Part shown: positions 1 through 64,000 of the stretch, in pieces
Layout of the letters: every line of letters begins with the position of its first letter
How positions within the stretch are numbered: position 1 is the stretch's first letter
From: Paenibacillus taihuensis
GTDB lineage: Bacteria; Bacillota; Bacilli; Paenibacillales; Paenibacillaceae
Assembly: GCF_003386535.1 (NCBI RefSeq)
Contig: NZ_QTTN01000036.1
Span: forward strand, 1-64,000
Direction of reading: 5' to 3'
DNA: 64,000 nt
Position numbers and translations under genes: made by a program
The notes under the pieces: generated by a model
Databases searched by the model: none
Told to the model about the DNA's origin: nothing
Seen by the model: only the letters and a program-made list of their open reading frames with translations

Positions 1-146
1 TGCCGTTCATGTTTGTAGACATTTCCTGCGCTCAAGAGACGATGAACCCCCGTCTGATGTTGAAGCACTGATTCGAAGAAACGTTTTGCCGATTCGCCCG
101 ATTCGACCAGGGCAGCAGAATACGCGCAAAACACGCTATAAATCAT
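1..146 (-). CDS. Possible 5' end of a CDS running off the left edge
   Basis: On the minus strand a frame stays open from an ATG at 146 (or an in-frame ATG at 173) to the window edge. It encodes about 48 residues beginning MIYSVFCAYSAALVES. No clear ribosome binding site precedes either ATG and I do not recognise the protein. It may be the start of a real gene, a fragment, or chance; the missing left flank would decide. Confidence 0.2.
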   Translation of the reverse strand, partial: MIYSVFCAYSAALVESGESAKRFFESVLQHQTGVHRLLSAGNVYKHER

Positions 147-198
147 CTGTAAGCTTCGTCTACAGAGTAGCATAAATCGGTTCGAATGAACATTTTTT

Positions 199-219
199 AA
201 GCGGATTGTCTATCCGCTT
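199..219. repeat. Short inverted repeat (8-bp stem)
   Basis: AAGCGGAT and ATCCGCTT face each other across a 5-nt loop. Neither side carries a convincing T-run, so I do not call it a terminator. It lies in the 379-bp stretch left of the SLH gene, which otherwise shows only the possible left-edge ORF and the larger palindrome at 312-341. Confidence 0.5.
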
Positions 220-311
220 GTTTGCTGTACACTTTTTTCAGACTGCACCAAAAAAACAAACGGCACAGGGGTTTCCCTCATGCCATTTTGGATTCCATTT
301 CTATTCTCGGT

Positions 312-341
312 CAATGTCATTGAGTTAACTTAATGACATTG
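312..341. repeat. 30-bp near-perfect palindrome downstream of the SLH gene
   Basis: The arms CAATGTCATT and AATGACATTG flank a centre that is itself palindromic (AGTTAACT), so all 30 bp can pair apart from one G/T position. It sits 39 bp beyond the stop of the minus-strand SLH gene. No U-tract follows on that strand, so it could be a factor-assisted terminator, an RNA-stabilising hairpin or a protein site. Confidence 0.6.
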
Positions 342-379
342 CCCACCAAGGCTACCGTTTTTTAATTGCTTATATGCTG

Positions 380-3118
380 TTATACCTTCCCAAGCACGTA
401 CAGCAAGCGATACACCAGTTCGGCGCATTCCGAACGTGTCGATTTCTTATCTGCATTGATCGGAAACTCGTCATTCTCTTTAATAATTCCCTCTCTCAGC
501 AAATGATCGACCGACTGCTCAGACCACGCATCATAGCCTCTTGGCAAGTTGAAATGGAGCAGTGTTGCTGATTCTGTCTCCTTGTAGCCGCCATACAGCA
601 GTGCGTGGTTGATGATTTCGAGCGTTTCCTGCTGCGTAATCGTCTGATTCGGACGGAACGTACCGTCTGTATAGCCTTTTATCAGCCCAGCCCGCATGCA
701 AGAGGCTATCGCATCGAAGTACCACGTGTTCTTGCTTACATCCTTAAAACGTACTTCTTTATTGGCAGGATTCTGGAGCTGAAGCGCATTGACCAGTATC
801 GTGGCGAACTCGGCACGGGTCACAGAGCCCAGCGGTTTGAACGTTCCGTCTTTGTAGCCTTGGATCATATGCTTCGAAGCCAGCGTCTCAATCTCGAATC
901 TGGCAAAATATTCATCCCGCACATCCGCAAAGCTGTGTTTGGCGGTACGGTTGTCATTCAGCGGAATAAGCGCAATTGCATCATCAAACCTCACCCCGTT
1001 GGTACCAATAGGTATGATGCCGATTTGCTTGATCGAGGTCGGCAATATACCCCTTGACGTAATTCGTTGTGAATAGTTTCCATTAGGTAATTTCTCATAG
1101 ATGATACCCAGCTTCAGGTCGTTCGATACCGTTACTGGCTTATCGTCAGCATCATAATAGCTAAGCTCATAATGAGCAATCTCATTGCCCATTGCGGCTG
1201 GCTTGAACGTCAATTGACCGTCAATGAATTGCGGTGCCGCGCTTTGGTCGACGAAGCGAATCCCTTGAGGGCGAAGCCGGTTCTGAATGGCCAATTTCAT
1301 ACTAGCGAAATTATCGAATTTATATAACGTGTACGTATCTTCCTCGTAAGGCTTGATTTCTTCTGAAAATAGCAAAATGGTACCGTCTTGTTTGATGTGC
1401 CCAAGCGAAGCAGAGAAGGGCAGCTTGTAGAGCGGATTAAACGTATCTCGGTCATAAATTGCATGGGTGCCGATCACCTTAGCTCCGCTCGCAAATATCA
1501 AATGGTCTGCATAGGTGCCGTAGATCAGCCCTATATTGCTCGATGCGAATCTCCTGGACCCGTAATACACCTGATCGCCATCGAGTAACACGTTATTCCC
1601 TTCGTTAGAAGAGCCGTCTTTCAATTGTTGAAGGGGCTCCCCGTTTAAGGCATTAAATTGGAAAAGGCGGCTTCCCGTCGAACCGGTTTCACCGAGCCAA
1701 AGTTTGGACGCATCCGGGCTGAGCGAAACGGATGGATTGCTAAATGAGATGGAGCCCTTCAATTGAACTGACTCCGAGGGCCATACATTCACGTTATTCC
1801 AGCCTTGTCCTGCCACGTAATAAGCCTTCCCGGTACCTGCGGCAATGTCGGATGTCACTTGGCCGACTTCAAGCTCGGTGAGCGGCGCCATGAAGTTTGT
1901 TTCGTTCTCCGTATCAATCCTGGCGAGATGCGTGCTGCCTTTCAATGAGATATAGAGCACGCCGTTCTTGATATCCACATCCGAAGGCTGCGAGCCAATG
2001 TATCGATCCCCGGTAACCGTAAACGAAGCGGTATCAATCTGGAGCAGACGATTCGCCTCTGACGAAATGGCATACAAGTATTTATCGTTGTTGCCGAGAA
2101 CCCACGAAGCAAGACCATGATTAAACGACATGCTGACGCCATCGGCGCTTCGCTGGAATTCGATCGCCTTCTGGGCTGGATTCAAATGATAGACCAGCTT
2201 CTTAATGGTCTTGGAATAAGGCTCGTAACGGAAAATGTTTCTTCCGCTGTCCGCTTGAATCAGCGAATGCGAGTAGAGCGTACTATAGGTCGCGGCTGTT
2301 GCGCCTTCGTTCTTCGTGAATACGCCGGACGTCGTGTAGATAAAGGCCGAATCAGCATCCAACACCTCGCCAGACGAAGTGGATAGGATCCTCGGCTTGA
2401 CCGGATCTACGCGAAGATCGCCGTAATATACAGCTCCAGTATCAACGACGAGGGAAGTTGCATAGCCATCGCCTTCAGGTTGGTAAGACCACAGCTTCTC
2501 GCCTGTAGTCGACTGATAGGCATTGAGCTTATATGCCGAGATGCTAGTCTCGCCTGCGTATAGTCGGTGTGACAGCCGGTCTACGGCGAGCTCAGGTTCG
2601 TATATGTTGCGTTCAATAATCGTATCTGTGCCAGTGGACATATCCATTTTATGAATCTCGCACCATTGATCGCCGTCGGCATAGAACAAGCTGCTGCCAT
2701 CAAGAGCAACCTTTGCTGGTTGTACCTGCGTTATCAACGTTGATTCTACCAACTTCGTATCCAGGTTCACGACCGCAATTAAGGTTGCCCCTTCGAGTGC
2801 GACATATAGTTTATTGTCCACTTGGTCCATCCCGTTTGGATGCGAGCCTACCGCAAGACGTTTCTCGATTTTCATCGTATTCGGGTCAATAAACAACAAT
2901 TCATTCGTATCGTATGCCGTTGCATAGAGATACCCTCGCCCGTCATCCATAATCATCTTCTTGATCTCGGAACCTGTATTGCGAGTCGTCTCCGACACAA
3001 CTGGCGTATAGACCCATGCTGCGTTTACAGACGGAAGACCTGTCACACCTAGGCTCGACAGCATTATCGCGAACCCGCAAATCATATAAATACACTTTCG
3101 TACAACTCTTTTACGCAT
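380..3118 (-). CDS. Exported beta-propeller protein with C-terminal SLH domains
   Basis: A secreted, cell-wall-anchored protein of about 912 residues. A basic N-terminus (MRKRVVRKC) and a hydrophobic stretch ending near VNA form a signal peptide. The long middle has repeated YVTN/WD-like blades (LFIDPNTMKIEKR, LLQIDTASFTVTGDR), which predicts a beta-propeller. The last ~185 residues hold two good S-layer-homology domains (each with a GYxDGTFxP motif) and a weaker third, which normally bind pyruvylated wall polysaccharide. AAGGAG lies 12 nt before the ATG at 3118 and only 3 nt before the ATG at 3127, so either could be the start. Its ligand is unknown. It is transcribed away from the exported protein at 3292. 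Confidence 0.9.
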   Translation of the reverse strand: MRKRVVRKCIYMICGFAIMLSSLGVTGLPSVNAAWVYTPVVSETTRNTGSEIKKMIMDDGRGYLYATAYDTNELLFIDPNTMKIEKRLAVGSHPNGMDQVDNKLYVALEGATLIAVVNLDTKLVESTLITQVQPAKVALDGSSLFYADGDQWCEIHKMDMSTGTDTIIERNIYEPELAVDRLSHRLYAGETSISAYKLNAYQSTTGEKLWSYQPEGDGYATSLVVDTGAVYYGDLRVDPVKPRILSTSSGEVLDADSAFIYTTSGVFTKNEGATAATYSTLYSHSLIQADSGRNIFRYEPYSKTIKKLVYHLNPAQKAIEFQRSADGVSMSFNHGLASWVLGNNDKYLYAISSEANRLLQIDTASFTVTGDRYIGSQPSDVDIKNGVLYISLKGSTHLARIDTENETNFMAPLTELEVGQVTSDIAAGTGKAYYVAGQGWNNVNVWPSESVQLKGSISFSNPSVSLSPDASKLWLGETGSTGSRLFQFNALNGEPLQQLKDGSSNEGNNVLLDGDQVYYGSRRFASSNIGLIYGTYADHLIFASGAKVIGTHAIYDRDTFNPLYKLPFSASLGHIKQDGTILLFSEEIKPYEEDTYTLYKFDNFASMKLAIQNRLRPQGIRFVDQSAAPQFIDGQLTFKPAAMGNEIAHYELSYYDADDKPVTVSNDLKLGIIYEKLPNGNYSQRITSRGILPTSIKQIGIIPIGTNGVRFDDAIALIPLNDNRTAKHSFADVRDEYFARFEIETLASKHMIQGYKDGTFKPLGSVTRAEFATILVNALQLQNPANKEVRFKDVSKNTWYFDAIASCMRAGLIKGYTDGTFRPNQTITQQETLEIINHALLYGGYKETESATLLHFNLPRGYDAWSEQSVDHLLREGIIKENDEFPINADKKSTRSECAELVYRLLYVLGKV

Positions 3119-3291
3119 GACGAACATTAACTCCTTCTCTTTAAGCCAAGTAGACATCCGTATATTATAAGCCGAAAAGAAGAGTTGGTCGCCGAAAAGC
3201 GAAGTGCCAATTTATTGAAAACCGGACTGAGGGGCACAATAGTAAAATGGGAAGGTGATTTCTTCCAAACAGGTTCGAAGGAGCAGTGAAA

Positions 3292-4767
3292 ATGGAGAGG
3301 AAGCTTATCTGCATTCCTATATCATTCGCGATGAGCATGATGTTCCAATCGTTCTGTATTGCTGATCCGAGCGTGCAGCAGACTGAAATTCCATACCAGC
3401 TGTTACAGTCAATTGAGTTCTCTTCACCCGATTCTACAATCATGCATCGAGCAGAACTGTTCGGTACCGTTGACGGTTTTCCGCGAGGTAAATGGTTGAA
3501 AATTGATGGAGAGCTGGTGGATCAGAATAGATATGTGACGAGTAAAATCATGCTTGGAGATGTCACAGATGATCAGCTCGCAGAGGTTTTCTTTTATGAA
3601 TACTCACCTGGAAGCGCTGGAGCAATGGGGTTAAACGTTTATAGCCTTGTGAATAAGCAATGGAAGCCTATCTTCACCGACCCCGGTGCGAGTATTGGGG
3701 AAAGCCAAAATGATCGATTTAGAATTGAATATTTGGGCAACAAACGAATTCAGTTCCATGACCAGCTACTTGAACAATCTGGAGTTCTTAATATGTCAAA
3801 ATTCCATTTCTCCGAGGAACAATTGAAAGTGATGGATTTCAAGGTTGATCCGATTTCGGAATATGACGTCCACTATGAGCATATCGGATGCGGAATTGAA
3901 ACTAGTCAATGGGTATTTGCTCATTCCCATCCGCACGCTGTCCTTTCCGTACATAATGATTACCGTTACAGATTTGATAAACATCTGTTTTCGCTTTATG
4001 AGACGAGAATTGAGGATAACGATGGCATTATTATAGCTCGAAAGGTTAATTCAGCAGGTCCTCATGATGATCAAGTAAAGCTGACAAATGATGCTTTGCT
4101 TACCTTACTAACGCCAAACATTGATAAGGCTATCATTCAGTATTATGGTTATCTCAAACAATACGGTTTGTCTGAGTCTAAAGTATTGGAGCTAAGAAGG
4201 GAGTCTGATGGGGAGTATTCATTTAACGTAAAGATAGAAGTTACAACTTTTGAACATGCCCATTCTAATCCTTACGGTAAAGAAACCATCACATTTCATG
4301 TTAGTCCTCACGGGGTAAAGCTTATTAACTATGAACACAAGGGCGATGAATGGGAACTTAAGATTAAGAAATTTTACGATGAAGTCCTTGAAGACATACT
4401 GAAAACCTTTCAGTTAGATTTATCTTCTTTCAAAAAGTATGAATATCAGCAATTAGCGTACCAGGCTGAGCAAGGACGGTTCAAATCCCTTTATAAAACA
4501 AACGTAATAATTCAGGAAGAGTTAATGAAGGACTACAAGGCAGGAACAGGCACTAAGAATTTCATTGACCCGCTTACTTTCGTCAAAGATGAGAGAGCCT
4601 ATATCTTATTCAAAAAGGCTGACGGAACAAACCATGTCTATACGCTGCTTGATACTCAAGGTGACTGGCGCATCATTAGGCAGGAGAGTAAACCTGGCAA
4701 GAAAATGCCGCAAGACCTTCTCTGGTATATGTTCAAACACTTCAATCCTCAACTAAGCGAGCCGTGA
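3292..4767 (+). CDS. Exported protein of unknown function
   Basis: About 491 residues with a probable signal peptide (MERKLICIPISFAMS..., likely cut near CIADP). AAGGAG is 8 nt before the ATG at 3292; a GTG six bases earlier is too close to it. The N-terminal part contains IMLGDVTDDQLAEVFFYEY, reminiscent of FG-GAP/VCBS-like blades. The C-terminus, with a YILFKKADG...YTLLDTQGDWRI pattern, looks like a compact beta-rich domain. I do not recognise a family with a known function. The 3' end overlaps the convergent gene at 4742 by 26 bp, and no terminator is seen between them. Confidence 0.7.
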   Translation: MERKLICIPISFAMSMMFQSFCIADPSVQQTEIPYQLLQSIEFSSPDSTIMHRAELFGTVDGFPRGKWLKIDGELVDQNRYVTSKIMLGDVTDDQLAEVFFYEYSPGSAGAMGLNVYSLVNKQWKPIFTDPGASIGESQNDRFRIEYLGNKRIQFHDQLLEQSGVLNMSKFHFSEEQLKVMDFKVDPISEYDVHYEHIGCGIETSQWVFAHSHPHAVLSVHNDYRYRFDKHLFSLYETRIEDNDGIIIARKVNSAGPHDDQVKLTNDALLTLLTPNIDKAIIQYYGYLKQYGLSESKVLELRRESDGEYSFNVKIEVTTFEHAHSNPYGKETITFHVSPHGVKLINYEHKGDEWELKIKKFYDEVLEDILKTFQLDLSSFKKYEYQQLAYQAEQGRFKSLYKTNVIIQEELMKDYKAGTGTKNFIDPLTFVKDERAYILFKKADGTNHVYTLLDTQGDWRIIRQESKPGKKMPQDLLWYMFKHFNPQLSEP

Positions 4768-5659
4768 TCGTGGGGTTTTGAGCGTAAAATGACGCACCTT
4801 CTCCAGAAACAGAATCCCAATGGAGCAGCGGGAGGAAGAAGGTTCTCAGCGTCCGCAGCGCGTCATCGCTGTAATCATTAATATCTTCGGTCAATTGGAG
4901 TAGAATAGCACTCTCTCCGTTTATCTCTAGGATTTCTTTTCGGTATGCCGGCGCCTCTTGAAGGACGTAATCCACACCGCCCAGCTTGGCGATATGTCCG
5001 CTCGTGAGAAGATTCATCCAGTGATAGCCGTGCAGCCGTTCCGTATAACCGGGCTGCTTCTCCGGATCGATGCCGTGATAACCTTCGAAATGGGTTCGGC
5101 TGACCGCCGAATCAGCACGAGTCGAATCAAAGGAGATTTGTCCGGTTACGGCGTTGAGCTCTGAAACGACCATGCGAAATAACTGTATAAATAAGCGCTG
5201 TATATCCTGCGGAACTACAGGACCAAACACTCTTTCGCTCAGGGCGAAAGAGAATGTATTCATATATTTGTTAATGCGCCATACGGGATCTGATGCTGGC
5301 CGTGTATCGCCCCACCAGTGTAGACCGAGGCCGATGCGAGGAATGTAATATTGAGGTGCTGCGTCCCAATAATCGAACGTGAGGTTCTCACGAATCGATA
5401 CATCGATGATGTCCCCTTTTTTCAGGAGCTTGTATAGCTTATCCAATCCTTTCTCATTGAAAGGACTGTTTCCGACCACTTCCGTTTTCTTTTTCTCGTA
5501 GCTAATGATCACCGGCAATGATTCTGAGAAAGGGAGAATCGCCTCCTGGACGAACGCCTTGATGAGACGAATGAGCATGTCGGTTTTATCGTCCATCTTC
5601 TCATAAGTGGAAACCTGCATATTAATTGTTCGATCGTATATGAAACGAATAATGCGCAC
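4742..5659 (-). CDS. Possible DUF3396 (type VI immunity-like) family protein
   Basis: About 305 residues without a signal peptide or membrane segment. The C-terminal half (HGYHWMNLLTSGHIAKLGG..., then ...RTLRTFFLPL) resembles the pattern of DUF3396 proteins, some of which are immunity proteins of Proteobacterial type VI effectors; GLHWWGDTRP is another distinctive block. The match is from memory and moderate. The likely start is a GTG at 5659, 8 bp after the gpmA stop, which suggests translational coupling to gpmA. No toxin gene is adjacent, so an immunity role is not supported by context. Confidence 0.55.
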   Translation of the reverse strand: MRIIRFIYDRTINMQVSTYEKMDDKTDMLIRLIKAFVQEAILPFSESLPVIISYEKKKTEVVGNSPFNEKGLDKLYKLLKKGDIIDVSIRENLTFDYWDAAPQYYIPRIGLGLHWWGDTRPASDPVWRINKYMNTFSFALSERVFGPVVPQDIQRLFIQLFRMVVSELNAVTGQISFDSTRADSAVSRTHFEGYHGIDPEKQPGYTERLHGYHWMNLLTSGHIAKLGGVDYVLQEAPAYRKEILEINGESAILLQLTEDINDYSDDALRTLRTFFLPLLHWDSVSGEGASFYAQNPTITARLVED

Positions 5660-5667
5660 CGCCTATT

Positions 5668-6411
5668 TCATGATGTGGGGGAGATATGAGTCGGAATCGT
5701 TCCTTCCGGCAGCTCGCCGTCGTGACCCAAGTAATAATGCCGGATCGGCGCTAATTGCTCGTTCAATTCGTATACGAGCGGGATGCCGGTCGGTATGTTC
5801 AGATCAGCGATGCCGTCGGCTGGGATATGGTCCAGGTGCTTCACCAACGCTCGCAATGTATTGCCGTGAGCTGCAATGAGAATATGTTTTCCGGACGAGA
5901 GAGCGGGGGCGATATTCGCATCCCAGTATTTCAACACTCTGCGCTCCGTATCGTCGAGATTTTCCGTTAACGGAAATTCCCCTTCTAATAAATTCCGGTA
6001 GCGTGGTGCTGACGCTTCATACCTTGGATCGTTCTTATCCAGTGCAGGCGGGCGAACATCGACGGATCTCCGCCATAAGTAAACCTGTTCTTCTCCGTAT
6101 TTCTTGGTCGTCTCGTCTTTATTCAATCCTTGCAGAGCGCCGTAATGCCGTTCGTTCAGCATCCAGCTTTTGAATTCAGGAATCCATGTCAAATCCATCT
6201 CATGAAGTATGATCCACATCGTCCGAATCGCACGCTTCAGAACGGATGTATGCGCTGCGTCGAAGACGTAACCCTGTTTTCTCAGGATGATGCCGGCTTG
6301 TCTCGCTTCATCGAGACCGTTCGGAGACAAATCCACGTCCGTCCACCCCGTAAATCGATTCTCGACATTCCATTCGCTCTGTCCATGGCGGATCAGCACT
6401 ACTTTGATCAT
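5668..6411 (-). CDS. gpmA: 2,3-bisphosphoglycerate-dependent phosphoglycerate mutase
   Basis: A cytosolic enzyme of 247 residues that interconverts 3- and 2-phosphoglycerate in glycolysis and gluconeogenesis. The N-terminus has the catalytic RHGQSEWN motif (His9 phosphorylated), followed by [10 protein letters not shown], the [14 protein letters not shown] block with the acid/base Glu, and the second catalytic His in [10 protein letters not shown]. Length and motif order are normal for the dPGM family. AAGGAGG is 8 nt before the ATG. The downstream gene at 4742-5659 begins almost at its stop codon. Confidence 0.95.
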
Positions 6412-6576
6412 GTGGAATCCTCCTTATCTAAGGATAAGTTTCATTAGCTCCATCATAGTTGTCGCCTTTGGCGAAAGCAAATATTCCAGAAAAATGCAGA
6501 TTAGCGAAACTATTAAAATATGGAAGCGTAAAATGGATATGGAGAAAATAGAGACAGATGGTTGAGGAGAGATAAT

Positions 6577-6957
6577 ATGAGCGGATTCCCTGATGACCCG
6601 GGCTTCTTTGGGATTATTAAAGAAATGCCCCTATTTTTCAAACTTTTTGGAGGAACAATCTTTCTCGTTGTAGTTGGAAGTTTCCTGTATGTAATTATTC
6701 GTGGACTTTGGACATGGACGAGCAACAATGCCTCAGAAGTTCTTACCTGTACTGCAGGGGTAGTGGACAAAAGAACAGAGGTATGGGGAGGAACGGGAAA
6801 CTCCCGTTCCCGTACCAGTTACTACGTGACCTTCGAGTTAGTCGACGGTTCACGCATCGAATTGCCGGTAAGAGGGGACCGATTCGGTTATCTTGTCGTA
6901 GGCGACCAGGGAGAGCTTACATATCAAGGTACGCGATTTAAAGATTTTCGAAGATAA
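6577..6957 (+). CDS. DUF2500-family membrane protein
   Basis: A 126-residue protein with one membrane helix (about residues 22-46, FGGTIFLVVVGSFLYVIIRG) and a C-terminal beta domain carrying the DUF2500 pattern: YYVTFELVDGSRIELPV, then GDQGELTYQGTRFKDF. Function is unknown. GAGGAG lies 8 nt before the ATG at 6577, which is preferred over an upstream ATG at 6562 that lacks a site. It appears to be a single-gene unit between divergent gpmA and the acetyltransferase at 7000. Confidence 0.8.
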   Translation: MSGFPDDPGFFGIIKEMPLFFKLFGGTIFLVVVGSFLYVIIRGLWTWTSNNASEVLTCTAGVVDKRTEVWGGTGNSRSRTSYYVTFELVDGSRIELPVRGDRFGYLVVGDQGELTYQGTRFKDFRR

Positions 6958-6999
6958 GTTATGGATCTATAGGTACATTTTAAAGGGGGAAGGGCTTTA

Positions 7000-7935
7000 G
7001 TGCGTGCGTTAGTTGAAATTCGGCAAATGATAGAATCCGACATCCAGCTCGTTTTTGACGGGTTGTCTGGACATGATGTGAGTAAACCTTTGGATTATAT
7101 CGAGAGGTGCTCGAGAGAAAATCTGAGCTCTGAGAGAACAACTTTTGTAGCTCTGTACAACGAACAATTTGTTGGATGGGGACATCTTGTTTACAGGCCA
7201 GAATACGCATTTTTCTTGGAAAATGGGATTCCCGAGATTCAAAATCTTGATGTAATACCGACATACAGAAAACGTGGAATAGGATCACAATTAATTGATG
7301 CCATCGAAAAGTTTGCTTTTGAAACTTATGATGTCATCGGTATTGGGTTCGGATTGTACGCCGACTATGGTACCGCACAAAGGCTGTACATTAAACGCGG
7401 CTATATCCCTGATGGCAGAGGGGGCATGTATAACAACTTACCCGTTGTACCTGGCGGCCACGTTCGGGCTGATGATGATCTAGCTTTGTTTCTAACCAAG
7501 GAAAAACTGCAACAAGGACATGCTTCGAGGGAGGACTCTATGAGGAACGTTGTCAAAGATATTGTCTTGGGAATTCCGGTTACGAAGTCGGGGGATTTTG
7601 AAAAGTATGAGAAAGCTATTGATTGGTATGAGAAGGTTCTAGGATTCAACCTCATTTGGAAGATGGGCATTGCCAGCCTAAAGCTTGCAAACGGCCAAGA
7701 AATCTTACTCTTCGGGGAAGAAGAAGACGAAAACAGTATTCGGTTCACAGGAGACATTAAGCGGAATCCCCATTATTCTATACAATTTGCAACGGATAAC
7801 ATCGAGCAGCTGCAAGCCGATTTAATTCGCAGCGGGGTAACAGTAGGGGATATTCAAGACATTGGCGGTCCTGACAGAGTCATGATGTTTAATGACCCTT
7901 ATGGGAATCGTTTCTGGGCTTGTCAGGAGAAATAA
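7000..7935 (+). CDS. GNAT acetyltransferase-VOC domain fusion
   Basis: A 311-residue two-domain protein. Residues ~1-165 are a GNAT N-acetyltransferase with the acetyl-CoA loop in IPTYRKRGIGSQLID. Residues ~185-311 are a VOC (glyoxalase/bleomycin-resistance-like) domain ending FNDPYGNRFWACQEK. GGGGGAAG precedes the GTG start. An in-frame ATG at 7540 (residue 181) lies exactly at the domain junction and has its own GAGGGAGG site 5 nt upstream, so the VOC domain may also be made alone. Substrates are unknown. The stop codon overlaps the next start (TAATG). Confidence 0.85.
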   Translation: MRALVEIRQMIESDIQLVFDGLSGHDVSKPLDYIERCSRENLSSERTTFVALYNEQFVGWGHLVYRPEYAFFLENGIPEIQNLDVIPTYRKRGIGSQLIDAIEKFAFETYDVIGIGFGLYADYGTAQRLYIKRGYIPDGRGGMYNNLPVVPGGHVRADDDLALFLTKEKLQQGHASREDSMRNVVKDIVLGIPVTKSGDFEKYEKAIDWYEKVLGFNLIWKMGIASLKLANGQEILLFGEEEDENSIRFTGDIKRNPHYSIQFATDNIEQLQADLIRSGVTVGDIQDIGGPDRVMMFNDPYGNRFWACQEK

Positions 7936-8483
7936 TGAAGTTAAAAGTTATCGTTTCTTTTGTTTCGATGGTCTTTCTCATCACCGTCATAAGTTTAGTT
8001 TACTATCGAGTGAACTATAAGACTCTTGATGAAGCAATAAGCGAATCACATGTTCCGATGGATGAAGTTTTTCATACGACCGATTATAAAGGTCATACCA
8101 TCATCTTTTATGGAAAAGGCGATATGTTGTCAGTGGGATTAATTGAGAAGACACACCTTGGGTATCGATGGGATTATGGGGTAAGTAGCAAACAGTTTAA
8201 CGAAAAAGAGCAAATTTTAACGAGAACGTTCTGCAACTTATAGCCACGTGACATGAAATCAGACGATGAACTCGTTTCTTTAACATTCGGAGTCATTTAC
8301 GACAACGCTCTTGATAAAATAAAGATTAAATATAAAGCGCAAGAGCTCACTAAAGCGACTATTATTGATACCGATAAAGGTCGAATATGGTATTGCTTTG
8401 CAAAAGCACCAATAAATTATGAGCCCGAAGTAACAAGGGTTTATAAAGATGGAACTGAACGATCTGGATGGTTCGAAAATTAA
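7935..8483 (+). pseudogene. Small membrane-anchored protein gene interrupted by an in-frame TAG
   Basis: The frame opens at ATG 7935 (CAGGAG upstream, 1-bp overlap with the previous stop) with an N-terminal membrane helix (VSFVSMVFLITVISLVYY). It reads 102 residues to a TAG at 8241-8243, then continues in the same frame to 8483. The two halves together resemble small Bacillus/Paenibacillus lipoprotein-like proteins of ~180 residues (hydrophobic anchor, ...GKGDMLSVGLIEKT..., then ...TLSFGVIYD-like and RIWYCF blocks). A single C-to-T change (CAG to TAG) would explain it. Re-initiation at ATG 8253 lacks a ribosome binding site. Confidence 0.65.
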
Positions 8484-8570
8484 TTTTCCAGTCTTGTAGA
8501 AATGGAATCATCTCGTACGACATTATAACGAAACCAAATTCCAATACAGTTTATAGGGAGGAATTTTTGA

Positions 8571-8918
8571 ATGAATGTTACGTTGATGTTTTACGAGAGC
8601 CAGGATGATTTTGCGGCAAGAACAGATCCAGCACGACAACAAGAATACTTGGCCGGCTGGACGCATTATGTGCATGCTTTGCGGGAGGCTGGTATCGTGG
8701 TGTTCGGCTCGGGGCTCTTTGCTCCGGAGACAGCTGCAACGATGAAGCGGCGCGGTGGGGAGATGGTTGTTCAAGATGGACCATTCCCCGAGACGAAAGA
8801 GCAGCTCGGAGGGATATTCGTGCTAGATGTTCCCGACTTAGACACCGCATTAGAGTGGGCTGCTCGAGGACCAGTAGATACGGTCGAGGTCAGACAGAAC
8901 ATTCCCGCGCTGAAGTAA
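8571..8918 (+). CDS. YCII/DGPF-domain protein
   Basis: A 115-residue soluble protein of the YCII-related family, with the signature VVQDGPFPETKEQLGG that gives DGPF proteins their name, followed by the ferredoxin-like strand GGIFVLDVPDLDTALEW. GGGAGG is 9 nt before the ATG. It lies 7 bp upstream of a TPR-tailed ECF sigma factor, the conserved gene pairing described for group ECF42. The biochemical role of DGPF proteins is not settled. Confidence 0.85.
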   Translation: MNVTLMFYESQDDFAARTDPARQQEYLAGWTHYVHALREAGIVVFGSGLFAPETAATMKRRGGEMVVQDGPFPETKEQLGGIFVLDVPDLDTALEWAARGPVDTVEVRQNIPALK

Positions 8919-8925
8919 GTATTGT

Positions 8926-10158
8926 ATGGAAACCAATCAGATTATTGAACGGACCGCACGTGAAGCTTATGGTCGATTGCTCTCCTATCTGGCTGTGAAT
9001 TGGCGAGATCTGCAGGCTGTAGAGGATGCCATTGGAGATGCTTTTCTTGCTGCGCTAGAAACTTGGCCACAGGTCGGAGTACCGGACAAACCTGAGGCGT
9101 GGCTGCTTACTACCGCCCGCAGGAGGCTTATCGACCGAGCGCGACGTACCCGTGTTTCCGATGGCGCGCTGCCAACACTGCTTGCCATGTCGGAAGATAC
9201 TCCGTTCATGATTTCTTCCAATGCTTCCTTTCCAGACGAACGACTCAAGATGATGTTTCTGTGTACTCATCCGGCAATTGATCCTGTGATGCGAACGCCG
9301 CTGATGCTGCAAACTGTACTTGGCATCGATGCAGCTCGAATCGCGTCTGCGTTCATCGTCAAGCCTTCTACCATGAGTCAGCGGCTCACTCGGGCCAAAG
9401 CCAAAATCCGTGCCGATCGCCACACCTTTGAAATGCCTGATGCAGAAGAAATCTCGGAGCGTCTCGAGCCTGTTCTGGAGGCCATCTATGCTGCTTACGG
9501 AAGCGGGTGGGACGAGGCAACTATTGCGGATTCGCCGCGCAGAGGATTAGCGGAGGAGAGCATTTATCTGGGAAAGCTGCTTCTCCCATTCGCCTCTCGA
9601 GAACCGGAGGTTTATGGTCTCCTAGCGCTAATGCTGCACTGTGAGGCGCGACGTGAGGCAAGACAGGATGACGAGGGGAATTACATTCCGCTTACTGAAC
9701 AAGGATGCGCGCAGTGGAACCAATCTTTGATATTGGAGGCGGAGCGTTATCTACATAACGCTTCGCAAGCAGGCAGAGTTGGCCGTTTTCAGCTGATGGC
9801 TGCCATTCAATCCGTGCATGCACAACGTTTACGGACGGGGCGTATTGAGTGGGAAGCGATTGCTCAGCTATATGAAGGCCTCATTCACATCCACCCTACA
9901 CTAGGCGCATTAGTCGGTCGAGCTGCTGCGGTTGCTGAGGCATATGGAACGGAACGAGGCATTGCCCTACTGGAAGCTATTCCATCTGAAGAGGCAGTGA
10001 ACTATCAGCCATATTGGGCGCTTTCCGGTCACTTGTACAAGGTGATGCATCGAGATGAAGAGGCCATTCATGCTTATAGCCTCGCAATTGGACTAAGCAC
10101 GGATGTTTCGGTTCGGCAGTTTCTGAAGCGCAAAGCATCCGAAATGGATTTTGCATAA
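8926..10158 (+). CDS. ECF42-type sigma factor with C-terminal TPR extension
   Basis: A 410-residue RNA polymerase sigma factor. Region 2 lies near residues 5-75 (AVEDAIGDAFLAALETWP, then PEAWLLTTARRRLIDRAR) and region 4 near 110-165 (MSQRLTRAKAKIRADR). The remaining ~240 residues are an alpha-helical, TPR-like extension (SEEAVNYQPYWALSGHLYK, DEEAIHAYSLAIGLS). This architecture beside a DGPF gene is the hallmark of group ECF42, where the extension is thought to replace an anti-sigma factor; none is encoded nearby. With no strong ribosome binding site and a 7-bp gap, it is probably translationally coupled to the DGPF gene. Confidence 0.9.
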   Translation: METNQIIERTAREAYGRLLSYLAVNWRDLQAVEDAIGDAFLAALETWPQVGVPDKPEAWLLTTARRRLIDRARRTRVSDGALPTLLAMSEDTPFMISSNASFPDERLKMMFLCTHPAIDPVMRTPLMLQTVLGIDAARIASAFIVKPSTMSQRLTRAKAKIRADRHTFEMPDAEEISERLEPVLEAIYAAYGSGWDEATIADSPRRGLAEESIYLGKLLLPFASREPEVYGLLALMLHCEARREARQDDEGNYIPLTEQGCAQWNQSLILEAERYLHNASQAGRVGRFQLMAAIQSVHAQRLRTGRIEWEAIAQLYEGLIHIHPTLGALVGRAAAVAEAYGTERGIALLEAIPSEEAVNYQPYWALSGHLYKVMHRDEEAIHAYSLAIGLSTDVSVRQFLKRKASEMDFA

Positions 10159-10211
10159 AACGTATCTCGAATACTCCATGGAATGGTTTGGAAAAAATGA
10201 TAAGGAGTCGA

Positions 10212-10613
10212 ATGTGGATGGCGACTGAGAGCTGGGCGAACAAAATTACCGAAATTTCATTGTTTGTAGAAGATTTGCTTAGGGCGAAGGCATTCTATCA
10301 AGAAACGTTCAATCTTGGGATCATCTATGAAGATGAATACTGCGCGGTGTTCGATTATGGCAATACGTGCATTAATCTGTTAGACCAATCACAAGCCCAG
10401 GAATTGATTGAACCCGCTCAGGTTAGGCGAAGCGGGGATGGTGCTCGGTTCCAGTTCACGATTCAAGTGCCGGATGTTGACCAGGTATGCGAAGAGCTGG
10501 GAAGGAGAGGCGTTCAGCTATTGAATGGACCGGTAACTTGCCCTTGGGGGCGCCGGACGGCTTGTTTCGCTGATCCAGACGGACATGTGTGGGAGATCGC
10601 ACAGGTGCTGTAA
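10212..10613 (+). CDS. VOC/glyoxalase-fold protein
   Basis: A protein of about 133 residues of the vicinal-oxygen-chelate superfamily: ITEISLFVEDLLRAKAFYQE at the start, a central FQFTIQVPDVDQVCEEL, and ACFADPDGHVWEIAQ at the end. This size range includes bleomycin/fosfomycin-resistance-like proteins and uncharacterised dioxygenase-like enzymes; substrate cannot be read from sequence. AAGGAG lies 4 nt before ATG 10212 and 10 nt before ATG 10218, so either may be used. It follows the ECF42 sigma gene by 53 bp on the same strand and may belong to its regulon. Confidence 0.8.
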   Translation: MWMATESWANKITEISLFVEDLLRAKAFYQETFNLGIIYEDEYCAVFDYGNTCINLLDQSQAQELIEPAQVRRSGDGARFQFTIQVPDVDQVCEELGRRGVQLLNGPVTCPWGRRTACFADPDGHVWEIAQVL

Positions 10614-10657
10614 TGATTTGGGGTACCTGCATAAACTTATAAAATGAGGTCATTATT

Positions 10658-11032
10658 ATGGATGAAATACTTGCTCGAATGAAGCATAAACATGGCCGGG
10701 TAAGGGATGGAAAGCGCCATATCTGGGATGTTGAGAAGCTGTGGGAATTATCCAAGAACTTGCCTGTTCATATAATCATGATTGACTCCATAAAGGAGCT
10801 CGACCAAGATTGTTGGTTTGCGGATAGCAAGAATACGTCTGTTCCAACTATACGAAATGTTGCACTTCATTGTCAGCGAATCATCAATGCAAACATGGAT
10901 TATCCCATATTATTATGTTCAGATGGACAGCTAATTGATGGGGGACATCGAATTGCAAAAGCATTAATTGACGGGAAAAGTGAAATTAATGCTATCTACA
11001 TTACATTGCCTCCGGCGGATGTAATTCAATAA
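10658..11032 (+). CDS. ParB/sulfiredoxin-fold domain protein
   Basis: A 124-residue protein whose C-terminal half has the ParB-N/Srx-like motif LLCSDGQLIDGGHRIAKAL, in which G(G/E)HR binds nucleotide in ParB-family CTPases. There is no helix-turn-helix or centromere-binding domain, so this is not a chromosome-partition ParB; small stand-alone members are uncharacterised. TGAGGT is 8 nt before the ATG. Confidence 0.75.
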   Translation: MDEILARMKHKHGRVRDGKRHIWDVEKLWELSKNLPVHIIMIDSIKELDQDCWFADSKNTSVPTIRNVALHCQRIINANMDYPILLCSDGQLIDGGHRIAKALIDGKSEINAIYITLPPADVIQ

Positions 11033-11077
11033 ATGTTTTAGGTAGCTTGTTTAACAGAGATTGGAAGGGGTTCTATA

Positions 11078-11509
11078 ATGTCGACGAAGCTAGTTGGAGC
11101 AGCAGCCGTTATTTTGGACGCAGAGGGCAGAATTCTCTTGGTGAAACATAACTATGGGAAATTCAATTGGGAGATTCCCGGCGGATTATCAGAGAAGGAT
11201 GAGTCAGCGGAAGATACGGCGAAGAGAGAGGTATTCGAAGAAACGGGCTTAGAAGTTACTGTAGGTCGCTTAACCGGTGTATATTACGAGTCTGCCCATG
11301 ACATGCATCATTTTGCCTTCATTTGTACGATTAACGACAATCAGGAGCCACAGCCAGACGCCAAGGAAGTTACGGAGTGTAAGTATTTCAGTATTGATGA
11401 TCTACCTCGGCCTATTAGCGACTTTACTGTGAAGAGAATACAGGAAGCATTGAATCCTAATTACACTCATTTGTTCCATAATATTGGACCAAGGCAGTGG
11501 TTTGAATAA
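11078..11509 (+). CDS. NUDIX hydrolase
   Basis: A 143-residue NUDIX hydrolase with a complete Nudix box from residue ~28: GG(LSEKD)E(SAEDTAK)REVFEETGL, carrying the REx2EE metal ligands. Members hydrolyse nucleoside diphosphates linked to another moiety; the substrate is not predictable. AAGGGG is 8 nt before the ATG. It is one of two NUDIX genes in the window; the other, at 26554, has a changed box. Confidence 0.9.
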   Translation: MSTKLVGAAAVILDAEGRILLVKHNYGKFNWEIPGGLSEKDESAEDTAKREVFEETGLEVTVGRLTGVYYESAHDMHHFAFICTINDNQEPQPDAKEVTECKYFSIDDLPRPISDFTVKRIQEALNPNYTHLFHNIGPRQWFE

Positions 11510-11514
11510 ACTCT

Positions 11515-11784
11515 ATGTTAAATTGGTTAGTAGAAATCGCTAAACCTCAATCAAATGAAAATCTTTCGAATCGGCAATATAAGATGAAAAGGCTTGATTC
11601 ATCTACTGATCTAAGTGACATGAGCGAAGTTGCTCAACTATTTGCTGCATATTCAGTGATCATCGGCTCGGATACATTGACTCAAATTCCAACTCCGAAT
11701 GAGAAATCCATTCATACCATCACCTCAGAAATTACACCTCATTTCTCTGATGTGAAAGGGCTACATGATGCAATGAGGTGCTGA
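11515..11784 (+). CDS. Hypothetical small ORF, doubtful
   Basis: An 89-residue reading frame beginning 6 bp after the NUDIX stop, without a ribosome binding site of its own. Residues (...DMSEVAQLFAAYSVIIGSD...) match nothing I recognise. It ends at a TGA overlapping the next frame. The two short frames 11515-11784 and 11778-12173 may be pieces of decayed sequence. Confidence 0.3.
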   Translation: MLNWLVEIAKPQSNENLSNRQYKMKRLDSSTDLSDMSEVAQLFAAYSVIIGSDTLTQIPTPNEKSIHTITSEITPHFSDVKGLHDAMRC

Positions 11785-12173
11785 GACAGATCAATGTTAA
11801 GGGACTGAAACCTGCGTCCAAAGAAATGATTATTAATAAGCTCCATGATGGAATATATCCTGTAGTAACGGATTTATATCGAAGTGATGACTTAAATCTC
11901 GCTACGGGAAGAAGGCGTCTAAAGTATTTTGCCATTCGACAAGAACGAATAGATCCTCTTCATAATCGGGAGACCGAGAAGCTCAAAGACTTCTTCCAGA
12001 GCACCTATTTTGCAGATACGGGGTCAGTCTTCTTGTGTCCAACAGGGTGGTTGCTCGAGGCTAATTTAAGTGAATCCGTTGCGATTCGTACGTTCTGTGC
12101 TTTTGCAAATTCGACTATTCTTGTCGTTGATGCGGACGACAATCGAATTGTAGGGCTAGATATTTATGCTTAA
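11778..12173 (+). CDS. Hypothetical ORF, possibly a gene remnant
   Basis: A 131-residue frame opening at a GTG that overlaps the stop of the preceding frame, with no good ribosome binding site. The segment LKPASKEMIINKLHDGIYPV weakly recalls the GxxPTxENIxxGxYPL stretch near the end of PstS-like binding proteins, but the rest does not follow that family. It may be a chimeric remnant. Confidence 0.35.
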   Translation: MLRQINVKGLKPASKEMIINKLHDGIYPVVTDLYRSDDLNLATGRRRLKYFAIRQERIDPLHNRETEKLKDFFQSTYFADTGSVFLCPTGWLLEANLSESVAIRTFCAFANSTILVVDADDNRIVGLDIYA

Positions 12174-12274
12174 CAGCAGCAACATCGCGGATGCACAATA
12201 ACACACAAACGGATACATGAAGGAGCGGGGTTGAACTGGAGGACTTAATCAAGGCGTACGCCTCAGGATACACC

Positions 12275-12841
12275 ATGCTTCGGGAGGCCATCGAAGGATT
12301 GACCGAGAAAGAGCTTCGTTTCAAGCCGGCACCGGATCAATGGAGCATTCATCAAATTCTGATTCATGTAACGGATTCAGAGGTTTCATCCACATCACGA
12401 CTGAAGAGGGTTCTGGCAGAGGATGAACCGATGCTGAATTCGTTCGACCAAGATGCATGGGCGAGGAACTTGGGGTACGATGTGTTGGATCGGGAGCAGT
12501 ATCTATTGTTATTCAAAATATTACGTTCTACTATGCAGACCATACTTGATAATCTGAGCGATGAGCAAAGCGAGCGGGTTGGGGTATATCCGGATCAGCA
12601 GCGGTTCACCTTTAAGGAATTATTGTATTACCGCGTAGAGCATGTGCGTACTCACATCACTCAGATTGAAAGAGTCAAGCAGGCATATCGCAAGCACTTA
12701 GCAGGTACGAACGACAGTCGGTCAATTAGATCGGCTGTTTTTTTGGTGAAGATGAGGGATTCATTAGATTCAATATTTACAGAACCGAAACAAAGCAGTA
12801 AAATTAACGAGCAAGTAAGTTGTATACAAGTATACTTGTAG
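12275..12841 (+). CDS. DinB-superfamily protein with disturbed ends
   Basis: A four-helix DinB/YfiT-like metal-dependent fold: LRFKPAPDQWSIHQILIHVTD holds the first conserved His, VEHVRTHITQIERVKQ the C-terminal pair. Family similarity extends upstream of ATG 12275 to about 12236 (ELEDLIKAYASGYT in the same frame). That stretch has no standard start in frame; an AAGGAG-spaced TTG at 12231 is out of frame. At the 3' end the frame runs through a rho-independent terminator (12714-12744) and into the gnd operator, so the normal stop near 12710 was probably lost to a frameshift. The gene may be damaged. Confidence 0.6.
   Translation: MLREAIEGLTEKELRFKPAPDQWSIHQILIHVTDSEVSSTSRLKRVLAEDEPMLNSFDQDAWARNLGYDVLDREQYLLLFKILRSTMQTILDNLSDEQSERVGVYPDQQRFTFKELLYYRVEHVRTHITQIERVKQAYRKHLAGTNDSRSIRSAVFLVKMRDSLDSIFTEPKQSSKINEQVSCIQVYL
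12714..12744 (+). terminator. Rho-independent terminator inside the DinB 3' extension
   Basis: ACAGTCGGTC pairs with GATCGGCTGT (two G/T pairs) across a 5-nt loop and is followed by seven T. It is the natural end of the DinB transcript, although the open frame continues past it. Confidence 0.75.
12825..12840. promoter_or_regulatory. GntR-type operator upstream of gnd
   Basis: TACAAGTATACTTGTA is a perfect 16-bp palindrome 22 bp before the gnd start. It shares the CTTGTATACAAG-type core of the known Bacillus subtilis GntR operator. With gntR one gene downstream and a related palindrome before gntP, gluconate-responsive repression of gnd is likely. Confidence 0.75.
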
Positions 12842-12862
12842 AATCAAATAGAGGTGAAAACA

Positions 12863-13759
12863 ATGAAGATAGGTATGATCGGTCTTGGAAAAATGGGCTA
12901 TAATCTCGTGCAAAATTTGCTCCGTAACGGGCATGAGGTTGTTGTGAACGATGTGAATCCTGAACCAGGCCAGCAGCTTGCGAAGGTTGGCGCAGAGTTT
13001 GCCGCATCGATTGAGGAAGTTGCCGCGAAGCTGACGACGCCTCGCATCGTGTGGCTGATGGTTCCCGCAGGGAATATTGTTGATCAAGTTATCGACCGTC
13101 TGATCCCAGTGCTCGAAGCAGGGGATATTGTTATCGACGGAGGCAATTCTCATTATAAGGAATCGATCGCTCGCGCAGAGCGACTTAGCGCGAAAGGCAT
13201 TCAATTCTTCGATGTTGGCACGTCGGGCGGGACGGAAGGCGCAGCGCAAGGCGGCTGCTTCATGATCGGCGGCGATCGGGTGACATTCGGCGTCATTGAA
13301 CCGCTTTTCCAGGCGATTGCCATTGATAATGGTTACCTGTTTGCAGGCAAGATCGGCAGCGGGCATTTTCTGAAAATGGTCCACAACGGGATCGAGTATG
13401 GCATGATGCAGGCCATTGCTGAAGGGTTCGAAGTGCTGTCGAAGAGCGATTTTGATTACAACTATGAGGATGTTGCTCGTGTTTGGTCGAACGGTTCGGT
13501 CATTCGGAGCTGGCTCATGGAGCTGACAGAGAACGCGTTCTCGAAAGATCCGCAGCTGGACGGCATTCGCGGTGTTATGCAGAGCTCGGGCGAGGGCAAA
13601 TGGACAGTCGAAACAGCGCTTGATCTTGAAGCAAGCACGCCGGTTATTGCGCTCTCGCTGCTCATGCGTTACCGTTCGCTTGAAACGGATACGTTCCATG
13701 GCAAAGTCGTAGCTGCACTGCGCAATGAATTTGGCGGTCATGCCGTCGTTCGTTCATAA
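12863..13759 (+). CDS. gnd: 6-phosphogluconate dehydrogenase, short (GntZ/YqeC-like) type
   Basis: A cytosolic enzyme of 298 residues that oxidatively decarboxylates 6-phosphogluconate to ribulose 5-phosphate. It has the N-terminal Rossmann motif GMIGLGKMGYNL, the substrate motif VGTSGGTEGAAQGGCFMIGG and catalytic KMVHNGIEY. The ~300-residue length marks the short class, often NAD-linked, rather than the ~470-residue NADP enzyme. ATG 12863 is preferred to the GTG at 12854 because GAGGTG then sits 6 nt upstream. It opens the gluconate gene group. Confidence 0.92.
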   Translation: MKIGMIGLGKMGYNLVQNLLRNGHEVVVNDVNPEPGQQLAKVGAEFAASIEEVAAKLTTPRIVWLMVPAGNIVDQVIDRLIPVLEAGDIVIDGGNSHYKESIARAERLSAKGIQFFDVGTSGGTEGAAQGGCFMIGGDRVTFGVIEPLFQAIAIDNGYLFAGKIGSGHFLKMVHNGIEYGMMQAIAEGFEVLSKSDFDYNYEDVARVWSNGSVIRSWLMELTENAFSKDPQLDGIRGVMQSSGEGKWTVETALDLEASTPVIALSLLMRYRSLETDTFHGKVVAALRNEFGGHAVVRS

Positions 13760-13882
13760 TCATACGTCCGTCATAGATGATGCATAGTATCAAATCGCGA
13801 ATCTGTGTTACAATCGATAATACTTATTTTATCGTGGTATGACTCATTCAAATTTGATCTGTGTAGGAGAGTTGAACTTAAG

Positions 13883-14554
13883 ATGCGTTATCCTTCCGCT
13901 TGGCTTACTGGTGTTACTCGCGGCGATTCCATCGCTTGTGAATTAAGGCTGCAAATTATTCGAGGAACGATCAAACCGGGCGAAGTGATTTCGGAGAACC
14001 GAGTTGCCGCTGATTACGGCGCTAGCCGCTCTCCGGTTCGTGAAGCAATGAAAACGTTGGGGAGCGAAGGGCTGATCCGTCTGGAACGGATGGGTGCTGT
14101 CGTTCTCGGACTTAGCATGAAGGATCTTGAAGAGCTGTACGATGTCCGCTACTTGATCGAGAGCTTTGCTCAGAAGCGGCTTGGGGAAGGCGGCCATGAA
14201 CAGGTGCTTGTCCATCTCAAACAGCTCATCGACAAAATGGAGCTCGCCGTCAAATACAACGACAGCGTAGAGTTCTCCCATCTTGATTTCACCTTCCACG
14301 AGACGATGATTGTCGGAGCGAAACATACTCGCATTCTCCATCTGTGGAAGAGCATTCGCCATATCGTGCTCACCGTGATGCTGATTACGACGGATGAAAT
14401 TTTCTCGCAAGGGGAAGCGAAGCTGCATGCGGTTATCGAGAAGCACAGAACGCTCGTGCGTGCCATTGAGACCAAGGATGCTGCGGTGATTCAGCAGGTA
14501 GTCGAGAACTATTTTGCCGATTCGAGCATTACATTGCATACAAGTATTACGTAA
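13883..14554 (+). CDS. gntR: GntR-family gluconate operon repressor
   Basis: A 223-residue FadR-type (FCD) GntR regulator. The winged helix near residues 10-75 contains ENRVAADYGASRSPVREAMK and the RLERMGAVVLGL block, nearly identical to the matching block of B. subtilis GntR as I recall it. The C-terminal all-helical domain has the FCD metal/effector His residues (HLDFTFHETM, HRTLVRAI). In Bacillus, gluconate binding releases operator DNA. TAGGAG lies 12 nt before ATG 13883; no better start is visible. It lies inside the operon it probably controls. Confidence 0.92.
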   Translation: MRYPSAWLTGVTRGDSIACELRLQIIRGTIKPGEVISENRVAADYGASRSPVREAMKTLGSEGLIRLERMGAVVLGLSMKDLEELYDVRYLIESFAQKRLGEGGHEQVLVHLKQLIDKMELAVKYNDSVEFSHLDFTFHETMIVGAKHTRILHLWKSIRHIVLTVMLITTDEIFSQGEAKLHAVIEKHRTLVRAIETKDAAVIQQVVENYFADSSITLHTSIT

Positions 14555-14569
14555 GAAGCCGCGGTCGAA

Positions 14570-14586
14570 GCGCTTATTGTAAGCGC
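14570..14586. repeat. Inverted repeat between gntR and gntP
   Basis: GCGCTTA and TAAGCGC are separated by 3 nt, just upstream of the gntP operator palindrome. It could be a second regulator site or an mRNA hairpin; no T-run follows. Similarity to a cre site is weak. Confidence 0.5.
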
Positions 14587-14594
14587 ATTGTCTA

Positions 14595-14608
14595 ACTTGT
14601 CGACAAGT
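14595..14608. promoter_or_regulatory. GntR-type operator upstream of gntP
   Basis: ACTTGTCGACAAGT is a perfect 14-bp palindrome followed by ATAC, matching the core of the 12825-12840 site and the B. subtilis GntR operator. It lies ~100 bp before gntP, suggesting a second controlled promoter inside the gluconate group. Confidence 0.7.
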
Positions 14609-14710
14609 ATACAATAAGTGATACTCACGATTTGATCGACATGTGGAATAACAGCCGCGCGCTAGTCGAACCCTATGTACCGTACAACCAGATTTTACAG
14701 GAGGTTCATA

Positions 14711-16072
14711 ATGAGCAGTATTTTCGGATTCAGTCACGATGTGACCTTAATCATATGGGCGTTCGTCTCGATTGCCTTTCTTGTTACGTTAATTGCCAAA
14801 TTCAAATGGAACCCATTTGTCACGCTGCTCATCTCCGCGCTAATGCTCGGTTTTCTAGCCGGCATGAAGCCAGCTGACGTCGTCAAGGCGGTGACCGGCG
14901 GACTTGGCGGCACGCTTGGCACGATCGCGATCGTCATCGGGCTGGGTACGATGCTCGGGAAGATGATGGCCGAATCCGGAGGTGCCGAGCGAATCGCCAA
15001 TACGATGATTCGTTTATTCGGCGAACGCCGTGTTCACTGGGCGATGCTGATCGTCGGCTTCATTGTCGGCATACCCGTTTTCTTCGAGGTCGGCGTTATT
15101 TTGCTCATACCGATCGTGTTCATTGTGTGGAGAAAGACGAAGAGACCACTGCTGCAGATCGGGATTCCGGTGCTGGCTGGCTTGTCCACCGTACACGGAC
15201 TCGTTCCTCCGCATCCTGCTCCGATGATTGCGATTAATGCCTACGGTGCGGATATCGGCAAAACCATTCTTTACTCGCTGATCGTCGGCCTTCCGACCGC
15301 TATTCTGGCGGGTCCGCTGTTCGGGAAGCTTATTGGCGGCCGTATTTCGGTTGAACCGCCAACGAAGCTGGTCGAGCAGTTCGCAACGTCAGAAGATCGC
15401 AAGCTGCCAGGCTTCGGCATTACGCTGTTTACGATTTTGCTCCCTGTTATTCTGATGCTGATCGGATCGGTAGCTAACATTATTGACCCGCTCGCAACCA
15501 GCAGCTGGACGGTGTTCTGCGAATTTATCGGGAACGAAGTCATCGCGCTGCTGATTGCCGTTGTGTTCTCGTTCTACTCCCTCGGCTTCGCACGCGGCTT
15601 CTCCAAAGAGGATGTATCGCGCTTTGCAAGCGAATGCTTGGCGCCTACGGCTACGATTATTCTGATCATCGGGGCGGGCGGAGCGTTCAAGCAAGTGCTC
15701 ATTACGAGCGGCGTCGGTGATGCTATTGCAGCGCTCGCTACATCGTCGCATGTGAATATCATCTTCTTCGCGTGGTTCATTGCGGCGCTCATTCGTGTTG
15801 CAACTGGGTCGGCGACAATCGCCATGACGACAGCGGCTGGCATTGTGGCACCCATTCTAGGACAGTCGCCTGATGCGAATGTCGAGCTTGTTGTGCTCGC
15901 AACCGGCGCAGGCTCGCTAATTCTGTCGCATGTTAATGACGCCGGTTTCTGGATGGTCAAGGAGTTCTTCAATATGTCCGTGCCGCAGACATTGAAATCG
16001 TGGACGGTGATGGAGACGATCTTGTCTGTCGTCGGCTTGCTATTTATTTTGCTTCTTAGTACAGTTGTTTAA
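14711..16072 (+). CDS. gntP: Gluconate permease, GntP family
   Basis: A polytopic inner-membrane protein of 453 residues that imports gluconate with protons. Roughly 12 hydrophobic segments are visible, with GntP-family blocks such as VGIPVFFEVGVILLIPI, LVPPHPAPMIAINAYGADIG and LSHVNDAGFWMVKEFF. CAGGAGG lies 7 nt before ATG 14711. It is followed 61 bp later by gntK. Operator palindromes upstream imply GntR control. Confidence 0.93.
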   Translation: MSSIFGFSHDVTLIIWAFVSIAFLVTLIAKFKWNPFVTLLISALMLGFLAGMKPADVVKAVTGGLGGTLGTIAIVIGLGTMLGKMMAESGGAERIANTMIRLFGERRVHWAMLIVGFIVGIPVFFEVGVILLIPIVFIVWRKTKRPLLQIGIPVLAGLSTVHGLVPPHPAPMIAINAYGADIGKTILYSLIVGLPTAILAGPLFGKLIGGRISVEPPTKLVEQFATSEDRKLPGFGITLFTILLPVILMLIGSVANIIDPLATSSWTVFCEFIGNEVIALLIAVVFSFYSLGFARGFSKEDVSRFASECLAPTATIILIIGAGGAFKQVLITSGVGDAIAALATSSHVNIIFFAWFIAALIRVATGSATIAMTTAAGIVAPILGQSPDANVELVVLATGAGSLILSHVNDAGFWMVKEFFNMSVPQTLKSWTVMETILSVVGLLFILLLSTVV

Positions 16073-16133
16073 TGTGAAAATTCTGCCTTAGCACTTATAA
16101 AAGCATCCCTCAACGGAAAGAAGGTCCATCCAC

Positions 16134-17681
16134 TTGAGTCAACCTAAGTATATGATTGGAGTTGATATCGGCACAACGAGCACGAAATCCGTGCTGTTTG
16201 AGGAGAACGGAACCGTTGTCGCAAAGTCAGATGAAGGCTACCCGCTGTTTACACCGACAACGTCCATCGCCGAGCAGGATCCCGATCAGATTTTCCGCTC
16301 TGTCCTCCATACATTGAAGAACGTCGTCGCACAGAGCGGTGCGAGAGCCGATCAAATTATGTTCGTCTCGTTCAGCTCAGCGATGCACAGTGTCATTGCT
16401 GTCGATGCCGAAGGGAAGCCGCTGACACGCTGCATCACATGGGGAGACAACCGAAGCGCGGCTTGGTCCGACCGATTGAAAAATGAATTCGGTGGACATA
16501 GCATCTATCTGCGGACTGGAACGCCGATTCACCCGATGTCACCGCTGCCGAAGCTCATGTGGCTCCGTCATGATGAAGAAGCATTATTCAATCGGACAAG
16601 CAAGTTTATTTCGATCAAAGAGTACGTATTTGCACGTCTGTTCGGCGAGTACGTCATCGATTATTCGATCGCTTCGGCGACAGGCATGTTCAATCTCGCC
16701 AATCTCGATTGGGATGAAGAAGCGCTCACGCTCGCAGGCGTGACGAGGGATCGGTTATCGCAGCCCGTGCCGACGACACATGCTTTGAAAGGCATGAATG
16801 CTGCATTCGCCACGGAGATGGGGCTTGATCCATCGACTCCGTTCATCGTCGGCGCAAGTGATGGCGTGCTCTCGAATCTTGGCGTGAACGCCATCGAACC
16901 AGGGGTCGTTGCGGCGACAATCGGCACAAGCGGTGCCATTCGGACGGTCGTGGACAAGCCCGTGACGGATCCGAAGGGACGTATCTTCTGCTACGCGCTC
17001 ACGGATAAGCTGTGGGTCATTGGCGGTGCAGTCAATAACGGCGGCATGCTGCTGCGATGGGCTCGTGATGAGTTTGCGGCATCCGAGGTAGAAACAGCGA
17101 AACGCCTTGGAATCGACCCGTACGATCTGCTTATGCAGATCGCTGCGCAAGTGAAGCCAGGCGCGGACGGCCTGCTGTTCCATCCGTATATGACCGGGGA
17201 ACGGGCGCCGCTCTGGAACTCGAATGCAAGAGGCTCGTTCTTCGGGCTTACGATGCATCATCGCAAGGAACACCTAATTCGCTCCGTGCTGGAAGGGGTT
17301 ATTTTCAACCTGTACACCGTGCTGCTCGCAATGGAGGAAAATATCGGCCGTCCGAGCAAAATTCAAGCGACTGGCGGCTTCGCGCGTTCACCGCTATGGC
17401 GCCAAATGATGGCGGATATTTTCGACCAAGAAGTCGTCGTTCCGGAGAGCTTCGAGAGCTCCTGCCTCGGTGCGGTTGTGCTCGGACTCTATGCGACGGG
17501 CAGAGTCGATTCGCTAGGTGTCGTCTCAAAGATGGTTGGCGCTACGCATGTGCACAAGCCTATCCAAGAGAATGCTGCAATTTATCACCAGCTGCTGCCG
17601 ATCTACATTCGTTTGGCACGCCAGCTCGAGACCGAGTATGAGGCAATCGCGAAGTTTCAGCAGACGTATGCGCAATCTTAA
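16134..17681 (+). CDS. gntK: Gluconokinase, FGGY family
   Basis: A 515-residue FGGY carbohydrate kinase that phosphorylates gluconate to 6-phosphogluconate, the substrate of the adjacent gnd product. The N-terminal phosphate loop is IGVDIGTTSTKSVLF; the ATP-domain motifs are ATIGTSGAIR and ATGGFARSPLWRQMMAD; the GERAPLWNSNARGSFFGL block is typical of gluconokinases. It begins at a TTG with AGAAGG ~9 nt upstream. It is last in the operon and followed by a strong terminator. Confidence 0.93.
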   Translation: MSQPKYMIGVDIGTTSTKSVLFEENGTVVAKSDEGYPLFTPTTSIAEQDPDQIFRSVLHTLKNVVAQSGARADQIMFVSFSSAMHSVIAVDAEGKPLTRCITWGDNRSAAWSDRLKNEFGGHSIYLRTGTPIHPMSPLPKLMWLRHDEEALFNRTSKFISIKEYVFARLFGEYVIDYSIASATGMFNLANLDWDEEALTLAGVTRDRLSQPVPTTHALKGMNAAFATEMGLDPSTPFIVGASDGVLSNLGVNAIEPGVVAATIGTSGAIRTVVDKPVTDPKGRIFCYALTDKLWVIGGAVNNGGMLLRWARDEFAASEVETAKRLGIDPYDLLMQIAAQVKPGADGLLFHPYMTGERAPLWNSNARGSFFGLTMHHRKEHLIRSVLEGVIFNLYTVLLAMEENIGRPSKIQATGGFARSPLWRQMMADIFDQEVVVPESFESSCLGAVVLGLYATGRVDSLGVVSKMVGATHVHKPIQENAAIYHQLLPIYIRLARQLETEYEAIAKFQQTYAQS

Positions 17682-17704
17682 CATGTTGATAGGCTCGCTA
17701 AAGG

Positions 17705-17731
17705 ACCACATCGCTGAGATGTGGTTTTTTT
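17705..17731 (+). terminator. Terminator of the gluconate operon
   Basis: ACCACATC and GATGTGGT form a perfect 8-bp stem with loop GCTGA, followed by six T, 23 bp after gntK. Confidence 0.92.
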
Positions 17732-17827
17732 GTGCGCTGTTGGAAGCAGGGGAAAGTCAGTTCTTGCAGAATTTGTAAGATATACAATAAAGACTGGATG
17801 CAGCGTCCAGCAGAAGGATTGGTTAAG

Positions 17828-18661
17828 ATGATCGAACTTCGAGAAGACGAGTTTCGGAATATTCTAGATGTTTTGCAGCAACCTGAAGGAATACATCATG
17901 TGTTTGTCTATTCTGTCATTGATCGGAAGCAGCAGGGTCTGGTGTATGTAAATAACAGGGATACCCCCACGGCAGGTTTAGTTGTAAACAAAGGTGGCTG
18001 CTATTTCGTATTCGGCGAGGCTGCTGACGATGATTTTAACAACGAATTGATTGCATTTCTGAGCGATCCATCGAACCACGCCAATTTCTTCGACTTGTAT
18101 GTGTCATCTGAGGAGTGGCTCACGCTTCTGAAGCGTGCGTTAGAGGGAAATGTTGTACAGCTAACAAGAAGTCACTATAAGCTGGAGGAACTCTCTTCAA
18201 AGGCTCGAGAAATTCAGATTCCTGCGGAATATCAGCTCAAGGCGATAGATGAGGAGTTGTTTAACCAATATCGCGATCAGATTGATCATTCTTATTCGCA
18301 CTTGTGGGGATCATCTGAAAGCTACTTGAAGCATGCATTTGGTTACTGCCTGCAGCAGGATAATGAATTTGCGAGTGTATGTAACACGTTCTATATCGGT
18401 GGCGGCTATATCGCTCCAGATATTATTACGATGAATGAATTCCGGAATAGAGGATTAGCAACCGTAGTTTGTGCATATTTTTTGAAGCATAGCTTTGAAT
18501 CAGGCTTAACGCCTTGCTGGGATTGTGATGCTGGAAATGATGGATCGAATAGGCTCGCACAAGCATTAGGCTTTCGACATGCAGGCAATATTCCGATTCT
18601 GTGGTGGCACGAGGACAAAGGCGTTATTGCGAATTATCTCATGAATTATCACTACGTTTAA
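17828..18661 (+). CDS. GNAT acetyltransferase (PF12746-like)
   Basis: A 277-residue two-part acetyltransferase. The N-terminal ~140 residues form a non-catalytic alpha/beta lobe (GVVNKGGCYFVFGEA-like region). The C-terminal GNAT lobe has the pattern IITMNEFRNRGLATVVCAYF and then WDCDAGNDGSNRLAQALGF, typical of the GNAT_acetyltran family in Bacilli. The acceptor is unknown. AGAAGGA is 9 nt before ATG 17828. It is transcribed behind the gntK terminator and 23 bp before the next DinB gene. Confidence 0.85.
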   Translation: MIELREDEFRNILDVLQQPEGIHHVFVYSVIDRKQQGLVYVNNRDTPTAGLVVNKGGCYFVFGEAADDDFNNELIAFLSDPSNHANFFDLYVSSEEWLTLLKRALEGNVVQLTRSHYKLEELSSKAREIQIPAEYQLKAIDEELFNQYRDQIDHSYSHLWGSSESYLKHAFGYCLQQDNEFASVCNTFYIGGGYIAPDIITMNEFRNRGLATVVCAYFLKHSFESGLTPCWDCDAGNDGSNRLAQALGFRHAGNIPILWWHEDKGVIANYLMNYHYV

Positions 18662-18684
18662 GGTGAAGGGAAGAGGTGTGAACC

Positions 18685-19200
18685 ATGGTACATAATGCTT
18701 CGGCTATTATTAAGCAATACATACAGTATCTCGACAGCTATTCGATCGAGCAGCTGCGATATAAATCCGATGAAAACGTGTGGTCGATCGGGCAAATGTA
18801 TATCCATGTCATCGAAGCGGCAAAGGAATACTTAGAGTATGCTGCAATATGCGCCAAGGCGACCGACGAAGCGACGGGTGGCAAAACAGAAGACGGCATG
18901 AAGACATTCGCCGAGAATGAGTGGCCCAATATCCGTGTGAAGCTTGATGAACCACCTAACTCGACAAGGAACCCAGAGAGCAAAGCTGAAGTCCAAGCTG
19001 GTCTGGATGAGTTGTTAGCCAAGTTGGAACAGTGCGAGGGCTTCATAGATGAAGCGAACCCGGCCTGCAAATTGCGCCATGGCTGGTTTGGCTGGCTTAA
19101 CGCGCGCGAGTGGGTTGAGATGGTGAATATGCACAGCAGGCACCATCTGCGCCAAAAGGAGTTGCTTGATGAGAAGCTGGCGGAAGCGGGATTAGGATAG
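18685..19200 (+). CDS. DinB-superfamily protein
   Basis: A 171-residue four-helix-bundle protein. DENVWSIGQMYIHVIEAAKEY carries the first conserved His after the WS motif, and the C-terminal NMHSRHHLRQKELLDEKL carries the others of the DinB/YfiT metal site. Some relatives are thiol transferases (bacillithiol-dependent); others are uncharacterised. AGAGGTG precedes the ATG. It is probably co-transcribed with the acetyltransferase 23 bp upstream. Confidence 0.85.
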   Translation: MVHNASAIIKQYIQYLDSYSIEQLRYKSDENVWSIGQMYIHVIEAAKEYLEYAAICAKATDEATGGKTEDGMKTFAENEWPNIRVKLDEPPNSTRNPESKAEVQAGLDELLAKLEQCEGFIDEANPACKLRHGWFGWLNAREWVEMVNMHSRHHLRQKELLDEKLAEAGLG

Positions 19201-19360
19201 CAGTAAACCGCCAGGGACAATAGTCCCGATATTCTCGTTTGAAAATTTTTAATTAGAACTGACAAATTCCTACAAACTTTTTCTCGATTATGGGATATAC
19301 TTATAAATAGTCCGCTTAGTTGGGCATACATATTGTTTAAACTTTGGAGGTTATTTATCA

Positions 19361-19561
19361 ATGGAAACAGGTACAGTGAAATGGTTTAATGCAGAAAAAG
19401 GTTTTGGCTTCATTCAACGTGAAAACGGAGAAGATGTATTCGTTCATTTCTCTGCGATCCAAAGCGAAGGTTTCAAATCTTTGGACGAAGGTCAACGCGT
19501 ACAATTCAATGTTGTAAAAGGTCAACGTGGACCTCAAGCGGAGAATGTTGTAAAACTGTAG
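19361..19561 (+). CDS. cspB: Cold shock protein (CspA/CspB family)
   Basis: A single cold-shock domain of 66 residues that binds single-stranded RNA/DNA and acts as an RNA chaperone. RNP1 (KGFGFI) and RNP2 (VFVHFSAI) are intact, and the end [13 protein letters not shown] is typical of Bacillus Csp proteins. TTGGAGG is 10 nt before the ATG. The 160-bp upstream gap is AT-rich and could encode a long 5' leader. A strong terminator follows immediately. The paralogue letter is a guess. Confidence 0.95.
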
Positions 19562-19579
19562 TTATTAAATTTCAAGACA

Positions 19580-19616
19580 AGCCTGATCTTGACGATAAGT
19601 CAGGATCAGGCTTTTT
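19580..19616. terminator. Terminator between csp and the convergent coiled-coil gene
   Basis: AGCCTGATC-(T)-TGAC pairs with GTCA-(G)-GATCAGGCT around a GATAA loop and is followed by TTTTTATT on the plus strand. It serves csp and may also help the convergent minus-strand gene ending at 19622. Confidence 0.9.
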
Positions 19617-19621
19617 ATTAT

Positions 19622-19918
19622 TTACTTGGACTCATTGGCTTGATGCTTGCCCAGTGCAGTCTTCTTCGTTGTTAATTGCTTGGCAAGGTCAGCTTGGCTG
19701 CGGGTAATGAGCTTGACCTCCTCATTCAATTTATTGATTCGTGTCATTTTGCTGCTTAAGTCGTTATGCGACTGGCTTAATTTCATATCTCGTTCCAATT
19801 GTTTAATCTTCGCTTGCGCTTTCTTCAGTTTGTTCTTGTCGTTTACGATTTTGCTTTCTATGTCAGCAATTTCCCGTTGCAGCTTGTTAATGATTGCTTT
19901 CGTAAAATTAATGGACAT
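19622..19918 (-). CDS. Small coiled-coil protein of unknown function
   Basis: 98 residues, almost entirely charged heptad-like sequence (IADIESKIVNDKNKLKKAQ, IKQLERDMKLSQS), so it is probably a soluble coiled coil. It has no signal peptide or known domain. GAGGTG precedes the ATG by 6 nt. It converges on csp. Confidence 0.7.
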   Translation of the reverse strand: MSINFTKAIINKLQREIADIESKIVNDKNKLKKAQAKIKQLERDMKLSQSHNDLSSKMTRINKLNEEVKLITRSQADLAKQLTTKKTALGKHQANESK

Positions 19919-20001
19919 CCGTGCACCTCATCGTCATGTAGTGTAGCTAAATGATTATTTTACTATAAATAACTCGGTTAAGCGAGGACAATAGGATAAA
20001 T

Positions 20002-20840
20002 ATGGAACAACAAGCGAACGAAGTGCCAGATCTGGCCTCCACTTATGAACTTACAAATGATCAAATTTCAGATTATCGGAGGAATGGGCATGTCATGATT
20101 CGCCACGCGGCAACAGCCGAGGAAATCGCGGTTTATGAGCCGATTTTTACCCATTGGGTCAAAGAACTGAATTATCATGATAAGCCAATTGAGGAACGCG
20201 ACACATACGGCAAAGCGTTTATTCAAATCGGCGGCCTCTGGCTGCAAGTGAGCAAATCAAACAGTTTGTAACGGCTGGGCAGTCCGCCAAAATAGCAGCG
20301 CAATTGATGGGGGCCAAAGCTGTTCGCCTGTACTACGATCAAGCGCTGTTCAAAGAGCCGGGTGGAGGGCGTACTCCGTGGCACCAAGATCAAATTTACT
20401 GGCCTTTTAACACAGATAAAATGATCACGATGTGGATGCCGCTTGTACCGATTTCCGAAGAAGTCGGATCGATGACTTTCGCTTCCGAGTCCCAGAAGAT
20501 GGGGTATATCAGCAAGCTGGTCATTTCCGACGAGTCAGACCGTACGCTGGCGGGATACATAGAGCGTAAAGGATTCGAAAAGGTAACGTACGGTGCGATG
20601 GAGGCTGGCGATGCCACTTTTCATTCAGGCTGGACCCTCCACAACGCGCCAAGCAATCCTACGGACCAGATGCGGAAAGTGATGACCGTCATTTATGTGG
20701 CAGACGATGCGGTTATCGTTGAACCGGACAGCAATGCACGCCGCAGCGATTTGGAAGCTTGTCTCTCTGGGCAGAAACCTGGCGAAACGCCAAGTAGTCC
20801 GCTCAATCCGCTGTTGTACAGTGAGGATTGGGAACGATAG
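20002..20840 (+). pseudogene. Phytanoyl-CoA dioxygenase-family gene with a frameshift
   Basis: The PhyH-type 2-oxoglutarate/Fe(II) oxygenase is split across two frames. Frame one runs 20002-20271 (QISDYRRNGHVMIRHAA to FIQIGGLW). Frame two becomes homologous just after FIQIGGLW (ASEQIKQFVTAGQSAKIAAQ in the other frame) and runs to 20840, with iron ligands in TPWHQDQIYW and LHNAPSNP. A one-base deletion near 20235-20250 restores a normal ~279-residue protein. It may be a true pseudogene or a sequencing error. An intact paralogue is at 62720. Confidence 0.85.
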
Positions 20841-20954
20841 ACGGAATAAATGGATTGTTCAATAAATGTAACACAAATGAAATCCTTTCTTTATCTCTGC
20901 TTAATGAAAGGCGATTATAATAAAACTCGACCCCCTTTTATAAAATATACCTTA

Positions 20955-20987
20955 GACTCGCAGCCCGTTGCTGCGGGTCTCTTTTTT
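20955..20987 (+). terminator. Rho-independent terminator downstream of the PhyH gene
   Basis: GACTCGCAGC pairs with GCTGCGGGTC (one G/T pair) around CCGTT and is followed by TCTTTTTT. It lies 115 bp after the PhyH stop; the bases between show no gene. Confidence 0.85.
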
Positions 20988-21080
20988 GCGATTGCAGCAG
21001 TAGGCAGGATAATCGGAAGTTGAGTGGAATATTGTGGGAAGTGTTATTGAAGCAGCTAGCTTGGAAACCGGAGGGGAAAT

Positions 21081-21230
21081 ATGGCCATATTCATTTTTGT
21101 TGTTGGCATAATTCTAGTGTTAGGTGTCCTTAGAATCGATGGCATGATGAAGGAACATATAAAGAATGATAAGCGAATCATTGAAAGACTAGACATGTTA
21201 ATCAATATCCAGAAGGATAAAAAAGAATGA
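21081..21230 (+). CDS. Small single-span membrane protein (49 residues)
   Basis: ATG 21081 is preceded by GGAGGGGA at 6-nt spacing. The frame encodes one membrane helix (MAIFIFVVGIILVLGVL) followed by a charged, helical cytosolic tail (KEHIKNDKRIIERLDMLI...KKE). It resembles the many short Bacillus/Paenibacillus membrane proteins with a coiled tail. Function is unknown; it may be single-gene. Confidence 0.7.
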   Translation: MAIFIFVVGIILVLGVLRIDGMMKEHIKNDKRIIERLDMLINIQKDKKE

Positions 21231-21349
21231 TGTAATTATTAAATATTGATGGTTATCTCTGTAAGTTAGTCTATGAATCGGGTATGCGTACAGACCTCTT
21301 CCTACAGTCTGAATAGATTGTAATACCTGTAGAAAAGAGGTGATGATTG

Positions 21350-21772
21350 ATGGCTGTAAAATCCAAGATGACCAGGAACAGCGCGAAGCAATGGATCGGT
21401 CAACCCGTATGTATCGAATTAATGGACGGACGCTCTTACATTGGCTGGGTCACTGAAGCAGAGAGCGGGCAGCTGGTTTTGTCCGGACAGAGAATTCCGA
21501 ATCCGGCAGACAAAGCTACGATTTCCGGTTTATTTCCTGGAATGCTTGGGTCAATGGTCGGTGGAGGCGGTTCGATGTTCGGCGGTGGAGGCGGCGGCTT
21601 GCTGCAGAACGCAGGGAGCATCGGCAAAGGCCTCGGCGGCGGGATTTTAGGTGGAGGCTTCGGGAGTATTGGAGGTATCATGGGGTTTATGGGTAATGCA
21701 TTCCCGATGATAAAAATGGGCTATGGGATGATCAAATCCATTATGCCAATGCTGAAAATGTTTAACATTTAA
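21350..21772 (+). CDS. Sm-like N-terminus plus Gly-rich region, unknown function
   Basis: 140 residues in three zones. Residues ~10-50 (WIGQPVCIELMDGRSYIGWV, then SGQLVLSGQ) look like an Sm/Hfq-type small beta-barrel. Residues ~60-105 are nearly all Gly with Ser, Phe and Leu (VGGGGSMFGGGGGGLLQN). The end is hydrophobic with Met (FPMIKMGYGMIKSIMPMLKM). AAAGAGGTG precedes ATG 21350 by 9 nt. Similar Gly-rich small proteins occur in Paenibacillus and may be spore or envelope associated; that is inference. Confidence 0.7.
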   Translation: MAVKSKMTRNSAKQWIGQPVCIELMDGRSYIGWVTEAESGQLVLSGQRIPNPADKATISGLFPGMLGSMVGGGGSMFGGGGGGLLQNAGSIGKGLGGGILGGGFGSIGGIMGFMGNAFPMIKMGYGMIKSIMPMLKMFNI

Positions 21773-21789
21773 ACGAAGCTTTGACCCAT

Positions 21790-21824
21790 TGAACAGGCTG
21801 TCGGCTAAACCGGCAGTCTGTTCA
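21790..21824 (+). terminator. Hairpin downstream of the Gly-rich gene
   Basis: GAACAGGCTGTCGG pairs with CCGGCAGTCTGTTC (two G/T pairs) around CTAAA, extended by an outer T-A pair. The stem is long, but the following AGATAAC has no T-run, so termination is likely but unproven. Confidence 0.55.
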
Positions 21825-21870
21825 GATAACAAGCATGATAACTCAACTATCGGATTTGGGGAGCGTCTCC

Positions 21871-22314
21871 ATGAACAAGAAAACGAAATACATACTCATT
21901 GTATTATCGCTATGCTTCGCTGTTCTCCTCTATAAATATGTTGAATCCCATGGTCAAAAGAAAGAACTTAAAAGCGCAATTGATGCCGCTTATAAAGTTC
22001 AGCTGAGCAAAACACTTGAAAGTTTCAGTATGGAAGTGAATGATTATACATACAGATCGATGATTTCGAGTGTTTATAGCGTGGCCTCAATGTCAGAGCT
22101 GACTTCTTTTGAGAAAGCTAATGATGACCTGGATATCAGTTTATATAACCTCTATTATTCATTAAGAGAAGAGAAATCCAAAGACAAAGTCTTAGCGCGA
22201 ATTGATGATCTGCACGAGGTTTTCTTTAAGATGGTACTGGATCCGGCAAGCAAAGAAGCGACGGATAAATTGATTCAAATTGCCAATGAAACGTTTTTTA
22301 GTGTCAAAGATTAA
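21871..22314 (+). CDS. Membrane-anchored protein of unknown function
   Basis: 147 residues: a short basic start (MNKKTK), one membrane helix (YILIVLSLCFAVLLYKYV), then a helical extracytoplasmic domain without known motifs. GGGGAG is 8 nt before ATG 21871, better than the upstream ATG at 21835. It converges with the small gene at 22319, leaving a 4-bp gap. Confidence 0.65.
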   Translation: MNKKTKYILIVLSLCFAVLLYKYVESHGQKKELKSAIDAAYKVQLSKTLESFSMEVNDYTYRSMISSVYSVASMSELTSFEKANDDLDISLYNLYYSLREEKSKDKVLARIDDLHEVFFKMVLDPASKEATDKLIQIANETFFSVKD

Positions 22315-22318
22315 GCAG

Positions 22319-22597
22319 TCAGAAATGATCGGCTTCCTTTGGTTCAGATTTCTTTCGCAGCTCTTTGTTGTGATGTTTAATATAGAAATATAAATAGATA
22401 CCCGAGACCACAGTGCCAACAATAAGTATGCACGCCAGCAGTAATGATATCGAGTTAAGTGAGGAGTTTACTGATTCTAATCGAGAGCTTATTTGTCCCA
22501 AAGCTCGAACTTCATTATCTGAGTTATTACCCACATTGTTACTAAGATTATTCAACTGCATTTTTAACTGATCTAATAGTTGTTCCAGGTCGCCCAT
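22319..22597 (-). CDS. Small membrane protein with N-terminal coiled coil
   Basis: 92 residues. The N-terminal half is heptad-like and Asn/Ser-rich (LEQLLDQLKMQLNNLSNNV); a single membrane helix (SLLLACILIVGTVVSGIYLY) and a basic tail follow. GAGGTG precedes the ATG. Function unknown. Confidence 0.6.
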   Translation of the reverse strand: MGDLEQLLDQLKMQLNNLSNNVGNNSDNEVRALGQISSRLESVNSSLNSISLLLACILIVGTVVSGIYLYFYIKHHNKELRKKSEPKEADHF

Positions 22598-22703
22598 TTA
22601 CACTCACCTCATTCTAATCATGGCTAGCTGACATTTTATTGGTCTGATTTCCATCTTTTGTTGAATGTATTACATATATGCTGTCGTCTCTGAGATTAGA
22701 AGA

Positions 22704-22876
22704 ATGGAGGGAAGCGTTATAAAGCTACATATTCTCGGTGGTGCGGGCAGCGGTAAGTCGCATTTTTCAGAACTACTGAATAAGAACAAGCACTGCCACA
22801 TTTTATAGATTACTGTGACTTTAAGGATAAAATGATCATTATAGAAAATAACGAGCATCTGCTTGATCTTATTTAG
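22704..22876 (+). pseudogene. Remnant of a P-loop kinase/FlaR-like NTPase, middle deleted
   Basis: ATG 22704 opens a 34-codon frame with an intact Walker A (LHILGGAGSGKSHFSELL) that stops at 22808. From 22811, in another frame, the sequence reads YCDFKDKMIIIENNEHLLDLI and stops at 22876. This resembles the C-terminal end of FlaR/adenylate-kinase-like proteins (DKvIvLknr-E-v-FL). The ~130 residues that should lie between are missing. It is not translated into a working enzyme. Confidence 0.65.
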
Positions 22877-22898
22877 GGTCAGTGAGGAGAGTATTCCT

Positions 22899-23702
22899 AT
22901 GGATGATCACGTTGATATCGTAAAAAGATTCTATGACGACACTGTTCATTACGAGTGGCATCGATTAGATCGTCACAAGATAGAGTTCGAGCTTACGAAA
23001 CGTTACCTGGATCGCTACTTAAAGCTCAAAGACCGCGTATTGGACCTCGGAGGTGGGCCGGGGAATTATTCTCTTTACCTTGCGGAGCTCGGTTGCGATG
23101 TTACGCTTGCAGACCTATCACCTAAGAACATAGAGTTCGCACAAAATAAAGCACAGGAACTCGGATTGCCTCTCCATGCAACTTGCGCAGACAGCCGAGA
23201 TTTATCGGCATTCGAAGACGAATCTTTTGACCACATTCTATGTATGGGACCGATGTATCACCTGCAAGATGAGCATGACCGGATGAAGACGATTAATGAA
23301 TGCTTGAGTAAATTAACAAGAAACGGAACTTTATTCGTGTCATTCGTCTCTTCTTTTTCCTTCGTTTGGGACTATCTCCTTCGCGATCCCAGCTTGATTT
23401 TGTTAGAAGAACGAAAGTCAGAGCTTCACATCATTCGTGATGATGTTAATTTTGCAGGGCACGGTTTCACTGAAAACTTCTATATCCGGCCGAAGGATGT
23501 GCTTCCATTCTTTGAGAAGTTTGAAGTGGAGAAACTTCACTTGGTGAACTGCGAAAGCTTCTTATATTTACGCGAGCCGGAGCTGCTTGCTCAGCCAGCT
23601 GAAGTAGTCACAGCCTGGTTGGATTTAGCAGAACAGGTATGTGAACGAGAAGACCTAATGAGTGTAGCTGAGCATTTGATGTATATTGGGCGAAAAGGGT
23701 AG
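22899..23702 (+). CDS. Class I SAM-dependent methyltransferase
   Basis: 267 residues. Motif I is VLDLGGGPGNYSLYLAELG, followed by the acidic strand VTLADLS and the motif-IV-like FDHILCMGPMYHLQD. Family members of this shape methylate small molecules; the acceptor is unknown. GAGGAG lies 8 nt before ATG 22899. It is closely related in layout to the methyltransferase at 28804 (shared MGPMYHLQDE / LGPLYHLQDE block and YIGRKG/YIGRKK ends), which suggests paralogy. Confidence 0.88.
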   Translation: MDDHVDIVKRFYDDTVHYEWHRLDRHKIEFELTKRYLDRYLKLKDRVLDLGGGPGNYSLYLAELGCDVTLADLSPKNIEFAQNKAQELGLPLHATCADSRDLSAFEDESFDHILCMGPMYHLQDEHDRMKTINECLSKLTRNGTLFVSFVSSFSFVWDYLLRDPSLILLEERKSELHIIRDDVNFAGHGFTENFYIRPKDVLPFFEKFEVEKLHLVNCESFLYLREPELLAQPAEVVTAWLDLAEQVCEREDLMSVAEHLMYIGRKG

Positions 23703-23756
23703 CCCTGTTACGGGTTTGTGTGTGGGCTTACTCGAGTTTGGACAGGAGGCGATTTT

Positions 23757-24830
23757 ATAAATTATAACGAGGTTGTTAAGATCAGTAGTACATATTTACT
23801 TACCGTGGCCTCAGAGCTGTATGGATTAGAAGGCTATGAAATCATATTAGTTAATGCCCCTCATAGAGGGCGAAATGTGGTTTATAGCTGTGAGAAAGAG
23901 GACTCCGATGCCAAAATACTTAGAATCGCTTTCTTAAAGGACAGAAGCCGGGAAGATTTAATAGCCGAGCTTGAGTATGTCAGATATTTATTCGAACATG
24001 GCGGAAGTGTCTCGGATGTAGTGAACTCCCTGAAGGGAAATCTGCTGGAAGAAATCACTTATAATGACCATAGCTTCTTTATCTGTATGTTTTATAAGGC
24101 AGCAGGAAAGCTGCTTGTGGAGAATAATTACCAGTATCGGGAAGGAGCACCAATTACCGAATATTACTATAACTGCGGTAAAGTCCTGGGGGCTCTTCAT
24201 CAAATATCGAAAGGCTATACACCAGTCCATCGCCGGAAGAGTTTCTTTGACAAATACAATGTGGACTATATTGAAGAACTAATACCCAGTTCGTTACCTC
24301 TGTTAAAGGAGAAGATGTTAAACCTCATTCAAGCATTGGAAGAATTGGACAAGAATCGTGAGTCTTACGGTATGGTCCACTTTGATTACAACGATGGGAA
24401 TTATTCGATAAATATGGATACCGGGCAAATTACCGTATATGATTTCGATAATTCATGTTACTGTTGGTATTTGTTTGACTTCGCAAGTGTATGGACAATT
24501 GGTGTTGGCTGGGTACAATTTGAACCTGATGTCGGTAAACGAAAGCAATTCATGGATGATTACTTTGAAACAATCCTTAAGGGATATAGATCTGAGACAG
24601 AAGTAGAGGATTCCATGCTCACGAAATTACCTTTATTCATTCAAGCTAATCTCTTGGAAGGTATCGTAGATGCATTCGAGGTTATGCGGAACAACCGCCA
24701 AGAACCGAAGTGTGATGAGGAATTGTCGTTTCGGATTAAATGCATGGAAGAGGATATTCCGTATCTGGGATTTTTCCATGAAGTTTACTCGTGTGAAGAA
24801 CCTTTTGAATGCGAGGAACGAAGGATTTAG
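23757..24830 (+). CDS. APH-type phosphotransferase, apparent ATA start
   Basis: About 357 residues of the aminoglycoside/choline-kinase-like fold. The catalytic Brenner motif is HFDYNDGNYSI and the metal-binding Asp lies in VYDFDNSCYCWYLFDFA. The target could be an antibiotic or a metabolite. AGGAGG sits 7 nt before ATA at 23757 where ATG would be expected; the frame is open upstream to a GTG at 23718 that has no ribosome binding site. The ATG may have mutated, weakening expression, or ATA is used rarely. Confidence 0.8.
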   Translation: MNYNEVVKISSTYLLTVASELYGLEGYEIILVNAPHRGRNVVYSCEKEDSDAKILRIAFLKDRSREDLIAELEYVRYLFEHGGSVSDVVNSLKGNLLEEITYNDHSFFICMFYKAAGKLLVENNYQYREGAPITEYYYNCGKVLGALHQISKGYTPVHRRKSFFDKYNVDYIEELIPSSLPLLKEKMLNLIQALEELDKNRESYGMVHFDYNDGNYSINMDTGQITVYDFDNSCYCWYLFDFASVWTIGVGWVQFEPDVGKRKQFMDDYFETILKGYRSETEVEDSMLTKLPLFIQANLLEGIVDAFEVMRNNRQEPKCDEELSFRIKCMEEDIPYLGFFHEVYSCEEPFECEERRI

Positions 24831-24863
24831 TTTATAGCTGTTGAACTAATCGGAGGTAAGTCT

Positions 24864-25180
24864 ATGTTATATATCTTTGGCGGGTTGCCTGGCACCGGCA
24901 AGTCTACGCGCGCCAAGCTTGGCGCGGTGTGGCGGAGTCACTCGAGATTCCATTTGTTGAAATCGAAGTAGTCTGCTCCGACGAATATGAACACAGACAT
25001 CGAGTTACGACGCGAACAACGGATATTCCCGGCTTTAAGCTCCCCACGTGGGACGAGGTTAAGAACCGACATTACGAGGTGTGGGACCGCGATCACATCG
25101 TTATCGATACGGCTCATCAAACCGTGGAGGAAAGCTTAAAGGTTTTACGCGAACTGCTGGGTTTGAAGACAAAACTATGA
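24864..25180 (+). pseudogene. AAA/P-loop NTPase gene with internal deletion and frameshift
   Basis: ATG 24864 (GGAGG upstream) starts MLYIFGGLPGTGKSTRAKLGA, a complete Walker A. That frame stops after 35 codons. Another frame (24929-25180) gives SLEIPFVEIEVVCSDEYEHRHRV and FKLPTWDEVKNRHYEVW...IVIDT, the C-terminal half of the same AAA/zeta-like family. Roughly 60-70 residues in the middle are gone and the frames no longer match. An alternative reading of 24929-25180 as a separate 83-residue gene is unlikely. Confidence 0.75.
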
Positions 25181-25202
25181 AATGATTGAGAAGGGGATAG
25201 TT

Positions 25203-25733
25203 GTGCATAGGCATGGAGAAATAAGAAGCGTTTCTTTAGGAACCCGAATACTCGCCTTTTTATGGGATTATGTTCTCATTACGTGCTACATCAGCTTGCT
25301 CATCTGCATATCTTTTCTATTGCGTCCGTTGTTGGTTCCAATGTTTACGAAAAACCCGATATGGGCAGAGATGAATGGGTTTATGTTCATCACACTGCCT
25401 GTATATCTTTATTTTGCGATATGCGAGGGCTCGAAATGGCATGCGACATGGGGAAAACGAAAGATGGGGATCATGTTGGCTGGCCATGAGGGTAGATCAA
25501 TCGGACTCGGGACTTCGTTGTTTCGTTCTGCGATTAAATTTCTCCCTTGGGAGCTAGCCCATTTCACCATCTGGCACATGGTCATTCCTTCTGATTTCTC
25601 CGATTCTCTCATTTATTCATTATTGGCGGTCGTTTATGGTCTTGTGCTCGTTTATCTGATAAGTCCATTAATTAGTAGAAATAAACAAACCGTATATGAC
25701 TTAATTGCGGGGACTATGATACGGTATAAATGA
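25203..25733 (+). CDS. RDD-family membrane protein
   Basis: 176 residues with three or four membrane helices. The family core is RILAFLWDYVLI, then WHATWGKRKMGIMLAG, and KQTVYDLIAGTMIRYK at the end. RDD proteins include putative Na+/H+ exchangers, but most are uncharacterised. GAGAAGGGG is 6 nt before GTG 25203, better than the ATG at 25182. Confidence 0.82.
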   Translation: MHRHGEIRSVSLGTRILAFLWDYVLITCYISLLICISFLLRPLLVPMFTKNPIWAEMNGFMFITLPVYLYFAICEGSKWHATWGKRKMGIMLAGHEGRSIGLGTSLFRSAIKFLPWELAHFTIWHMVIPSDFSDSLIYSLLAVVYGLVLVYLISPLISRNKQTVYDLIAGTMIRYK

Positions 25734-25752
25734 TGAGAATGGAGGTCTTTGA

Positions 25753-26526
25753 TTGCAAGAACGATTTGCTAGGACGAATAAAGCTGCATGGGAAAAGAAG
25801 GCTTATCAAGCATGGGTGCAGGCACATGGAGCCCCTAATGAACTTGCCGAGGAGCTTAAACAGAATTACAGGCATCTTCTGCGCTATTGGTTAAAATATA
25901 TTGGCGACCCGAAGGGAAAGAGAGTGCTTAATCTTCTTGGTTCAAATGGACGAAAAGCAATTTCACTCGCATTGCTAGGTGCGGACGTTACTGTGGTGGA
26001 CATTTCCGAAGAGAATCGATTATACGCCACAGATGTTGCTGCAGCTGCAGGTGTCGATATCAATTACATTTGTTCGGATGCTTTGAACATACCCAATGAA
26101 GAGCGTTTAGGCGAGTTTGATATCGTTTTGATGGAATTTGGTATCCTGCACTATTTCACAGACCTTAGCTCAATCTTTGCTGTGGTACATAGAAGACTGG
26201 CTCCTGATGGGCGCTATATTTTGACTGATTTTCATCCTTTGGCTCGTGCGTTAACAAGCGGCAATTATTTTGACGATCGTATCAAAGAAGGCGAAGTCGC
26301 GTTTGCAAAGCTGTTGCCAGAAGAAGAACGTGCGGAGACAGGTAAGGTGTTGGTTCGAGGCTGGACAATCGGAGAGATCATAAGCTCAATTGCAGCAACA
26401 GGGCTTTTTATACGGACTTTTGAAGAGATTCCTAGTAAAGCTAATCCTTCGATTCCTGAGTTTTATACGCTGATCGCGGATCATATTGGTATTGAAGGAA
26501 ATGGACTAGATCCTTTATCGAGATAA
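25753..26526 (+). CDS. Class I SAM-dependent methyltransferase
   Basis: 257 residues with a TTG start (TGGAGG 8 nt upstream). The SAM site is VLNLLGSNGRKAISLALLGADVTVVDIS, where the usual DxGxGxG is NLLGSNG, and the motif-IV region is FDIVLMEFGILHYF. This variant is common in Bacillus 'methyltransferase-like' proteins. The acceptor is unknown. Confidence 0.85.
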   Translation: MQERFARTNKAAWEKKAYQAWVQAHGAPNELAEELKQNYRHLLRYWLKYIGDPKGKRVLNLLGSNGRKAISLALLGADVTVVDISEENRLYATDVAAAAGVDINYICSDALNIPNEERLGEFDIVLMEFGILHYFTDLSSIFAVVHRRLAPDGRYILTDFHPLARALTSGNYFDDRIKEGEVAFAKLLPEEERAETGKVLVRGWTIGEIISSIAATGLFIRTFEEIPSKANPSIPEFYTLIADHIGIEGNGLDPLSR

Positions 26527-26553
26527 GCGAGAAATGCAAAAGGTGGGGAAAGC

Positions 26554-27048
26554 TTGAGAATTAGGACAGCAGCAAGGGCAATGATCATTCAAGATGAGAA
26601 GTTACTCGTCCTTAGACGTACTGGAATACAAGGGGAGTTCTATGTTCTCCCTGGTGGTGGACAAGAACTTGGCGAGAGCATACAAGAAACGTTGGTAAGA
26701 GAAGTACTCGAAGAAGTTAGTCTGGTGGTAGAACCAGAGCAGCTTCTCTTTATTAATGAATTTATTGGCAAGAGGGATTCTCTTTTCCCTGAATTAGAGC
26801 CCGATGTCCACCAGATTGACTTTACTTTTCTATGCAAAGTCATGTCCAATCATGATGCGCGAGTTGGAGAGACTCCAGACGTAGATCAGGTGGGCATTTC
26901 TTGGATTCCGCTGGAAGAAATTACCGATTATAATTTGCATCCACGTAATGATGTCCATTTTATATTAGGTGCACCTTCGAGAGACGCGTTATCACAATGG
27001 ATTTTAAATAAGGAAACCGTTATTTCTCCTTCATTCATAGCTGGTTAG
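26554..27048 (+). CDS. NUDIX hydrolase with altered Nudix box
   Basis: 164 residues, TTG start, AAGGTGGGG upstream. The box reads GGQELGESIQETLVREVLEEVSL: the metal-binding REx2EE is intact, but the Gly after EEx is Ser. VLRRTGIQGEFYVLPGGGQ precedes it, as in MutT-like proteins. It is probably still active, since that Gly shapes the loop rather than binding metal. Confidence 0.85.
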   Translation: MRIRTAARAMIIQDEKLLVLRRTGIQGEFYVLPGGGQELGESIQETLVREVLEEVSLVVEPEQLLFINEFIGKRDSLFPELEPDVHQIDFTFLCKVMSNHDARVGETPDVDQVGISWIPLEEITDYNLHPRNDVHFILGAPSRDALSQWILNKETVISPSFIAG

Positions 27049-27073
27049 CTAGGAGTAATAGTGCAATCACAAC

Positions 27074-27105
27074 AGGCTGCCGAATAGATGCTCGGTGGCC
27101 TTTTT
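27074..27105 (+). terminator. Likely terminator between the NUDIX and HAD genes
   Basis: AGGC-TG-CCGA pairs with TCGG-TG-GCCT across an 8-nt loop with an internal mismatch, followed by TTTTT. Its T-run runs straight into the ribosome binding site of the HAD gene (GGGAGTGAG), so it may act as an attenuator. Confidence 0.55.
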
Positions 27106-27117
27106 GGGAGTGAGCGT

Positions 27118-27666
27118 ATGTCAACCATTCAAGCTGTTTTTGCGGACCGCGATGGAACGATCGGCGGGACTGGGCATTTTATTCATCCGAGAGATTTCGA
27201 ACTGTATCCTTCATCGTTGGAAGCTATCCAATTACTGAAAATGCATGGAATAAAAGTATTCGCCCTTACGAATCAGCACAATATTGCCAAAGGTTTGGCT
27301 ACGGAAGAAGACTTCACTAACCAATTCATGCAGTATGGTTTCGATGCGGCATATATTTGCCCTCATGAGCCTGAAGACGGTTGTGAATGTCATAAACCAA
27401 GACCGGGTCTGCTGCTTCGAGCTGCGAGAGAACATGGACTAGACTTGGCACACTGTGTAGTAATTGGCGACGTAGGTTCAACCGATATGCTGGCGGCATC
27501 CGCAGTTGGGTCTCGCAGAGTTCTTGTTAAGACCGGCTGGGGAAAGCAATCACTCGAGAAGTATCGGCACAAATGGTATGAGCAAGCAACGCCGGATTTT
27601 GTCGCAAAGGATTTGCTAGATGGAGTTCGGTGGTTGATAGAGAATTTGCACAACGGAACCTCATAG
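27118..27666 (+). CDS. HAD-IIIA phosphatase, GmhB/HisB-N-like
   Basis: 182 residues. The nucleophile motif is FADRDGTIGG (first Asp attacks phosphate), motif II is FALTNQHNIAKG, the zinc-binding insert is CPHEPEDGCECHKP and the acidic motif is VIGDVGSTDMLAA. The zinc loop places it with GmhB/HisB-N phosphatases; as no heptose pathway is nearby, the substrate is open. GGGAG precedes ATG 27118. Confidence 0.87.
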   Translation: MSTIQAVFADRDGTIGGTGHFIHPRDFELYPSSLEAIQLLKMHGIKVFALTNQHNIAKGLATEEDFTNQFMQYGFDAAYICPHEPEDGCECHKPRPGLLLRAAREHGLDLAHCVVIGDVGSTDMLAASAVGSRRVLVKTGWGKQSLEKYRHKWYEQATPDFVAKDLLDGVRWLIENLHNGTS

Positions 27667-27757
27667 GAAAATTAAGGAACTACTTCTGTTCAATCAAGCA
27701 CCACCTGGGCTCTAGGCGAATATCCTGCCTTTGTTAAGTGCGAAAGGAGGATTCACT

Positions 27758-28657
27758 GTGATTCCCGGTTATCCCTATTACGGTTCCGAGGAGCGCTGTC
27801 GGCAGGTGCCGATTACGTTCCCGCCGCAGCATCAGAATGTGCAGCCAGGCCTTGAATACTTAATGAACCCGACGCCAATCTCAGATAATCCGGCCTACAA
27901 GGGCAGCGGCAAAATGAACGGAAAATTCGCTATCATCACAGGCGGTGACAGCGGGATCGGTCGTGCAATCGCTATCGGTTTTGCCAAAGAAGGCGCAGAT
28001 ATGGCGATCGTCTACTTGTATGAGCGCGAGGATGCGGAAGCGACAAGACGGATGGTGGCGCAGTATGGACGCAAATGTCTGCTGATCGAAGGCGATTTGC
28101 GCAATCCTGCTTTCTCGCCGGAAGTTGTTCGCAGAACGATTGAAGCATACGGCAGGCTCGATGTACTCGTCATGGGCCAAGGCGTGCAATATCCGCAGGA
28201 TTGCATTACGGACATCTCCAATGAGCAGATGGAGCAAACGTATCGAACGAATATTTTCCCCATGTTCTATCTGGTGAAAGCGGCCTACCCTCACTTGAAA
28301 TCAGGCAGCTCGATCATCTCCACAGCATCGGTTACTGCGTATGCAGGCGCGCCGCTCCTGGTCGATTACTCATCGACGAAAGGTGCGATCGTGTCGTTCA
28401 CCCGCTCTTTATCGCTGCAGCTCGCATGCAAAGGAATTCGCGTCAACGCGGTCGCACCAGGCCCGATCTGGACGCCGCTCATCGTATCGAGCTATTCGGC
28501 AGAGTATGTGAAGACATTTGGGCTGGAGACAGCGATGAAGCGTGCAGGCCAACCTTTTGAGCTCGCGCCGACTTATATTTATTTGGCATCCGACGATTCG
28601 TCGTTCGTCACGGGACAGGTGCTCCATGTGAATGGCGGCATCATGACCGAGACTTAA
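27758..28657 (+). CDS. Short-chain dehydrogenase/reductase (YhdF/YhxC-like)
   Basis: 299 residues of the longer stress-type SDR subgroup common in Bacillus, with a ~45-residue N-terminal extension (PYYGSEERCRQ...). The nucleotide motif is IITGGDSGIGRAIAIGF, the catalytic Ser is in IISTASVTAYAG, and Tyr-x3-Lys is in DYSSTKGAIVSFTRSL. The C-terminal SFVTGQVLHVNGG is typical. Its substrate is unknown. AAAGGAGG is 7 nt before GTG 27758. Confidence 0.9.
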   Translation: MIPGYPYYGSEERCRQVPITFPPQHQNVQPGLEYLMNPTPISDNPAYKGSGKMNGKFAIITGGDSGIGRAIAIGFAKEGADMAIVYLYEREDAEATRRMVAQYGRKCLLIEGDLRNPAFSPEVVRRTIEAYGRLDVLVMGQGVQYPQDCITDISNEQMEQTYRTNIFPMFYLVKAAYPHLKSGSSIISTASVTAYAGAPLLVDYSSTKGAIVSFTRSLSLQLACKGIRVNAVAPGPIWTPLIVSSYSAEYVKTFGLETAMKRAGQPFELAPTYIYLASDDSSFVTGQVLHVNGGIMTET

Positions 28658-28659
28658 TT

Positions 28660-28710
28660 GGAAAAGCATAGGAAAAGCATAGGAAGAGAATAGGAAGAGA
28701 ATAGGAAGAG
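28660..28710. repeat. Short tandem repeat, 11-bp period
   Basis: Four to five degenerate copies follow the SDR stop: GGAAAAGCATA twice, GGAAGAGAATA twice, then GGAAGAG running into the terminator stem. The copies come in identical pairs, which points to recent slippage. Confidence 0.75.
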
Positions 28711-28738
28711 CTTCGCTCCAGATGGGCGGAGTTTTTTT
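28711..28738 (+). terminator. Terminator of the SDR gene
   Basis: CTTCGCTC pairs with GGGCGGAG (with G/T pairs) around CAGAT and is followed by seven T. Confidence 0.85.
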
Positions 28739-28803
28739 GTTGTTTACAGCAGCGCGTCCGTCTATTAGAATGGATGAAATTACCACTGGAGGTGTTCGCC
28801 TGT

Positions 28804-29610
28804 ATGGAAGAAATTATCGATTACTATTCCGGCTTTGATGAGTGGGGGCGGCTTGACCGGGAACCGCTCGAGTTCAAAGTAAACCTGCATTACATTAGGT
28901 CGACTCTGCCTCAGGGCGGACACCTTCTGGACAACGGCGCTGGCCCGGGCAAATATGCGATGGAGCTGGCAAAGCTAGGCTATCGGGTTACGCTCAGCGA
29001 TTTGACGCCAAGATTGGTGGAGGTCGCCAAGGCGAAGGCGGTTGGGATGGGGCTTTCAGGTCATTTTGCCGATTTCCTGGTGCAGGATGCGAGACATCTG
29101 AGCCAGCTAGAGAGCAATCAATTCGATGCGTCGCTCATGTTAGGCCCGTTATACCATTTGCAAGATGAAGCCGATCGTGTGCAGGCGCTGCAAGAGCTGC
29201 ACCGTGTCACGAAGTCCGGGGGACTCGTATTCGTAGCCGTTCGGCCTCGCACGAGCAAGCTGCTCTCTGCACTGATGGCTCCTACTCAGTGGAAGCCGCT
29301 GGATCAGGTCGCGGCCATCCGCGATTTTATGCAGTCAGGCGTGTTCAATCATGCAGATAAAGGCAGGTTTACCGGCGCGTATTTCTTCAACATCGAGGAC
29401 GTGAAGCCTTTCTTCGAGCAGCATGGTTTTGAGACGATTCAGTTAATCTCGTCAAAAGGTATCGGCGGACGCTTAACCGAAGAGCATTGGGCATATTGGC
29501 GCGAACGTGGCGAAGAGGATGCGGTCTTGGAGCTCATCTATGAATCTGCGAAGGACCCGCATTTGCTGGGGACGGCTTCGCATTTGCTGTATATAGGGCG
29601 GAAGAAATGA
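28804..29610 (+). CDS. Class I SAM-dependent methyltransferase
   Basis: 268 residues. Motif I is LLDNGAGPGKYAMELAKLGYRV, the acidic strand is TLSDLTPRLVEVAKA and motif IV is SLMLGPLYHLQDEADR. It shares layout and end (ASHLLYIGRKK) with the 22899 protein. GGAGG lies 11 nt before ATG 28804; no better start is seen. The hairpin array begins ~15 bp after its stop. Confidence 0.87.
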   Translation: MEEIIDYYSGFDEWGRLDREPLEFKVNLHYIRSTLPQGGHLLDNGAGPGKYAMELAKLGYRVTLSDLTPRLVEVAKAKAVGMGLSGHFADFLVQDARHLSQLESNQFDASLMLGPLYHLQDEADRVQALQELHRVTKSGGLVFVAVRPRTSKLLSALMAPTQWKPLDQVAAIRDFMQSGVFNHADKGRFTGAYFFNIEDVKPFFEQHGFETIQLISSKGIGGRLTEEHWAYWRERGEEDAVLELIYESAKDPHLLGTASHLLYIGRKK

Positions 29611-29625
29611 TAGAAAAGACAGGAA

Positions 29626-30072
29626 GCCTGGGAGGCTGAGAGTCGAGAAAACCGACTCTCAGCGGCGACAAGCTGCGTATCCAGCGCTGAGAGTCGGAAT
29701 ATCCGAGTCTCAGAATCGAGAGGGTCCGAATCCGCGCCGCCTGGGAAGGCTGAGAGTCGAGAAATCCGACTCTCAGAATCGAGAGGGTCCGAATCCGCGC
29801 CGCCTGGGAGGCTGAGAGGCGAGAAATCCGACTCTCAGCGGCGAAAAGCCGCGTATCAAGCACTGAGAGTCGGAATATCCGACTCTCAGAATCGAGAGGG
29901 CCCGAATCTACGCCGCCTGGGAGGCTGAGAGTCGAGAAATTCGACTCTCAGCGGCGAAAAGCCGCGCATCCAGCGCTGAGAGTCGGAATATCCGACTCTC
30001 AGAATTCAGAGGTCCGAATCCGCGCCGCCTGGGAAGGCTGAGAGTCGAGAAATCCGACTCTCAGAATCGAGA
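29626..30072. repeat. Array of eight related hairpins, 113-bp period
   Basis: Five alpha hairpins (CTGAGAGTCG, 7-nt loop, CGACTCTCAG) start at 29636, 29750, 29812, 29925 and 30038. Three beta hairpins (CTGAGAGTCGGA, ATA loop, TCCGACTCTCAG) start at 29687, 29863 and 29976. Each alpha-to-beta gap is a 24-bp segment that can itself fold (CGGC-GAAAA-GCCG). The segments linking one unit to the next are ~35 bp and conserved (ending CCGCCTGGGAGG). A full unit is 113-114 bp; the second lacks the spacer and beta hairpin and is 62 bp. No credible gene lies in it. Confidence 0.92.
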
Positions 30073-30121
30073 ACGCTCCAGGTCGAGCCTGTAAACTGCT
30101 AATAAAAGCATGGATGGATGC

Positions 30122-30164
30122 AAAAAAAGAGCTAAGCATATTTACGCCGCTTAGCTCTTTTTCA
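30122..30164. terminator. Bidirectional terminator before the LysM gene
   Basis: AAAAAGAGCTAAGC pairs with GCTTAGCTCTTTTT around an 11-nt loop, giving a T-run on both strands. It ends the minus-strand LysM gene and any transcript coming through the hairpin array. Confidence 0.9.
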
Positions 30165-30218
30165 TTTTTCGGGTATCATTTGACTGGTAGGACAGCCCTC
30201 TATAATTCAATACATTCC

Positions 30219-30614
30219 TTATTGCTGCTGCGACGTTGTACCAGTACCTTGCATACCTTGCACGGCGTGCGCAGGCATCTCGGAGTAGGATTTTTGGCAA
30301 ACCATGTTCGAGATGCGAGGAATGTAGATCGTTTCGCCTTTTTTCATTGCGCTCGGGTTCACATGCGGATTTGCTTCTTCCATGATGGAGAGCGGCATGT
30401 TGTACTTGTGGCAGATCGATGCCATTGTGTCGCCGGTTTGCACTTGGTGCGTCGCGAAAACCATGTCATCGGACTTCCCGTCACGGAAGAATGGGAAGAA
30501 GAACGGCGAGAAGAAGAAAAACGGGAACAAGAAGCGGTTCGGGAAGAACGGGTGAACGAACGGACGGAAGAACGGACGGCCAAACCCGCCGCCTGGGAAA
30601 AATCCACGATCCAT
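30219..30614 (-). CDS. LysM-domain protein with Phe/Pro-rich N-terminus (spore-coat-like)
   Basis: 131 residues. Residues ~1-45 are extremely Phe, Pro and Gly rich (PNRFLFPFFFFSPFFFPFF), without a normal signal peptide. Residues ~55-100 are a LysM domain (HQVQTGDTMASICHKYNM to KKGETIYIPR), which binds peptidoglycan or related glycans. The C-terminus is Gln/Gly/Thr-rich. The composition recalls small spore coat or cortex-associated LysM proteins such as SafA relatives; that is inference. TGGAGG is 9 nt before the ATG. Confidence 0.8.
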   Translation of the reverse strand: MDRGFFPGGGFGRPFFRPFVHPFFPNRFLFPFFFFSPFFFPFFRDGKSDDMVFATHQVQTGDTMASICHKYNMPLSIMEEANPHVNPSAMKKGETIYIPRISNMVCQKSYSEMPAHAVQGMQGTGTTSQQQ

Positions 30615-30745
30615 TAAGCTACCTCCATATGAAAAAAATGGTTATTTGACTATATAGCATATCGCGGCTCCTGCGGATTCGTACCACGTCCAGTTAAAAT
30701 AGGCGAACGATTAAAAAACTGTAGGCGACGGCGAGCACCGGCGAA

Positions 30746-30763
30746 TTGGCACGAATCTTGCTT
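30746..30763 (+). promoter_or_regulatory. Sigma-54 (-24/-12) promoter of gabT-gabD-sigL
   Basis: TTGGCACGAATCTTGCTT matches the TTGGCAC-N5-TTGCW consensus fully, with GG and GC 10 nt apart. It is ~60 bp before the gabT start. It requires an AAA activator; KamR, encoded in this block, or a GabR-like protein elsewhere are candidates. Confidence 0.9.
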
Positions 30764-30822
30764 CTTTACTAGGCAGATAAAGGAACGAGTTACACGATAA
30801 TCTTCCTATAAGGAGCGACGAG

Positions 30823-32184
30823 ATGGACTTTCAATCGAAACGCCAGTTTGTATCGGTTGCCGCCGATTTTCCCGGACCTGCCGCGAGGAAGCTGCTGGAG
30901 GCAAGGCGGCAGTATGTGCCGCAAGGGCTGTCGAACACGACGCCGATCTTCGTGCAGCAGGCGCAAGGAGCGCTCGTTACGGAAGTGGATGGCAATGTGT
31001 TTCTTGATTTTGCCGGAGCGATCGGCTCACTGAATGTCGGGCACTGCCCGCCGGAAGTAGTCGAAGCGCTGCAGCGTCAAGCGGAGCAGTACATTCATAG
31101 CTGCTTCCACGTCGCGATGTATGAGCCTTACGTGAAGCTGGCAGAGAAGCTGGCTTCGATCACGCCGGGCACATTCGCGAAGAAGACGATTCTGCTGAAC
31201 AGCGGAGCTGAAGCGGTAGAGAATGCGGTGAAGATTGCGCGGAAGTATACGGGAAAGCCCGGCATTGTGTCGTTCTCCCGCGGATTCCATGGCCGGACGC
31301 TGCTTGGCATGTCGCTCACGAGCAAGGTGAAGCCATATAAATTCCAGATGGGTCCTTATGCGCCAGCGACGTACAAAGCGATGTATCCTTACCCGCTGTA
31401 CCGTCCAGAAGGAATGACGGAAGAGGCATATGCAAACTTCTGCGTGGATCAGTTTGAGCAATTTTTGCTCACCGAAGCGGCGCCGGAGGAGCTTGCTGCG
31501 GTTATTATGGAACCTGTACAAGGTGAAGGCGGGTTCATCATTCCGCCCATTTCTTATGTGCAAGGCATCTTTGAGATTTGCCAAAAGAAAGGTATTCTGT
31601 TTATTAGCGATGAAATCCAGACCGGATTCGGCCGGACGGGAACGATGTTCGCCTCTACACAGTTCGGCATCGAGCCGGACCTGATCACAATGTCAAAGTC
31701 ACTAGCGGCAGGCGTGCCAATTAGCGCCGTAACGGGGCGAGCCGAGATTATGGATGCGCCAAGCATAGGAGAAATCGGCGGCACATACGGAGGAAGCCCG
31801 CTCGGATGCGTGGCTGCACTTGCGACTATTGAACTTATAGAGCGCGACCGCTTATGCGAGCGTTCGGTGCAGATCGGCGAGCAGATTCGCAGCTTCTTCG
31901 GCGCGCTGCAGCAGCAGTTCCCGATCATTGCGGAGGTTCGCGGACTTGGCGCGATGTGCGCGCTTGAATTTGCGGACCCGGCAACCGGGAAGCCGCTGAA
32001 GGAGTTCGTCGCGAAGCTGGTCAAGGCTTGCTGCGAATCCGGCGTCATCGTGCTGAGCGCAGGCATCTACAGCAATGTGCTAAGATTTCTAACACCGCTC
32101 GTGATAACGGATGAACAGCTGCAGGAAGGGCTGCAAATTATAAGGGATGCCATTGCATCCACAGCCGGAACTGGATCGTACTAA
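30823..32184 (+). CDS. gabT: 4-aminobutyrate aminotransferase (class III)
   Basis: A 453-residue PLP enzyme. The PLP-phosphate loop is LLNSGAEAVENAVKIAR, the Asp that contacts the PLP ring nitrogen is in LFISDEIQTGFGRTG, and the Schiff-base Lys is K292 in TMSKSLAAGVP. The fold and neighbours (a succinate-semialdehyde-type dehydrogenase and a lysine-to-GABA pathway) favour transfer of the 4-aminobutyrate amino group to 2-oxoglutarate; other omega-amino acids remain possible. GGAG is 8 nt before the ATG. It is first in a sigma-54-driven operon. Confidence 0.88.
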   Translation: MDFQSKRQFVSVAADFPGPAARKLLEARRQYVPQGLSNTTPIFVQQAQGALVTEVDGNVFLDFAGAIGSLNVGHCPPEVVEALQRQAEQYIHSCFHVAMYEPYVKLAEKLASITPGTFAKKTILLNSGAEAVENAVKIARKYTGKPGIVSFSRGFHGRTLLGMSLTSKVKPYKFQMGPYAPATYKAMYPYPLYRPEGMTEEAYANFCVDQFEQFLLTEAAPEELAAVIMEPVQGEGGFIIPPISYVQGIFEICQKKGILFISDEIQTGFGRTGTMFASTQFGIEPDLITMSKSLAAGVPISAVTGRAEIMDAPSIGEIGGTYGGSPLGCVAALATIELIERDRLCERSVQIGEQIRSFFGALQQQFPIIAEVRGLGAMCALEFADPATGKPLKEFVAKLVKACCESGVIVLSAGIYSNVLRFLTPLVITDEQLQEGLQIIRDAIASTAGTGSY

Positions 32185-32199
32185 AGGGGGATGCACGAG

Positions 32200-33621
32200 A
32201 TGAAGAAAAAACTATACATCGGTGGAAAATGGGTAGAGCCGGGAGCGTATGCACCGCTCTATTCGCCGTATTCGGGAACGCTGCTTGCCGAAATTCCGCT
32301 GGCAACGAAGGAAGAGACGGAGCGCGCAATCGCGGCAGCTTATGAAGCAAGGGCGATTATGGCAAGCATGCCGGCGCATAAGCGGGCTGCCATTCTCGAG
32401 AAGCTGAGCCAGCTCATGGCTCAGCGGGCGGATGAGGCGGCCAGCATTATTGCGCTTGAGGCTGCGAAGCCGATCAAGACCGCGCGAACGGAAGTGGATC
32501 GGACGATCCAGACGTACAAGTTCGCGGCAGAGGAAGCGAAGCGGGTGACGGGCGAGATGATTCCGCTCGATGCCGCGCCTGGCGGAGAAGGCCGGATCGC
32601 ATATACGGTGCGTGAGCCGCTTGGGGTGATCGGCGCCATTACGCCGTTCAACTTCCCGATGAACCTGGTCGCCCATAAGGTCGGGCCGGCCATCGCTTCG
32701 GGCAATACGATTGTGCTGAAGCCGGCTTCGCAGACGCCGCTGTCGGCGTTCTTTCTGGCGGAGCTGCTTGAGGAGGCGGGACTTCCGGCAGGAGCGTTCA
32801 ATGTGGTCACGGGCTCAGGCGCGGTGATTGGTGACGTGATCGTACAAGATGAGCGGGTAAAAGCAATCTCGTTCACGGGCAGCCCACAGGTTGGCATCGG
32901 CATCCGAAACCGTGCAGGTCTGAAGCGGGTGGCGCTCGAGCTCGGTTCGAATTCAGCGCTCATCGTTGATAAGGAAGTGCCGCTTGCGAAGCTCATTTCT
33001 CGCTGCGTCTCGGGTGCTTTTGCCTACCAAGGTCAAGTTTGCATCTCGTTACAGCGTATCTATGTGCACACTGATATTTTTGACGAATTCGTGGAGCAGT
33101 TCACTGCGGCTGCAAGCCTGTTAAAGCTTGGTGACCCGCTTGATCCGAACACCGACCTGTCTACCATGATCACGAAGCAGGATACATCCAGAGCACTAGG
33201 CTGGATTGAAGAGGCTGTTCAGCAGGGCGCAAAGCTGGCAAGCGGCGGGAAGGTAGCGAATGGGATGGTGCTGCCAACCGTGCTGCTGGAGGTCGACCCT
33301 GCGGCAAAAGTGTCCTGCGAAGAGGTGTTCGCGCCAATCGTCATCATTAACCGCATCCAGGATATCGGCGAAGGGATCGCTCATATTAATGATTCTCGCT
33401 ACGGGCTGCACGCAGGTATTTACACAAACAACATTCATACGGCTTTTGAAGCCGCAGAGAAGCTGCATGTTGGCGGTGTACTTATCAACGATATTCCGAC
33501 ATTCCGGGTTGACCATATGCCGTACGGCGGCGTGAAGGAAAGCGGCATCGGCAGAGAAGGCGTGAAGTATGCCATTGAAGAAATGACGGAGCTGAAGACT
33601 ATTATTATTAATCGGACCTAG
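32200..33621 (+). CDS. gabD: Aldehyde dehydrogenase, probable succinate-semialdehyde dehydrogenase
   Basis: A 473-residue NAD(P)-dependent aldehyde dehydrogenase. The cofactor motif is FTGSPQVGIGIRNRAG, the general-base Glu is in VALELGSNSALIV and the catalytic Cys is C281 in YQGQVCISLQR. Next to gabT, oxidation of succinate semialdehyde to succinate is the simplest role, though the sequence resembles general ALDH/glyceraldehyde-3-phosphate-type members as much as E. coli GabD. ATG 32200 is chosen because AAGGGGG touches the ATG at 32191. It is co-transcribed with gabT (15-bp gap) and sigL (30-bp gap). Confidence 0.82.
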   Translation: MKKKLYIGGKWVEPGAYAPLYSPYSGTLLAEIPLATKEETERAIAAAYEARAIMASMPAHKRAAILEKLSQLMAQRADEAASIIALEAAKPIKTARTEVDRTIQTYKFAAEEAKRVTGEMIPLDAAPGGEGRIAYTVREPLGVIGAITPFNFPMNLVAHKVGPAIASGNTIVLKPASQTPLSAFFLAELLEEAGLPAGAFNVVTGSGAVIGDVIVQDERVKAISFTGSPQVGIGIRNRAGLKRVALELGSNSALIVDKEVPLAKLISRCVSGAFAYQGQVCISLQRIYVHTDIFDEFVEQFTAAASLLKLGDPLDPNTDLSTMITKQDTSRALGWIEEAVQQGAKLASGGKVANGMVLPTVLLEVDPAAKVSCEEVFAPIVIINRIQDIGEGIAHINDSRYGLHAGIYTNNIHTAFEAAEKLHVGGVLINDIPTFRVDHMPYGGVKESGIGREGVKYAIEEMTELKTIIINRT

Positions 33622-33651
33622 CTGTAGGCGAATAGAATATAAGGATTGAGC

Positions 33652-35055
33652 ATGAGCCCCATGAGGCAGGTGATCCTTATGCGACGCAATTTCGGCAGCT
33701 TTGGGATGCTGCAGCAGCAGCGAACGAAGCTGCATATGACGCCGCAGCTGCAGCAGGCGGTGAAGATCCTTCAAATGGCGGCGCCCGAGCTGCGGGCATT
33801 CGTGAATCAGCAGCTGGAAGAGAATCCGCTGCTGGAGCAGGCTTCGGACTGGTCGGCGGAAGCAGGCATGGGCTTGGGCGCAGGCTCTGGTTCTGTCTCT
33901 AGCTCTATCTCAGGCTCGGGCGTCGGCGGATTCCGGAGTGGAAGCGATTATGATCGACTGCAGCATGTCGCGGGACAGCCGGAGACGCTCGAGCAGCATC
34001 TGCTTGAGCAGCTGAATGTTGATATGGATGTGGATGAAGCTGTAAAACGAATCGTGCGATATATGATTGGGAATTTGGATGCGAGCGGGTATTTGAACCT
34101 GGATATAGGACTCATAGCGGGAGAGCTCGAGGTTGAAGGCGAGTTGGCGGAGCGAGCATTGCGAGTGCTAAAGCGGCTTGAGCCAGCCGGAATCGGAGCG
34201 CGGAGCTTAACGGAATGCTTGCGATTGCAGGCAGAGCGGCTTCAAGGCCGTCATCCGCTGCTGTTGCCTTTGATCGAGGGCAAAGGCTGCCTCGAGGACA
34301 TTGCTGCCTCACGGATGCATCGACTGAAGCGGTACTTGAAGGCGAGCGAGTCTGACATTCATGAAGCCATCGCCCAGCTCCGAACCTTGCAGCCAAGACC
34401 TGGAGCAGCTTTTCAAGGCGGACGGCCGAGTTATGTAGTGCCGGATGTGATCATCCGCCCAGCCGGAGAAGAGGGCGAGTTCGCCGTAACTCTGCACGAA
34501 GCCGTGTTTCCACGGCTTCTAATCAATGCCGAGTATGAGCGGCTGGCGCTGGACGCCAATCGAACGGAGGAAACGGGAAGCTTTCTCCATGCGAAAAGAA
34601 ACGCAGCCTCCTTTCTCATTCGCTGCCTGGAACAGAGGCGAACGACACTTCTTCGCGTCACGCGGACGATCGCTAGGGAGCAAGCCGCGTTCTTCCGCTC
34701 CGGTCCCGCCCAGCTGAGACCGATGACGCTTCTCGATATCGCCGACAAGCTGGGGCTCCATGAATCCACGATCAGCCGGGCCGTATCCGGAAAATTTGCG
34801 CTAACGCCTTGGGGCACGTATGAGCTGGCGTATTTCTTCCCGTCAGGGTTTAACAAAGGGTTCGATGATGCTGTCTCCGCTGAATCCGTCAAAGCACGCT
34901 TGAAGGAGCTGATCCGTTCAGAAGGCGATACTCCTTATTCGGATCAGCAGTTAGCGGATGTACTTGCCGACGAGGGGATTCCTATCTCACGCCGGACAGT
35001 GGCAAAGTATCGTGAAGCCATCGGCTTCGCTTCATCCATTCACCGAAAACGGTGA
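33652..35055 (+). CDS. sigL: RNA polymerase sigma-54 factor
   Basis: About 467 residues. Region I is Gln/Leu-rich (LHMTPQLQQAVKILQM, QQLEENPLLEQ). An acidic/Gly-Ser linker of ~25 residues follows (GLGAGSGSVSSSISGSGVGG). The core-binding domain and HTH (LGLHESTISRAVSGKF) come next, then the RpoN box ISRRTVAKYREAIGF near the end. ATG 33652 has AAGGA 6 nt upstream; ATG 33679 with CAGGTG is an alternative. Placement behind gabD implies transcription from a sigma-54 promoter, hence positive autoregulation. Its stop is one base from the convergent ablB stop. Confidence 0.95.
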   Translation: MSPMRQVILMRRNFGSFGMLQQQRTKLHMTPQLQQAVKILQMAAPELRAFVNQQLEENPLLEQASDWSAEAGMGLGAGSGSVSSSISGSGVGGFRSGSDYDRLQHVAGQPETLEQHLLEQLNVDMDVDEAVKRIVRYMIGNLDASGYLNLDIGLIAGELEVEGELAERALRVLKRLEPAGIGARSLTECLRLQAERLQGRHPLLLPLIEGKGCLEDIAASRMHRLKRYLKASESDIHEAIAQLRTLQPRPGAAFQGGRPSYVVPDVIIRPAGEEGEFAVTLHEAVFPRLLINAEYERLALDANRTEETGSFLHAKRNAASFLIRCLEQRRTTLLRVTRTIAREQAAFFRSGPAQLRPMTLLDIADKLGLHESTISRAVSGKFALTPWGTYELAYFFPSGFNKGFDDAVSAESVKARLKELIRSEGDTPYSDQQLADVLADEGIPISRRTVAKYREAIGFASSIHRKR

Positions 35056-35056
35056 G

Positions 35057-35980
35057 CTACAGCTGTTTGCACCACATATTCATATCTTCGAACTTGTCGT
35101 AAATATCGCAGTTTTTGGTCAGCCTGCCGTTATAGACATAGCCGAGCTGGAACAGCGCCGCGTTCATGCCGAACGAGAGCGCGCGGGATAACGAATAAAG
35201 CGCAAGGATGCCCCGCTGCTGCAGCTCCTCTTCGAGCGATTGTATTAGCAGGCGCATCAAGCCTTTGCCCCGATACGCAGGCAGCGTGACGCAGTCCGTA
35301 ATCTCGGCATTGCCATAGACCGAGTTAATCTCCGCAGACGAAGCGCTAATCAATTTGCCGTCGTCCACCACCACATAGAACACCGTTCCTTCCTCCATCA
35401 CTTGACGGATGTAAGCCGCGTCATTCATCGGTGTCGGGTACGTCTGAAACACTTGGCCATATAAGGCGGCGAGCCCGCCTGCATCTGACGCAGCTGCACG
35501 CCGCAGCACATAAGGCGCAGAAACCGCATCACGTTCAGGTTTCTCCTGCAGCGCCGACACTTGACGCAGAATTTCATCCTCTTCCATCCAATAATCGCTC
35601 GTTCTCCGTTCTAACGTCGTATAGATCGCCATGCTGTAAGCATCCCGCCCGTGAAAATAACCCTTGAAAATCCCTTCCAGCATATATCCACGGGAGAGGA
35701 AAGCCATCCAGTCATCTTCACGCGATTTGATGAAAATCTTCGTGAATCCATGCTCTTGCGCGACTTCGGCAGCGCGGCGGCACACGGATTCAACATCGCC
35801 TGTATAGTCATCGATGCGAAGCCGCTTGTTGAAGAAATCAAGGAACAACTGGAGCTTCGAGTTGCTGACTCCTTCACCAGAACCATCACTATTATCATTT
35901 CCATTTCCATTTCCATACTCATTCCCGTTCTCGGTGACAACACTATAATAACGGTTTGTATTACTCGGTTCGTTCGCCAT
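35057..35980 (-). CDS. ablB: Beta-lysine N6-acetyltransferase (YodP/AblB)
   Basis: 307 residues. After a short Asn/Gly/Ser low-complexity N-terminus (NENGNEYGNGNGNDNSDGS), an alpha/beta lobe and a C-terminal GNAT domain follow: ITDCVTLPAYRGKGLMRLLI is the acetyl-CoA loop, and LFQLGYVYNGRLTKNCDI the end typical of AblB. It acetylates beta-lysine at N6, the step after KamA in the Bacillus lysine route; in methanogens the product is an osmolyte. GGAGG is 9 nt before ATG 35980. It has its own sigma-54-like promoter and is divergent from yodT. Confidence 0.9.
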   Translation of the reverse strand: MANEPSNTNRYYSVVTENGNEYGNGNGNDNSDGSGEGVSNSKLQLFLDFFNKRLRIDDYTGDVESVCRRAAEVAQEHGFTKIFIKSREDDWMAFLSRGYMLEGIFKGYFHGRDAYSMAIYTTLERRTSDYWMEEDEILRQVSALQEKPERDAVSAPYVLRRAAASDAGGLAALYGQVFQTYPTPMNDAAYIRQVMEEGTVFYVVVDDGKLISASSAEINSVYGNAEITDCVTLPAYRGKGLMRLLIQSLEEELQQRGILALYSLSRALSFGMNAALFQLGYVYNGRLTKNCDIYDKFEDMNMWCKQL

Positions 35981-36019
35981 ATTTATCGTCCTCCAATTGT
36001 TCTGTTGCAAGATATACGA

Positions 36020-36036
36020 TGCAAGTTTGATACCAG
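36020..36036 (-). promoter_or_regulatory. Sigma-54-like promoter of ablB
   Basis: Read on the minus strand, TGGTATCAAACTTGCAT has the -24 GG and -12 GC 10 nt apart. The -12 element is perfect; the -24 differs in two bases from TGGCAC. It lies ~40 bp before the ablB start. Confidence 0.7.
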
Positions 36037-36044
36037 CAACACGA

Positions 36045-36059
36045 GGTCAAGTTTTGACC
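36045..36059. promoter_or_regulatory. Candidate activator site between ablB and yodT
   Basis: GGTCAA-GTT-TTGACC is a perfect inverted repeat in the 189-bp divergent region, ~10 bp upstream of the ablB -24 element. A KamR binding site is a reasonable guess; the close spacing to the promoter is unusual for a bEBP enhancer. No clear -24/-12 element was found for yodT on the plus strand. Confidence 0.45.
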
Positions 36060-36169
36060 GTTCACTCGCGGATCAGGTGCATCATACTTTGGCAGCTCCA
36101 AGCTTGCAGTGCCGAATCTTTGGCATCTTCGGGCGCATAGGCTTGATTATACAGGGGAGGCGGCTCTCA

Positions 36170-37507
36170 ATGAAACGGGAACATCTCATTAAGCCATTGC
36201 TGAACCATCACTATCCCACGATTCAATATGGCAAAGGCGTCTTCTTGTATGACGATCAAGGTAATGCTTACCTCGATGCTTCGTCAGGCGCAGTGACGGC
36301 AGGAATCGGCCACGGTGTGCAGGAAATCGCCGATGCGATGCAGGAGCAGGCGAGCAAAGTGTCGTTCGTCTACCGCTCGCAGTTCACGAGCGAACCGGCG
36401 GAGGCGCTCGCGAAGCGGCTCAGTGATCTCGCGCCAGGCCATGACTATTGGTCGTTCTTCGTGAACAGCGGCTCCGAGGCGACCGAGACGGCGATGAAGA
36501 TCGCGATCCAGCATTGGCAGGAGCAGGGAAGGCCGAGCAAATATAAGGTGCTCTCCCGGCGAATGAGCTACCACGGCATTACGCTTGGCGCGCTCTCGAT
36601 GTCCGGGCATTTCACGAGGCGAAGGCGGTTCATTCCGCTGCTGGAGGAGTTCCCGCTCGTAGCGCCGCCGTATTGCTACCGCTGCCCGCTGCAGCATGAT
36701 CCGGCAACCTGCGGCCTCGCATGCGCGAATGATCTTGAGACGGCCATCCGAAGGATCGGTGCTGAGCATATTGCCGCATTCATCGTGGAGCCGATTATCG
36801 GAGCTGCGGGAGGGGCAGTCGTGCCTCCTGACGGCTATTATGAGCGCATCATGGAAATTTGCAGGCGTCATGAAATTCTATTCATCGCCGATGAAGTCAT
36901 GACCGGTATCGCCCGAACCGGCACGATGTTCGCGATGGAGCATTGGGGCGTAGAGCCGGATATCATTGCGCTAGGCAAAGGATTAAGCGCCGGATACACG
37001 CCGATGGCAGCAACGCTTGCGAAAGACCATGTGATAGAGCCGATCTTGAACGGCTCGAAGCTCGTCATGTCGGGCCACACCTACAGCGCGAATCCGCAGT
37101 CCGCGGCAGTTGCGCTCGCCGTGCTTGATTACATCGAGAATGAGCAGCTCGTGAAAGCGGCAGAGGTGAAAGGGCGCTACTTGAAAACGGTGCTAGAAGC
37201 GATGGCATTCCCGCTCGAAATCGTCGGTGATGTGCGCGGCAAAGGGCTGTTGATCGGTCTAGAGTTCGTATCGAATCGGAAGACGAAGGAGATATTCCCA
37301 GTGAGCACAGCACTCACAACGAAGGTCGTCGACCGCGCATTCGACAAGGGCTTGCTGATCTATCCTGCGGCAGGCGGCGTGGACGGTGCTGGCGATGCGG
37401 TAATCATCGCTCCGCCTTTTACAATTTCGGTAGAGGAAATAGATCTGCTCGTGAAGCTGCTCGGTGAGGCGATCACCGAAGTAAGTCAGGAGGTGCTGGG
37501 CGGATGA
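36170..37507 (+). CDS. yodT: Aminotransferase class III, YodT-like (acetyl-beta-lysine)
   Basis: A 445-residue PLP aminotransferase. FVNSGSEATETAMKIA binds the cofactor phosphate, LFIADEVMTGIARTG supplies the ring Asp, and K270 in LGKGLSAGYTPMA forms the aldimine. It heads yodT-yodS-yodR-yodQ as in B. subtilis, where it is thought to deaminate N6-acetyl-beta-lysine to 3-oxo-6-acetamidohexanoate. AGGGGAGG precedes ATG 36170 by 10 nt. The frame is open far upstream through the ablB region, but that part is shadow. Its stop overlaps yodS (ATGA). Confidence 0.9.
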   Translation: MKREHLIKPLLNHHYPTIQYGKGVFLYDDQGNAYLDASSGAVTAGIGHGVQEIADAMQEQASKVSFVYRSQFTSEPAEALAKRLSDLAPGHDYWSFFVNSGSEATETAMKIAIQHWQEQGRPSKYKVLSRRMSYHGITLGALSMSGHFTRRRRFIPLLEEFPLVAPPYCYRCPLQHDPATCGLACANDLETAIRRIGAEHIAAFIVEPIIGAAGGAVVPPDGYYERIMEICRRHEILFIADEVMTGIARTGTMFAMEHWGVEPDIIALGKGLSAGYTPMAATLAKDHVIEPILNGSKLVMSGHTYSANPQSAAVALAVLDYIENEQLVKAAEVKGRYLKTVLEAMAFPLEIVGDVRGKGLLIGLEFVSNRKTKEIFPVSTALTTKVVDRAFDKGLLIYPAAGGVDGAGDAVIIAPPFTISVEEIDLLVKLLGEAITEVSQEVLGG

Positions 37508-38223
37508 ACAAGCAGCGCTCGCTCGAAGAAGCGCTCGACTGGATAACGGATGGCTGCACGCTCATGTATGGCGGATTCGGCGGCATCGGCACTCCGCCGA
37601 CGATCATTGAAGGCATCCTTGACAAAGGCGTGAGGGATCTTACGCTGATCGGCAACGATACGGGCTTCCCGTGGATTGGCATCGGGCGGTTGGTGACCGA
37701 AGGCCGGGTGCGCAAAGTCATCACTTCACATATCGGCTCGAATCCGAATGCGGGTCGAATGATGGAGGATGGACGGATGGAAATTATTTTCTATCCACAG
37801 GGGACCCTCGCGGAGAAGATCAGGGCTGGCGGCGTTGGACTCGGCGGCATTCTGGTCGACGTCGGTATGGGCACTACGATCGCCGAGGGCAAGGAGACGG
37901 TCGTGATCGAAGGGCGGACATTCTTGGTGGAGCCAGCTTTAACGGCTGACGTTGCCATCGTTCACGCGAGTAAGGCCGATCCTTATGGCAATCTGGTCTA
38001 TGACAAGAGCGGCCGCAACTTCAATCCGCTCGTCGCGATGGCGGGCGAGCGCACCATTGCCGAGGCGGACGAGATCGTGCCGATCGGCAGTCTCGATCCG
38101 GAGCTGATCGTAACGCCAGGCATATTCGTAAATGCGGTCATCGCAGGCAAAGGGGTGAACTGGCAATGGGTGTGGGAGAAACGAGCCGCGACCGAATCGC
38201 AAGGAGGGCCGCCGCGGAGCTGA
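37504..38223 (+). CDS. yodS: 3-oxoacid CoA-transferase subunit A (YodS)
   Basis: A 239-residue alpha subunit of a type I CoA-transferase. The glycine-rich loop is LMYGGFGGIGTPPTIIEGIL, followed by the family blocks IGSNPNAGRMMEDGRMEI and YPQGTLAEKIRAGGVGLGG. With YodR it should activate the keto acid from YodT as its CoA ester. It overlaps yodT by 4 bp and yodR by 58 bp, so the three are translationally linked. Confidence 0.93.
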   Translation: MNKQRSLEEALDWITDGCTLMYGGFGGIGTPPTIIEGILDKGVRDLTLIGNDTGFPWIGIGRLVTEGRVRKVITSHIGSNPNAGRMMEDGRMEIIFYPQGTLAEKIRAGGVGLGGILVDVGMGTTIAEGKETVVIEGRTFLVEPALTADVAIVHASKADPYGNLVYDKSGRNFNPLVAMAGERTIAEADEIVPIGSLDPELIVTPGIFVNAVIAGKGVNWQWVWEKRAATESQGGPPRS

Positions 38224-38828
38224 AGGATGGCATGGTCGTTAACCTTGGCATTGGCATACCAACGCTCGTCGCTGATTTTATCCCGAACGGCATTGAAGTT
38301 GTTTTTCATGCGGAGAACGGCATTCTGGGCGCGGGACCGAGTCCGGCGCCTGGCGAAGAGGACGGATTTCTGTGCAATGCGGGCGGCTATCCGGTTACGA
38401 TTGTAGAGGGCGCATCGTACTGCGATAGTGCAATTGCCTTCGCCATGATTCGCCGAGGCTGTGTTGACATGACGGTGCTTGGCGCGCTTGAAGTGAGCGA
38501 GCAGGGCGACCTCGCGAATTGGATCGTGCCCGGTAAGCGGGCGGCGGGAATTGGCGGTGCGATGGAGCTGGCGCAGAAGGCGAAGAAGGTCGTTGCGATC
38601 ATGAATCATGTCAACAAGGACGGGGCGCCAAAGATTAAGAAACGTTGCGAGCTGCCGCTCACGGCACCGGCCTGCGTCGATCTGATTATTACGGACATGG
38701 CGGTGATGGAAGTGACGGCGGACGGACTTCTATTGCAAGAGATTATGCTGCCTCATACGCTCGAAGAGGTGGTCCGCTGCACGGAAGCGAGCTTGAAGCT
38801 GCCGGAGGAAATCATCTATATTCCATAA
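38166..38828 (+). CDS. yodR: 3-oxoacid CoA-transferase subunit B (YodR)
   Basis: A 220-residue beta subunit. The start block is RDRIARRAAAELKDGMVVNLGIGIPT, and the catalytic Glu lies in HAENGILGAGPSPAPGEE, where it forms the glutamyl-CoA intermediate. AAAGGGGTG is 9 nt before ATG 38166, inside yodS; family proteins begin at this point, so the 58-bp overlap appears real. Confidence 0.93.
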   Translation: MGVGETSRDRIARRAAAELKDGMVVNLGIGIPTLVADFIPNGIEVVFHAENGILGAGPSPAPGEEDGFLCNAGGYPVTIVEGASYCDSAIAFAMIRRGCVDMTVLGALEVSEQGDLANWIVPGKRAAGIGGAMELAQKAKKVVAIMNHVNKDGAPKIKKRCELPLTAPACVDLIITDMAVMEVTADGLLLQEIMLPHTLEEVVRCTEASLKLPEEIIYIP

Positions 38829-38858
38829 CGTTTGACCCCAAGGATGGGAGGGAGCAGC

Positions 38859-40136
38859 ATGAGCTGGAAAGCACAAATTCACGAGTGGCTGGAACATCAT
38901 CGCGAGGAAGGAACTCGCTTGCTGCAAAGCTTGGTTCGTATGCCGAGCACGCAAGGCAATGAGCAGCAGGCGCAGATGTTGATTGCCGGGAAGCTGTACG
39001 ATATGAATCTTGAGGTTGAGCTGTGGGAGCCGGACGGCGAGCTGTTGGCAAAGCATCCTTATTTCTATTCGCCGCGCAGCAAGTTCACGGGCAGTCCGAA
39101 TGTCGTAGGCGTTCTTCGGGGGAGCGGCGGCGGTCGGTCGCTACTGCTCAATGGGCATATGGATGTCGTACCGGAAGGAGATATGAAGCAGTGGATCAGC
39201 CCTCCTTATAGCGGCGTGGTGTTGGACGGCATGCTGTACGGTCGCGGCGCCTCGGATATGAAGGGCGGAAATGTGGCGCTGCTGCTGGCGATTCAAGCGA
39301 TTCGCGAGCTTGGCATTGGGTTGAAGGGCGACGTTATCTTCCAAAGCGTCGTCGAAGAAGAGAGCGGAGGCGCCGGCACGCTCGCCGCGATCTTGAAGGG
39401 CTATAAAGCAGACGCTGCGCTCATCCCTGAGCCGACGAATATGCGAATCTTCCCGAAGCAGCAAGGCTCGATGTGGTTTCGGATACATGTGAAGGGCCGT
39501 TCCGCGCATGGCGGTACGCGGTACGAAGGAGTCAGCGCGATCGAGAAGTGTATGATCGTCGTATCGGAGCTGCTGGAGCTTGAACGGGTCCGTAACGCAC
39601 GGATTGACGACCCGTTGTTTGCTGGCAATCCGATCCCGATCCCGATTAATATCGGCACGATTAGCGGGGGCAATTGGCCATCGTCGGTGCCGGACATTGT
39701 GACGATAGAGGGGCGAATCGGCGTCGCACCGGAGGAGAGCATGGATGCGGCAAAAGCGGAGCTTGCGGCGTGGCTCGATCGGCTGCAGGAGCAGGATGAA
39801 TGGTTCGCCGTCTCGCCTCCGCGGCTGGAGTGGTTCGGCGCTCGTTGGGTTCCGGGCAGCGTGGATACCGGTCACGAGCTAATTGGTGTTCTGACGGAAC
39901 AGTATGAAGCGGTGCTTGGGAGTAAGCCGGCGATTGAGGCTTCTCCGTGGGGAACCGACGGAGGCCTGCTGACCGTCGTTGGCGATACGCCGTGCATCGT
40001 GTTCGGTCCTGGCTACACGGCGACCGCTCACTACCCGAACGAACATATCGCACTCGAAGACATGTTCCGTGCTGCCGAAATTATTGCACTTACGATGCTG
40101 ACGTGGTGCGGTATCGAAGAAGAGGCGACGAAATAA
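38859..40136 (+). CDS. yodQ: M20-family deacetylase (YodQ, ArgE/DapE-like)
   Basis: A 425-residue zinc amidohydrolase. Metal motifs: LLNGHMDVVPEGD, LYGRGASDMKGGNVALLLA and VVEEESGGAGTLA; the dimerisation His is in GRSAHGGTRYEG; the last ligand His is near GYTATAHYPNEH. In the kam pathway it should remove acetate from 4-acetamidobutyrate, giving GABA for gabT. GGGAGGGAG is 5 nt before ATG 38859. It ends the operon at a strong bidirectional terminator. Confidence 0.9.
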   Translation: MSWKAQIHEWLEHHREEGTRLLQSLVRMPSTQGNEQQAQMLIAGKLYDMNLEVELWEPDGELLAKHPYFYSPRSKFTGSPNVVGVLRGSGGGRSLLLNGHMDVVPEGDMKQWISPPYSGVVLDGMLYGRGASDMKGGNVALLLAIQAIRELGIGLKGDVIFQSVVEEESGGAGTLAAILKGYKADAALIPEPTNMRIFPKQQGSMWFRIHVKGRSAHGGTRYEGVSAIEKCMIVVSELLELERVRNARIDDPLFAGNPIPIPINIGTISGGNWPSSVPDIVTIEGRIGVAPEESMDAAKAELAAWLDRLQEQDEWFAVSPPRLEWFGARWVPGSVDTGHELIGVLTEQYEAVLGSKPAIEASPWGTDGGLLTVVGDTPCIVFGPGYTATAHYPNEHIALEDMFRAAEIIALTMLTWCGIEEEATK

Positions 40137-40163
40137 TTGTGCGGGCGGCTGTTCTGACGCAGA

Positions 40164-40203
40164 AATAAAGTCCCTGCCTCGAACATGAGGCAGGGACTTT
40201 ATT
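40164..40203. terminator. Bidirectional terminator between yodQ and kamA
   Basis: A perfect 17-bp stem (AATAAAGTCCCTGCCTC and its complement) with a 6-nt loop GAACAT separates the convergent genes, with A/T ends suited to both directions. Confidence 0.95.
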
Positions 40204-40213
40204 TTGCAGCTGC

Positions 40214-41740
40214 TTACTCGGTTGTCGCATTCCCTGGCGCAGCTCCGTCGGTTGTTTGCGCAGGCGTTGATTGCGCTGACGGAGCTACTGATGGCTGCGC
40301 TGTTGGCTGCGCCGACGGCTGCGGAGTCGCAGCGCTGCCATCGCCTTCCCGCGCCCGCATCAGCTTCTGCTTCATCTCGTCGCGCTTCTCGCGTTTGTCC
40401 TTGAGCGAGTGGTGGTCCGGCGTCTGCTCGTAGAGCTTCCGTCTGCCGATGCGCCGCAAATTTTCTGGCACCAGGTTGAAATTTTCATCTTTGATGAGCG
40501 AGATAATGCCCGTGCTCGCAGGCTGTTTCTCGATCTTATAGATCTCATTGAAGTACTCGTCAGCGCGGCCTGAAACGTAATTCTTCGGCTCCGGATAGCC
40601 GACGATGACCCCCTCATAGTTGCGGAGGATGACCTTATCTTGGCTTTGCGAGATGAGGTAGTTCGGCTGCAGCGCGATTTTGCCGCCGCCTCCAGGAGCA
40701 TCGACGACGAAGGTAGGAACTGCATAACCGCTCGTATGTCCGCGCAGCGACTCGATAATCTCGAGCCCCTTGGACACTGGAGCGCGGAAGTGTCCAATAC
40801 CTTCAGACAGGTCACACTGGTAAATGTAGTACGGACGCACACGGATTTTGACAAGGTCATGCATCAGTCGCTTCATAATGTGCGTACTGTCGTTAATTCC
40901 CGCAAGGATGACAGACTGGTTGCCGAGCGGCACGCCGGCGTCAGCGAGCATCTCGCATGCCAGCTTCGCTTCGTCCGTTATCTCGAGCGGATGGTTAAAA
41001 TGCGTATTGAGCCAGATCGGATGGTATTTGCGCAGCATTTTGCACAAATTGTCCGTAATCCGCTGCGGGAACACGACAGGCGCGCGCGTTCCGATCCGGA
41101 TGATTTCAACATGCGGGATTTCGCGCAGATTCTTCAGGATATATTCAAGAATCGTATCGTTAATCAGCAGTCCGTCGCCGCCGGAGAGAAGCACGTCACG
41201 CACTTCCGGCGTATTGCGGATATAAGCGATCGCGTCGTCCATTTGTTTCTTCGGCACGCCCATGCCCACTTGGCCGGAGAAACGTCTGCGCGTACAGTAA
41301 CGGCAGTACATGGAGCACTGGTTCGTCACGAGGAACAGCACACGGTCAGGATAGCGATGCGTAAGTCCGGGAGTCGGCGAATCTTCATCCTCGTACAGCG
41401 GATCCTCCAGGTCATACTTGGTTTTCAGAAGCTCAGCTGAAATCGGGACCGATTGCATTCGAATCGGGCATCGCGGGTCGTCCGGATGCATAAGGGAAGC
41501 ATAGTACGGCGTAATGTTGAGCGGGATTGTCTGGGTCGAGATTCGAACGCCTGCTTCTTCATCCGGTGTCAGATTGACAACCTGCTTCAATTCGTCGAGC
41601 GTCTTAATCGTGTGCGTGAGCTGCCATAACCAATCGTTCCACTGCTCATCCGTGACATCCTTCCAGAGCGGGACCTCTTTCCAATGCCGCTTACTGCTAA
41701 GAGGCACCTTATCCTTTCCGCCATCGCTAGCCATAGTCAT
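40214..41740 (-). CDS. kamA: Lysine 2,3-aminomutase
   Basis: A 508-residue radical-SAM, PLP-dependent enzyme that converts L-lysine to beta-lysine. The iron-sulfur cysteines are C142, C146 and C149 in TNQCSMYCRYCTRR. The PLP Lys is in VVDAPGGGGKIAL, and IRIGTRAPVVFPQRI is typical. The last ~50 residues are an Ala/Gln/Pro/Thr-rich tail (PQPSAQPTAQPSVAPSAQ) beyond the family core. Glutamate 2,3-aminomutase is an alternative, but the yod/ablB context argues for lysine. GGAGGTG is 11 nt before the ATG. A sigma-54 promoter lies 46 bp upstream. Confidence 0.95.
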   Translation of the reverse strand: MTMASDGGKDKVPLSSKRHWKEVPLWKDVTDEQWNDWLWQLTHTIKTLDELKQVVNLTPDEEAGVRISTQTIPLNITPYYASLMHPDDPRCPIRMQSVPISAELLKTKYDLEDPLYEDEDSPTPGLTHRYPDRVLFLVTNQCSMYCRYCTRRRFSGQVGMGVPKKQMDDAIAYIRNTPEVRDVLLSGGDGLLINDTILEYILKNLREIPHVEIIRIGTRAPVVFPQRITDNLCKMLRKYHPIWLNTHFNHPLEITDEAKLACEMLADAGVPLGNQSVILAGINDSTHIMKRLMHDLVKIRVRPYYIYQCDLSEGIGHFRAPVSKGLEIIESLRGHTSGYAVPTFVVDAPGGGGKIALQPNYLISQSQDKVILRNYEGVIVGYPEPKNYVSGRADEYFNEIYKIEKQPASTGIISLIKDENFNLVPENLRRIGRRKLYEQTPDHHSLKDKREKRDEMKQKLMRAREGDGSAATPQPSAQPTAQPSVAPSAQSTPAQTTDGAAPGNATTE

Positions 41741-41785
41741 CTGCTGAAAGCACCTCCATGAGATTACCTATTCACCTCACCTAAG

Positions 41786-41803
41786 AAGCAAAGAGCGTGC
41801 CAA
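41786..41803 (-). promoter_or_regulatory. Sigma-54 (-24/-12) promoter of kamA
   Basis: On the minus strand TTGGCACGCTCTTTGCTT matches the consensus at all conserved positions and is very like the gabT promoter. It lies between the kamR terminator and kamA. Confidence 0.92.
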
Positions 41804-41816
41804 CGATGGTGTGAAA

Positions 41817-41843
41817 ATAAAAAAAAGCTCCACGAGGGAGCAC
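41817..41843 (-). terminator. Terminator of kamR
   Basis: On the minus strand GCTCC-CTCGT-GGAGC is followed by eight T. It separates kamR from the kamA promoter. Confidence 0.9.
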
Positions 41844-41866
41844 ATTTTGAGCAAAATATCTACCTA

Positions 41867-43303
41867 TCACTCAGCAGTGTGCTTCGCGATCCCATACCGC
41901 TTCAGCTTGTATTGCAGCGCCTGCCGTTTAATACCGAGCTCCTGCGCCGTCAGGCTGATGTTGAACGCATTCCGCTGCAGCGCTTCCACAATCGCTTCCC
42001 GTTCCATCTGCTTGATGCGATTGCTCAGCTTATCGTCCTCTACTTGAGCGGGCAGAGGCAGGGGATCACTAGGTTCGCGCCGTCGCTCCTCCAGCAAACT
42101 AGCGGGAAGATGATGCTCGTCGATGAGCGAATCGTCAATTTCCACCATGTTGAAAGCAGACTCAATCGCATGGCTAAGCTCCCGCACATTGCCCGGCCAC
42201 GAGTAGGCGGTCAGCCTAGCGAGCGCAGCAGGGGAGATGCCCGTGAGCTGCATCCCGAACACGCCGTTTAACTTCTCGATGAAATGCTCGACCAACAGCG
42301 GAATGTCTTCGAGCCGGTCCTTGAGCGGCGGCAGCTCCAGCTTCACAACACTCAGCCGAAAATAGAGATCGCCCCGCAAGCGCCCCTCGTCGAGCGCCCG
42401 CGCCGGGTCCATATTCATCGCCGTGATGACGCGCACATCCGCCTGCTGCTCCGTCGTTCCGCCGATGCGCCTCACCATGCCGTCCTGCAGCACGCGCAGC
42501 AGCTTCGCTTGCAGGTAGATGTCGAGGCTGTTCAGCTCATCGAGGAACAGCGTGCCGCCGCTCGCCTGCTCGAACAAGCCCGCTCGGTCGACCGCGCCGG
42601 TAAACGCACCGCGCGTCGTGCCGAACATGATGCCTTCGAGCAGATCGGCCGGCACGGCGGCGCAGTTCTGCGCGATGAATGGGCGGCCGCGGCGAACGCC
42701 CGCATTGTGGATGCTGTGGGCGAACAGCTCTTTGCCCGTGCCGGTCGGGCCGCAGATAAGGACGGGGGAATTCGTGCGCGACGTCTTCTTCGCGAGCTGC
42801 AAAACATCTTGAAAAGCTTTGCTCCGCCCAATAAGGTCGCTGAATTCATAGCGCGCAGCCGCTTTGCTCTTCGGATCCTTCTGCTTCGCTTGGTACAGCT
42901 GCTGCCTGAGATCGAGAATCTGATCGTGCAGCTGGACGACGCTCGTAATATCCTTCGCTACTTCAAGCGCGCCTATCAGACGTCCATTGTCATAGATCGG
43001 ATACGTGCTGTTGATCGTCATGATCCGCTTGCCATCCACGTTGAAATACGTCTGTATCCGGGCGGGCAGCTGCTGCCCGGTCTGCAGCACCTTCTCCAGC
43101 GTACTCGTCTCGTGCGTGAGCGACGGATAGAGATGCAAAATATTTTGCCCCAGCACCTGTTCCCGGTTCAGCCCGTCAATCTCCGCCATTTTATCGTTGT
43201 AGAACACGGTATCGCCTTCACGGTCGATGAAATGAACGCCGACGTCGACGGTATTGAGTATTTTCTCGAAATAGTTGGAAACGGAATCATTTCGCCCTAG
43301 CAT
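41867..43303 (-). CDS. kamR: Sigma-54-dependent activator, KamR-like
   Basis: A 478-residue enhancer-binding protein. Residues ~10-125 are a PAS sensor domain (ILNTVDVGVHFIDREGD). The AAA+ domain has Walker A GPTGTGKE (185-192), the sigma-54-contacting GAFTGA loop at 232-237 and Walker B TLFLDEL (251-257). A Fis-type HTH ends the protein (SLTAQELGIKRQALQYKLKRYGI). It has no response-regulator receiver, so it senses a ligand, plausibly lysine or a pathway intermediate. It corresponds in position and domain plan to KamR of the B. thuringiensis kam locus. AGGTG precedes the ATG at 43303. Confidence 0.92.
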   Translation of the reverse strand: MLGRNDSVSNYFEKILNTVDVGVHFIDREGDTVFYNDKMAEIDGLNREQVLGQNILHLYPSLTHETSTLEKVLQTGQQLPARIQTYFNVDGKRIMTINSTYPIYDNGRLIGALEVAKDITSVVQLHDQILDLRQQLYQAKQKDPKSKAAARYEFSDLIGRSKAFQDVLQLAKKTSRTNSPVLICGPTGTGKELFAHSIHNAGVRRGRPFIAQNCAAVPADLLEGIMFGTTRGAFTGAVDRAGLFEQASGGTLFLDELNSLDIYLQAKLLRVLQDGMVRRIGGTTEQQADVRVITAMNMDPARALDEGRLRGDLYFRLSVVKLELPPLKDRLEDIPLLVEHFIEKLNGVFGMQLTGISPAALARLTAYSWPGNVRELSHAIESAFNMVEIDDSLIDEHHLPASLLEERRREPSDPLPLPAQVEDDKLSNRIKQMEREAIVEALQRNAFNISLTAQELGIKRQALQYKLKRYGIAKHTAE

Positions 43304-43422
43304 CGCCGTTCACCTCCGATACTCCCTATGACAAACGGTATGCAAAAAATTCGGACACAATGCGCGAAAAAACTCACCAGGGCGGGAACCTAGCATACTC
43401 TGTATGAAGGTGGTGAAATGAT

Positions 43423-43743
43423 ATGGACTGGAATTTGGGTTTCTCATTAGGCGCTTGGATTACGTACACGATGTGGGCCGTACTCGGCATCATGATCATC
43501 GATTTTCTTACTGCATTTATCCCTTCTTTCTGGAAAGGGACTTTCGATACAACGTTCTTAGGTTACTTGAAAGATATTCTCTACTATGTGCTGCCGCTGA
43601 ACTTCCTGCTGTCGATGGTGCCGATCGATCCTACGGAGTACACGCTTATCGTGCTGTTCTTCTTGGGCGGAGCATCGGTCATCTTCAAGTATGTGATGGA
43701 TATTATCAAGAGGTTTCGAACACAACCCGATGTCATTGAATGA
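43423..43743 (+). CDS. Small polytopic membrane protein, holin-like size
   Basis: 106 residues with about three membrane helices (WITYTMWAVLGIMIIDFLTAF, YVLPLNFLLSMV, LIVLFFLGGASVIFKYV) and a basic tail (KRFRTQPDVIE). Size and layout resemble holin-like or small Bacillus membrane proteins. No lysin or other phage gene is near, so a phage origin is not supported. AAGGTGG is ~9 nt before the ATG. It is divergent from kamR. Confidence 0.65.
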   Translation: MDWNLGFSLGAWITYTMWAVLGIMIIDFLTAFIPSFWKGTFDTTFLGYLKDILYYVLPLNFLLSMVPIDPTEYTLIVLFFLGGASVIFKYVMDIIKRFRTQPDVIE

Positions 43744-43782
43744 AGCGAATCAGTGAGTTGAAGGAGTGTGCTGCACTCTCGT

Positions 43783-43834
43783 AACGCCAAAGAGAACAGG
43801 TTGCCCATTATGGTAATCTGTTCTCTTTGACGTT
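43783..43834. repeat. Long hairpin (23-bp stem)
   Basis: AACGCCAAAGAGAACAG pairs with CTGTTCTCTTTGACGTT, and the stem continues inwards (GTTGCC with GGTAAT, two G/T pairs) to a 6-nt loop CATTAT. No T-run follows. It may end the 43423 transcript by another route, or be a small mobile or structured RNA element. Confidence 0.7.
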
Positions 43835-43923
43835 GCAGTGAACTTGATCCTTCGTGTCAAAGCTTATAAATGGATTTATTGACTACCTATGATTTCATAA
43901 TTTGTGCTAATCAATTCCAGAAC

Positions 43924-44175
43924 CTACAATGACGGAGGTGAAGCTTTTATGCCGCTGCCTCGGAACACTTGAGCTAAGTTCTGAACGAGGTGGACTGTAC
44001 GATTATTCATCGAGATTCGCCTCTGTAATCGGTTCTTCAATGCCCATTCCCATAACTCGATTGAATTCGGCAATTGGGAGACTTTGATCCGCGATCCAAG
44101 TGCTTGCTCCGAAACGAGGATAAGAGAGGTTCGAACCAGCAGCATACTCATCAGGCGCGGCAACGAACATAAATG
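43924..44175 (-). pseudogene. Inverted N-terminal fragment of a GNAT acetyltransferase
   Basis: On the minus strand, from ~44175 downward, the sequence reads FMFVAAPDEYAAGSNLSYP, then RFGASTWIADQSLPIAEFN and VMGMGIEEPITEANLDE. After a one-base frame change it continues NRTVHLVQNLAQVFRGSGIK to ~43924. This matches the N-terminal half of two-domain GNAT proteins of Bacilli (ASxWIAD..ITEFNRVMGLG..EP.TE pattern). The matching C-terminal half lies on the other strand directly to the right, so the piece appears inverted. Confidence 0.6.
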
Positions 44176-44705
44176 CGATCAATATAGCGCAGCATCTGGA
44201 AGAAAGCGGGCTGAGGCGTACTGGAAATATGGCTGGCAGATGGCTATCCCTTTCAGGTTGGAAGCACGAAGCAAGCATAATCTCAGACTTCGAGATTAGA
44301 CCCGTCAAGACAGAGGCTGATATGAAACATTTCCGGGAAGTTTTACAGCCTACTTTTGGTTTCAAAGGCGAGGCTGGCGAAGCATTTTTTCATATTCAAA
44401 ATGCCTGGGTAACGAATTCTTCGGCTCCATTTCGCCATTACCTAGGATTTCTGAACGGCCAGCCAGTCGGGGCGGCGACTGCGTTTTACGACCACAACGA
44501 CATCATCGGCATCTATAACATTGCTACTCTAGATAGCTATCGTCGCATAGGCATCGGAGCGGCATTGACGGCGCATGCCATCCGCGAGGGACAAGCCGCC
44601 GGCGGACGTATCGCGGTACTGCAGGCGAGCCGGGTGGGGCTTAACGTGTACAAGTTGCTTGGTTTTGAAATCGGAGTAGACATTGGGATATATTCGGATT
44701 CGTAA
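44176..44705 (+). pseudogene. C-terminal GNAT half of the same split gene
   Basis: The open frame reads NIAQHLEESGLRRTGNMAGR (the family's central helix), then DFEIRPVKTEADMKHFREVL, and a full GNAT core with IATLDSYRRIGIGAALTAHA and VLQASRVGLNVYKLLGFEIG. An ATG at 44229 could start a ~158-residue protein but has no ribosome binding site, so a working product is doubtful. The acetyl-CoA loop is intact. Confidence 0.65.
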
Positions 44706-44738
44706 GCACCACTCATAAGCACCATTTATTTTAAGTGT

Positions 44739-44778
44739 ACAAGCACTTGTCCTATTCTTTGGACGAGTGCTTGTTTAC
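44739..44778 (+). terminator. Hairpin terminator after the GNAT fragment
   Basis: ACAAGCACTTGTCC pairs with GGACGAGTGCTTGT (one G/T pair) around an 8-nt loop, followed by TTACTT. It precedes the promoter of the ABC operon. Confidence 0.7.
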
Positions 44779-44835
44779 TTCCGACCAGATAAATCGTTAA
44801 TGTGTAAACGATGGTTAAGCAAGTAAAAAGATGCG

Positions 44836-44868
44836 CGTTGTTCGGACATTTCCCGTCTGTCTATAATG
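44836..44868 (+). promoter_or_regulatory. Promoter of the ABC permease operon
   Basis: A sigma-A-type promoter with -35 TTGTTC (44838) and -10 TATAAT (44862) 18 bp apart. Its spacer contains TTCCCGTC. The 33-bp block is shared almost base for base with the promoter at 48801, including the spacing, suggesting a common regulator, possibly the response regulator at 52367. Confidence 0.8.
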
Positions 44869-44880
44869 AAAGCGCAAACA
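44867..44880. promoter_or_regulatory. Candidate cre (CcpA) site overlapping the ABC promoter
   Basis: TGAAAGCGCAAACA matches the TGWNANCGNTNWCA consensus with one mismatch and starts in the -10 element, a position that would give carbon catabolite repression. A second, weaker site (TAAAGCGTTTACC) follows. Confidence 0.65.
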
Positions 44881-44962
44881 ATAAAGCGTTTACCAAACAA
44901 AAAGGGGATTGAAATCGGGATAATTGATTTGCCCTTGAATGATGAAAGAGAGGAGTGACACG

Positions 44963-45883
44963 GTGCAAACGCAGCCCTATCGCACGAGAAGCATTTCCAT
45001 TCGCAAATTTCTTTACATCCTGCCGTTCATGATTTTGCTTGGCGTCTTTGCCTACTATCCGCTATATGGATGGGTTTATGCCTTCTATGACTACATGCCG
45101 CCGATTCCGTTGTCCAAATCGCCGTATGTCGGGTTCAAATGGTTTCATTCCTTGGTTGAGAACCGAGTGAAGATCGATCAGCTGCTGCAGGTCATCAAGA
45201 ATACCTTCGGAATGAGCGGCTTAAACCTTCTCTTCTCCTGGCTTCCCATGATTTTCGCCATTTTTCTGACCGAGATTAAAGCCGTCCGCTTCCGAAAGTT
45301 TATCCAGACGGTCACCACCCTTCCCAATTTCATTAGCTGGGTCTTAGTCTATTCGCTGGCCTTCTCCATGTTCTCCAGCGAAGGGATCGTCAATGGGCTG
45401 CTGAAGCAGCTCGGAATAATCGATTCTCCGATCTTGTTTCTCCAGAGTTCCCACCATGTGTGGCTTACGATGTGGATGTGGACGACTTGGAAAGCATTAG
45501 GCTGGTCGGCCATCCTGTATATCGCGGCTATCATGGGGATCGACGACTCACTTTATGAAGCGGCTCATGTAGACGGCGCGACAAGAATGCAGGTGATCCG
45601 GCATGTCGTTCTTCCAAGCATGCTTCCAACGTACTTCGTGCTGTTGATGCTGCAAATCGCGAGCTTCCTGAATAACGGGCTGGAGCAATATTTCGTCTTC
45701 CAAAACGCTTTTAACAAAGACAGCATCCAAGTATTGGATCTATATGTCTACAACCTGGCTATGGGTGGCGGAAGCTATTCCGTGTCCGTCGCGATCAGCA
45801 TGCTGAAGAGCGCAATCAGCGTTGTGCTTCTCTTCTCGGTAAACGGACTGTCCAAATTGTTAAGAGGAGAGAGCATCGTATGA
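44963..45883 (+). CDS. ABC transporter permease, CUT1 family (LplB-like)
   Basis: A 306-residue membrane protein with six predicted helices (LYILPFMILLGVFAYYPL at the start). The EAA coupling motif is EAAHVDGATRMQVIRHVVLPSM. It belongs with LplB/YtcP-type permeases of oligosaccharide importers. AGGAG lies 7 nt before GTG 44963, so the ATGs at 44939/44942 are not preferred. Its stop overlaps the next start (ATGA). Confidence 0.92.
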   Translation: MQTQPYRTRSISIRKFLYILPFMILLGVFAYYPLYGWVYAFYDYMPPIPLSKSPYVGFKWFHSLVENRVKIDQLLQVIKNTFGMSGLNLLFSWLPMIFAIFLTEIKAVRFRKFIQTVTTLPNFISWVLVYSLAFSMFSSEGIVNGLLKQLGIIDSPILFLQSSHHVWLTMWMWTTWKALGWSAILYIAAIMGIDDSLYEAAHVDGATRMQVIRHVVLPSMLPTYFVLLMLQIASFLNNGLEQYFVFQNAFNKDSIQVLDLYVYNLAMGGGSYSVSVAISMLKSAISVVLLFSVNGLSKLLRGESIV

Positions 45884-46848
45884 GCGACAGCGCAGCTGAA
45901 CTGACTACGCATGAACAGGTACATCAACGCCGCATCGATAAAAAAGTGAACTATCAGGTCAGCGCGACGGACAAGGTGATAACCGTCGTGATTTACACCA
46001 TGTTTTCGATTTTCGCTTTCATCTGCGTCTATCCATTCTACTCGATCATCATCAACACCATCAGCGCCAACGATATCAGCGCCAGAGGAGATGTCGTGTT
46101 TCTCCCGAAGCATATCCATTTTCAGAACTACCTGGACGTCTTTAAGATACCGGGGCTCGGGAACGCCGCGCTCGTGTCGTTAGGAAGAACGGTCATTGGA
46201 ACCGCACTAACGGTTATTGCTTCGGCATTCTTGGGCTTCATGTTTACCCAGGAAGATATGTGGGGGCGGAAATTCTGGTATCGCTTCACGGTGATAACGA
46301 TGTTCTTCAGCGCCGGGATTATTCCATGGTATTTGACCATGAGATCGCTGCATCTGACCAACAACTTTCTGGCTTACATTCTGCCGACGATCGTCGCGCC
46401 TTTCTTCATCATTCTTGTCAAGACGTTTGTGGAATCTACGCCGAAGGAACTTCAGCAGGCGGCCAGCATTGACGGTGCCGGAACCATGACCATCTTCTTT
46501 CGGGTTATGCTGCCTATATGCAAGCCCATACTGGCGACGGTCGCGATCTTCGCGGCTGTGGATCAATGGAATTCCTTCCAGGATACGTTGCTGCTGGTGA
46601 CGGACAGCAAGCTATACAGCTTGCAGTTTATCCTTTACAACTACATTAATCAGGCGAGCTCCTTGTCGACGATGGTCAATCTGCAGAATGCCGGCTCGAC
46701 TGCCATGGCCAGTCTGGCGACCAAGCAGACGACGACCTCCATCCGAATGACGGTGACCATTATCGTCGTCGCGCCTATTTTGTTGATTTATCCAATATTC
46801 CAGAGATTCTTCGTAAAAGGAATTATGATCGGCGCCGTAAAAGGTTAA
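45880..46848 (+). CDS. ABC transporter permease, CUT1 family (YtcP/AraQ-like)
   Basis: A 322-residue partner permease with six helices (VVIYTMFSIFAFICVYPFYS). The EAA motif is QQAASIDGAGTMTIFFRVMLPICK. It forms the membrane channel with the 44963 product. No ATPase is in the operon, as is usual for CUT1 systems served by a shared MsmX-type ATPase. It overlaps the upstream permease by 4 bp. Confidence 0.92.
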   Translation: MSDSAAELTTHEQVHQRRIDKKVNYQVSATDKVITVVIYTMFSIFAFICVYPFYSIIINTISANDISARGDVVFLPKHIHFQNYLDVFKIPGLGNAALVSLGRTVIGTALTVIASAFLGFMFTQEDMWGRKFWYRFTVITMFFSAGIIPWYLTMRSLHLTNNFLAYILPTIVAPFFIILVKTFVESTPKELQQAASIDGAGTMTIFFRVMLPICKPILATVAIFAAVDQWNSFQDTLLLVTDSKLYSLQFILYNYINQASSLSTMVNLQNAGSTAMASLATKQTTTSIRMTVTIIVVAPILLIYPIFQRFFVKGIMIGAVKG

Positions 46849-46890
46849 TCCGCGCCATTATAATACATTGACTAAAAGTGGGGGTAGCAA

Positions 46891-48684
46891 ATGATCAAGC
46901 GCAGGAAAGCTGTAAGAAAATCGATGGTGTTATCGTTGGCCGGTCTCTTCCTAGTATCGGCCGCATTGACAGGTTGCAACAGCGGAGCCGAGAATTCGCC
47001 GGCTTCCGATAAGCCTTCTGGATCTGCCGATTCGAATGCCGGTACGTCTCAGTCCGGCGGAGCAATCGATCACAGTAAACCGCTGACCATCACCGTATTT
47101 GACAATGCAGCCAATTACCAAGGAGAACAGACCGGGTGGTACGGTAAGCTTGTCAAGGATAAGTTCAATATCACCTTGAATATCTTAGCTCCGCAGGTAG
47201 CAGGCGAGCAGTTGTACAAAACGAGGACGGCGGCAGGCGATCTGGGGGATCTTCTGATCGTCGATAACAGCCAGTTGGAGGAATTGATTCCGGCTGGACT
47301 CGTCATGGACCTCTCGGATAAGCTCAAGGATACGAAGTACTTGTCCCAATACGTGGACAAACATTTCAAGCCGTTTAACTCAGGCTTCGATCAAGTCAAT
47401 CCGGATGGCAAGATTTACGGTCTGCCTACGTTCGAAGCCGATACCTCTCCGACGACTTTCTCGGAGGAAATCCCTTATTCAAGCCCGATCATGCCTTGGG
47501 ATTATTACAAGGGAGTTGGGGCTCCGAAGCTGAACAACCTGAATGATCTGCTGAACGTCCTGAAGCAGATGCACGAGAAATACCCGAAGACGCCGGATGG
47601 CAAGCCGATCGTGCCGATCACTTTGTGGAAGGATTGGGACGGAGGCAGCATGGAGAACGTGCGATGGCTCAGCAACTGGTACGGGTTCGAGCAGCCGGAC
47701 GGTACGTCGACCATCCAGCTGAATGCGAAGGGCGACATCGTTCCGCTCGTCGACGACAACAGCATGTATAAGAAGATCCTGCAATTCTATTTTAACGCCA
47801 ATCAGATGGGTTTGATTGATCCAGACGCGATGACCCAGGATTGGAACAAAGTGTCGGAGAAGCTGACGAACAAGCAGGTTCTGCTCCTTTGGTACTCGTG
47901 GGAGAGAGGCTTCTACAATTCCATCGAGAGAGGCAAAAACGGAGACGGCAACGTAGCCATTCCGATTGCCGATTCCCACATCATTCAGAGCAGCGACGCT
48001 TATTACGGCAACGGAAGAGTGTTCGCTATCGGTTCGAAAGCGAAGAATCCCGAGCGCATCATGGAGTTCATGGACTGGCTCGTCTCTCCGGAAGGGCTGC
48101 GCTATTATACGAACGGCTTCGAAGGATTCAATTATCAGAAGACGGCCGACGGTAAGTTCGAACTGACCGAAGCCGGACAGACCGCCTTCCAGAATAATAC
48201 GCCTGTTCCGGATCAGTATGGCGGCGGCGGGTATCAGGACGGACAGAGTAAGATCAACAGCATGATTATGAGCGATTTCACTATCGATCCGGAAACCAAG
48301 GAATTCTACAACAGCAACTACTGGAACACGACGCTCGAAGCGAATAAGACTGCTCTGACGACGGATTGGCAAAGCACTTTCAATGCCAAGAACGCGACGG
48401 ACTACTACCAGAAGAACAATATGATCGACATCGTGCCCAATATCAACACGAGTCTCGGAACCGATTCCTCGGATGTTAAGAACAAACGCAGCCAGATCTC
48501 GGACTATGTGAAGAATACTTCCTGGAAAATGGTCTTCGCGAAAAATCAAGCGGAATTCGATCAACTCTGGACGAAGATGCAGAAGGATGTAGACGGTCTG
48601 GGCTGGAAGGACGTCGTGGCCGTGGATACGGTGAAAGCTCAGAAAATCGTGAAAATGCGCGCCGATGCGCTGGCTAATAAGTAA
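46891..48684 (+). CDS. Sugar-type substrate-binding lipoprotein 1
   Basis: A 597-residue CUT1 binding protein (LipO/YtcQ-like). The signal peptide ends at lipobox LTGC (Cys near residue 29), followed by a Ser/Gly/Asn linker (SGSADSNAGTSQSGG). The mature domain is of the large extracellular solute-binding class (IMEFMDWLVSPEGLRYYTNG). The ligand is probably a complex oligosaccharide; which one cannot be read. GGGGG is ~6 nt before the ATG. It is third in the operon after the two permeases. Confidence 0.92.
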   Translation: MIKRRKAVRKSMVLSLAGLFLVSAALTGCNSGAENSPASDKPSGSADSNAGTSQSGGAIDHSKPLTITVFDNAANYQGEQTGWYGKLVKDKFNITLNILAPQVAGEQLYKTRTAAGDLGDLLIVDNSQLEELIPAGLVMDLSDKLKDTKYLSQYVDKHFKPFNSGFDQVNPDGKIYGLPTFEADTSPTTFSEEIPYSSPIMPWDYYKGVGAPKLNNLNDLLNVLKQMHEKYPKTPDGKPIVPITLWKDWDGGSMENVRWLSNWYGFEQPDGTSTIQLNAKGDIVPLVDDNSMYKKILQFYFNANQMGLIDPDAMTQDWNKVSEKLTNKQVLLLWYSWERGFYNSIERGKNGDGNVAIPIADSHIIQSSDAYYGNGRVFAIGSKAKNPERIMEFMDWLVSPEGLRYYTNGFEGFNYQKTADGKFELTEAGQTAFQNNTPVPDQYGGGGYQDGQSKINSMIMSDFTIDPETKEFYNSNYWNTTLEANKTALTTDWQSTFNAKNATDYYQKNNMIDIVPNINTSLGTDSSDVKNKRSQISDYVKNTSWKMVFAKNQAEFDQLWTKMQKDVDGLGWKDVVAVDTVKAQKIVKMRADALANK

Positions 48685-48705
48685 ACTCATATTTTCATCG
48701 AGCAG

Positions 48706-48745
48706 GGAGGATGGATATCCACGAGATATCCTCCTCCGTGTTTTA
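48706..48745 (+). terminator. Probable terminator after binding protein 1
   Basis: GGAGGAT and ATCCTCC pair across a 15-nt loop and are followed by TCCGTGTTTTATTT. The T-run is displaced, so efficiency is uncertain. Confidence 0.45.
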
Positions 48746-48800
48746 TTTGAATTCGGGACATGAAGGGGGCTAGCTTGGCTGCGCCAACGCTGAAATAATG

Positions 48801-48833
48801 CGTTGTCCGGTGCCTTCCCGTCATCCTATAATG
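48801..48833 (+). promoter_or_regulatory. Promoter of the second binding protein-HK-RR operon
   Basis: -35 TTGTCC (48803) and -10 TATAAT (48827) with an 18-bp spacer. It shares CGTTGTYCGG, TTCCCGTC and CTATAATG at the same spacing as the promoter at 44836. No cre-like site follows here. Confidence 0.8.
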
Positions 48834-48878
48834 TTTATAAAAATACTTAGGAGGTCTTGCCAAGAAAGGGGGATAGCG

Positions 48879-50603
48879 ATGGACAGAGGTAAAGCTTCTA
48901 CTATACTGGCTTTGGGTTCGGCCATGTTGCTCACAGCGATGCTAGCTGCCTGTGACGGCAAAGAGGATAACAATAAGAAAGAGACCGCGGGCCTGTCAGG
49001 ATCCCTTCTATCCGGCGAGACCGCGCCGGAAACAGCGGCGGATCCGCTTGGTAAATACGACCCGCCGATCGAGATCACGACCGTGCGCAATCTGAGCGAC
49101 ATCGTCGAGAACAACGTTCTGGGCGTGCTGAAGGACGAGACGTTCGAGGATAACCGGTGGACTCGACTTTATGAAGACAAACTTGGCATCAAGATCAAAA
49201 ACAACTGGGTAATCAAAGGGAATGATACGTCGGATCCCTACTTGCAGAAGATGAACGTGACCTTGGCTTCCGGCGACCTTCCGGATATCATTCCGGTCAA
49301 TGCCACCCAGCTTAAGCAGCTGGCCGACTCGAACCAGATCGAGGATATGACGGAATTGTACGAGAAGTACGCTTCTCCTCTGCTCAAGGAAATTCTCTCC
49401 GAGGAAGGTTCAGGACCGTTCGATGCCGCGACGTTCGACGGAAGGCTTATGGCTATTCCGCAGACGGGTTCGTCGATCGAACAAGCGCAGTTCATCTGGA
49501 TCCGTACGGACTGGTTGGATAAATTGGGACTGAAGGCACCGAGAACGATGGACGATGTCCTGGCGATCTCGAAGGCGTTTGCAGAGCGGGACCCTGACGG
49601 CAACGGTCAAAAGGATACTTTCGGTCTCGCCATTACGAAGGACTTGTGGGGAAGTGCAATGGGATTAGAGGGATTCATGGCCGGCTATGGGGCTTACCCG
49701 AACATCTGGCTGGAGGACTCGTCGGGCAAGCTCGTATACGGCAGTGTTCAGCCTGAAATGAAAAAAGCGCTTCAAGCGCTTCAAACGATGTACAAAAACG
49801 GCGAGTTGGATCCAGAGTTCGGCGTCAAGGAGGGCAGCAAGATCTCCGAAGTCATCGCGAACGGTAAAATCGGCATGGAATATGGTCAACAATGGAATTC
49901 GATCTGGCCGTTGCAATTGAACAAAAACAACGATCCGGACGCGCAGTGGCGTGCATTCCCGATCGTTTCCGAGTCCGAAAGACTTGCGAAGAATCCGTTA
50001 AAGTTCAGCACGACAAAATTTTTCGCCGTTCGGAAAGGCGCTGCTTATCCCGAGGCGGTCATCAAGTTGTTCAATATGCACGTCGAGAAGAACTGGGGAG
50101 CGACCCAGGAGAACGAGTACTATTATGCGCCGCCCGATGCAGAGAGCGTATGGCAGCTGTCTATGGTTCAACCGGCACCGACCAGAAAGAACCTCGAGTT
50201 GTTCAGAACTCTGGACGAGGTGCGCAAGATGGGCGACAAGCCGGAGCTGTCTGGTGAAGCGAAGGCGGTTCAGCAGAAGCTGGATGCGTACGCATCCGGT
50301 TCGAAGGAAGGCTTCGCTTTATGGGGCTGGGAACGCATTTACGGACCCGAAGGCGCTGAAGATGTCGTCGATCAATACGACAAGAACAATCAATTTCTCT
50401 TCGATAAATTCGTTGGCGCCCCGACGGCAACGATGGTGGAACGGCAATCCACACTGGATAAGATGCAAACCGAAATTTTCGTCAAAATTATTCTCGGCGC
50501 GCCGATCGATGATTTCGATAAATTCGTGGAGGATTGGAATAAACTTGGCGGCGAACAGATGACGAAGGAAGTCAACGATTATTACGCTTCCATGAAGAAG
50601 TAA
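48879..50603 (+). CDS. Sugar-type substrate-binding lipoprotein 2
   Basis: A 574-residue lipoprotein. The signal peptide ends at lipobox LAAC (MLLTAMLAACDGKEDN); the mature part is the same CUT1 class as the 46891 protein but clearly divergent (FAERDPDGNGQKDTFGLA). GGGGG is 6-7 nt before ATG 48879. It sits directly before a YesM-type kinase, so it may import a second ligand or present ligand to the sensor. It has its own promoter. Confidence 0.9.
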   Translation: MDRGKASTILALGSAMLLTAMLAACDGKEDNNKKETAGLSGSLLSGETAPETAADPLGKYDPPIEITTVRNLSDIVENNVLGVLKDETFEDNRWTRLYEDKLGIKIKNNWVIKGNDTSDPYLQKMNVTLASGDLPDIIPVNATQLKQLADSNQIEDMTELYEKYASPLLKEILSEEGSGPFDAATFDGRLMAIPQTGSSIEQAQFIWIRTDWLDKLGLKAPRTMDDVLAISKAFAERDPDGNGQKDTFGLAITKDLWGSAMGLEGFMAGYGAYPNIWLEDSSGKLVYGSVQPEMKKALQALQTMYKNGELDPEFGVKEGSKISEVIANGKIGMEYGQQWNSIWPLQLNKNNDPDAQWRAFPIVSESERLAKNPLKFSTTKFFAVRKGAAYPEAVIKLFNMHVEKNWGATQENEYYYAPPDAESVWQLSMVQPAPTRKNLELFRTLDEVRKMGDKPELSGEAKAVQQKLDAYASGSKEGFALWGWERIYGPEGAEDVVDQYDKNNQFLFDKFVGAPTATMVERQSTLDKMQTEIFVKIILGAPIDDFDKFVEDWNKLGGEQMTKEVNDYYASMKK

Positions 50604-50622
50604 CCTAGAGGGGGCGCGGATC

Positions 50623-52389
50623 ATGTTCAATACGCCGATGTTTTCCATTCGCAGAACCGTATTCCTCCGCTTGATTTTTACGTTTTTGCTTATATTGATG
50701 CCTTTGATTGTTCTGGGGGGGTATCTCTATCAATGGTCCGTTCACACGGCGAGAGAGGATATCGCCAAGACGGCGGCTTCTCAAACGGTTTTCTATCTAA
50801 CCGATCTCGAGAACGAAATCGAGAGAATCAAGCTTCTGCAATTCGGACTGCTTGAAGACGAAGATTTGAACAAGCTGACGCTCCTCTGGAATCGGATGGG
50901 GGTCATCGAAAAGACGGATATGATCAACTCGCTGCGCAATCGTCTGTATCTTATTCAGAACAGCAGCATGTACATTAAAGAAGTAAGCGTCTACATTCAT
51001 CCGATCGAGCGCACCATCTCGTCCGTCGACGGTGTTAGTCCGCTCGATCAAGAGCGTTACGAGGCGATACGCTCCGTCTACGGCAGCCGGAATAGCAGAA
51101 TCATCGAGTGGAGGAAGGGGCTCTTCCTTAGTGCGGCGAAACCGAGTGGAAGCCCGAAGGAGAAGCCGTTATTCGTCGTCGAGATCGAATTGGATCAGCA
51201 GAAACTGAAGGAGGCGCTAGCCCAATTCAACACCTATTCCGGAAGCGGCACATTGCTCGTCTCGGAGAATGAGAGCATCCAGCTAGCTAGCGGTTCCGTC
51301 GCGTCCTTCTTGCAGGATGCTTCTTCTTATATCGGACATAGAATAATCTCTAAGGACAACGTTGAATCCCGCGAGTTCGGGGGGCATTTATATTATATCG
51401 TTTCCGCCGGTTCAGATAAGCTGAATCTGGCCATCTACCGATTCATTCCATCCGAGGTCATCCGCAAGCCTCTGGACAAGTTCTATAGGTGGGCTTGGTT
51501 GTTCGCTGTGGTAGCCCTCGCAATTGTCGCCCTGTATGCGATGTCGACGTATAAATTCATACATAAACCGCTGCTTCAGCTCGTGAAGAGCTTCCGCCGC
51601 GTGGAGAATGGCGATTTGGATCAAGTCATCACGCACGCATCTAAGGATGAATTCGGTTATTTGTACAACCGATTCAATCAAATGGTCGCGAATCTTCGAT
51701 CGCTGATCGATCAAGCCTACCGGCAGAAGCTTCTGGCTCAGCGAGCGGAGCTGAAGCAGCTTCAATCACAAATCAATCCTCATTTCTTGTTCAACAGCTT
51801 GTTTATGCTTAGTACGATGGCACGGAGGGGAGACTTGGAACGGGTTGATCAATTCGCGATTCAGCTCGGCGAATACTTTCGTTTCGTGACCCGCAGCGCT
51901 TGCGACGAGATTCCGCTTGGACAGGAGATCCAGCACGCTCGAACCTATACAGAGATCCAGCTCCTCCGCTTCTCGCGGCGCATCCGGGCACGGTTCGAGG
52001 ACCTCCCGGAGGAATGCACGAATATCAAAGTGCCCCGGTTAATTGTCCAGCCTATTATAGAAAACGCTTTCGAGCACAGTCTTGAGCGTAAGGAGGAAGA
52101 CGGATTAATCGTGGTTCGCTACGAGAGCGGGGATGATGAATTCCGCATCGTAGTCGAAGATAATGGCGACGGCTTGACGGAAGAAAAGCTAAACGATTTA
52201 TCGCTTGCCCTTGCGAATCGAGACGAATACGCGGAAACGACAGGGATGGTCAATATACATCGCCGATTGGCGATAACGTTCGGCGAGAGAGGCGGACTTG
52301 GCGTAGCCCGCAGCGATCTTGGCGGACTTCAAGTGAGGCTTTACTTTCCAGGGAAGGAGCGATCTGATGTACCGATTGCTGATCGTTGA
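50623..52389 (+). CDS. Sensor histidine kinase, YesM type
   Basis: 588 residues. Two membrane helices (~15-35 and ~292-312, WLFAVVALAIVALYAMSTY) bracket a ~255-residue extracellular sensor. A HAMP domain follows (LVKSFRRVENGDLDQVI), then the His_kinase domain with phosphoacceptor His387 in QINPHFLFNSLFM, N-box IIENAFEHSLER and G-box VEDNGDGL. YesM kinases typically respond to plant-derived sugars. Its 3' end overlaps the response regulator gene by 23 bp. Confidence 0.93.
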   Translation: MFNTPMFSIRRTVFLRLIFTFLLILMPLIVLGGYLYQWSVHTAREDIAKTAASQTVFYLTDLENEIERIKLLQFGLLEDEDLNKLTLLWNRMGVIEKTDMINSLRNRLYLIQNSSMYIKEVSVYIHPIERTISSVDGVSPLDQERYEAIRSVYGSRNSRIIEWRKGLFLSAAKPSGSPKEKPLFVVEIELDQQKLKEALAQFNTYSGSGTLLVSENESIQLASGSVASFLQDASSYIGHRIISKDNVESREFGGHLYYIVSAGSDKLNLAIYRFIPSEVIRKPLDKFYRWAWLFAVVALAIVALYAMSTYKFIHKPLLQLVKSFRRVENGDLDQVITHASKDEFGYLYNRFNQMVANLRSLIDQAYRQKLLAQRAELKQLQSQINPHFLFNSLFMLSTMARRGDLERVDQFAIQLGEYFRFVTRSACDEIPLGQEIQHARTYTEIQLLRFSRRIRARFEDLPEECTNIKVPRLIVQPIIENAFEHSLERKEEDGLIVVRYESGDDEFRIVVEDNGDGLTEEKLNDLSLALANRDEYAETTGMVNIHRRLAITFGERGGLGVARSDLGGLQVRLYFPGKERSDVPIADR

Positions 52390-53977
52390 CGATGAAGAGA
52401 TGATAACGGACGGTATATACGAGACACTTGCAGAACGTAATATGGAATTGGATTTGTGTAAGGCCTATTCAGGCAGAGAAGCGCTAAGTTGGCTTCATCG
52501 AACCCGGGTGGATATCGTGCTGTCCGACATTCGAATGCCCGGGATCGACGGAATTCAGCTCTTGTCCATCATCAAGCAGAATTGGCCGTATTGCCGGGTG
52601 ATCTTTCTAACTGGCTTTAGCGACTTCGATTCCGTGTATCAGGCAATTCAGACGCCCGGAGTTCAATACTTGCTCAAAAGCGAAGGTTACCCGAAAGTAA
52701 TCCAAGCCGTCGGTGAAGCGGTGACCGAGTTGAACGACAGTCTACGCCGGAACGAATTGGTTCGGCAGGCGCAGGAGAAGCTGAACACGCTGGAAGTGCT
52801 GGCGCGCGGCGAGTACTTTCGCCACCTGCTGCACGGAGTGAAGCCGGCCCTGGATCTGGAAGTGGACTTCCGCAAGCTGAGTGTCACGCTTGCTGCCGAC
52901 AAGCCGGTCTATCTGGCACTGGGGGATCCTTCCTATGCCTCCTCTGACGTGCTGACTTATGCAAATCGGCAGGAATCGGCTCTAGCAGTGACACTGCTAG
53001 CTGAGAGCTTCTTATCTGATCATGCACGGATTCTCGGAATTATTGACCGTTTCGGTGAACCTGTATGGTTCATTCAACCGTCGGCCGAACGAGCAGACGG
53101 GAACGAAGTGGAGAGCGCGCGCATTCTTCCGTATCTGGAAGGACAGTTTGAATTAATCCAGAAAGCGTGCTTGGAGAATCTGGGTATCTCTGCTGCAATC
53201 TCTCTGAGCGACCGGCCTTGCGAATGGAAGAAGCTGTCTTCGTTCTACGACAAAATCAGAAGGCAGCGGCAGGTAAGGGCGGGCGATGGAGCCCTGATGG
53301 TTCAGTTAGTGAACCTCGATGTCACATGTTGTACGAAAGAAGGTTCTCCGAGGGACAAATCGGATGCGCTGTCCGTGCACCTGGATGCCGGCAGACGCGA
53401 CGAATTTCTCCAGCTATTCCTGGAGCTGACGGAGTCTGAGAAGGTCAACGGCGCGTACCTGATGGAGCTGTATTATACGATCTCGCTTGTCTTATTGTCT
53501 TATATTAACCGATGGGAGATGGAAGACCAGTTGGCCGACGTTTCGGCTCTCATGCGGCGCGACGAATTCGCGTCGTGGGAGGAGGCGTTCGCATTCCTCC
53601 GAACGACGGCGGAGAACCTATTCGAGCTAAGAAGTTCAGGCGAAAGAAACCGTGCTGCAGAAGCGGTCCGGAAGGTTCAAATTTATATCGAGGAGCATCT
53701 GAACGAAGATCTCTCGCTTGTCCGTCTCGCCGACTACAGCCATTTTAATCCGTCATATTTATCGCGCCTCTTCAAACAAGAGAGCGGCGTCAATCTATCC
53801 GAATATATTGAAGTCGCGAGAATCGAGCGCTCGAAGGAACTTCTTAGGAACGATGATTTGAAGGTGCTGGAGATCGGGGTTCGGGTTGGCTATGAGGCTT
53901 CACAGTCATTCACCCGTTTTTTCAAAAAAGCAACTGGCGTGACGCCGCAGGAGTACCGAGCAACCTCGAGAATGTAA
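52367..53977 (+). CDS. Response regulator, YesN type (REC + AraC HTH)
   Basis: 536 residues. The receiver at 1-125 has phosphoacceptor D54 in VLSDIRMPGIDG, the acidic pair in IVDDEE and Lys in YLLKSEG. A long central linker domain follows; the C-terminal ~100 residues are an AraC-type double HTH (LADYSHFNPSYLSRLFKQ, VGYEASQSFTRFFKKATG). It most likely controls the promoters at 44836 and 48801. A strong terminator follows. Confidence 0.94.
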   Translation: MYRLLIVDDEEMITDGIYETLAERNMELDLCKAYSGREALSWLHRTRVDIVLSDIRMPGIDGIQLLSIIKQNWPYCRVIFLTGFSDFDSVYQAIQTPGVQYLLKSEGYPKVIQAVGEAVTELNDSLRRNELVRQAQEKLNTLEVLARGEYFRHLLHGVKPALDLEVDFRKLSVTLAADKPVYLALGDPSYASSDVLTYANRQESALAVTLLAESFLSDHARILGIIDRFGEPVWFIQPSAERADGNEVESARILPYLEGQFELIQKACLENLGISAAISLSDRPCEWKKLSSFYDKIRRQRQVRAGDGALMVQLVNLDVTCCTKEGSPRDKSDALSVHLDAGRRDEFLQLFLELTESEKVNGAYLMELYYTISLVLLSYINRWEMEDQLADVSALMRRDEFASWEEAFAFLRTTAENLFELRSSGERNRAAEAVRKVQIYIEEHLNEDLSLVRLADYSHFNPSYLSRLFKQESGVNLSEYIEVARIERSKELLRNDDLKVLEIGVRVGYEASQSFTRFFKKATGVTPQEYRATSRM

Positions 53978-54001
53978 AGAACGATCGATATTAGAAACGA
54001 G

Positions 54002-54037
54002 AAACCCATGCCTTATTAAATAGGCATGGGTTTTTTG
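54002..54037 (+). terminator. Terminator of the HK-RR operon
   Basis: AAACCCATGCCT pairs with AGGCATGGGTTT around an 8-nt loop, followed by six or more T. The convergent gene at 54046 ends just beyond it. Confidence 0.93.
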
Positions 54038-54045
54038 ACAAAAAA

Positions 54046-54300
54046 TCAACTAAAGCATGTTCCGCAAAGTTTCATTTTGCTTGAAATATCTAATCCCTGC
54101 AGTTGATGATCAACATAAATATATTTTCCGTTTTTACAGTTGCTTGTGATTGCTTTTTGTACGAAATTACTGTCTTGGATCGAACTGCAATTGGGATGAT
54201 GGACACAATTTTTACGCAGATACCTATCCGTTATAGCGATAAATCCAATACCTTTATTCTTTATTTCTTGAAATTGTTCGATCGAAAGGATTTGATGCAT
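54046..54300 (-). CDS. Small Cys-containing protein, unknown function
   Basis: 84 residues. NCVHHPNCSS near the middle, NCKNGKYIYVD later and CGTCF at the end place four or five Cys and two His in a zinc-site-like arrangement. It resembles short uncharacterised Firmicute proteins of similar length. GGAG lies 8 nt before ATG 54300; the GTG at 54309 is too close to it. Confidence 0.7.
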   Translation of the reverse strand: MHQILSIEQFQEIKNKGIGFIAITDRYLRKNCVHHPNCSSIQDSNFVQKAITSNCKNGKYIYVDHQLQGLDISSKMKLCGTCFS

Positions 54301-54486
54301 CTCGGTCACTCCATTATATCTCTGAGATGAGCTGGGCTATAAGTACCAGCCACCAGCAGTCCACACCCGCAGCTGAGCAGCCCTCCGAATAAACGGGGGG
54401 CTTCTTCACGAAATTGGTATGGTAGGCTATAATTGGATAGTCGTCGATTTTAATTTAAATTTTTCGCGAAAGGCAGGTATGTCGTC

Positions 54487-56181
54487 ATGAAATTTAGCGA
54501 GTACCGGTACGAGCGCCCGGATGTGGCTGCGTTCGAGGCGAGCTTCAAAGCAGAGCTGGCGAAGTTCCAATCAGCCGCTAGTTACGAAGAGCAGGATCAA
54601 GCCATGGCTGCGATCAACAAGCTGCGCAGTGAGTTCGACACCCAGCAGCAGCTGGCGAGCATTCGTCACTCGATCGATACGAATGATGAGTTTTATAAAG
54701 CGGAGCAGGACTTCTTCGATGAGACAGGTCCGATCGTCCAGGAATACATAACCGATTACTACCGTGCGCTGGTCGAGTCGAAGTTCCGCTCGCAGCTTGA
54801 AGAGAAGTGGGGCAAGCAGCTGTTTGCGCTCGCGGAGCTTGCGCTGAAGACGTTCAGCCCTGAGATCATCGAGGATCTGCAGCTCGAGAACAAGCTGACA
54901 ACGGAGTATGCCAAATTGATCGCATCGGCGAAAATCATGTTCGAAGGCGAGGAGCGCACGCTCTCGCAGCTCGGACCGTTCCAGCAATCCACGGATCGGG
55001 ACATGCGCAAAAGAGCGTCGGAGGCGTCTTCGGGCTTCATGGCGGAGAACGAAGCGAGCTTCGACCGAATCTATGACGATCTCGTAAAAGTACGGACGAA
55101 GATCGCGAAGAAGCTAGGTTACGCAAGCTACGTGGAGCTTGGCTATGCGCGCATGAGCCGCACCGACTACAACGCGGAGATGGTTGCGAATTTCCGCAAG
55201 CAGGTGCTTGAATACATCGTGCCGGCAGCGACGAAGCTGAGGGAGCGCCAGCAGAACCGGATCGGCCTCGATCAGCTGCACTACTACGATGAGAATTTCA
55301 AATTCAAGAACGGCAATGCGAAGCCGAAGGGCAATCCGGATTGGATCGTAGCAGGCGGAGCGAAAATGTACGAGGAGCTGTCGCCAGAGACGGATACGTT
55401 CTTCCGCTTCATGCAGGATAACGGCTTAATGGATCTGGTAAGCAAGAAAGGCAAGCAAAGCGGAGGCTATTGCACGTATATTAGCGAGTACGGCGCACCG
55501 TTTATTTTCTCGAACTTCAACGGAACGTCCGGCGATATCGATGTGCTGACGCACGAAGCGGGCCATGCTTTCCAAGTGTATGAGAGCCGCAGCTTCGCGG
55601 TGCCGGAGTACAGCTTCCCGACTTACGAAGCATGCGAGATCCACTCGATGAGCATGGAGTTCTTCACCTGGCCGTGGATGAACCTCTTCTTCGAAGAGGA
55701 CGCGGACAAATACCGGTTCGAGCACCTCGGCAGCGGCCTGCTGTTCATCCCTTACGGCGTCACTGTCGACGAATTCCAACACTTCGTCTACGAGAACCCG
55801 GATGCGACGCCGACTGAGCGGAAGCAAGCATGGCGCGAGATCGAGCGCAAGTACTTGCCTCATCGCGACTACGCAGACAATGAGTACTTAGAGAACGGCG
55901 GCTTCTGGCATAAGCAAGGCCATATCTTCAGCTCGCCATTCTATTACATTGATTACACGCTCGCGCAAATTTGCGCGTTCCAGTTCTGGAAGCAGATGCA
56001 TGAGGACCGTACGTCAGCATGGGATGCTTACTTGAACCTTTGCCGTCAAGGCGGCAGCCTCTCGTTCACGGAGCTCGTGAAAGTGGCGGGATTGATCTCG
56101 CCATTCGAAGACGGCTGCGTCTCGTCGGTCATCGGCAGCATTGAGGGCTGGCTGGATAGCGTGGACGATACCGCGCTTTAA
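54487..56181 (+). CDS. M3-family oligoendopeptidase
   Basis: A 564-residue cytosolic zinc metallopeptidase that trims short peptides. The zinc motif is HEAGH (H356-H360) in VLTHEAGHAFQVYES, with the third ligand Glu in EACEIHSMSMEFF. The central fold matches the M3 oligoendopeptidase F-like family of ~565 residues common in Bacillus. AGGCAGGT precedes the ATG at 8-9 nt. It appears to be a single-gene unit. Confidence 0.94.
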   Translation: MKFSEYRYERPDVAAFEASFKAELAKFQSAASYEEQDQAMAAINKLRSEFDTQQQLASIRHSIDTNDEFYKAEQDFFDETGPIVQEYITDYYRALVESKFRSQLEEKWGKQLFALAELALKTFSPEIIEDLQLENKLTTEYAKLIASAKIMFEGEERTLSQLGPFQQSTDRDMRKRASEASSGFMAENEASFDRIYDDLVKVRTKIAKKLGYASYVELGYARMSRTDYNAEMVANFRKQVLEYIVPAATKLRERQQNRIGLDQLHYYDENFKFKNGNAKPKGNPDWIVAGGAKMYEELSPETDTFFRFMQDNGLMDLVSKKGKQSGGYCTYISEYGAPFIFSNFNGTSGDIDVLTHEAGHAFQVYESRSFAVPEYSFPTYEACEIHSMSMEFFTWPWMNLFFEEDADKYRFEHLGSGLLFIPYGVTVDEFQHFVYENPDATPTERKQAWREIERKYLPHRDYADNEYLENGGFWHKQGHIFSSPFYYIDYTLAQICAFQFWKQMHEDRTSAWDAYLNLCRQGGSLSFTELVKVAGLISPFEDGCVSSVIGSIEGWLDSVDDTAL

Positions 56182-56287
56182 TAGGAACAGTCTTAACAAG
56201 GATAACAAGCATACAAGCTTAACAACCACAACAACCAAACAAGCAGACTATCTTTTCCGCTGTGGAGGAGAGTGTCTGCTTGTTTTA

Positions 56288-57208
56288 TTATTGCGCGTAT
56301 TTAGCGGCTTCAAGCTGCTCGATAAACTTCGATGCTGCTGCTGACAAGGTTGAGTTCTTCTTCGTAGCGACTCCGATGGCTGCATCCGGTAGTGGTACTT
56401 GCGTGACTATCTCGTACAAGCTGCCTTCTTCAATGTACCGGCTGACTGCAGAGCGTGATACAAACGCCGCCCCATAGCCTCGCATCGCAAATTCGATTAA
56501 GAGATCCGTACTGTTCAACTCCATATCACTCGCGGGAGAGAACCCTTGTTCAGTGAACCAATGCTCCAATAGATTTCTAGTTGCGCTGTTCTGCGATAGC
56601 ATTAGCAGCGGCAGCTTAATAAGCTCTGCGGTTGAGACGGGTACCAACGTGAACGGATTGAAAGCTTTGCTAACGACAAAGCAATTGCGGATATTCGTGA
56701 GCGGCTTGATTTCAATATCGGGATCATGAACCGGGAGATGGACGAAGGCGATCTCGAGCGTGCGAGCTTTCAGCTGGGTCACAAGTTCTTTGGTCCGCTC
56801 AGCTAGCAGCCTAACGCGAACTTCCGGATATTGCTGATGATAGTGATCGAGAACAGGAAGGACGGTTTCCTTCAGGATCGAACCGCTCGCGCCGATTCGG
56901 AGCAAGCCAGACTTGAATTGCTTTACAAGTTGCAGTTCATTTTCAACATGCTCGAGCTGCGAGAATGCCATTTCCACGGATTCCAGTAACAGCTGTCCCT
57001 CATAGGTTAGCTTCACGCCTTTCGAGAGGCGGTCGAACAAGATTACGCCAAGTGCTTCTTCCAGCTGCTTGATGGCATAACTGGCCGAAGGCTGCGTAAT
57101 GTGCAGCTTCTGCGCGGCTTTCGTGACATTGCCGAATTGTGCGGCGTACATGAAGATGCGGTACCATTCCGTGTTGACTACTGCTGCGGATGCGGATGAC
57201 ATTGACAT
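56288..57208 (-). CDS. LysR-family transcriptional regulator
   Basis: 306 residues. The winged HTH is AAQFGNVTKAAQKLHITQPSAS, followed by the linker helix and a periplasmic-binding-like effector domain (LRIGASGSILKETVLPVLD). AGAGGA is ~4 nt before the ATG at 57208 (ATG 57202 is also possible). It is divergent from aroC with a 103-bp gap, so it probably controls aroC and itself. The ligand is unknown. Confidence 0.93.
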   Translation of the reverse strand: MSMSSASAAVVNTEWYRIFMYAAQFGNVTKAAQKLHITQPSASYAIKQLEEALGVILFDRLSKGVKLTYEGQLLLESVEMAFSQLEHVENELQLVKQFKSGLLRIGASGSILKETVLPVLDHYHQQYPEVRVRLLAERTKELVTQLKARTLEIAFVHLPVHDPDIEIKPLTNIRNCFVVSKAFNPFTLVPVSTAELIKLPLLMLSQNSATRNLLEHWFTEQGFSPASDMELNSTDLLIEFAMRGYGAAFVSRSAVSRYIEEGSLYEIVTQVPLPDAAIGVATKKNSTLSAAASKFIEQLEAAKYAQ

Positions 57209-57311
57209 AGTTCCTCTCTATCACAAACTTCGAGTATTTCGATTTCTTTTATCACAAGTATATCTCTAAAATAGAACTAGCGATACATTAGGAAATTAGG
57301 GAGCGATTCAT

Positions 57312-58367
57312 ATGTCAGGAAATTCGTTTGGTGAGCGGTTTCGGATTACGACGTTCGGAGAATCACACGGGGAGGCTGTCGGTGTCATTATTGATGGGGT
57401 GACGCCGGGGCTTACCATTGATGAGGCATACATTCAAATTCAGATGGACCGCAGGAAGCCGGGGCAGTCGTCTGTCACTTCGCCGCGCAAGGAATATGAT
57501 CATGTTCATATCGTATCCGGCATTTATGAGGGCAAGGCGACAGGCACGCCGATGACGATCGTGCTGTACAACAAAGATATGCGGCCGGAAGCGTACGACG
57601 ATATTAAGCATAGCTTTAGACCGGGGCATGCGGACTTTACGTATTTGCAGAAATACGGACTGCGCGATCACCGGGGCAGCGGTCGTGCATCAGGCAGGGA
57701 GACGGCGGCGAGAGTGGCCGCAGGCGCGGTTGCGCGCAAGCTTCTCGAACAGTCGGGCATCTCGGTCGTGGCATACACGAAGGAAATCGGCGGCATCGCC
57801 AGCACAAGCTTCAATGAGCAAGAAATCGAACGAAATCCGGTAAGGGCTGCCGACCCGATTGCCGCTCCGAAGATGATTGAGAAGATCGAGCATCTCGCAT
57901 CCATCGGCGATAGCTGCGGGGGCGTAGTGGAGTGCATCATTCGCGGCGTCGACCCAGGCATCGGTGAACCTGTCTTTGACAAGTTGGATGCGGAGCTGGC
58001 GAAGGCGATGATATCGATTGGCGCAGTGAAAGGGATTGAGTTCGGTGCGGGGTTCGAAGCGGCTCGAATGCAGGGGAGCGAGCATAACGATCCGATGAAC
58101 GCAGATGGGTTTCTGAGCAATCATGCGGGGGGAATTATTGGGGGAATAAGCACGGGAGCAGACATTGTGTTCCGAGTGGCGGTCAAGCCGACTTCTTCGA
58201 TCTCGAAACCGCAACAAACGATCAGGGAAAATGGGGAGGAGCAAGTCATCGTGACTCGCGGCAGACATGATCCGTGTATCTGTCCAAGAATCGTACCCGT
58301 GATCGAAGCGATGGCCTGCCTCGTTGTAGCGGATCAAATCAAGCGCCAAGCGGCATTGCACGCCTAA
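57312..58367 (+). CDS. aroC: Chorismate synthase
   Basis: A 351-residue FMN-dependent enzyme that makes chorismate from EPSP, the last shikimate step. Family signatures: FGESHGEAVGVIIDG at the start, RPGHADFTYLQKYG, RGSGRASGRETAARVAAGA and GIEFGAGFEAARMQGSEHND. AGGGAG precedes the ATG. It stands alone, not in an aro operon, with a divergent LysR regulator. It may be a second, specially regulated copy, since Bacilli usually keep aroF-type chorismate synthase with aroB/aroH. Confidence 0.95.
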   Translation: MSGNSFGERFRITTFGESHGEAVGVIIDGVTPGLTIDEAYIQIQMDRRKPGQSSVTSPRKEYDHVHIVSGIYEGKATGTPMTIVLYNKDMRPEAYDDIKHSFRPGHADFTYLQKYGLRDHRGSGRASGRETAARVAAGAVARKLLEQSGISVVAYTKEIGGIASTSFNEQEIERNPVRAADPIAAPKMIEKIEHLASIGDSCGGVVECIIRGVDPGIGEPVFDKLDAELAKAMISIGAVKGIEFGAGFEAARMQGSEHNDPMNADGFLSNHAGGIIGGISTGADIVFRVAVKPTSSISKPQQTIRENGEEQVIVTRGRHDPCICPRIVPVIEAMACLVVADQIKRQAALHA

Positions 58368-58449
58368 TGATTTCCAATAAAATGCCAAGTGTGATAAGGT
58401 AATCGCAAAGCCTGCTAGTCCGAAATTGAGAAAAAAGGGGATGCTTGCG

Positions 58450-59217
58450 ATGCCTTCTCGCATTTATGAGCAGGATACGTTTCTACGTTCCGTCGAGCTG
58501 GAGCGGGATCGCGTGCCTACTTTTGCCGAATATCCGTTTCATCTAGGCGCGATCAAGTATCTCGAGCGGTTGGAGTTACACCCGAAAGTGACCTATATCG
58601 TCGGCGAGAACGGGATGGGCAAGTCCACGTTGATGGAGGCAATCGCCGTTGCCTGGGGCTTCAATCCGGAGGGAGGAACGAAGAATTTCACGTTCTCGAC
58701 GCGGGCTTCGCACTCGAAGTTGTTCGAGTATGTCCGGCTTGTGCGCGGATTGAAAAAGGCGAGGGACGGCTTCTTCTTCCGGGCGGAAAGCTATTACAAC
58801 TTGGCGAGCAACATGGATGAGTTAGATGAGGAACCGGGACCGGGACCGCGAATTGTTGATTCCTATGGCGGTCGATCGCTGCATGAGCAATCGCATGGCG
58901 AATCGTTCTTCGCGACGTTCACGAACCGTTTTGGCGGCAACGGGTTATATATCTTGGACGAGCCGGAGGCGGCCTTGTCGCCGTTCCGGCAGATGGCGAT
59001 GCTGTCGCAGATGCATGAGCTGATTCTGCAAAACTCGCAGTTCATTATCTCGACGCATTCTCCGATTCTGATGGCGTATCCGGACTCGATCATCTACTAT
59101 TTGACGAGGGACGGCATTGAGACGAGAAGGTTGGAGGAGACGGATCATTTCGTCATCATGAAAGAGTTTCTGAACAACAAGGATCGGATGCTGCGCGAGT
59201 TGATGGAGGAAGAGTGA
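58450..59217 (+). CDS. AAA-family ATPase (RecF/ABC-like, stand-alone)
   Basis: 255 residues. Walker A is VGENGMGKSTLMEAIA, Walker B with catalytic Glu is GLYILDEPEAALSPF and the H-loop is IISTHSPILMAYP. No membrane or DNA-binding domain is visible. Such single-domain ATPases are common in Firmicutes and their roles are unclear; no nuclease or toxin partner is adjacent, so an OLD/Gabija-like defence pair is not supported. GGGG lies 9 nt before ATG 58450. Confidence 0.87.
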   Translation: MPSRIYEQDTFLRSVELERDRVPTFAEYPFHLGAIKYLERLELHPKVTYIVGENGMGKSTLMEAIAVAWGFNPEGGTKNFTFSTRASHSKLFEYVRLVRGLKKARDGFFFRAESYYNLASNMDELDEEPGPGPRIVDSYGGRSLHEQSHGESFFATFTNRFGGNGLYILDEPEAALSPFRQMAMLSQMHELILQNSQFIISTHSPILMAYPDSIIYYLTRDGIETRRLEETDHFVIMKEFLNNKDRMLRELMEEE

Positions 59218-59261
59218 GGCTCACGGAATTCGCTAACGGACTCCAGTCGCGCTATTCACGC

Positions 59262-59290
59262 AATAAAATAAGCCGCCCCAATAGGGCAGC
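59262..59290 (-). terminator. Terminator of the Lys/Gly-repeat gene
   Basis: On the minus strand GCTGCCC-TATTG-GGGCGGC (one G/T pair) is followed by TTATTTTATT, ending the gene at 59313. Confidence 0.75.
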
Positions 59291-59312
59291 CCGCTGCATA
59301 CGCGCATGATGC

Positions 59313-59723
59313 TTATACCTGTCGCTTCTTCCGCCGCGAGCTGGCTGTCACGTTCTTCCCAACGTTGCCGCCGCTCCTTCTCTCGGCAACATTTCCCGTA
59401 CCTGTGCCGCTTCTTTTGTCCGCACTTCGGCTGCCTTTCGCATTGCCTTTGTCAATGCCTTTCGCATTGCCTTTGTCAATGCCTTTGTCAATGCCTTTCC
59501 CTTTGACAATGCCTTTGCATTTCCGCTTGCCGGTCGCAGTAGCGATCCCGTTATCGACACCGCTGTCGGCTTCGTTGCCCGTCCCCGCCGCGTCCGTATC
59601 CGTGCTCTGCTTGCTCGCATTCTCATTCAAGTCAGAAATATCTTCAATCTCTACCGCATCCCCGAATAGAATGATGCCTTCGTTCTTTACTATGACAACT
59701 TTCCCGATCCAGCAGAATGGCAC
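59313..59723 (-). CDS. Probable spore-associated protein with Lys/Gly repeat tail
   Basis: 136 residues beginning at a GTG. Residues ~1-35 (WIGKVVIVKNEGIILFGDAV) recall the short GerPA/GerPF-type domain of spore germination proteins. Residues ~65-100 repeat GID-K-G and NAK-G units (KGIDKGIDKGNAKG), and the C-terminus is very basic (RRKKRQV). The composition suggests nucleic-acid or matrix binding in a spore layer; that is inference. The opposite-strand frame at 59365 is the Pro/Leu shadow of the repeat. The start is uncertain: AAGGA is 12 nt away. Confidence 0.55.
   Translation of the reverse strand: MPFCWIGKVVIVKNEGIILFGDAVEIEDISDLNENASKQSTDTDAAGTGNEADSGVDNGIATATGKRKCKGIVKGKGIDKGIDKGNAKGIDKGNAKGSRSADKRSGTGTGNVAERRSGGNVGKNVTASSRRKKRQV
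59443..59518. repeat. Codon-level tandem repeat in the Lys/Gly-rich gene
   Basis: On the plus strand, GCCTTTGTCAAT and GCCTTTCGCATT blocks alternate six or more times, giving the KGID/KGNA repeats of the encoded protein. The copies are nearly identical in DNA as well as protein, so the array is young or kept uniform by slippage. Confidence 0.8.
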
Positions 59724-59830
59724 GGCGCTCAGCGTCCTTCTTCAAGAGTCTTCAACACTCGCATATGCTATCCATATGCTCGTACTCTTGCAGAAGTATT
59801 GGCGTATCTAGCGGGTACAGGCGCCTTTTT

Positions 59831-60658
59831 TCATCGCTTCTTCACGATTCTCGACTCAATCGCCGCGACGATCTGATACATAATAGTGGCAACAGCCGCT
59901 ATAATGAACAGGCTGCTGATGACCAGCGTGAAGTTGAACACTTGGAACCCATAGATAATCAAGTAGCCGAGTCCTTCTTTCGCCACGAGAAACTCCCCGA
60001 CGATAACCCCGACCCAAGCGAGGCCAACGTTTACTTTCAGTGTTGAGATAATTGCAGGGAAGGAGGCCGGGAGGATCACTTTCAAGAACGACTGCGTTCT
60101 CGTCGCACCGAAGATCCGTACGACCTTCACATAGTTCGGGTCGACTTCCTTGAAGGCGGTGTAGATGACCAGCGTCGTAATGATGACCGTAATCGAGAGG
60201 ATGGTTGCGATAATCGAGAGAATGCCTGAGCCCAGCGCCACGATGAACAAGGGGCCAAGCGCTACCTTCGGAAGCGAGTTGAGAACGACGAGATACGGAT
60301 CGAGCACTCTCGCGAGAAAAGGACTCCACCAGATGAGCGTTGCGAGAATGAGTCCGCTTAATGTCCCAAGCACAAACCCGGCAATCGTCTCCGCCACCGT
60401 AACTCCGATGTGGGGGAAGAGCGATCCATCGATGGCTTTGTCATACAGCAGCTTGAGGATTTTGCTCGGATAACTGAATAAGAAGACATCAATCCATTTG
60501 AGCCTGCCGGCAACTTCCCACAGGCCAAGAAAGACCACTAGCAGCAGGATACGTGTAATAAGTACGTAGAGCTTCTCTTTGTTCCGAGCTTTGTTATAGG
60601 CTTGATAGAGATGTGCGGGGTCGACTTTGCCGCGCTGCGGCTGTTCTTGGGTTTTCAT
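59831..60658 (-). CDS. ABC transporter permease, SsuC/TauC/NrtB family
   Basis: A 275-residue permease with five or six helices. The EAA motif region is IFGATRTQSFLKVILPASFP; VGLAWVGVIVGEFLVAKEGLGYLI is diagnostic of the nitrate/sulfonate/taurine family. ATG 60658 overlaps the ATPase stop (ATGA) and is preferred over the upstream start at 60700. It is the last of three genes. Confidence 0.92.
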   Translation of the reverse strand: MKTQEQPQRGKVDPAHLYQAYNKARNKEKLYVLITRILLLVVFLGLWEVAGRLKWIDVFLFSYPSKILKLLYDKAIDGSLFPHIGVTVAETIAGFVLGTLSGLILATLIWWSPFLARVLDPYLVVLNSLPKVALGPLFIVALGSGILSIIATILSITVIITTLVIYTAFKEVDPNYVKVVRIFGATRTQSFLKVILPASFPAIISTLKVNVGLAWVGVIVGEFLVAKEGLGYLIIYGFQVFNFTLVISSLFIIAAVATIMYQIVAAIESRIVKKR

Positions 60659-61440
60659 AGCGGCTGTTTGCTCCTCTCCATCTGTACGAAGGCTTGCCAA
60701 ACCTGGCGAAAATACGGCTGGAAACCATCCTGCTCGCGCGCATCTGTCGGCAGAAGCTCGGCTAAGCTTGCAGGAATATCCACTTCCTGATACACAGTTC
60801 CCGGATTCGGCGCCAAAATAATGACTCTGTTGCTCATCGCGATAGCTTCCGCGATATCGTGCGTCACAAGAAGCGCTGTTTTGCGGTGCTTCCGCAATGT
60901 TTCGTAAATTAAGTTCTCGAGCTGAAGCTTCGTCTGGAAATCCAGCGCGGAGAACGGTTCATCCAGAAACAGGATATCCGGCTCCGTCGCAAGTGTCCGT
61001 ACGAGTGCAACACGCTGGCGCATCCCGCCTGACAGCTCGCTCGGATAACTCCCCGCATGAGCGCTTAGGCCCATCTCATCTAGCAGTTGAAGCGCATATT
61101 CGCGCTTTATTGGCGTTAGCTGCCCCATGACCTCGAGCCCAATCAAGATATTGTCGCGAATCGTCCGCCAAGGAAACAGGTAGTCTTGCTGCAGCATATA
61201 CCCTACACGCGGCGTCGGTCCTGCAACTGGCTGTCCGAACAGCCGCACGGTGCCTTCCGATGGTTCTATCAGTCCGGCGATAATGGACAGCAGCGTCGTC
61301 TTGCCGCACCCGCTTGGACCGACGAGAGCGACGAATTCCCCGGCCTCCACGTTCAGCTGGATTTGCCCGAGCGCGAGCTTAGCTCCATGCTCATTCACAT
61401 AGACATGCGATACGTTATGGACTTCTACAGCATTTGCCAC
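60655..61440 (-). CDS. ABC transporter ATP-binding protein, SsuB/TauB family
   Basis: A 261-residue ATPase. Walker A is LVGPSGCGKTTLLSIIAG, the Q-loop is in YMLQQDYLFPW, the signature is ELSGGMRQRVALVR and Walker B is ILFLDEPFSALD. It energises the 59831 permease. AAGGAG lies 8 nt before GTG 61440 (the GTG at 61449 overlaps it). Confidence 0.93.
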   Translation of the reverse strand: MANAVEVHNVSHVYVNEHGAKLALGQIQLNVEAGEFVALVGPSGCGKTTLLSIIAGLIEPSEGTVRLFGQPVAGPTPRVGYMLQQDYLFPWRTIRDNILIGLEVMGQLTPIKREYALQLLDEMGLSAHAGSYPSELSGGMRQRVALVRTLATEPDILFLDEPFSALDFQTKLQLENLIYETLRKHRKTALLVTHDIAEAIAMSNRVIILAPNPGTVYQEVDIPASLAELLPTDAREQDGFQPYFRQVWQAFVQMERSKQPL

Positions 61441-61468
61441 GGCTATCACTCCTTATGAACGAGGAAAG

Positions 61469-61499
61469 AAGCCGCGCTTTGCTTTCGGGCTCGCGGCTT
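61469..61499 (-). terminator. Intercistronic hairpin between binding protein and ATPase
   Basis: AAGCCGCG pairs with CGCGGCTT across a 15-nt loop on the minus strand, followed by CTTTCCTC. This may be a partial terminator or RNA-stabilising hairpin that keeps binding protein in excess over ATPase and permease. Confidence 0.6.
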
Positions 61500-61521
61500 G
61501 GAACATCCTCGTGTGGCTTGA

Positions 61522-62526
61522 TTATTTAACTTCCTTGATGGCTTTCTCTGCATAAGAATTATCGACCAGCTTGTTGAAATCGGCTGCTTCTTTAAGCTCG
61601 CCGGCTTGCATCATAATGTCTTGCAGGTTTGCCCATTCCGTGCTGTCGATGATTGGATCGGTAGCGAAGGAGCCTTGATCCTTGTAGCGCTTCACAACGC
61701 CGCGAATGAGTTCAATATCGGTATCCGGGAAGAACGGAGCGACGGCATCGGCGATTTCATTCACGCTGTGCTCTTGCACCCACAGCTGACCTCTGTACAC
61801 CGCATTTGTGAATTTTTGAACGGTGTCTGCATTTTTCTTCATGTAGGTGCTCTTCGTCATATAAGCTGTATAAGGAAGGTGTCCGCTCTCCGTGCCGAAG
61901 GAAGCGACTACATATCCTTTGCCTTGCTGCTCCAGCATCGTGGCAGACGGCTCAAACAATTGCACGAACTGCTCGTCGCCGGAAGTGAAGGCCGGAACGA
62001 TGTTCGCGAACTCCACGTTCTGGATAAGTTCCAGATCGTTATGCGGATCGATGCCGTGCTTCTTAAGCACGAATTCTCCCGCCATTTGCGGCATGCCGCC
62101 TTTGCGCTGGCCGAGGAACTTGGAGCCCTTCAGCATGTTCCAATCGAAGTTGTCGATCGGCGCGCGCGAGATGAGGAACGTTCCGTCCGTCTGTGTCAGT
62201 TGGGCGAAATTGATGATCGGGTCATCGGAGCCTTGCACCGAGACATATACCGACGTCTCCGAGCCGACAAGCGCAACATCGATGTTGCCGCTGAGCAGCG
62301 CGGACATCGTTTTGTCTCCGCCAGGTGTCGTCGTCAGCTCGACATCAAGCCCTTCATCTTTAAAGAATCCATTCGTAATGGCCACATATTGCGGCGCGTA
62401 GAAGATCGACCGAGTCACTTCGCCGATGCGAACCTTGGTCGCCTCCGATTTTTTTCCGCTGCAGCCTGCAAGCAATAACGTGAGCGTTACGACAATTGCA
62501 GTCAGCACGATGAATGCCTTTTTCAA
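61522..62526 (-). CDS. ABC transporter binding lipoprotein, SsuA/NrtA/ThiY-like
   Basis: A 334-residue lipoprotein with lipobox LLAGCSGKKSEA. The fold is of the NMT1/sulfonate type (FYAPQYVAITNGFFKDEGLDVEL, GGDKTMSALLSGNIDVALVG). The ligand may be an alkylsulfonate, taurine, nitrate or a thiamin pyrimidine. No TPP riboswitch or S-box is visible in the 193-bp leader, which argues mildly against thiamin salvage or SAM control. GGAGGG precedes the start. Confidence 0.9.
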   Translation of the reverse strand: MKKAFIVLTAIVVTLTLLLAGCSGKKSEATKVRIGEVTRSIFYAPQYVAITNGFFKDEGLDVELTTTPGGDKTMSALLSGNIDVALVGSETSVYVSVQGSDDPIINFAQLTQTDGTFLISRAPIDNFDWNMLKGSKFLGQRKGGMPQMAGEFVLKKHGIDPHNDLELIQNVEFANIVPAFTSGDEQFVQLFEPSATMLEQQGKGYVVASFGTESGHLPYTAYMTKSTYMKKNADTVQKFTNAVYRGQLWVQEHSVNEIADAVAPFFPDTDIELIRGVVKRYKDQGSFATDPIIDSTEWANLQDIMMQAGELKEAADFNKLVDNSYAEKAIKEVK

Positions 62527-62719
62527 ACTGATCCCTCCAGCAAATCTATAAATGTAGTTTCATGCTATGCATGCGCCTAGAAATGGTGAACGGTGTGCGG
62601 TTACAAACTTGGAAAAAAGTGTGAATTAATACTCGTAAGCGCAGCCAAAACGATTTATGATAGAGAAGTACAAACTCTAAGTCCGTCACTCCCAAACCAA
62701 TTGGCAGGAGGAATCGAAG

Positions 62720-63556
62720 TTGAATCCATCGTGTTTGAACTACGCACTCACCGCTGAGGAACGAAAGACCTTTGAAGAAACAGGTTATCTCATTATTGAA
62801 GACGCGCTTTCACCGGAACAGATTGCACAGCTGACCGCGGAGTTTGACCGCATCCATGAGCGTAAGCTTAGCGAAGGGCATAACCCGAAGACGGCATTAT
62901 TCTATCCGAACTTCATCCCCGATCATGAATCGTTCTTATCGCTCGTTGATTATGAGAAGGTGCTTCCGAAGGTATGGGGCATTCTTGGCTGGAATATCTA
63001 TTTGTACCATGCGCATATGATTGCAACGCCGCCTTCCGGTAATTCGAAAAATGACGGCACGTTCGGTTGGCATCAAGACAGCGGCAGGGTGAACTGGGAG
63101 ATCGAATCGCATCCCCGCCCAAGATTGTCCCTCAAAGTGGCGTATTTCTTATCCGATGTCTCCGAGCCGGATCGCGGTAATTTCTGGGTCGTACCTGGCA
63201 GCCATCTTCGTGATAACATCGACATCCCGGTCGATCGCCACGGACAGCCCGAAGGCGCGATTCCGGTATGCGTGAAGCCTGGCTCAGCCGTATTCTTCGA
63301 CCGCAGGCTATGGCATGCGGGCTCGCCGAACTGGTCGGCGGAGCTGACGCGCAAGGTGCTGTTCTACGGCTACGGGTATCGCTGGCTCCGCACGAAGGAC
63401 GACATGACCGTCTCGCATCTGTGGGAGCAGAGCGATCCGATCCGCCGTCAGCTGCTTGGCGCCGGGGTGAATTGCAACGGCTACTACTCGCCGACTGACG
63501 AGGATGTGCCGCTGCGGACGTGGCTGAAGGAACATCAGCCGGAGCTTGTTTCGTAA
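62720..63556 (+). CDS. Phytanoyl-CoA dioxygenase-family oxygenase
   Basis: A 278-residue Fe(II)/2-oxoglutarate oxygenase. TFGWHQDSGRVNWE gives the first His and the Asp of the iron triad; RLWHAGSPNWSAE gives the second His. The Arg that binds 2-oxoglutarate follows (LTRKVLFYGYG). It is intact, unlike the frameshifted relative at 20002. The substrate is unknown; bacterial PhyH proteins hydroxylate many small molecules. TTG start with GGAGG 8 nt upstream. Confidence 0.92.
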   Translation: MNPSCLNYALTAEERKTFEETGYLIIEDALSPEQIAQLTAEFDRIHERKLSEGHNPKTALFYPNFIPDHESFLSLVDYEKVLPKVWGILGWNIYLYHAHMIATPPSGNSKNDGTFGWHQDSGRVNWEIESHPRPRLSLKVAYFLSDVSEPDRGNFWVVPGSHLRDNIDIPVDRHGQPEGAIPVCVKPGSAVFFDRRLWHAGSPNWSAELTRKVLFYGYGYRWLRTKDDMTVSHLWEQSDPIRRQLLGAGVNCNGYYSPTDEDVPLRTWLKEHQPELVS

Positions 63557-63670
63557 CAGGGAATAGGTCGATAGTGGTGGTTCGAGAACGATGGAACCGC
63601 AACTTTTTCACCAAAAGCTCGTCTTCACATCCAAGAGAAAGAGAATAGAAGTCGTGGAGAGCATGAGCAT

Positions 63671-64000
63671 GAATAAAATCGTTTTCGGAGCAGCTGCCAT
63701 TTGTATGATGCTGCTGTCAGCTTGCGGTGACGAAGAACCACCACCTGCTCAGCAGGCGGCCGTGTTCAGCGCAGAGCAGAATCAGAGCGCTTCTTTCCAA
63801 CAGGAAGTCGTTCCAGTATTGGAGGAGCTCGTAGCGAAGTATTACAAGGAAGATGAAGCGAAGTTCAACGCACAGACGGATCTGTATTTCGACGAGCATG
63901 ATCCGATGAATCCGCTGCTCGTCTTCCTCGTGCATAAAGAAGAATCGAAGGGATTTCGAGCTTTTCGCAAGGAGATCCACCAGAGACTTGGACATCGGGT
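63671..64000 (+). CDS. Lipoprotein of unknown function, cut by the right edge
   Basis: The frame opens at ATG 63671 (or 63665) with GTGGAG upstream and runs off the window after ~110 residues. The signal peptide ends at lipobox LSACG (MNKIVFGAAAICMMLLSAC), followed by Pro/Gln linker and a helical domain (EEVVPVLEELVAKYYKEDE-like). Function unknown. Confidence 0.85.

Follow-up and report, generated by a model that had tools for sequence, protein, structure and literature searches.

Hairpin arrays with length-conserved spacers form a probable BIME-like repeat family in Paenibacillus

Results

An array of eight hairpins lies between two convergent genes

We analyzed the window, a stretch of 64,000 nucleotides of Paenibacillus taihuensis DNA, in which a first-pass annotation had pointed out a group of hairpins between two genes. 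As listed below (strand is given for the genes), the array lies downstream of a methyltransferase gene, whose stop codon precedes the first hairpin by 25 bp, and is followed by a terminator-like hairpin.

28774..29610, plus strand: class I methyltransferase gene (Methyltransf_11), upstream of the array
29626..30072: whole array, with eight hairpins of 27 nt, spacers of 24 and 35 bp in alternation, and part of a 35-bp spacer at either edge
29636..29662: alpha hairpin 1, 10-bp stem and 7-nt loop
29663..29686: S1 copy 1, 24-bp spacer
29687..29713: beta hairpin 1, 12-bp stem with one mismatch, 3-nt loop
29714..29749: S2 copy 1, 36 bp, the usual length plus 1
29750..29776: alpha hairpin 2; S1 and beta are absent after it (62-bp step)
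29777..29811: S2 copy 2, 35-bp spacer
29812..29838: alpha hairpin 3, one arm change, T to G
29839..29862: S1 copy 2, 24-bp spacer
29863..29889: beta hairpin 2, perfect 12-bp stem
29890..29924: S2 copy 3, 35-bp spacer
29925..29951: alpha hairpin 4
29952..29975: S1 copy 3, 24-bp spacer
29976..30002: beta hairpin 3, perfect 12-bp stem
30003..30037: S2 copy 4, 35-bp spacer
30038..30064: alpha hairpin 5
30124..30162: terminator-like hairpin outside the array, located between the convergent genes; 14-bp arms, A and T runs
30219..30614, minus strand: gene for a small LysM-domain protein, convergent

The eight 27-nt hairpins span 29636-30064 and start at 29636, 29687, 29750, 29812, 29863, 29925, 29976, and 30038. 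Five are of the alpha type (29636, 29750, 29812, 29925, and 30038), with a 10-bp stem and a 7-nt loop; in the one at 29925, one extra pair can close. The three beta hairpins (29687, 29863, and 29976) have a 12-bp stem and a 3-nt ATA loop. All 16 arms match the motif CTGAGAGTCG, 14 of them exactly and two with one change each, at 29704-29713 (beta 1) and 29812-29821 (alpha 3). Shuffles of the whole window yielded 4 ± 2.3 matches to the arm motif and never reached 16, and the exact hairpin pattern occurred 6 times compared to 0 expected. The start-to-start steps of 51, 63, 62, 51, 62, 51, and 62 bp define a unit of 113 to 114 bp, with one unit lacking S1 plus beta (51 bp). The order is alpha-S1-beta-S2-alpha-S2-alpha-S1-beta-S2-alpha-S1-beta-S2-alpha, and the short unit has thus lost S1 and beta. 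The array contains identical 62-nt blocks. These results agree with the first-pass annotation, which had described eight hairpins of two types (7-nt versus 3-nt loop), a 113- to 114-bp period with one shortened unit, and 16 arms sharing one motif with few changes; its reading of a maintained tandem array is upheld. It had also regarded the spacers as foldable. S1 folds weakly (DNA z scores of +0.3, -1.0, and -1.7) and S2 no better than chance (z about +2), and foldability is therefore not a defining feature of the spacers.

Other observations concern the surrounding sequence. In genomes G001 (L059/L064) and G019 (L063), the upstream methyltransferase has an ortholog that is divided between two overlapping frames, which suggests a frameshifted gene. 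The protein encoded at 30219-30614 (minus strand) has a LysM domain in its C-terminal half, and its N-terminal stretch is largely Phe, Pro, and Arg. Elsewhere in the window, positions 59432-59521 contain the 12-bp short tandem repeats TGCCTTTGTCAA and TGCCTTTCGCAT, perhaps within coding sequence.

The hairpins are dispersed in the host genome and in related species

The first-pass annotation had overlooked that the same hairpins occur throughout the host genome. In its 6.79 Mb, we detected 30 exact hairpin copies and 146 copies at up to three mismatches, mostly in arrays with 51/62-bp spacing between genes. A reversed-pattern control on this genome gave 0 matches. The family is present in 7 of the 23 species of this Paenibacillus genus, with 11 to 297 copies per carrier species, and a search at two mismatches matched the same seven. 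The carriers include Paenibacillus sp. CF384, Paenibacillus sp. OV219, and P. lignilyticus. None of the 377 genomes from other genera of the same family contained the hairpin at two mismatches.

A phage or plasmid origin was rejected, as no exact hairpin was present in IMG/VR phage contigs and no plasmid matched the array. A known structured RNA family was rejected as well: Rfam returned sub-threshold matches alone, up to 24.6 bits, and none above the gathering score. No published Paenibacillus family of this kind was found in the open-access papers searched, which is not proof of absence. The first-pass annotation had named a REP-like family with many scattered copies as the finding that would speak against its reading. 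Scattered copies are largely what we found, although the family is absent from Rfam.

We compared syntenic sites between species. In G001, the same two convergent genes are about 83 bp apart and have no array between them; here, they are separated by 608 bp. At a second site, a 4-hairpin array is present in the host genome and none in P. lignilyticus. Other arrays are common to CF384 and P. lignilyticus. Taken together, the empty sites and the shared arrays indicate that arrays come and go and can persist between species. No target-site duplication was seen, and the divergence of the empty sites is too great for the ends of the element to be defined.

Spacer length is kept while spacer sequence changes

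To describe the geometry of the family, we used 419 hairpins from 63 loci of four species. Among about 344 distances between neighbors, 170 were 51 bp and 122 were 62 bp; the remainder were mostly within 1 bp of these values or corresponded to a skipped decayed hairpin. The two steps were seen in 75 clusters. Between loci, the spacers are 33 to 55% identical, and they are not random, with T tracts at columns 6-9 and 17-19 of S1 and at columns 28-30 of S2. In orthologous arrays of sister species, the spacers differ by 14 to 47% and are homogenized within each array, and their lengths stay at 24 and 35 bp, save for one orthologous array that has fixed an S2 longer by 1 bp. The flanking noncoding DNA has about 0.135 indels per substitution; at this rate, by our own estimate, the spacers should show about a dozen changes in length, the basis of the comparison being six array pairs (two of them alike) and 21 flanking gaps.

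Spacer length is also kept with other hairpin stems. A second hairpin type, with inner stems AGG..CCT, AAC..GTT, and AGC..GCT, is separated by spacers of 24 to 25 and 35 bp in the arrays read, and was counted 295 times in G001, 231 in OV219, 135 in the host genome, and 51 in G005. Examples such as TGAGAGAGGCTTTTCCCTCTCTCA and TGAGAGCACGTATGTGCTCTCA have the outer stem of the first type and often lie beside first-type arrays (L031, L037, L040, L043, and L073; G001 and OV219 genome-wide). Among the matches listed, no exact second-type hairpin falls within G001:C1:1.5-3.57 Mb, about 2 Mb of a complete chromosome.

Counted as sequences and not as independent events, the outer GAGAG/CTCTC pairs are 94 to 97% intact; the inner pairs vary, and some are changed on both sides. 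On the T-loop strand (416 hairpins), there is a slight excess of G-T over A-C mismatches (163 versus 117, P = 0.007; 139 versus 108 among distinct hairpins, P = 0.056).

Across 51 loci, the 113-bp unit shows a periodicity in A/T content of 10.25 to 10.35 bp, about 10.3, as do the spacers alone. A column permutation was judged too lenient as a control and was replaced by circular shifts, which preserve the run structure. The period ranked 8 of 840 shifts overall, and 1 in the host species, 22 in CF384, and 29 in P. lignilyticus; against this control, phasing in the latter two is only modest.

Array orientation is strongly tied to replication, not to gene direction

In 62 of 65 arrays, the A-rich loops lie on one common strand. 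This A-loop strand was the locally G-rich, leading-type strand in 52 of 64 arrays (P = 4.6e-7; the total includes a few orthologous arrays more than once, under different species), including 23 of 29 in the host and 19 of 22 in P. lignilyticus. The GC skew of the complete G001 chromosome flips sign around 0.7-1.0 Mb and again around 4.0-4.3 Mb, at a distance of about half the genome. On this chromosome, the same skew rule holds for 30 of 37 second-type sites. When gene direction and skew are in conflict, the arrays side with the skew (7 of 8), and between convergent genes they follow it in 23 of 25 cases. Orientation is unrelated to the facing gene (15 of 37). Mutational skew alone is an unlikely cause of the polarity, because AT skew amounts locally to a few percent and because, on the C-rich strand, S2 is rich in G. 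According to crude ORF calls, the array sites are intergenic, with 25 between convergent, 33 between tandem, and 2 between divergent genes, and the arrays are mainly downstream of genes.

The family is best called untagged and BIME-like

At 27 nt, the palindrome is within the 20 to 50 nt of the REP class, and it occurs at 146 places, with nearly all loci intergenic by the crude ORF calls. The 75 clusters with 51/62-bp steps have the regularly spaced tandem arrangement of BIMEs. The alternating orientation of BIMEs was not found; the hairpins are direct by their loops (62 of 65 arrays), on which the orientation call rests since the stems are near-symmetric. For the same reason, the doublet is not the inverted REP pair that constitutes the replicative unit of a REPIN. 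No GTAG or CGTC tag was present in the spacer columns adjoining the hairpins. The Y1 transposase (RAYT, PF01797) is absent from the host genome and from all carrier species, the one weak match being in a noncarrier, and no Y2 transposase was found in the carriers. Nor did any mobility gene recur beside the arrays, the cluster members examined being AraC-type/Ada regulators, ABC transporter parts, PhyH, and CorA. As the tag, the alternating orientation, and RAYT were each looked for and not found, we do not file the family as REP or BIME but call it untagged and BIME-like. The earlier statement that the array fits no known feature type was too strong, given that its architecture, copy number, and intergenic position resemble those of REPs and BIMEs. 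A CRISPR array was rejected; the spacers occur in duplicate within an array, with lengths of 24 and 35 bp in turn, instead of being unique and of a single length.

Discussion

It is likely that the array is a member of a dispersed, BIME-like repeat family. The explanation that best covers the observations as a whole, to which we assign a probability of about 0.5, is that of lineage-restricted, BIME-like DNA repeats that were seeded, amplified by recombination, and serve as a DNA platform. The repeat unit is hairpin-24 bp-hairpin-35 bp. According to this model, a putative enzyme would seed single units by acting on one replication strand while its DNA is single-stranded; in sense, the A-loop strand corresponds to the lagging-strand template. 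Each array would then be amplified, trimmed, and homogenized through recombination or slippage between its hairpins, and one such event may account for the 51 bp missing at 29626-30072. The conserved property would be DNA geometry, that is, paired stems at a fixed helical distance with phased A/T tracts. By analogy with gyrase on E. coli BIME-2, this geometry would most likely offer a topoisomerase or nucleoid protein a platform on which to bind or wrap DNA near the 3' ends of genes. In E. coli, gyrase cuts BIME-2 repeats in vivo, and the arms of its motif have a periodic GC content of 10.75 bp (PMC6379681). The period of about 10.3 bp found here is shorter, and gyrase is thus just one candidate. 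We regard the role as a phased platform at the DNA level as tentative and only moderately likely; spacer length could be held by a requirement of transposition instead of a host function. A more far-reaching proposal is that Paenibacillus has a new class of polar chromosome element, in which hairpins are set at exact helical distances along the replication direction as a putative platform for a DNA-wrapping protein (gyrase or a nucleoid protein) and are spread by a non-RAYT enzyme. This we consider unlikely.

A purely selfish, REPIN-like element would have no host role, and the fixed distance between two hairpins would be a need of a putative single-strand transposase. The patchy distribution, the widely variable copy number, and the empty syntenic sites are consistent with such an element. 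So is the replication polarity, which is expected of elements using the lagging-strand template, such as IS608 and ISDra2 (PMC6006769), and the REPINs of Pseudomonas fluorescens likewise combine fixed spacing with less conserved spacers (PMC3116915). This alternative is a real possibility, weakened by the lack of Y1 in any carrier, of Y2, of a recurrent mobility gene beside the arrays, and of the inverted doublet of REPINs, and by arrays that are kept between species with their lengths intact long after the spacers have diverged. The array could instead act in RNA, forming the 3' end of the transcript of the upstream gene and working as a stabilizer or, as the first-pass annotation had proposed, as a switch between folds. 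Its position between a stop codon and a terminator-like hairpin would suit this role, as would the location of arrays mainly downstream of genes and the hairpin pairs that change on both sides. The RNA fold z score of -9.2 points in the same direction, although this low energy follows from the hairpins alone. Several results argue against a function in RNA, which we find improbable, and against the switch in particular: the spacers fold weakly, G-U is not preferred over A-C on the sense strand (75 versus 68, P = 0.62), and orientation ignores the facing gene and follows replication. Moreover, RNA hairpins are not expected to keep spacer lengths exact or to show phasing on a helical scale. Finally, the identical 62-nt blocks within the array would suit a one-off local tandem duplication without wider meaning, a view refuted by the recurrence of these hairpins, with this spacing, at dozens of loci across several species, which leaves it with hardly any likelihood.

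Descriptions of REP and BIME repeats come mainly from Proteobacteria, where the repeats are usually linked to RAYT transposases. The Gram-positive counterpart lacks RAYT, has spacers locked in length but free in sequence, and shows replication polarity; it thereby sets array geometry apart from array sequence. The orthologous arrays in sister species represent natural replicate experiments on the role and spread of REP-like arrays.

Bcr1, RUP, and BOX, small MITE-type repeats of Firmicutes, are short, dispersed, intergenic, and foldable. The Paenibacillus repeats share these properties; they are set beside them by description, with Rfam as the sole sequence comparison. They differ in that their unit consists of two short palindromes, and no long terminal inverted repeats were seen. 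Another group is formed by the REP-like palindromes, CGTC-tagged or untagged, of PMC3733652. These also have no dedicated transposase, and untagged families are mentioned there; unlike the tagged ones, the Paenibacillus family has no CGTC tag. The cases in that paper come from Proteobacteria and other phyla, and Paenibacillus is absent from its text. The REPINs of P. fluorescens resemble our arrays in having a hairpin pair at a fixed distance, a less conserved spacer, and tandem clusters (PMC3116915). However, a REPIN is an inverted REP doublet linked to RAYT, whereas the Paenibacillus doublet is direct and no Y1 transposase was found. In comparison with BIMEs, the Paenibacillus hairpins are direct and not alternating, have neither a GTAG tag nor a RAYT transposase, have spacers that vary in sequence at a held length, and belong to a different lineage. 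Yet, as in E. coli BIME-2 and the REP clusters of Xanthomonas, the palindromes are dispersed between genes, stand in tandem with two linkers in alternation, are mostly absent between divergent genes, and have copies homogenized within each array.
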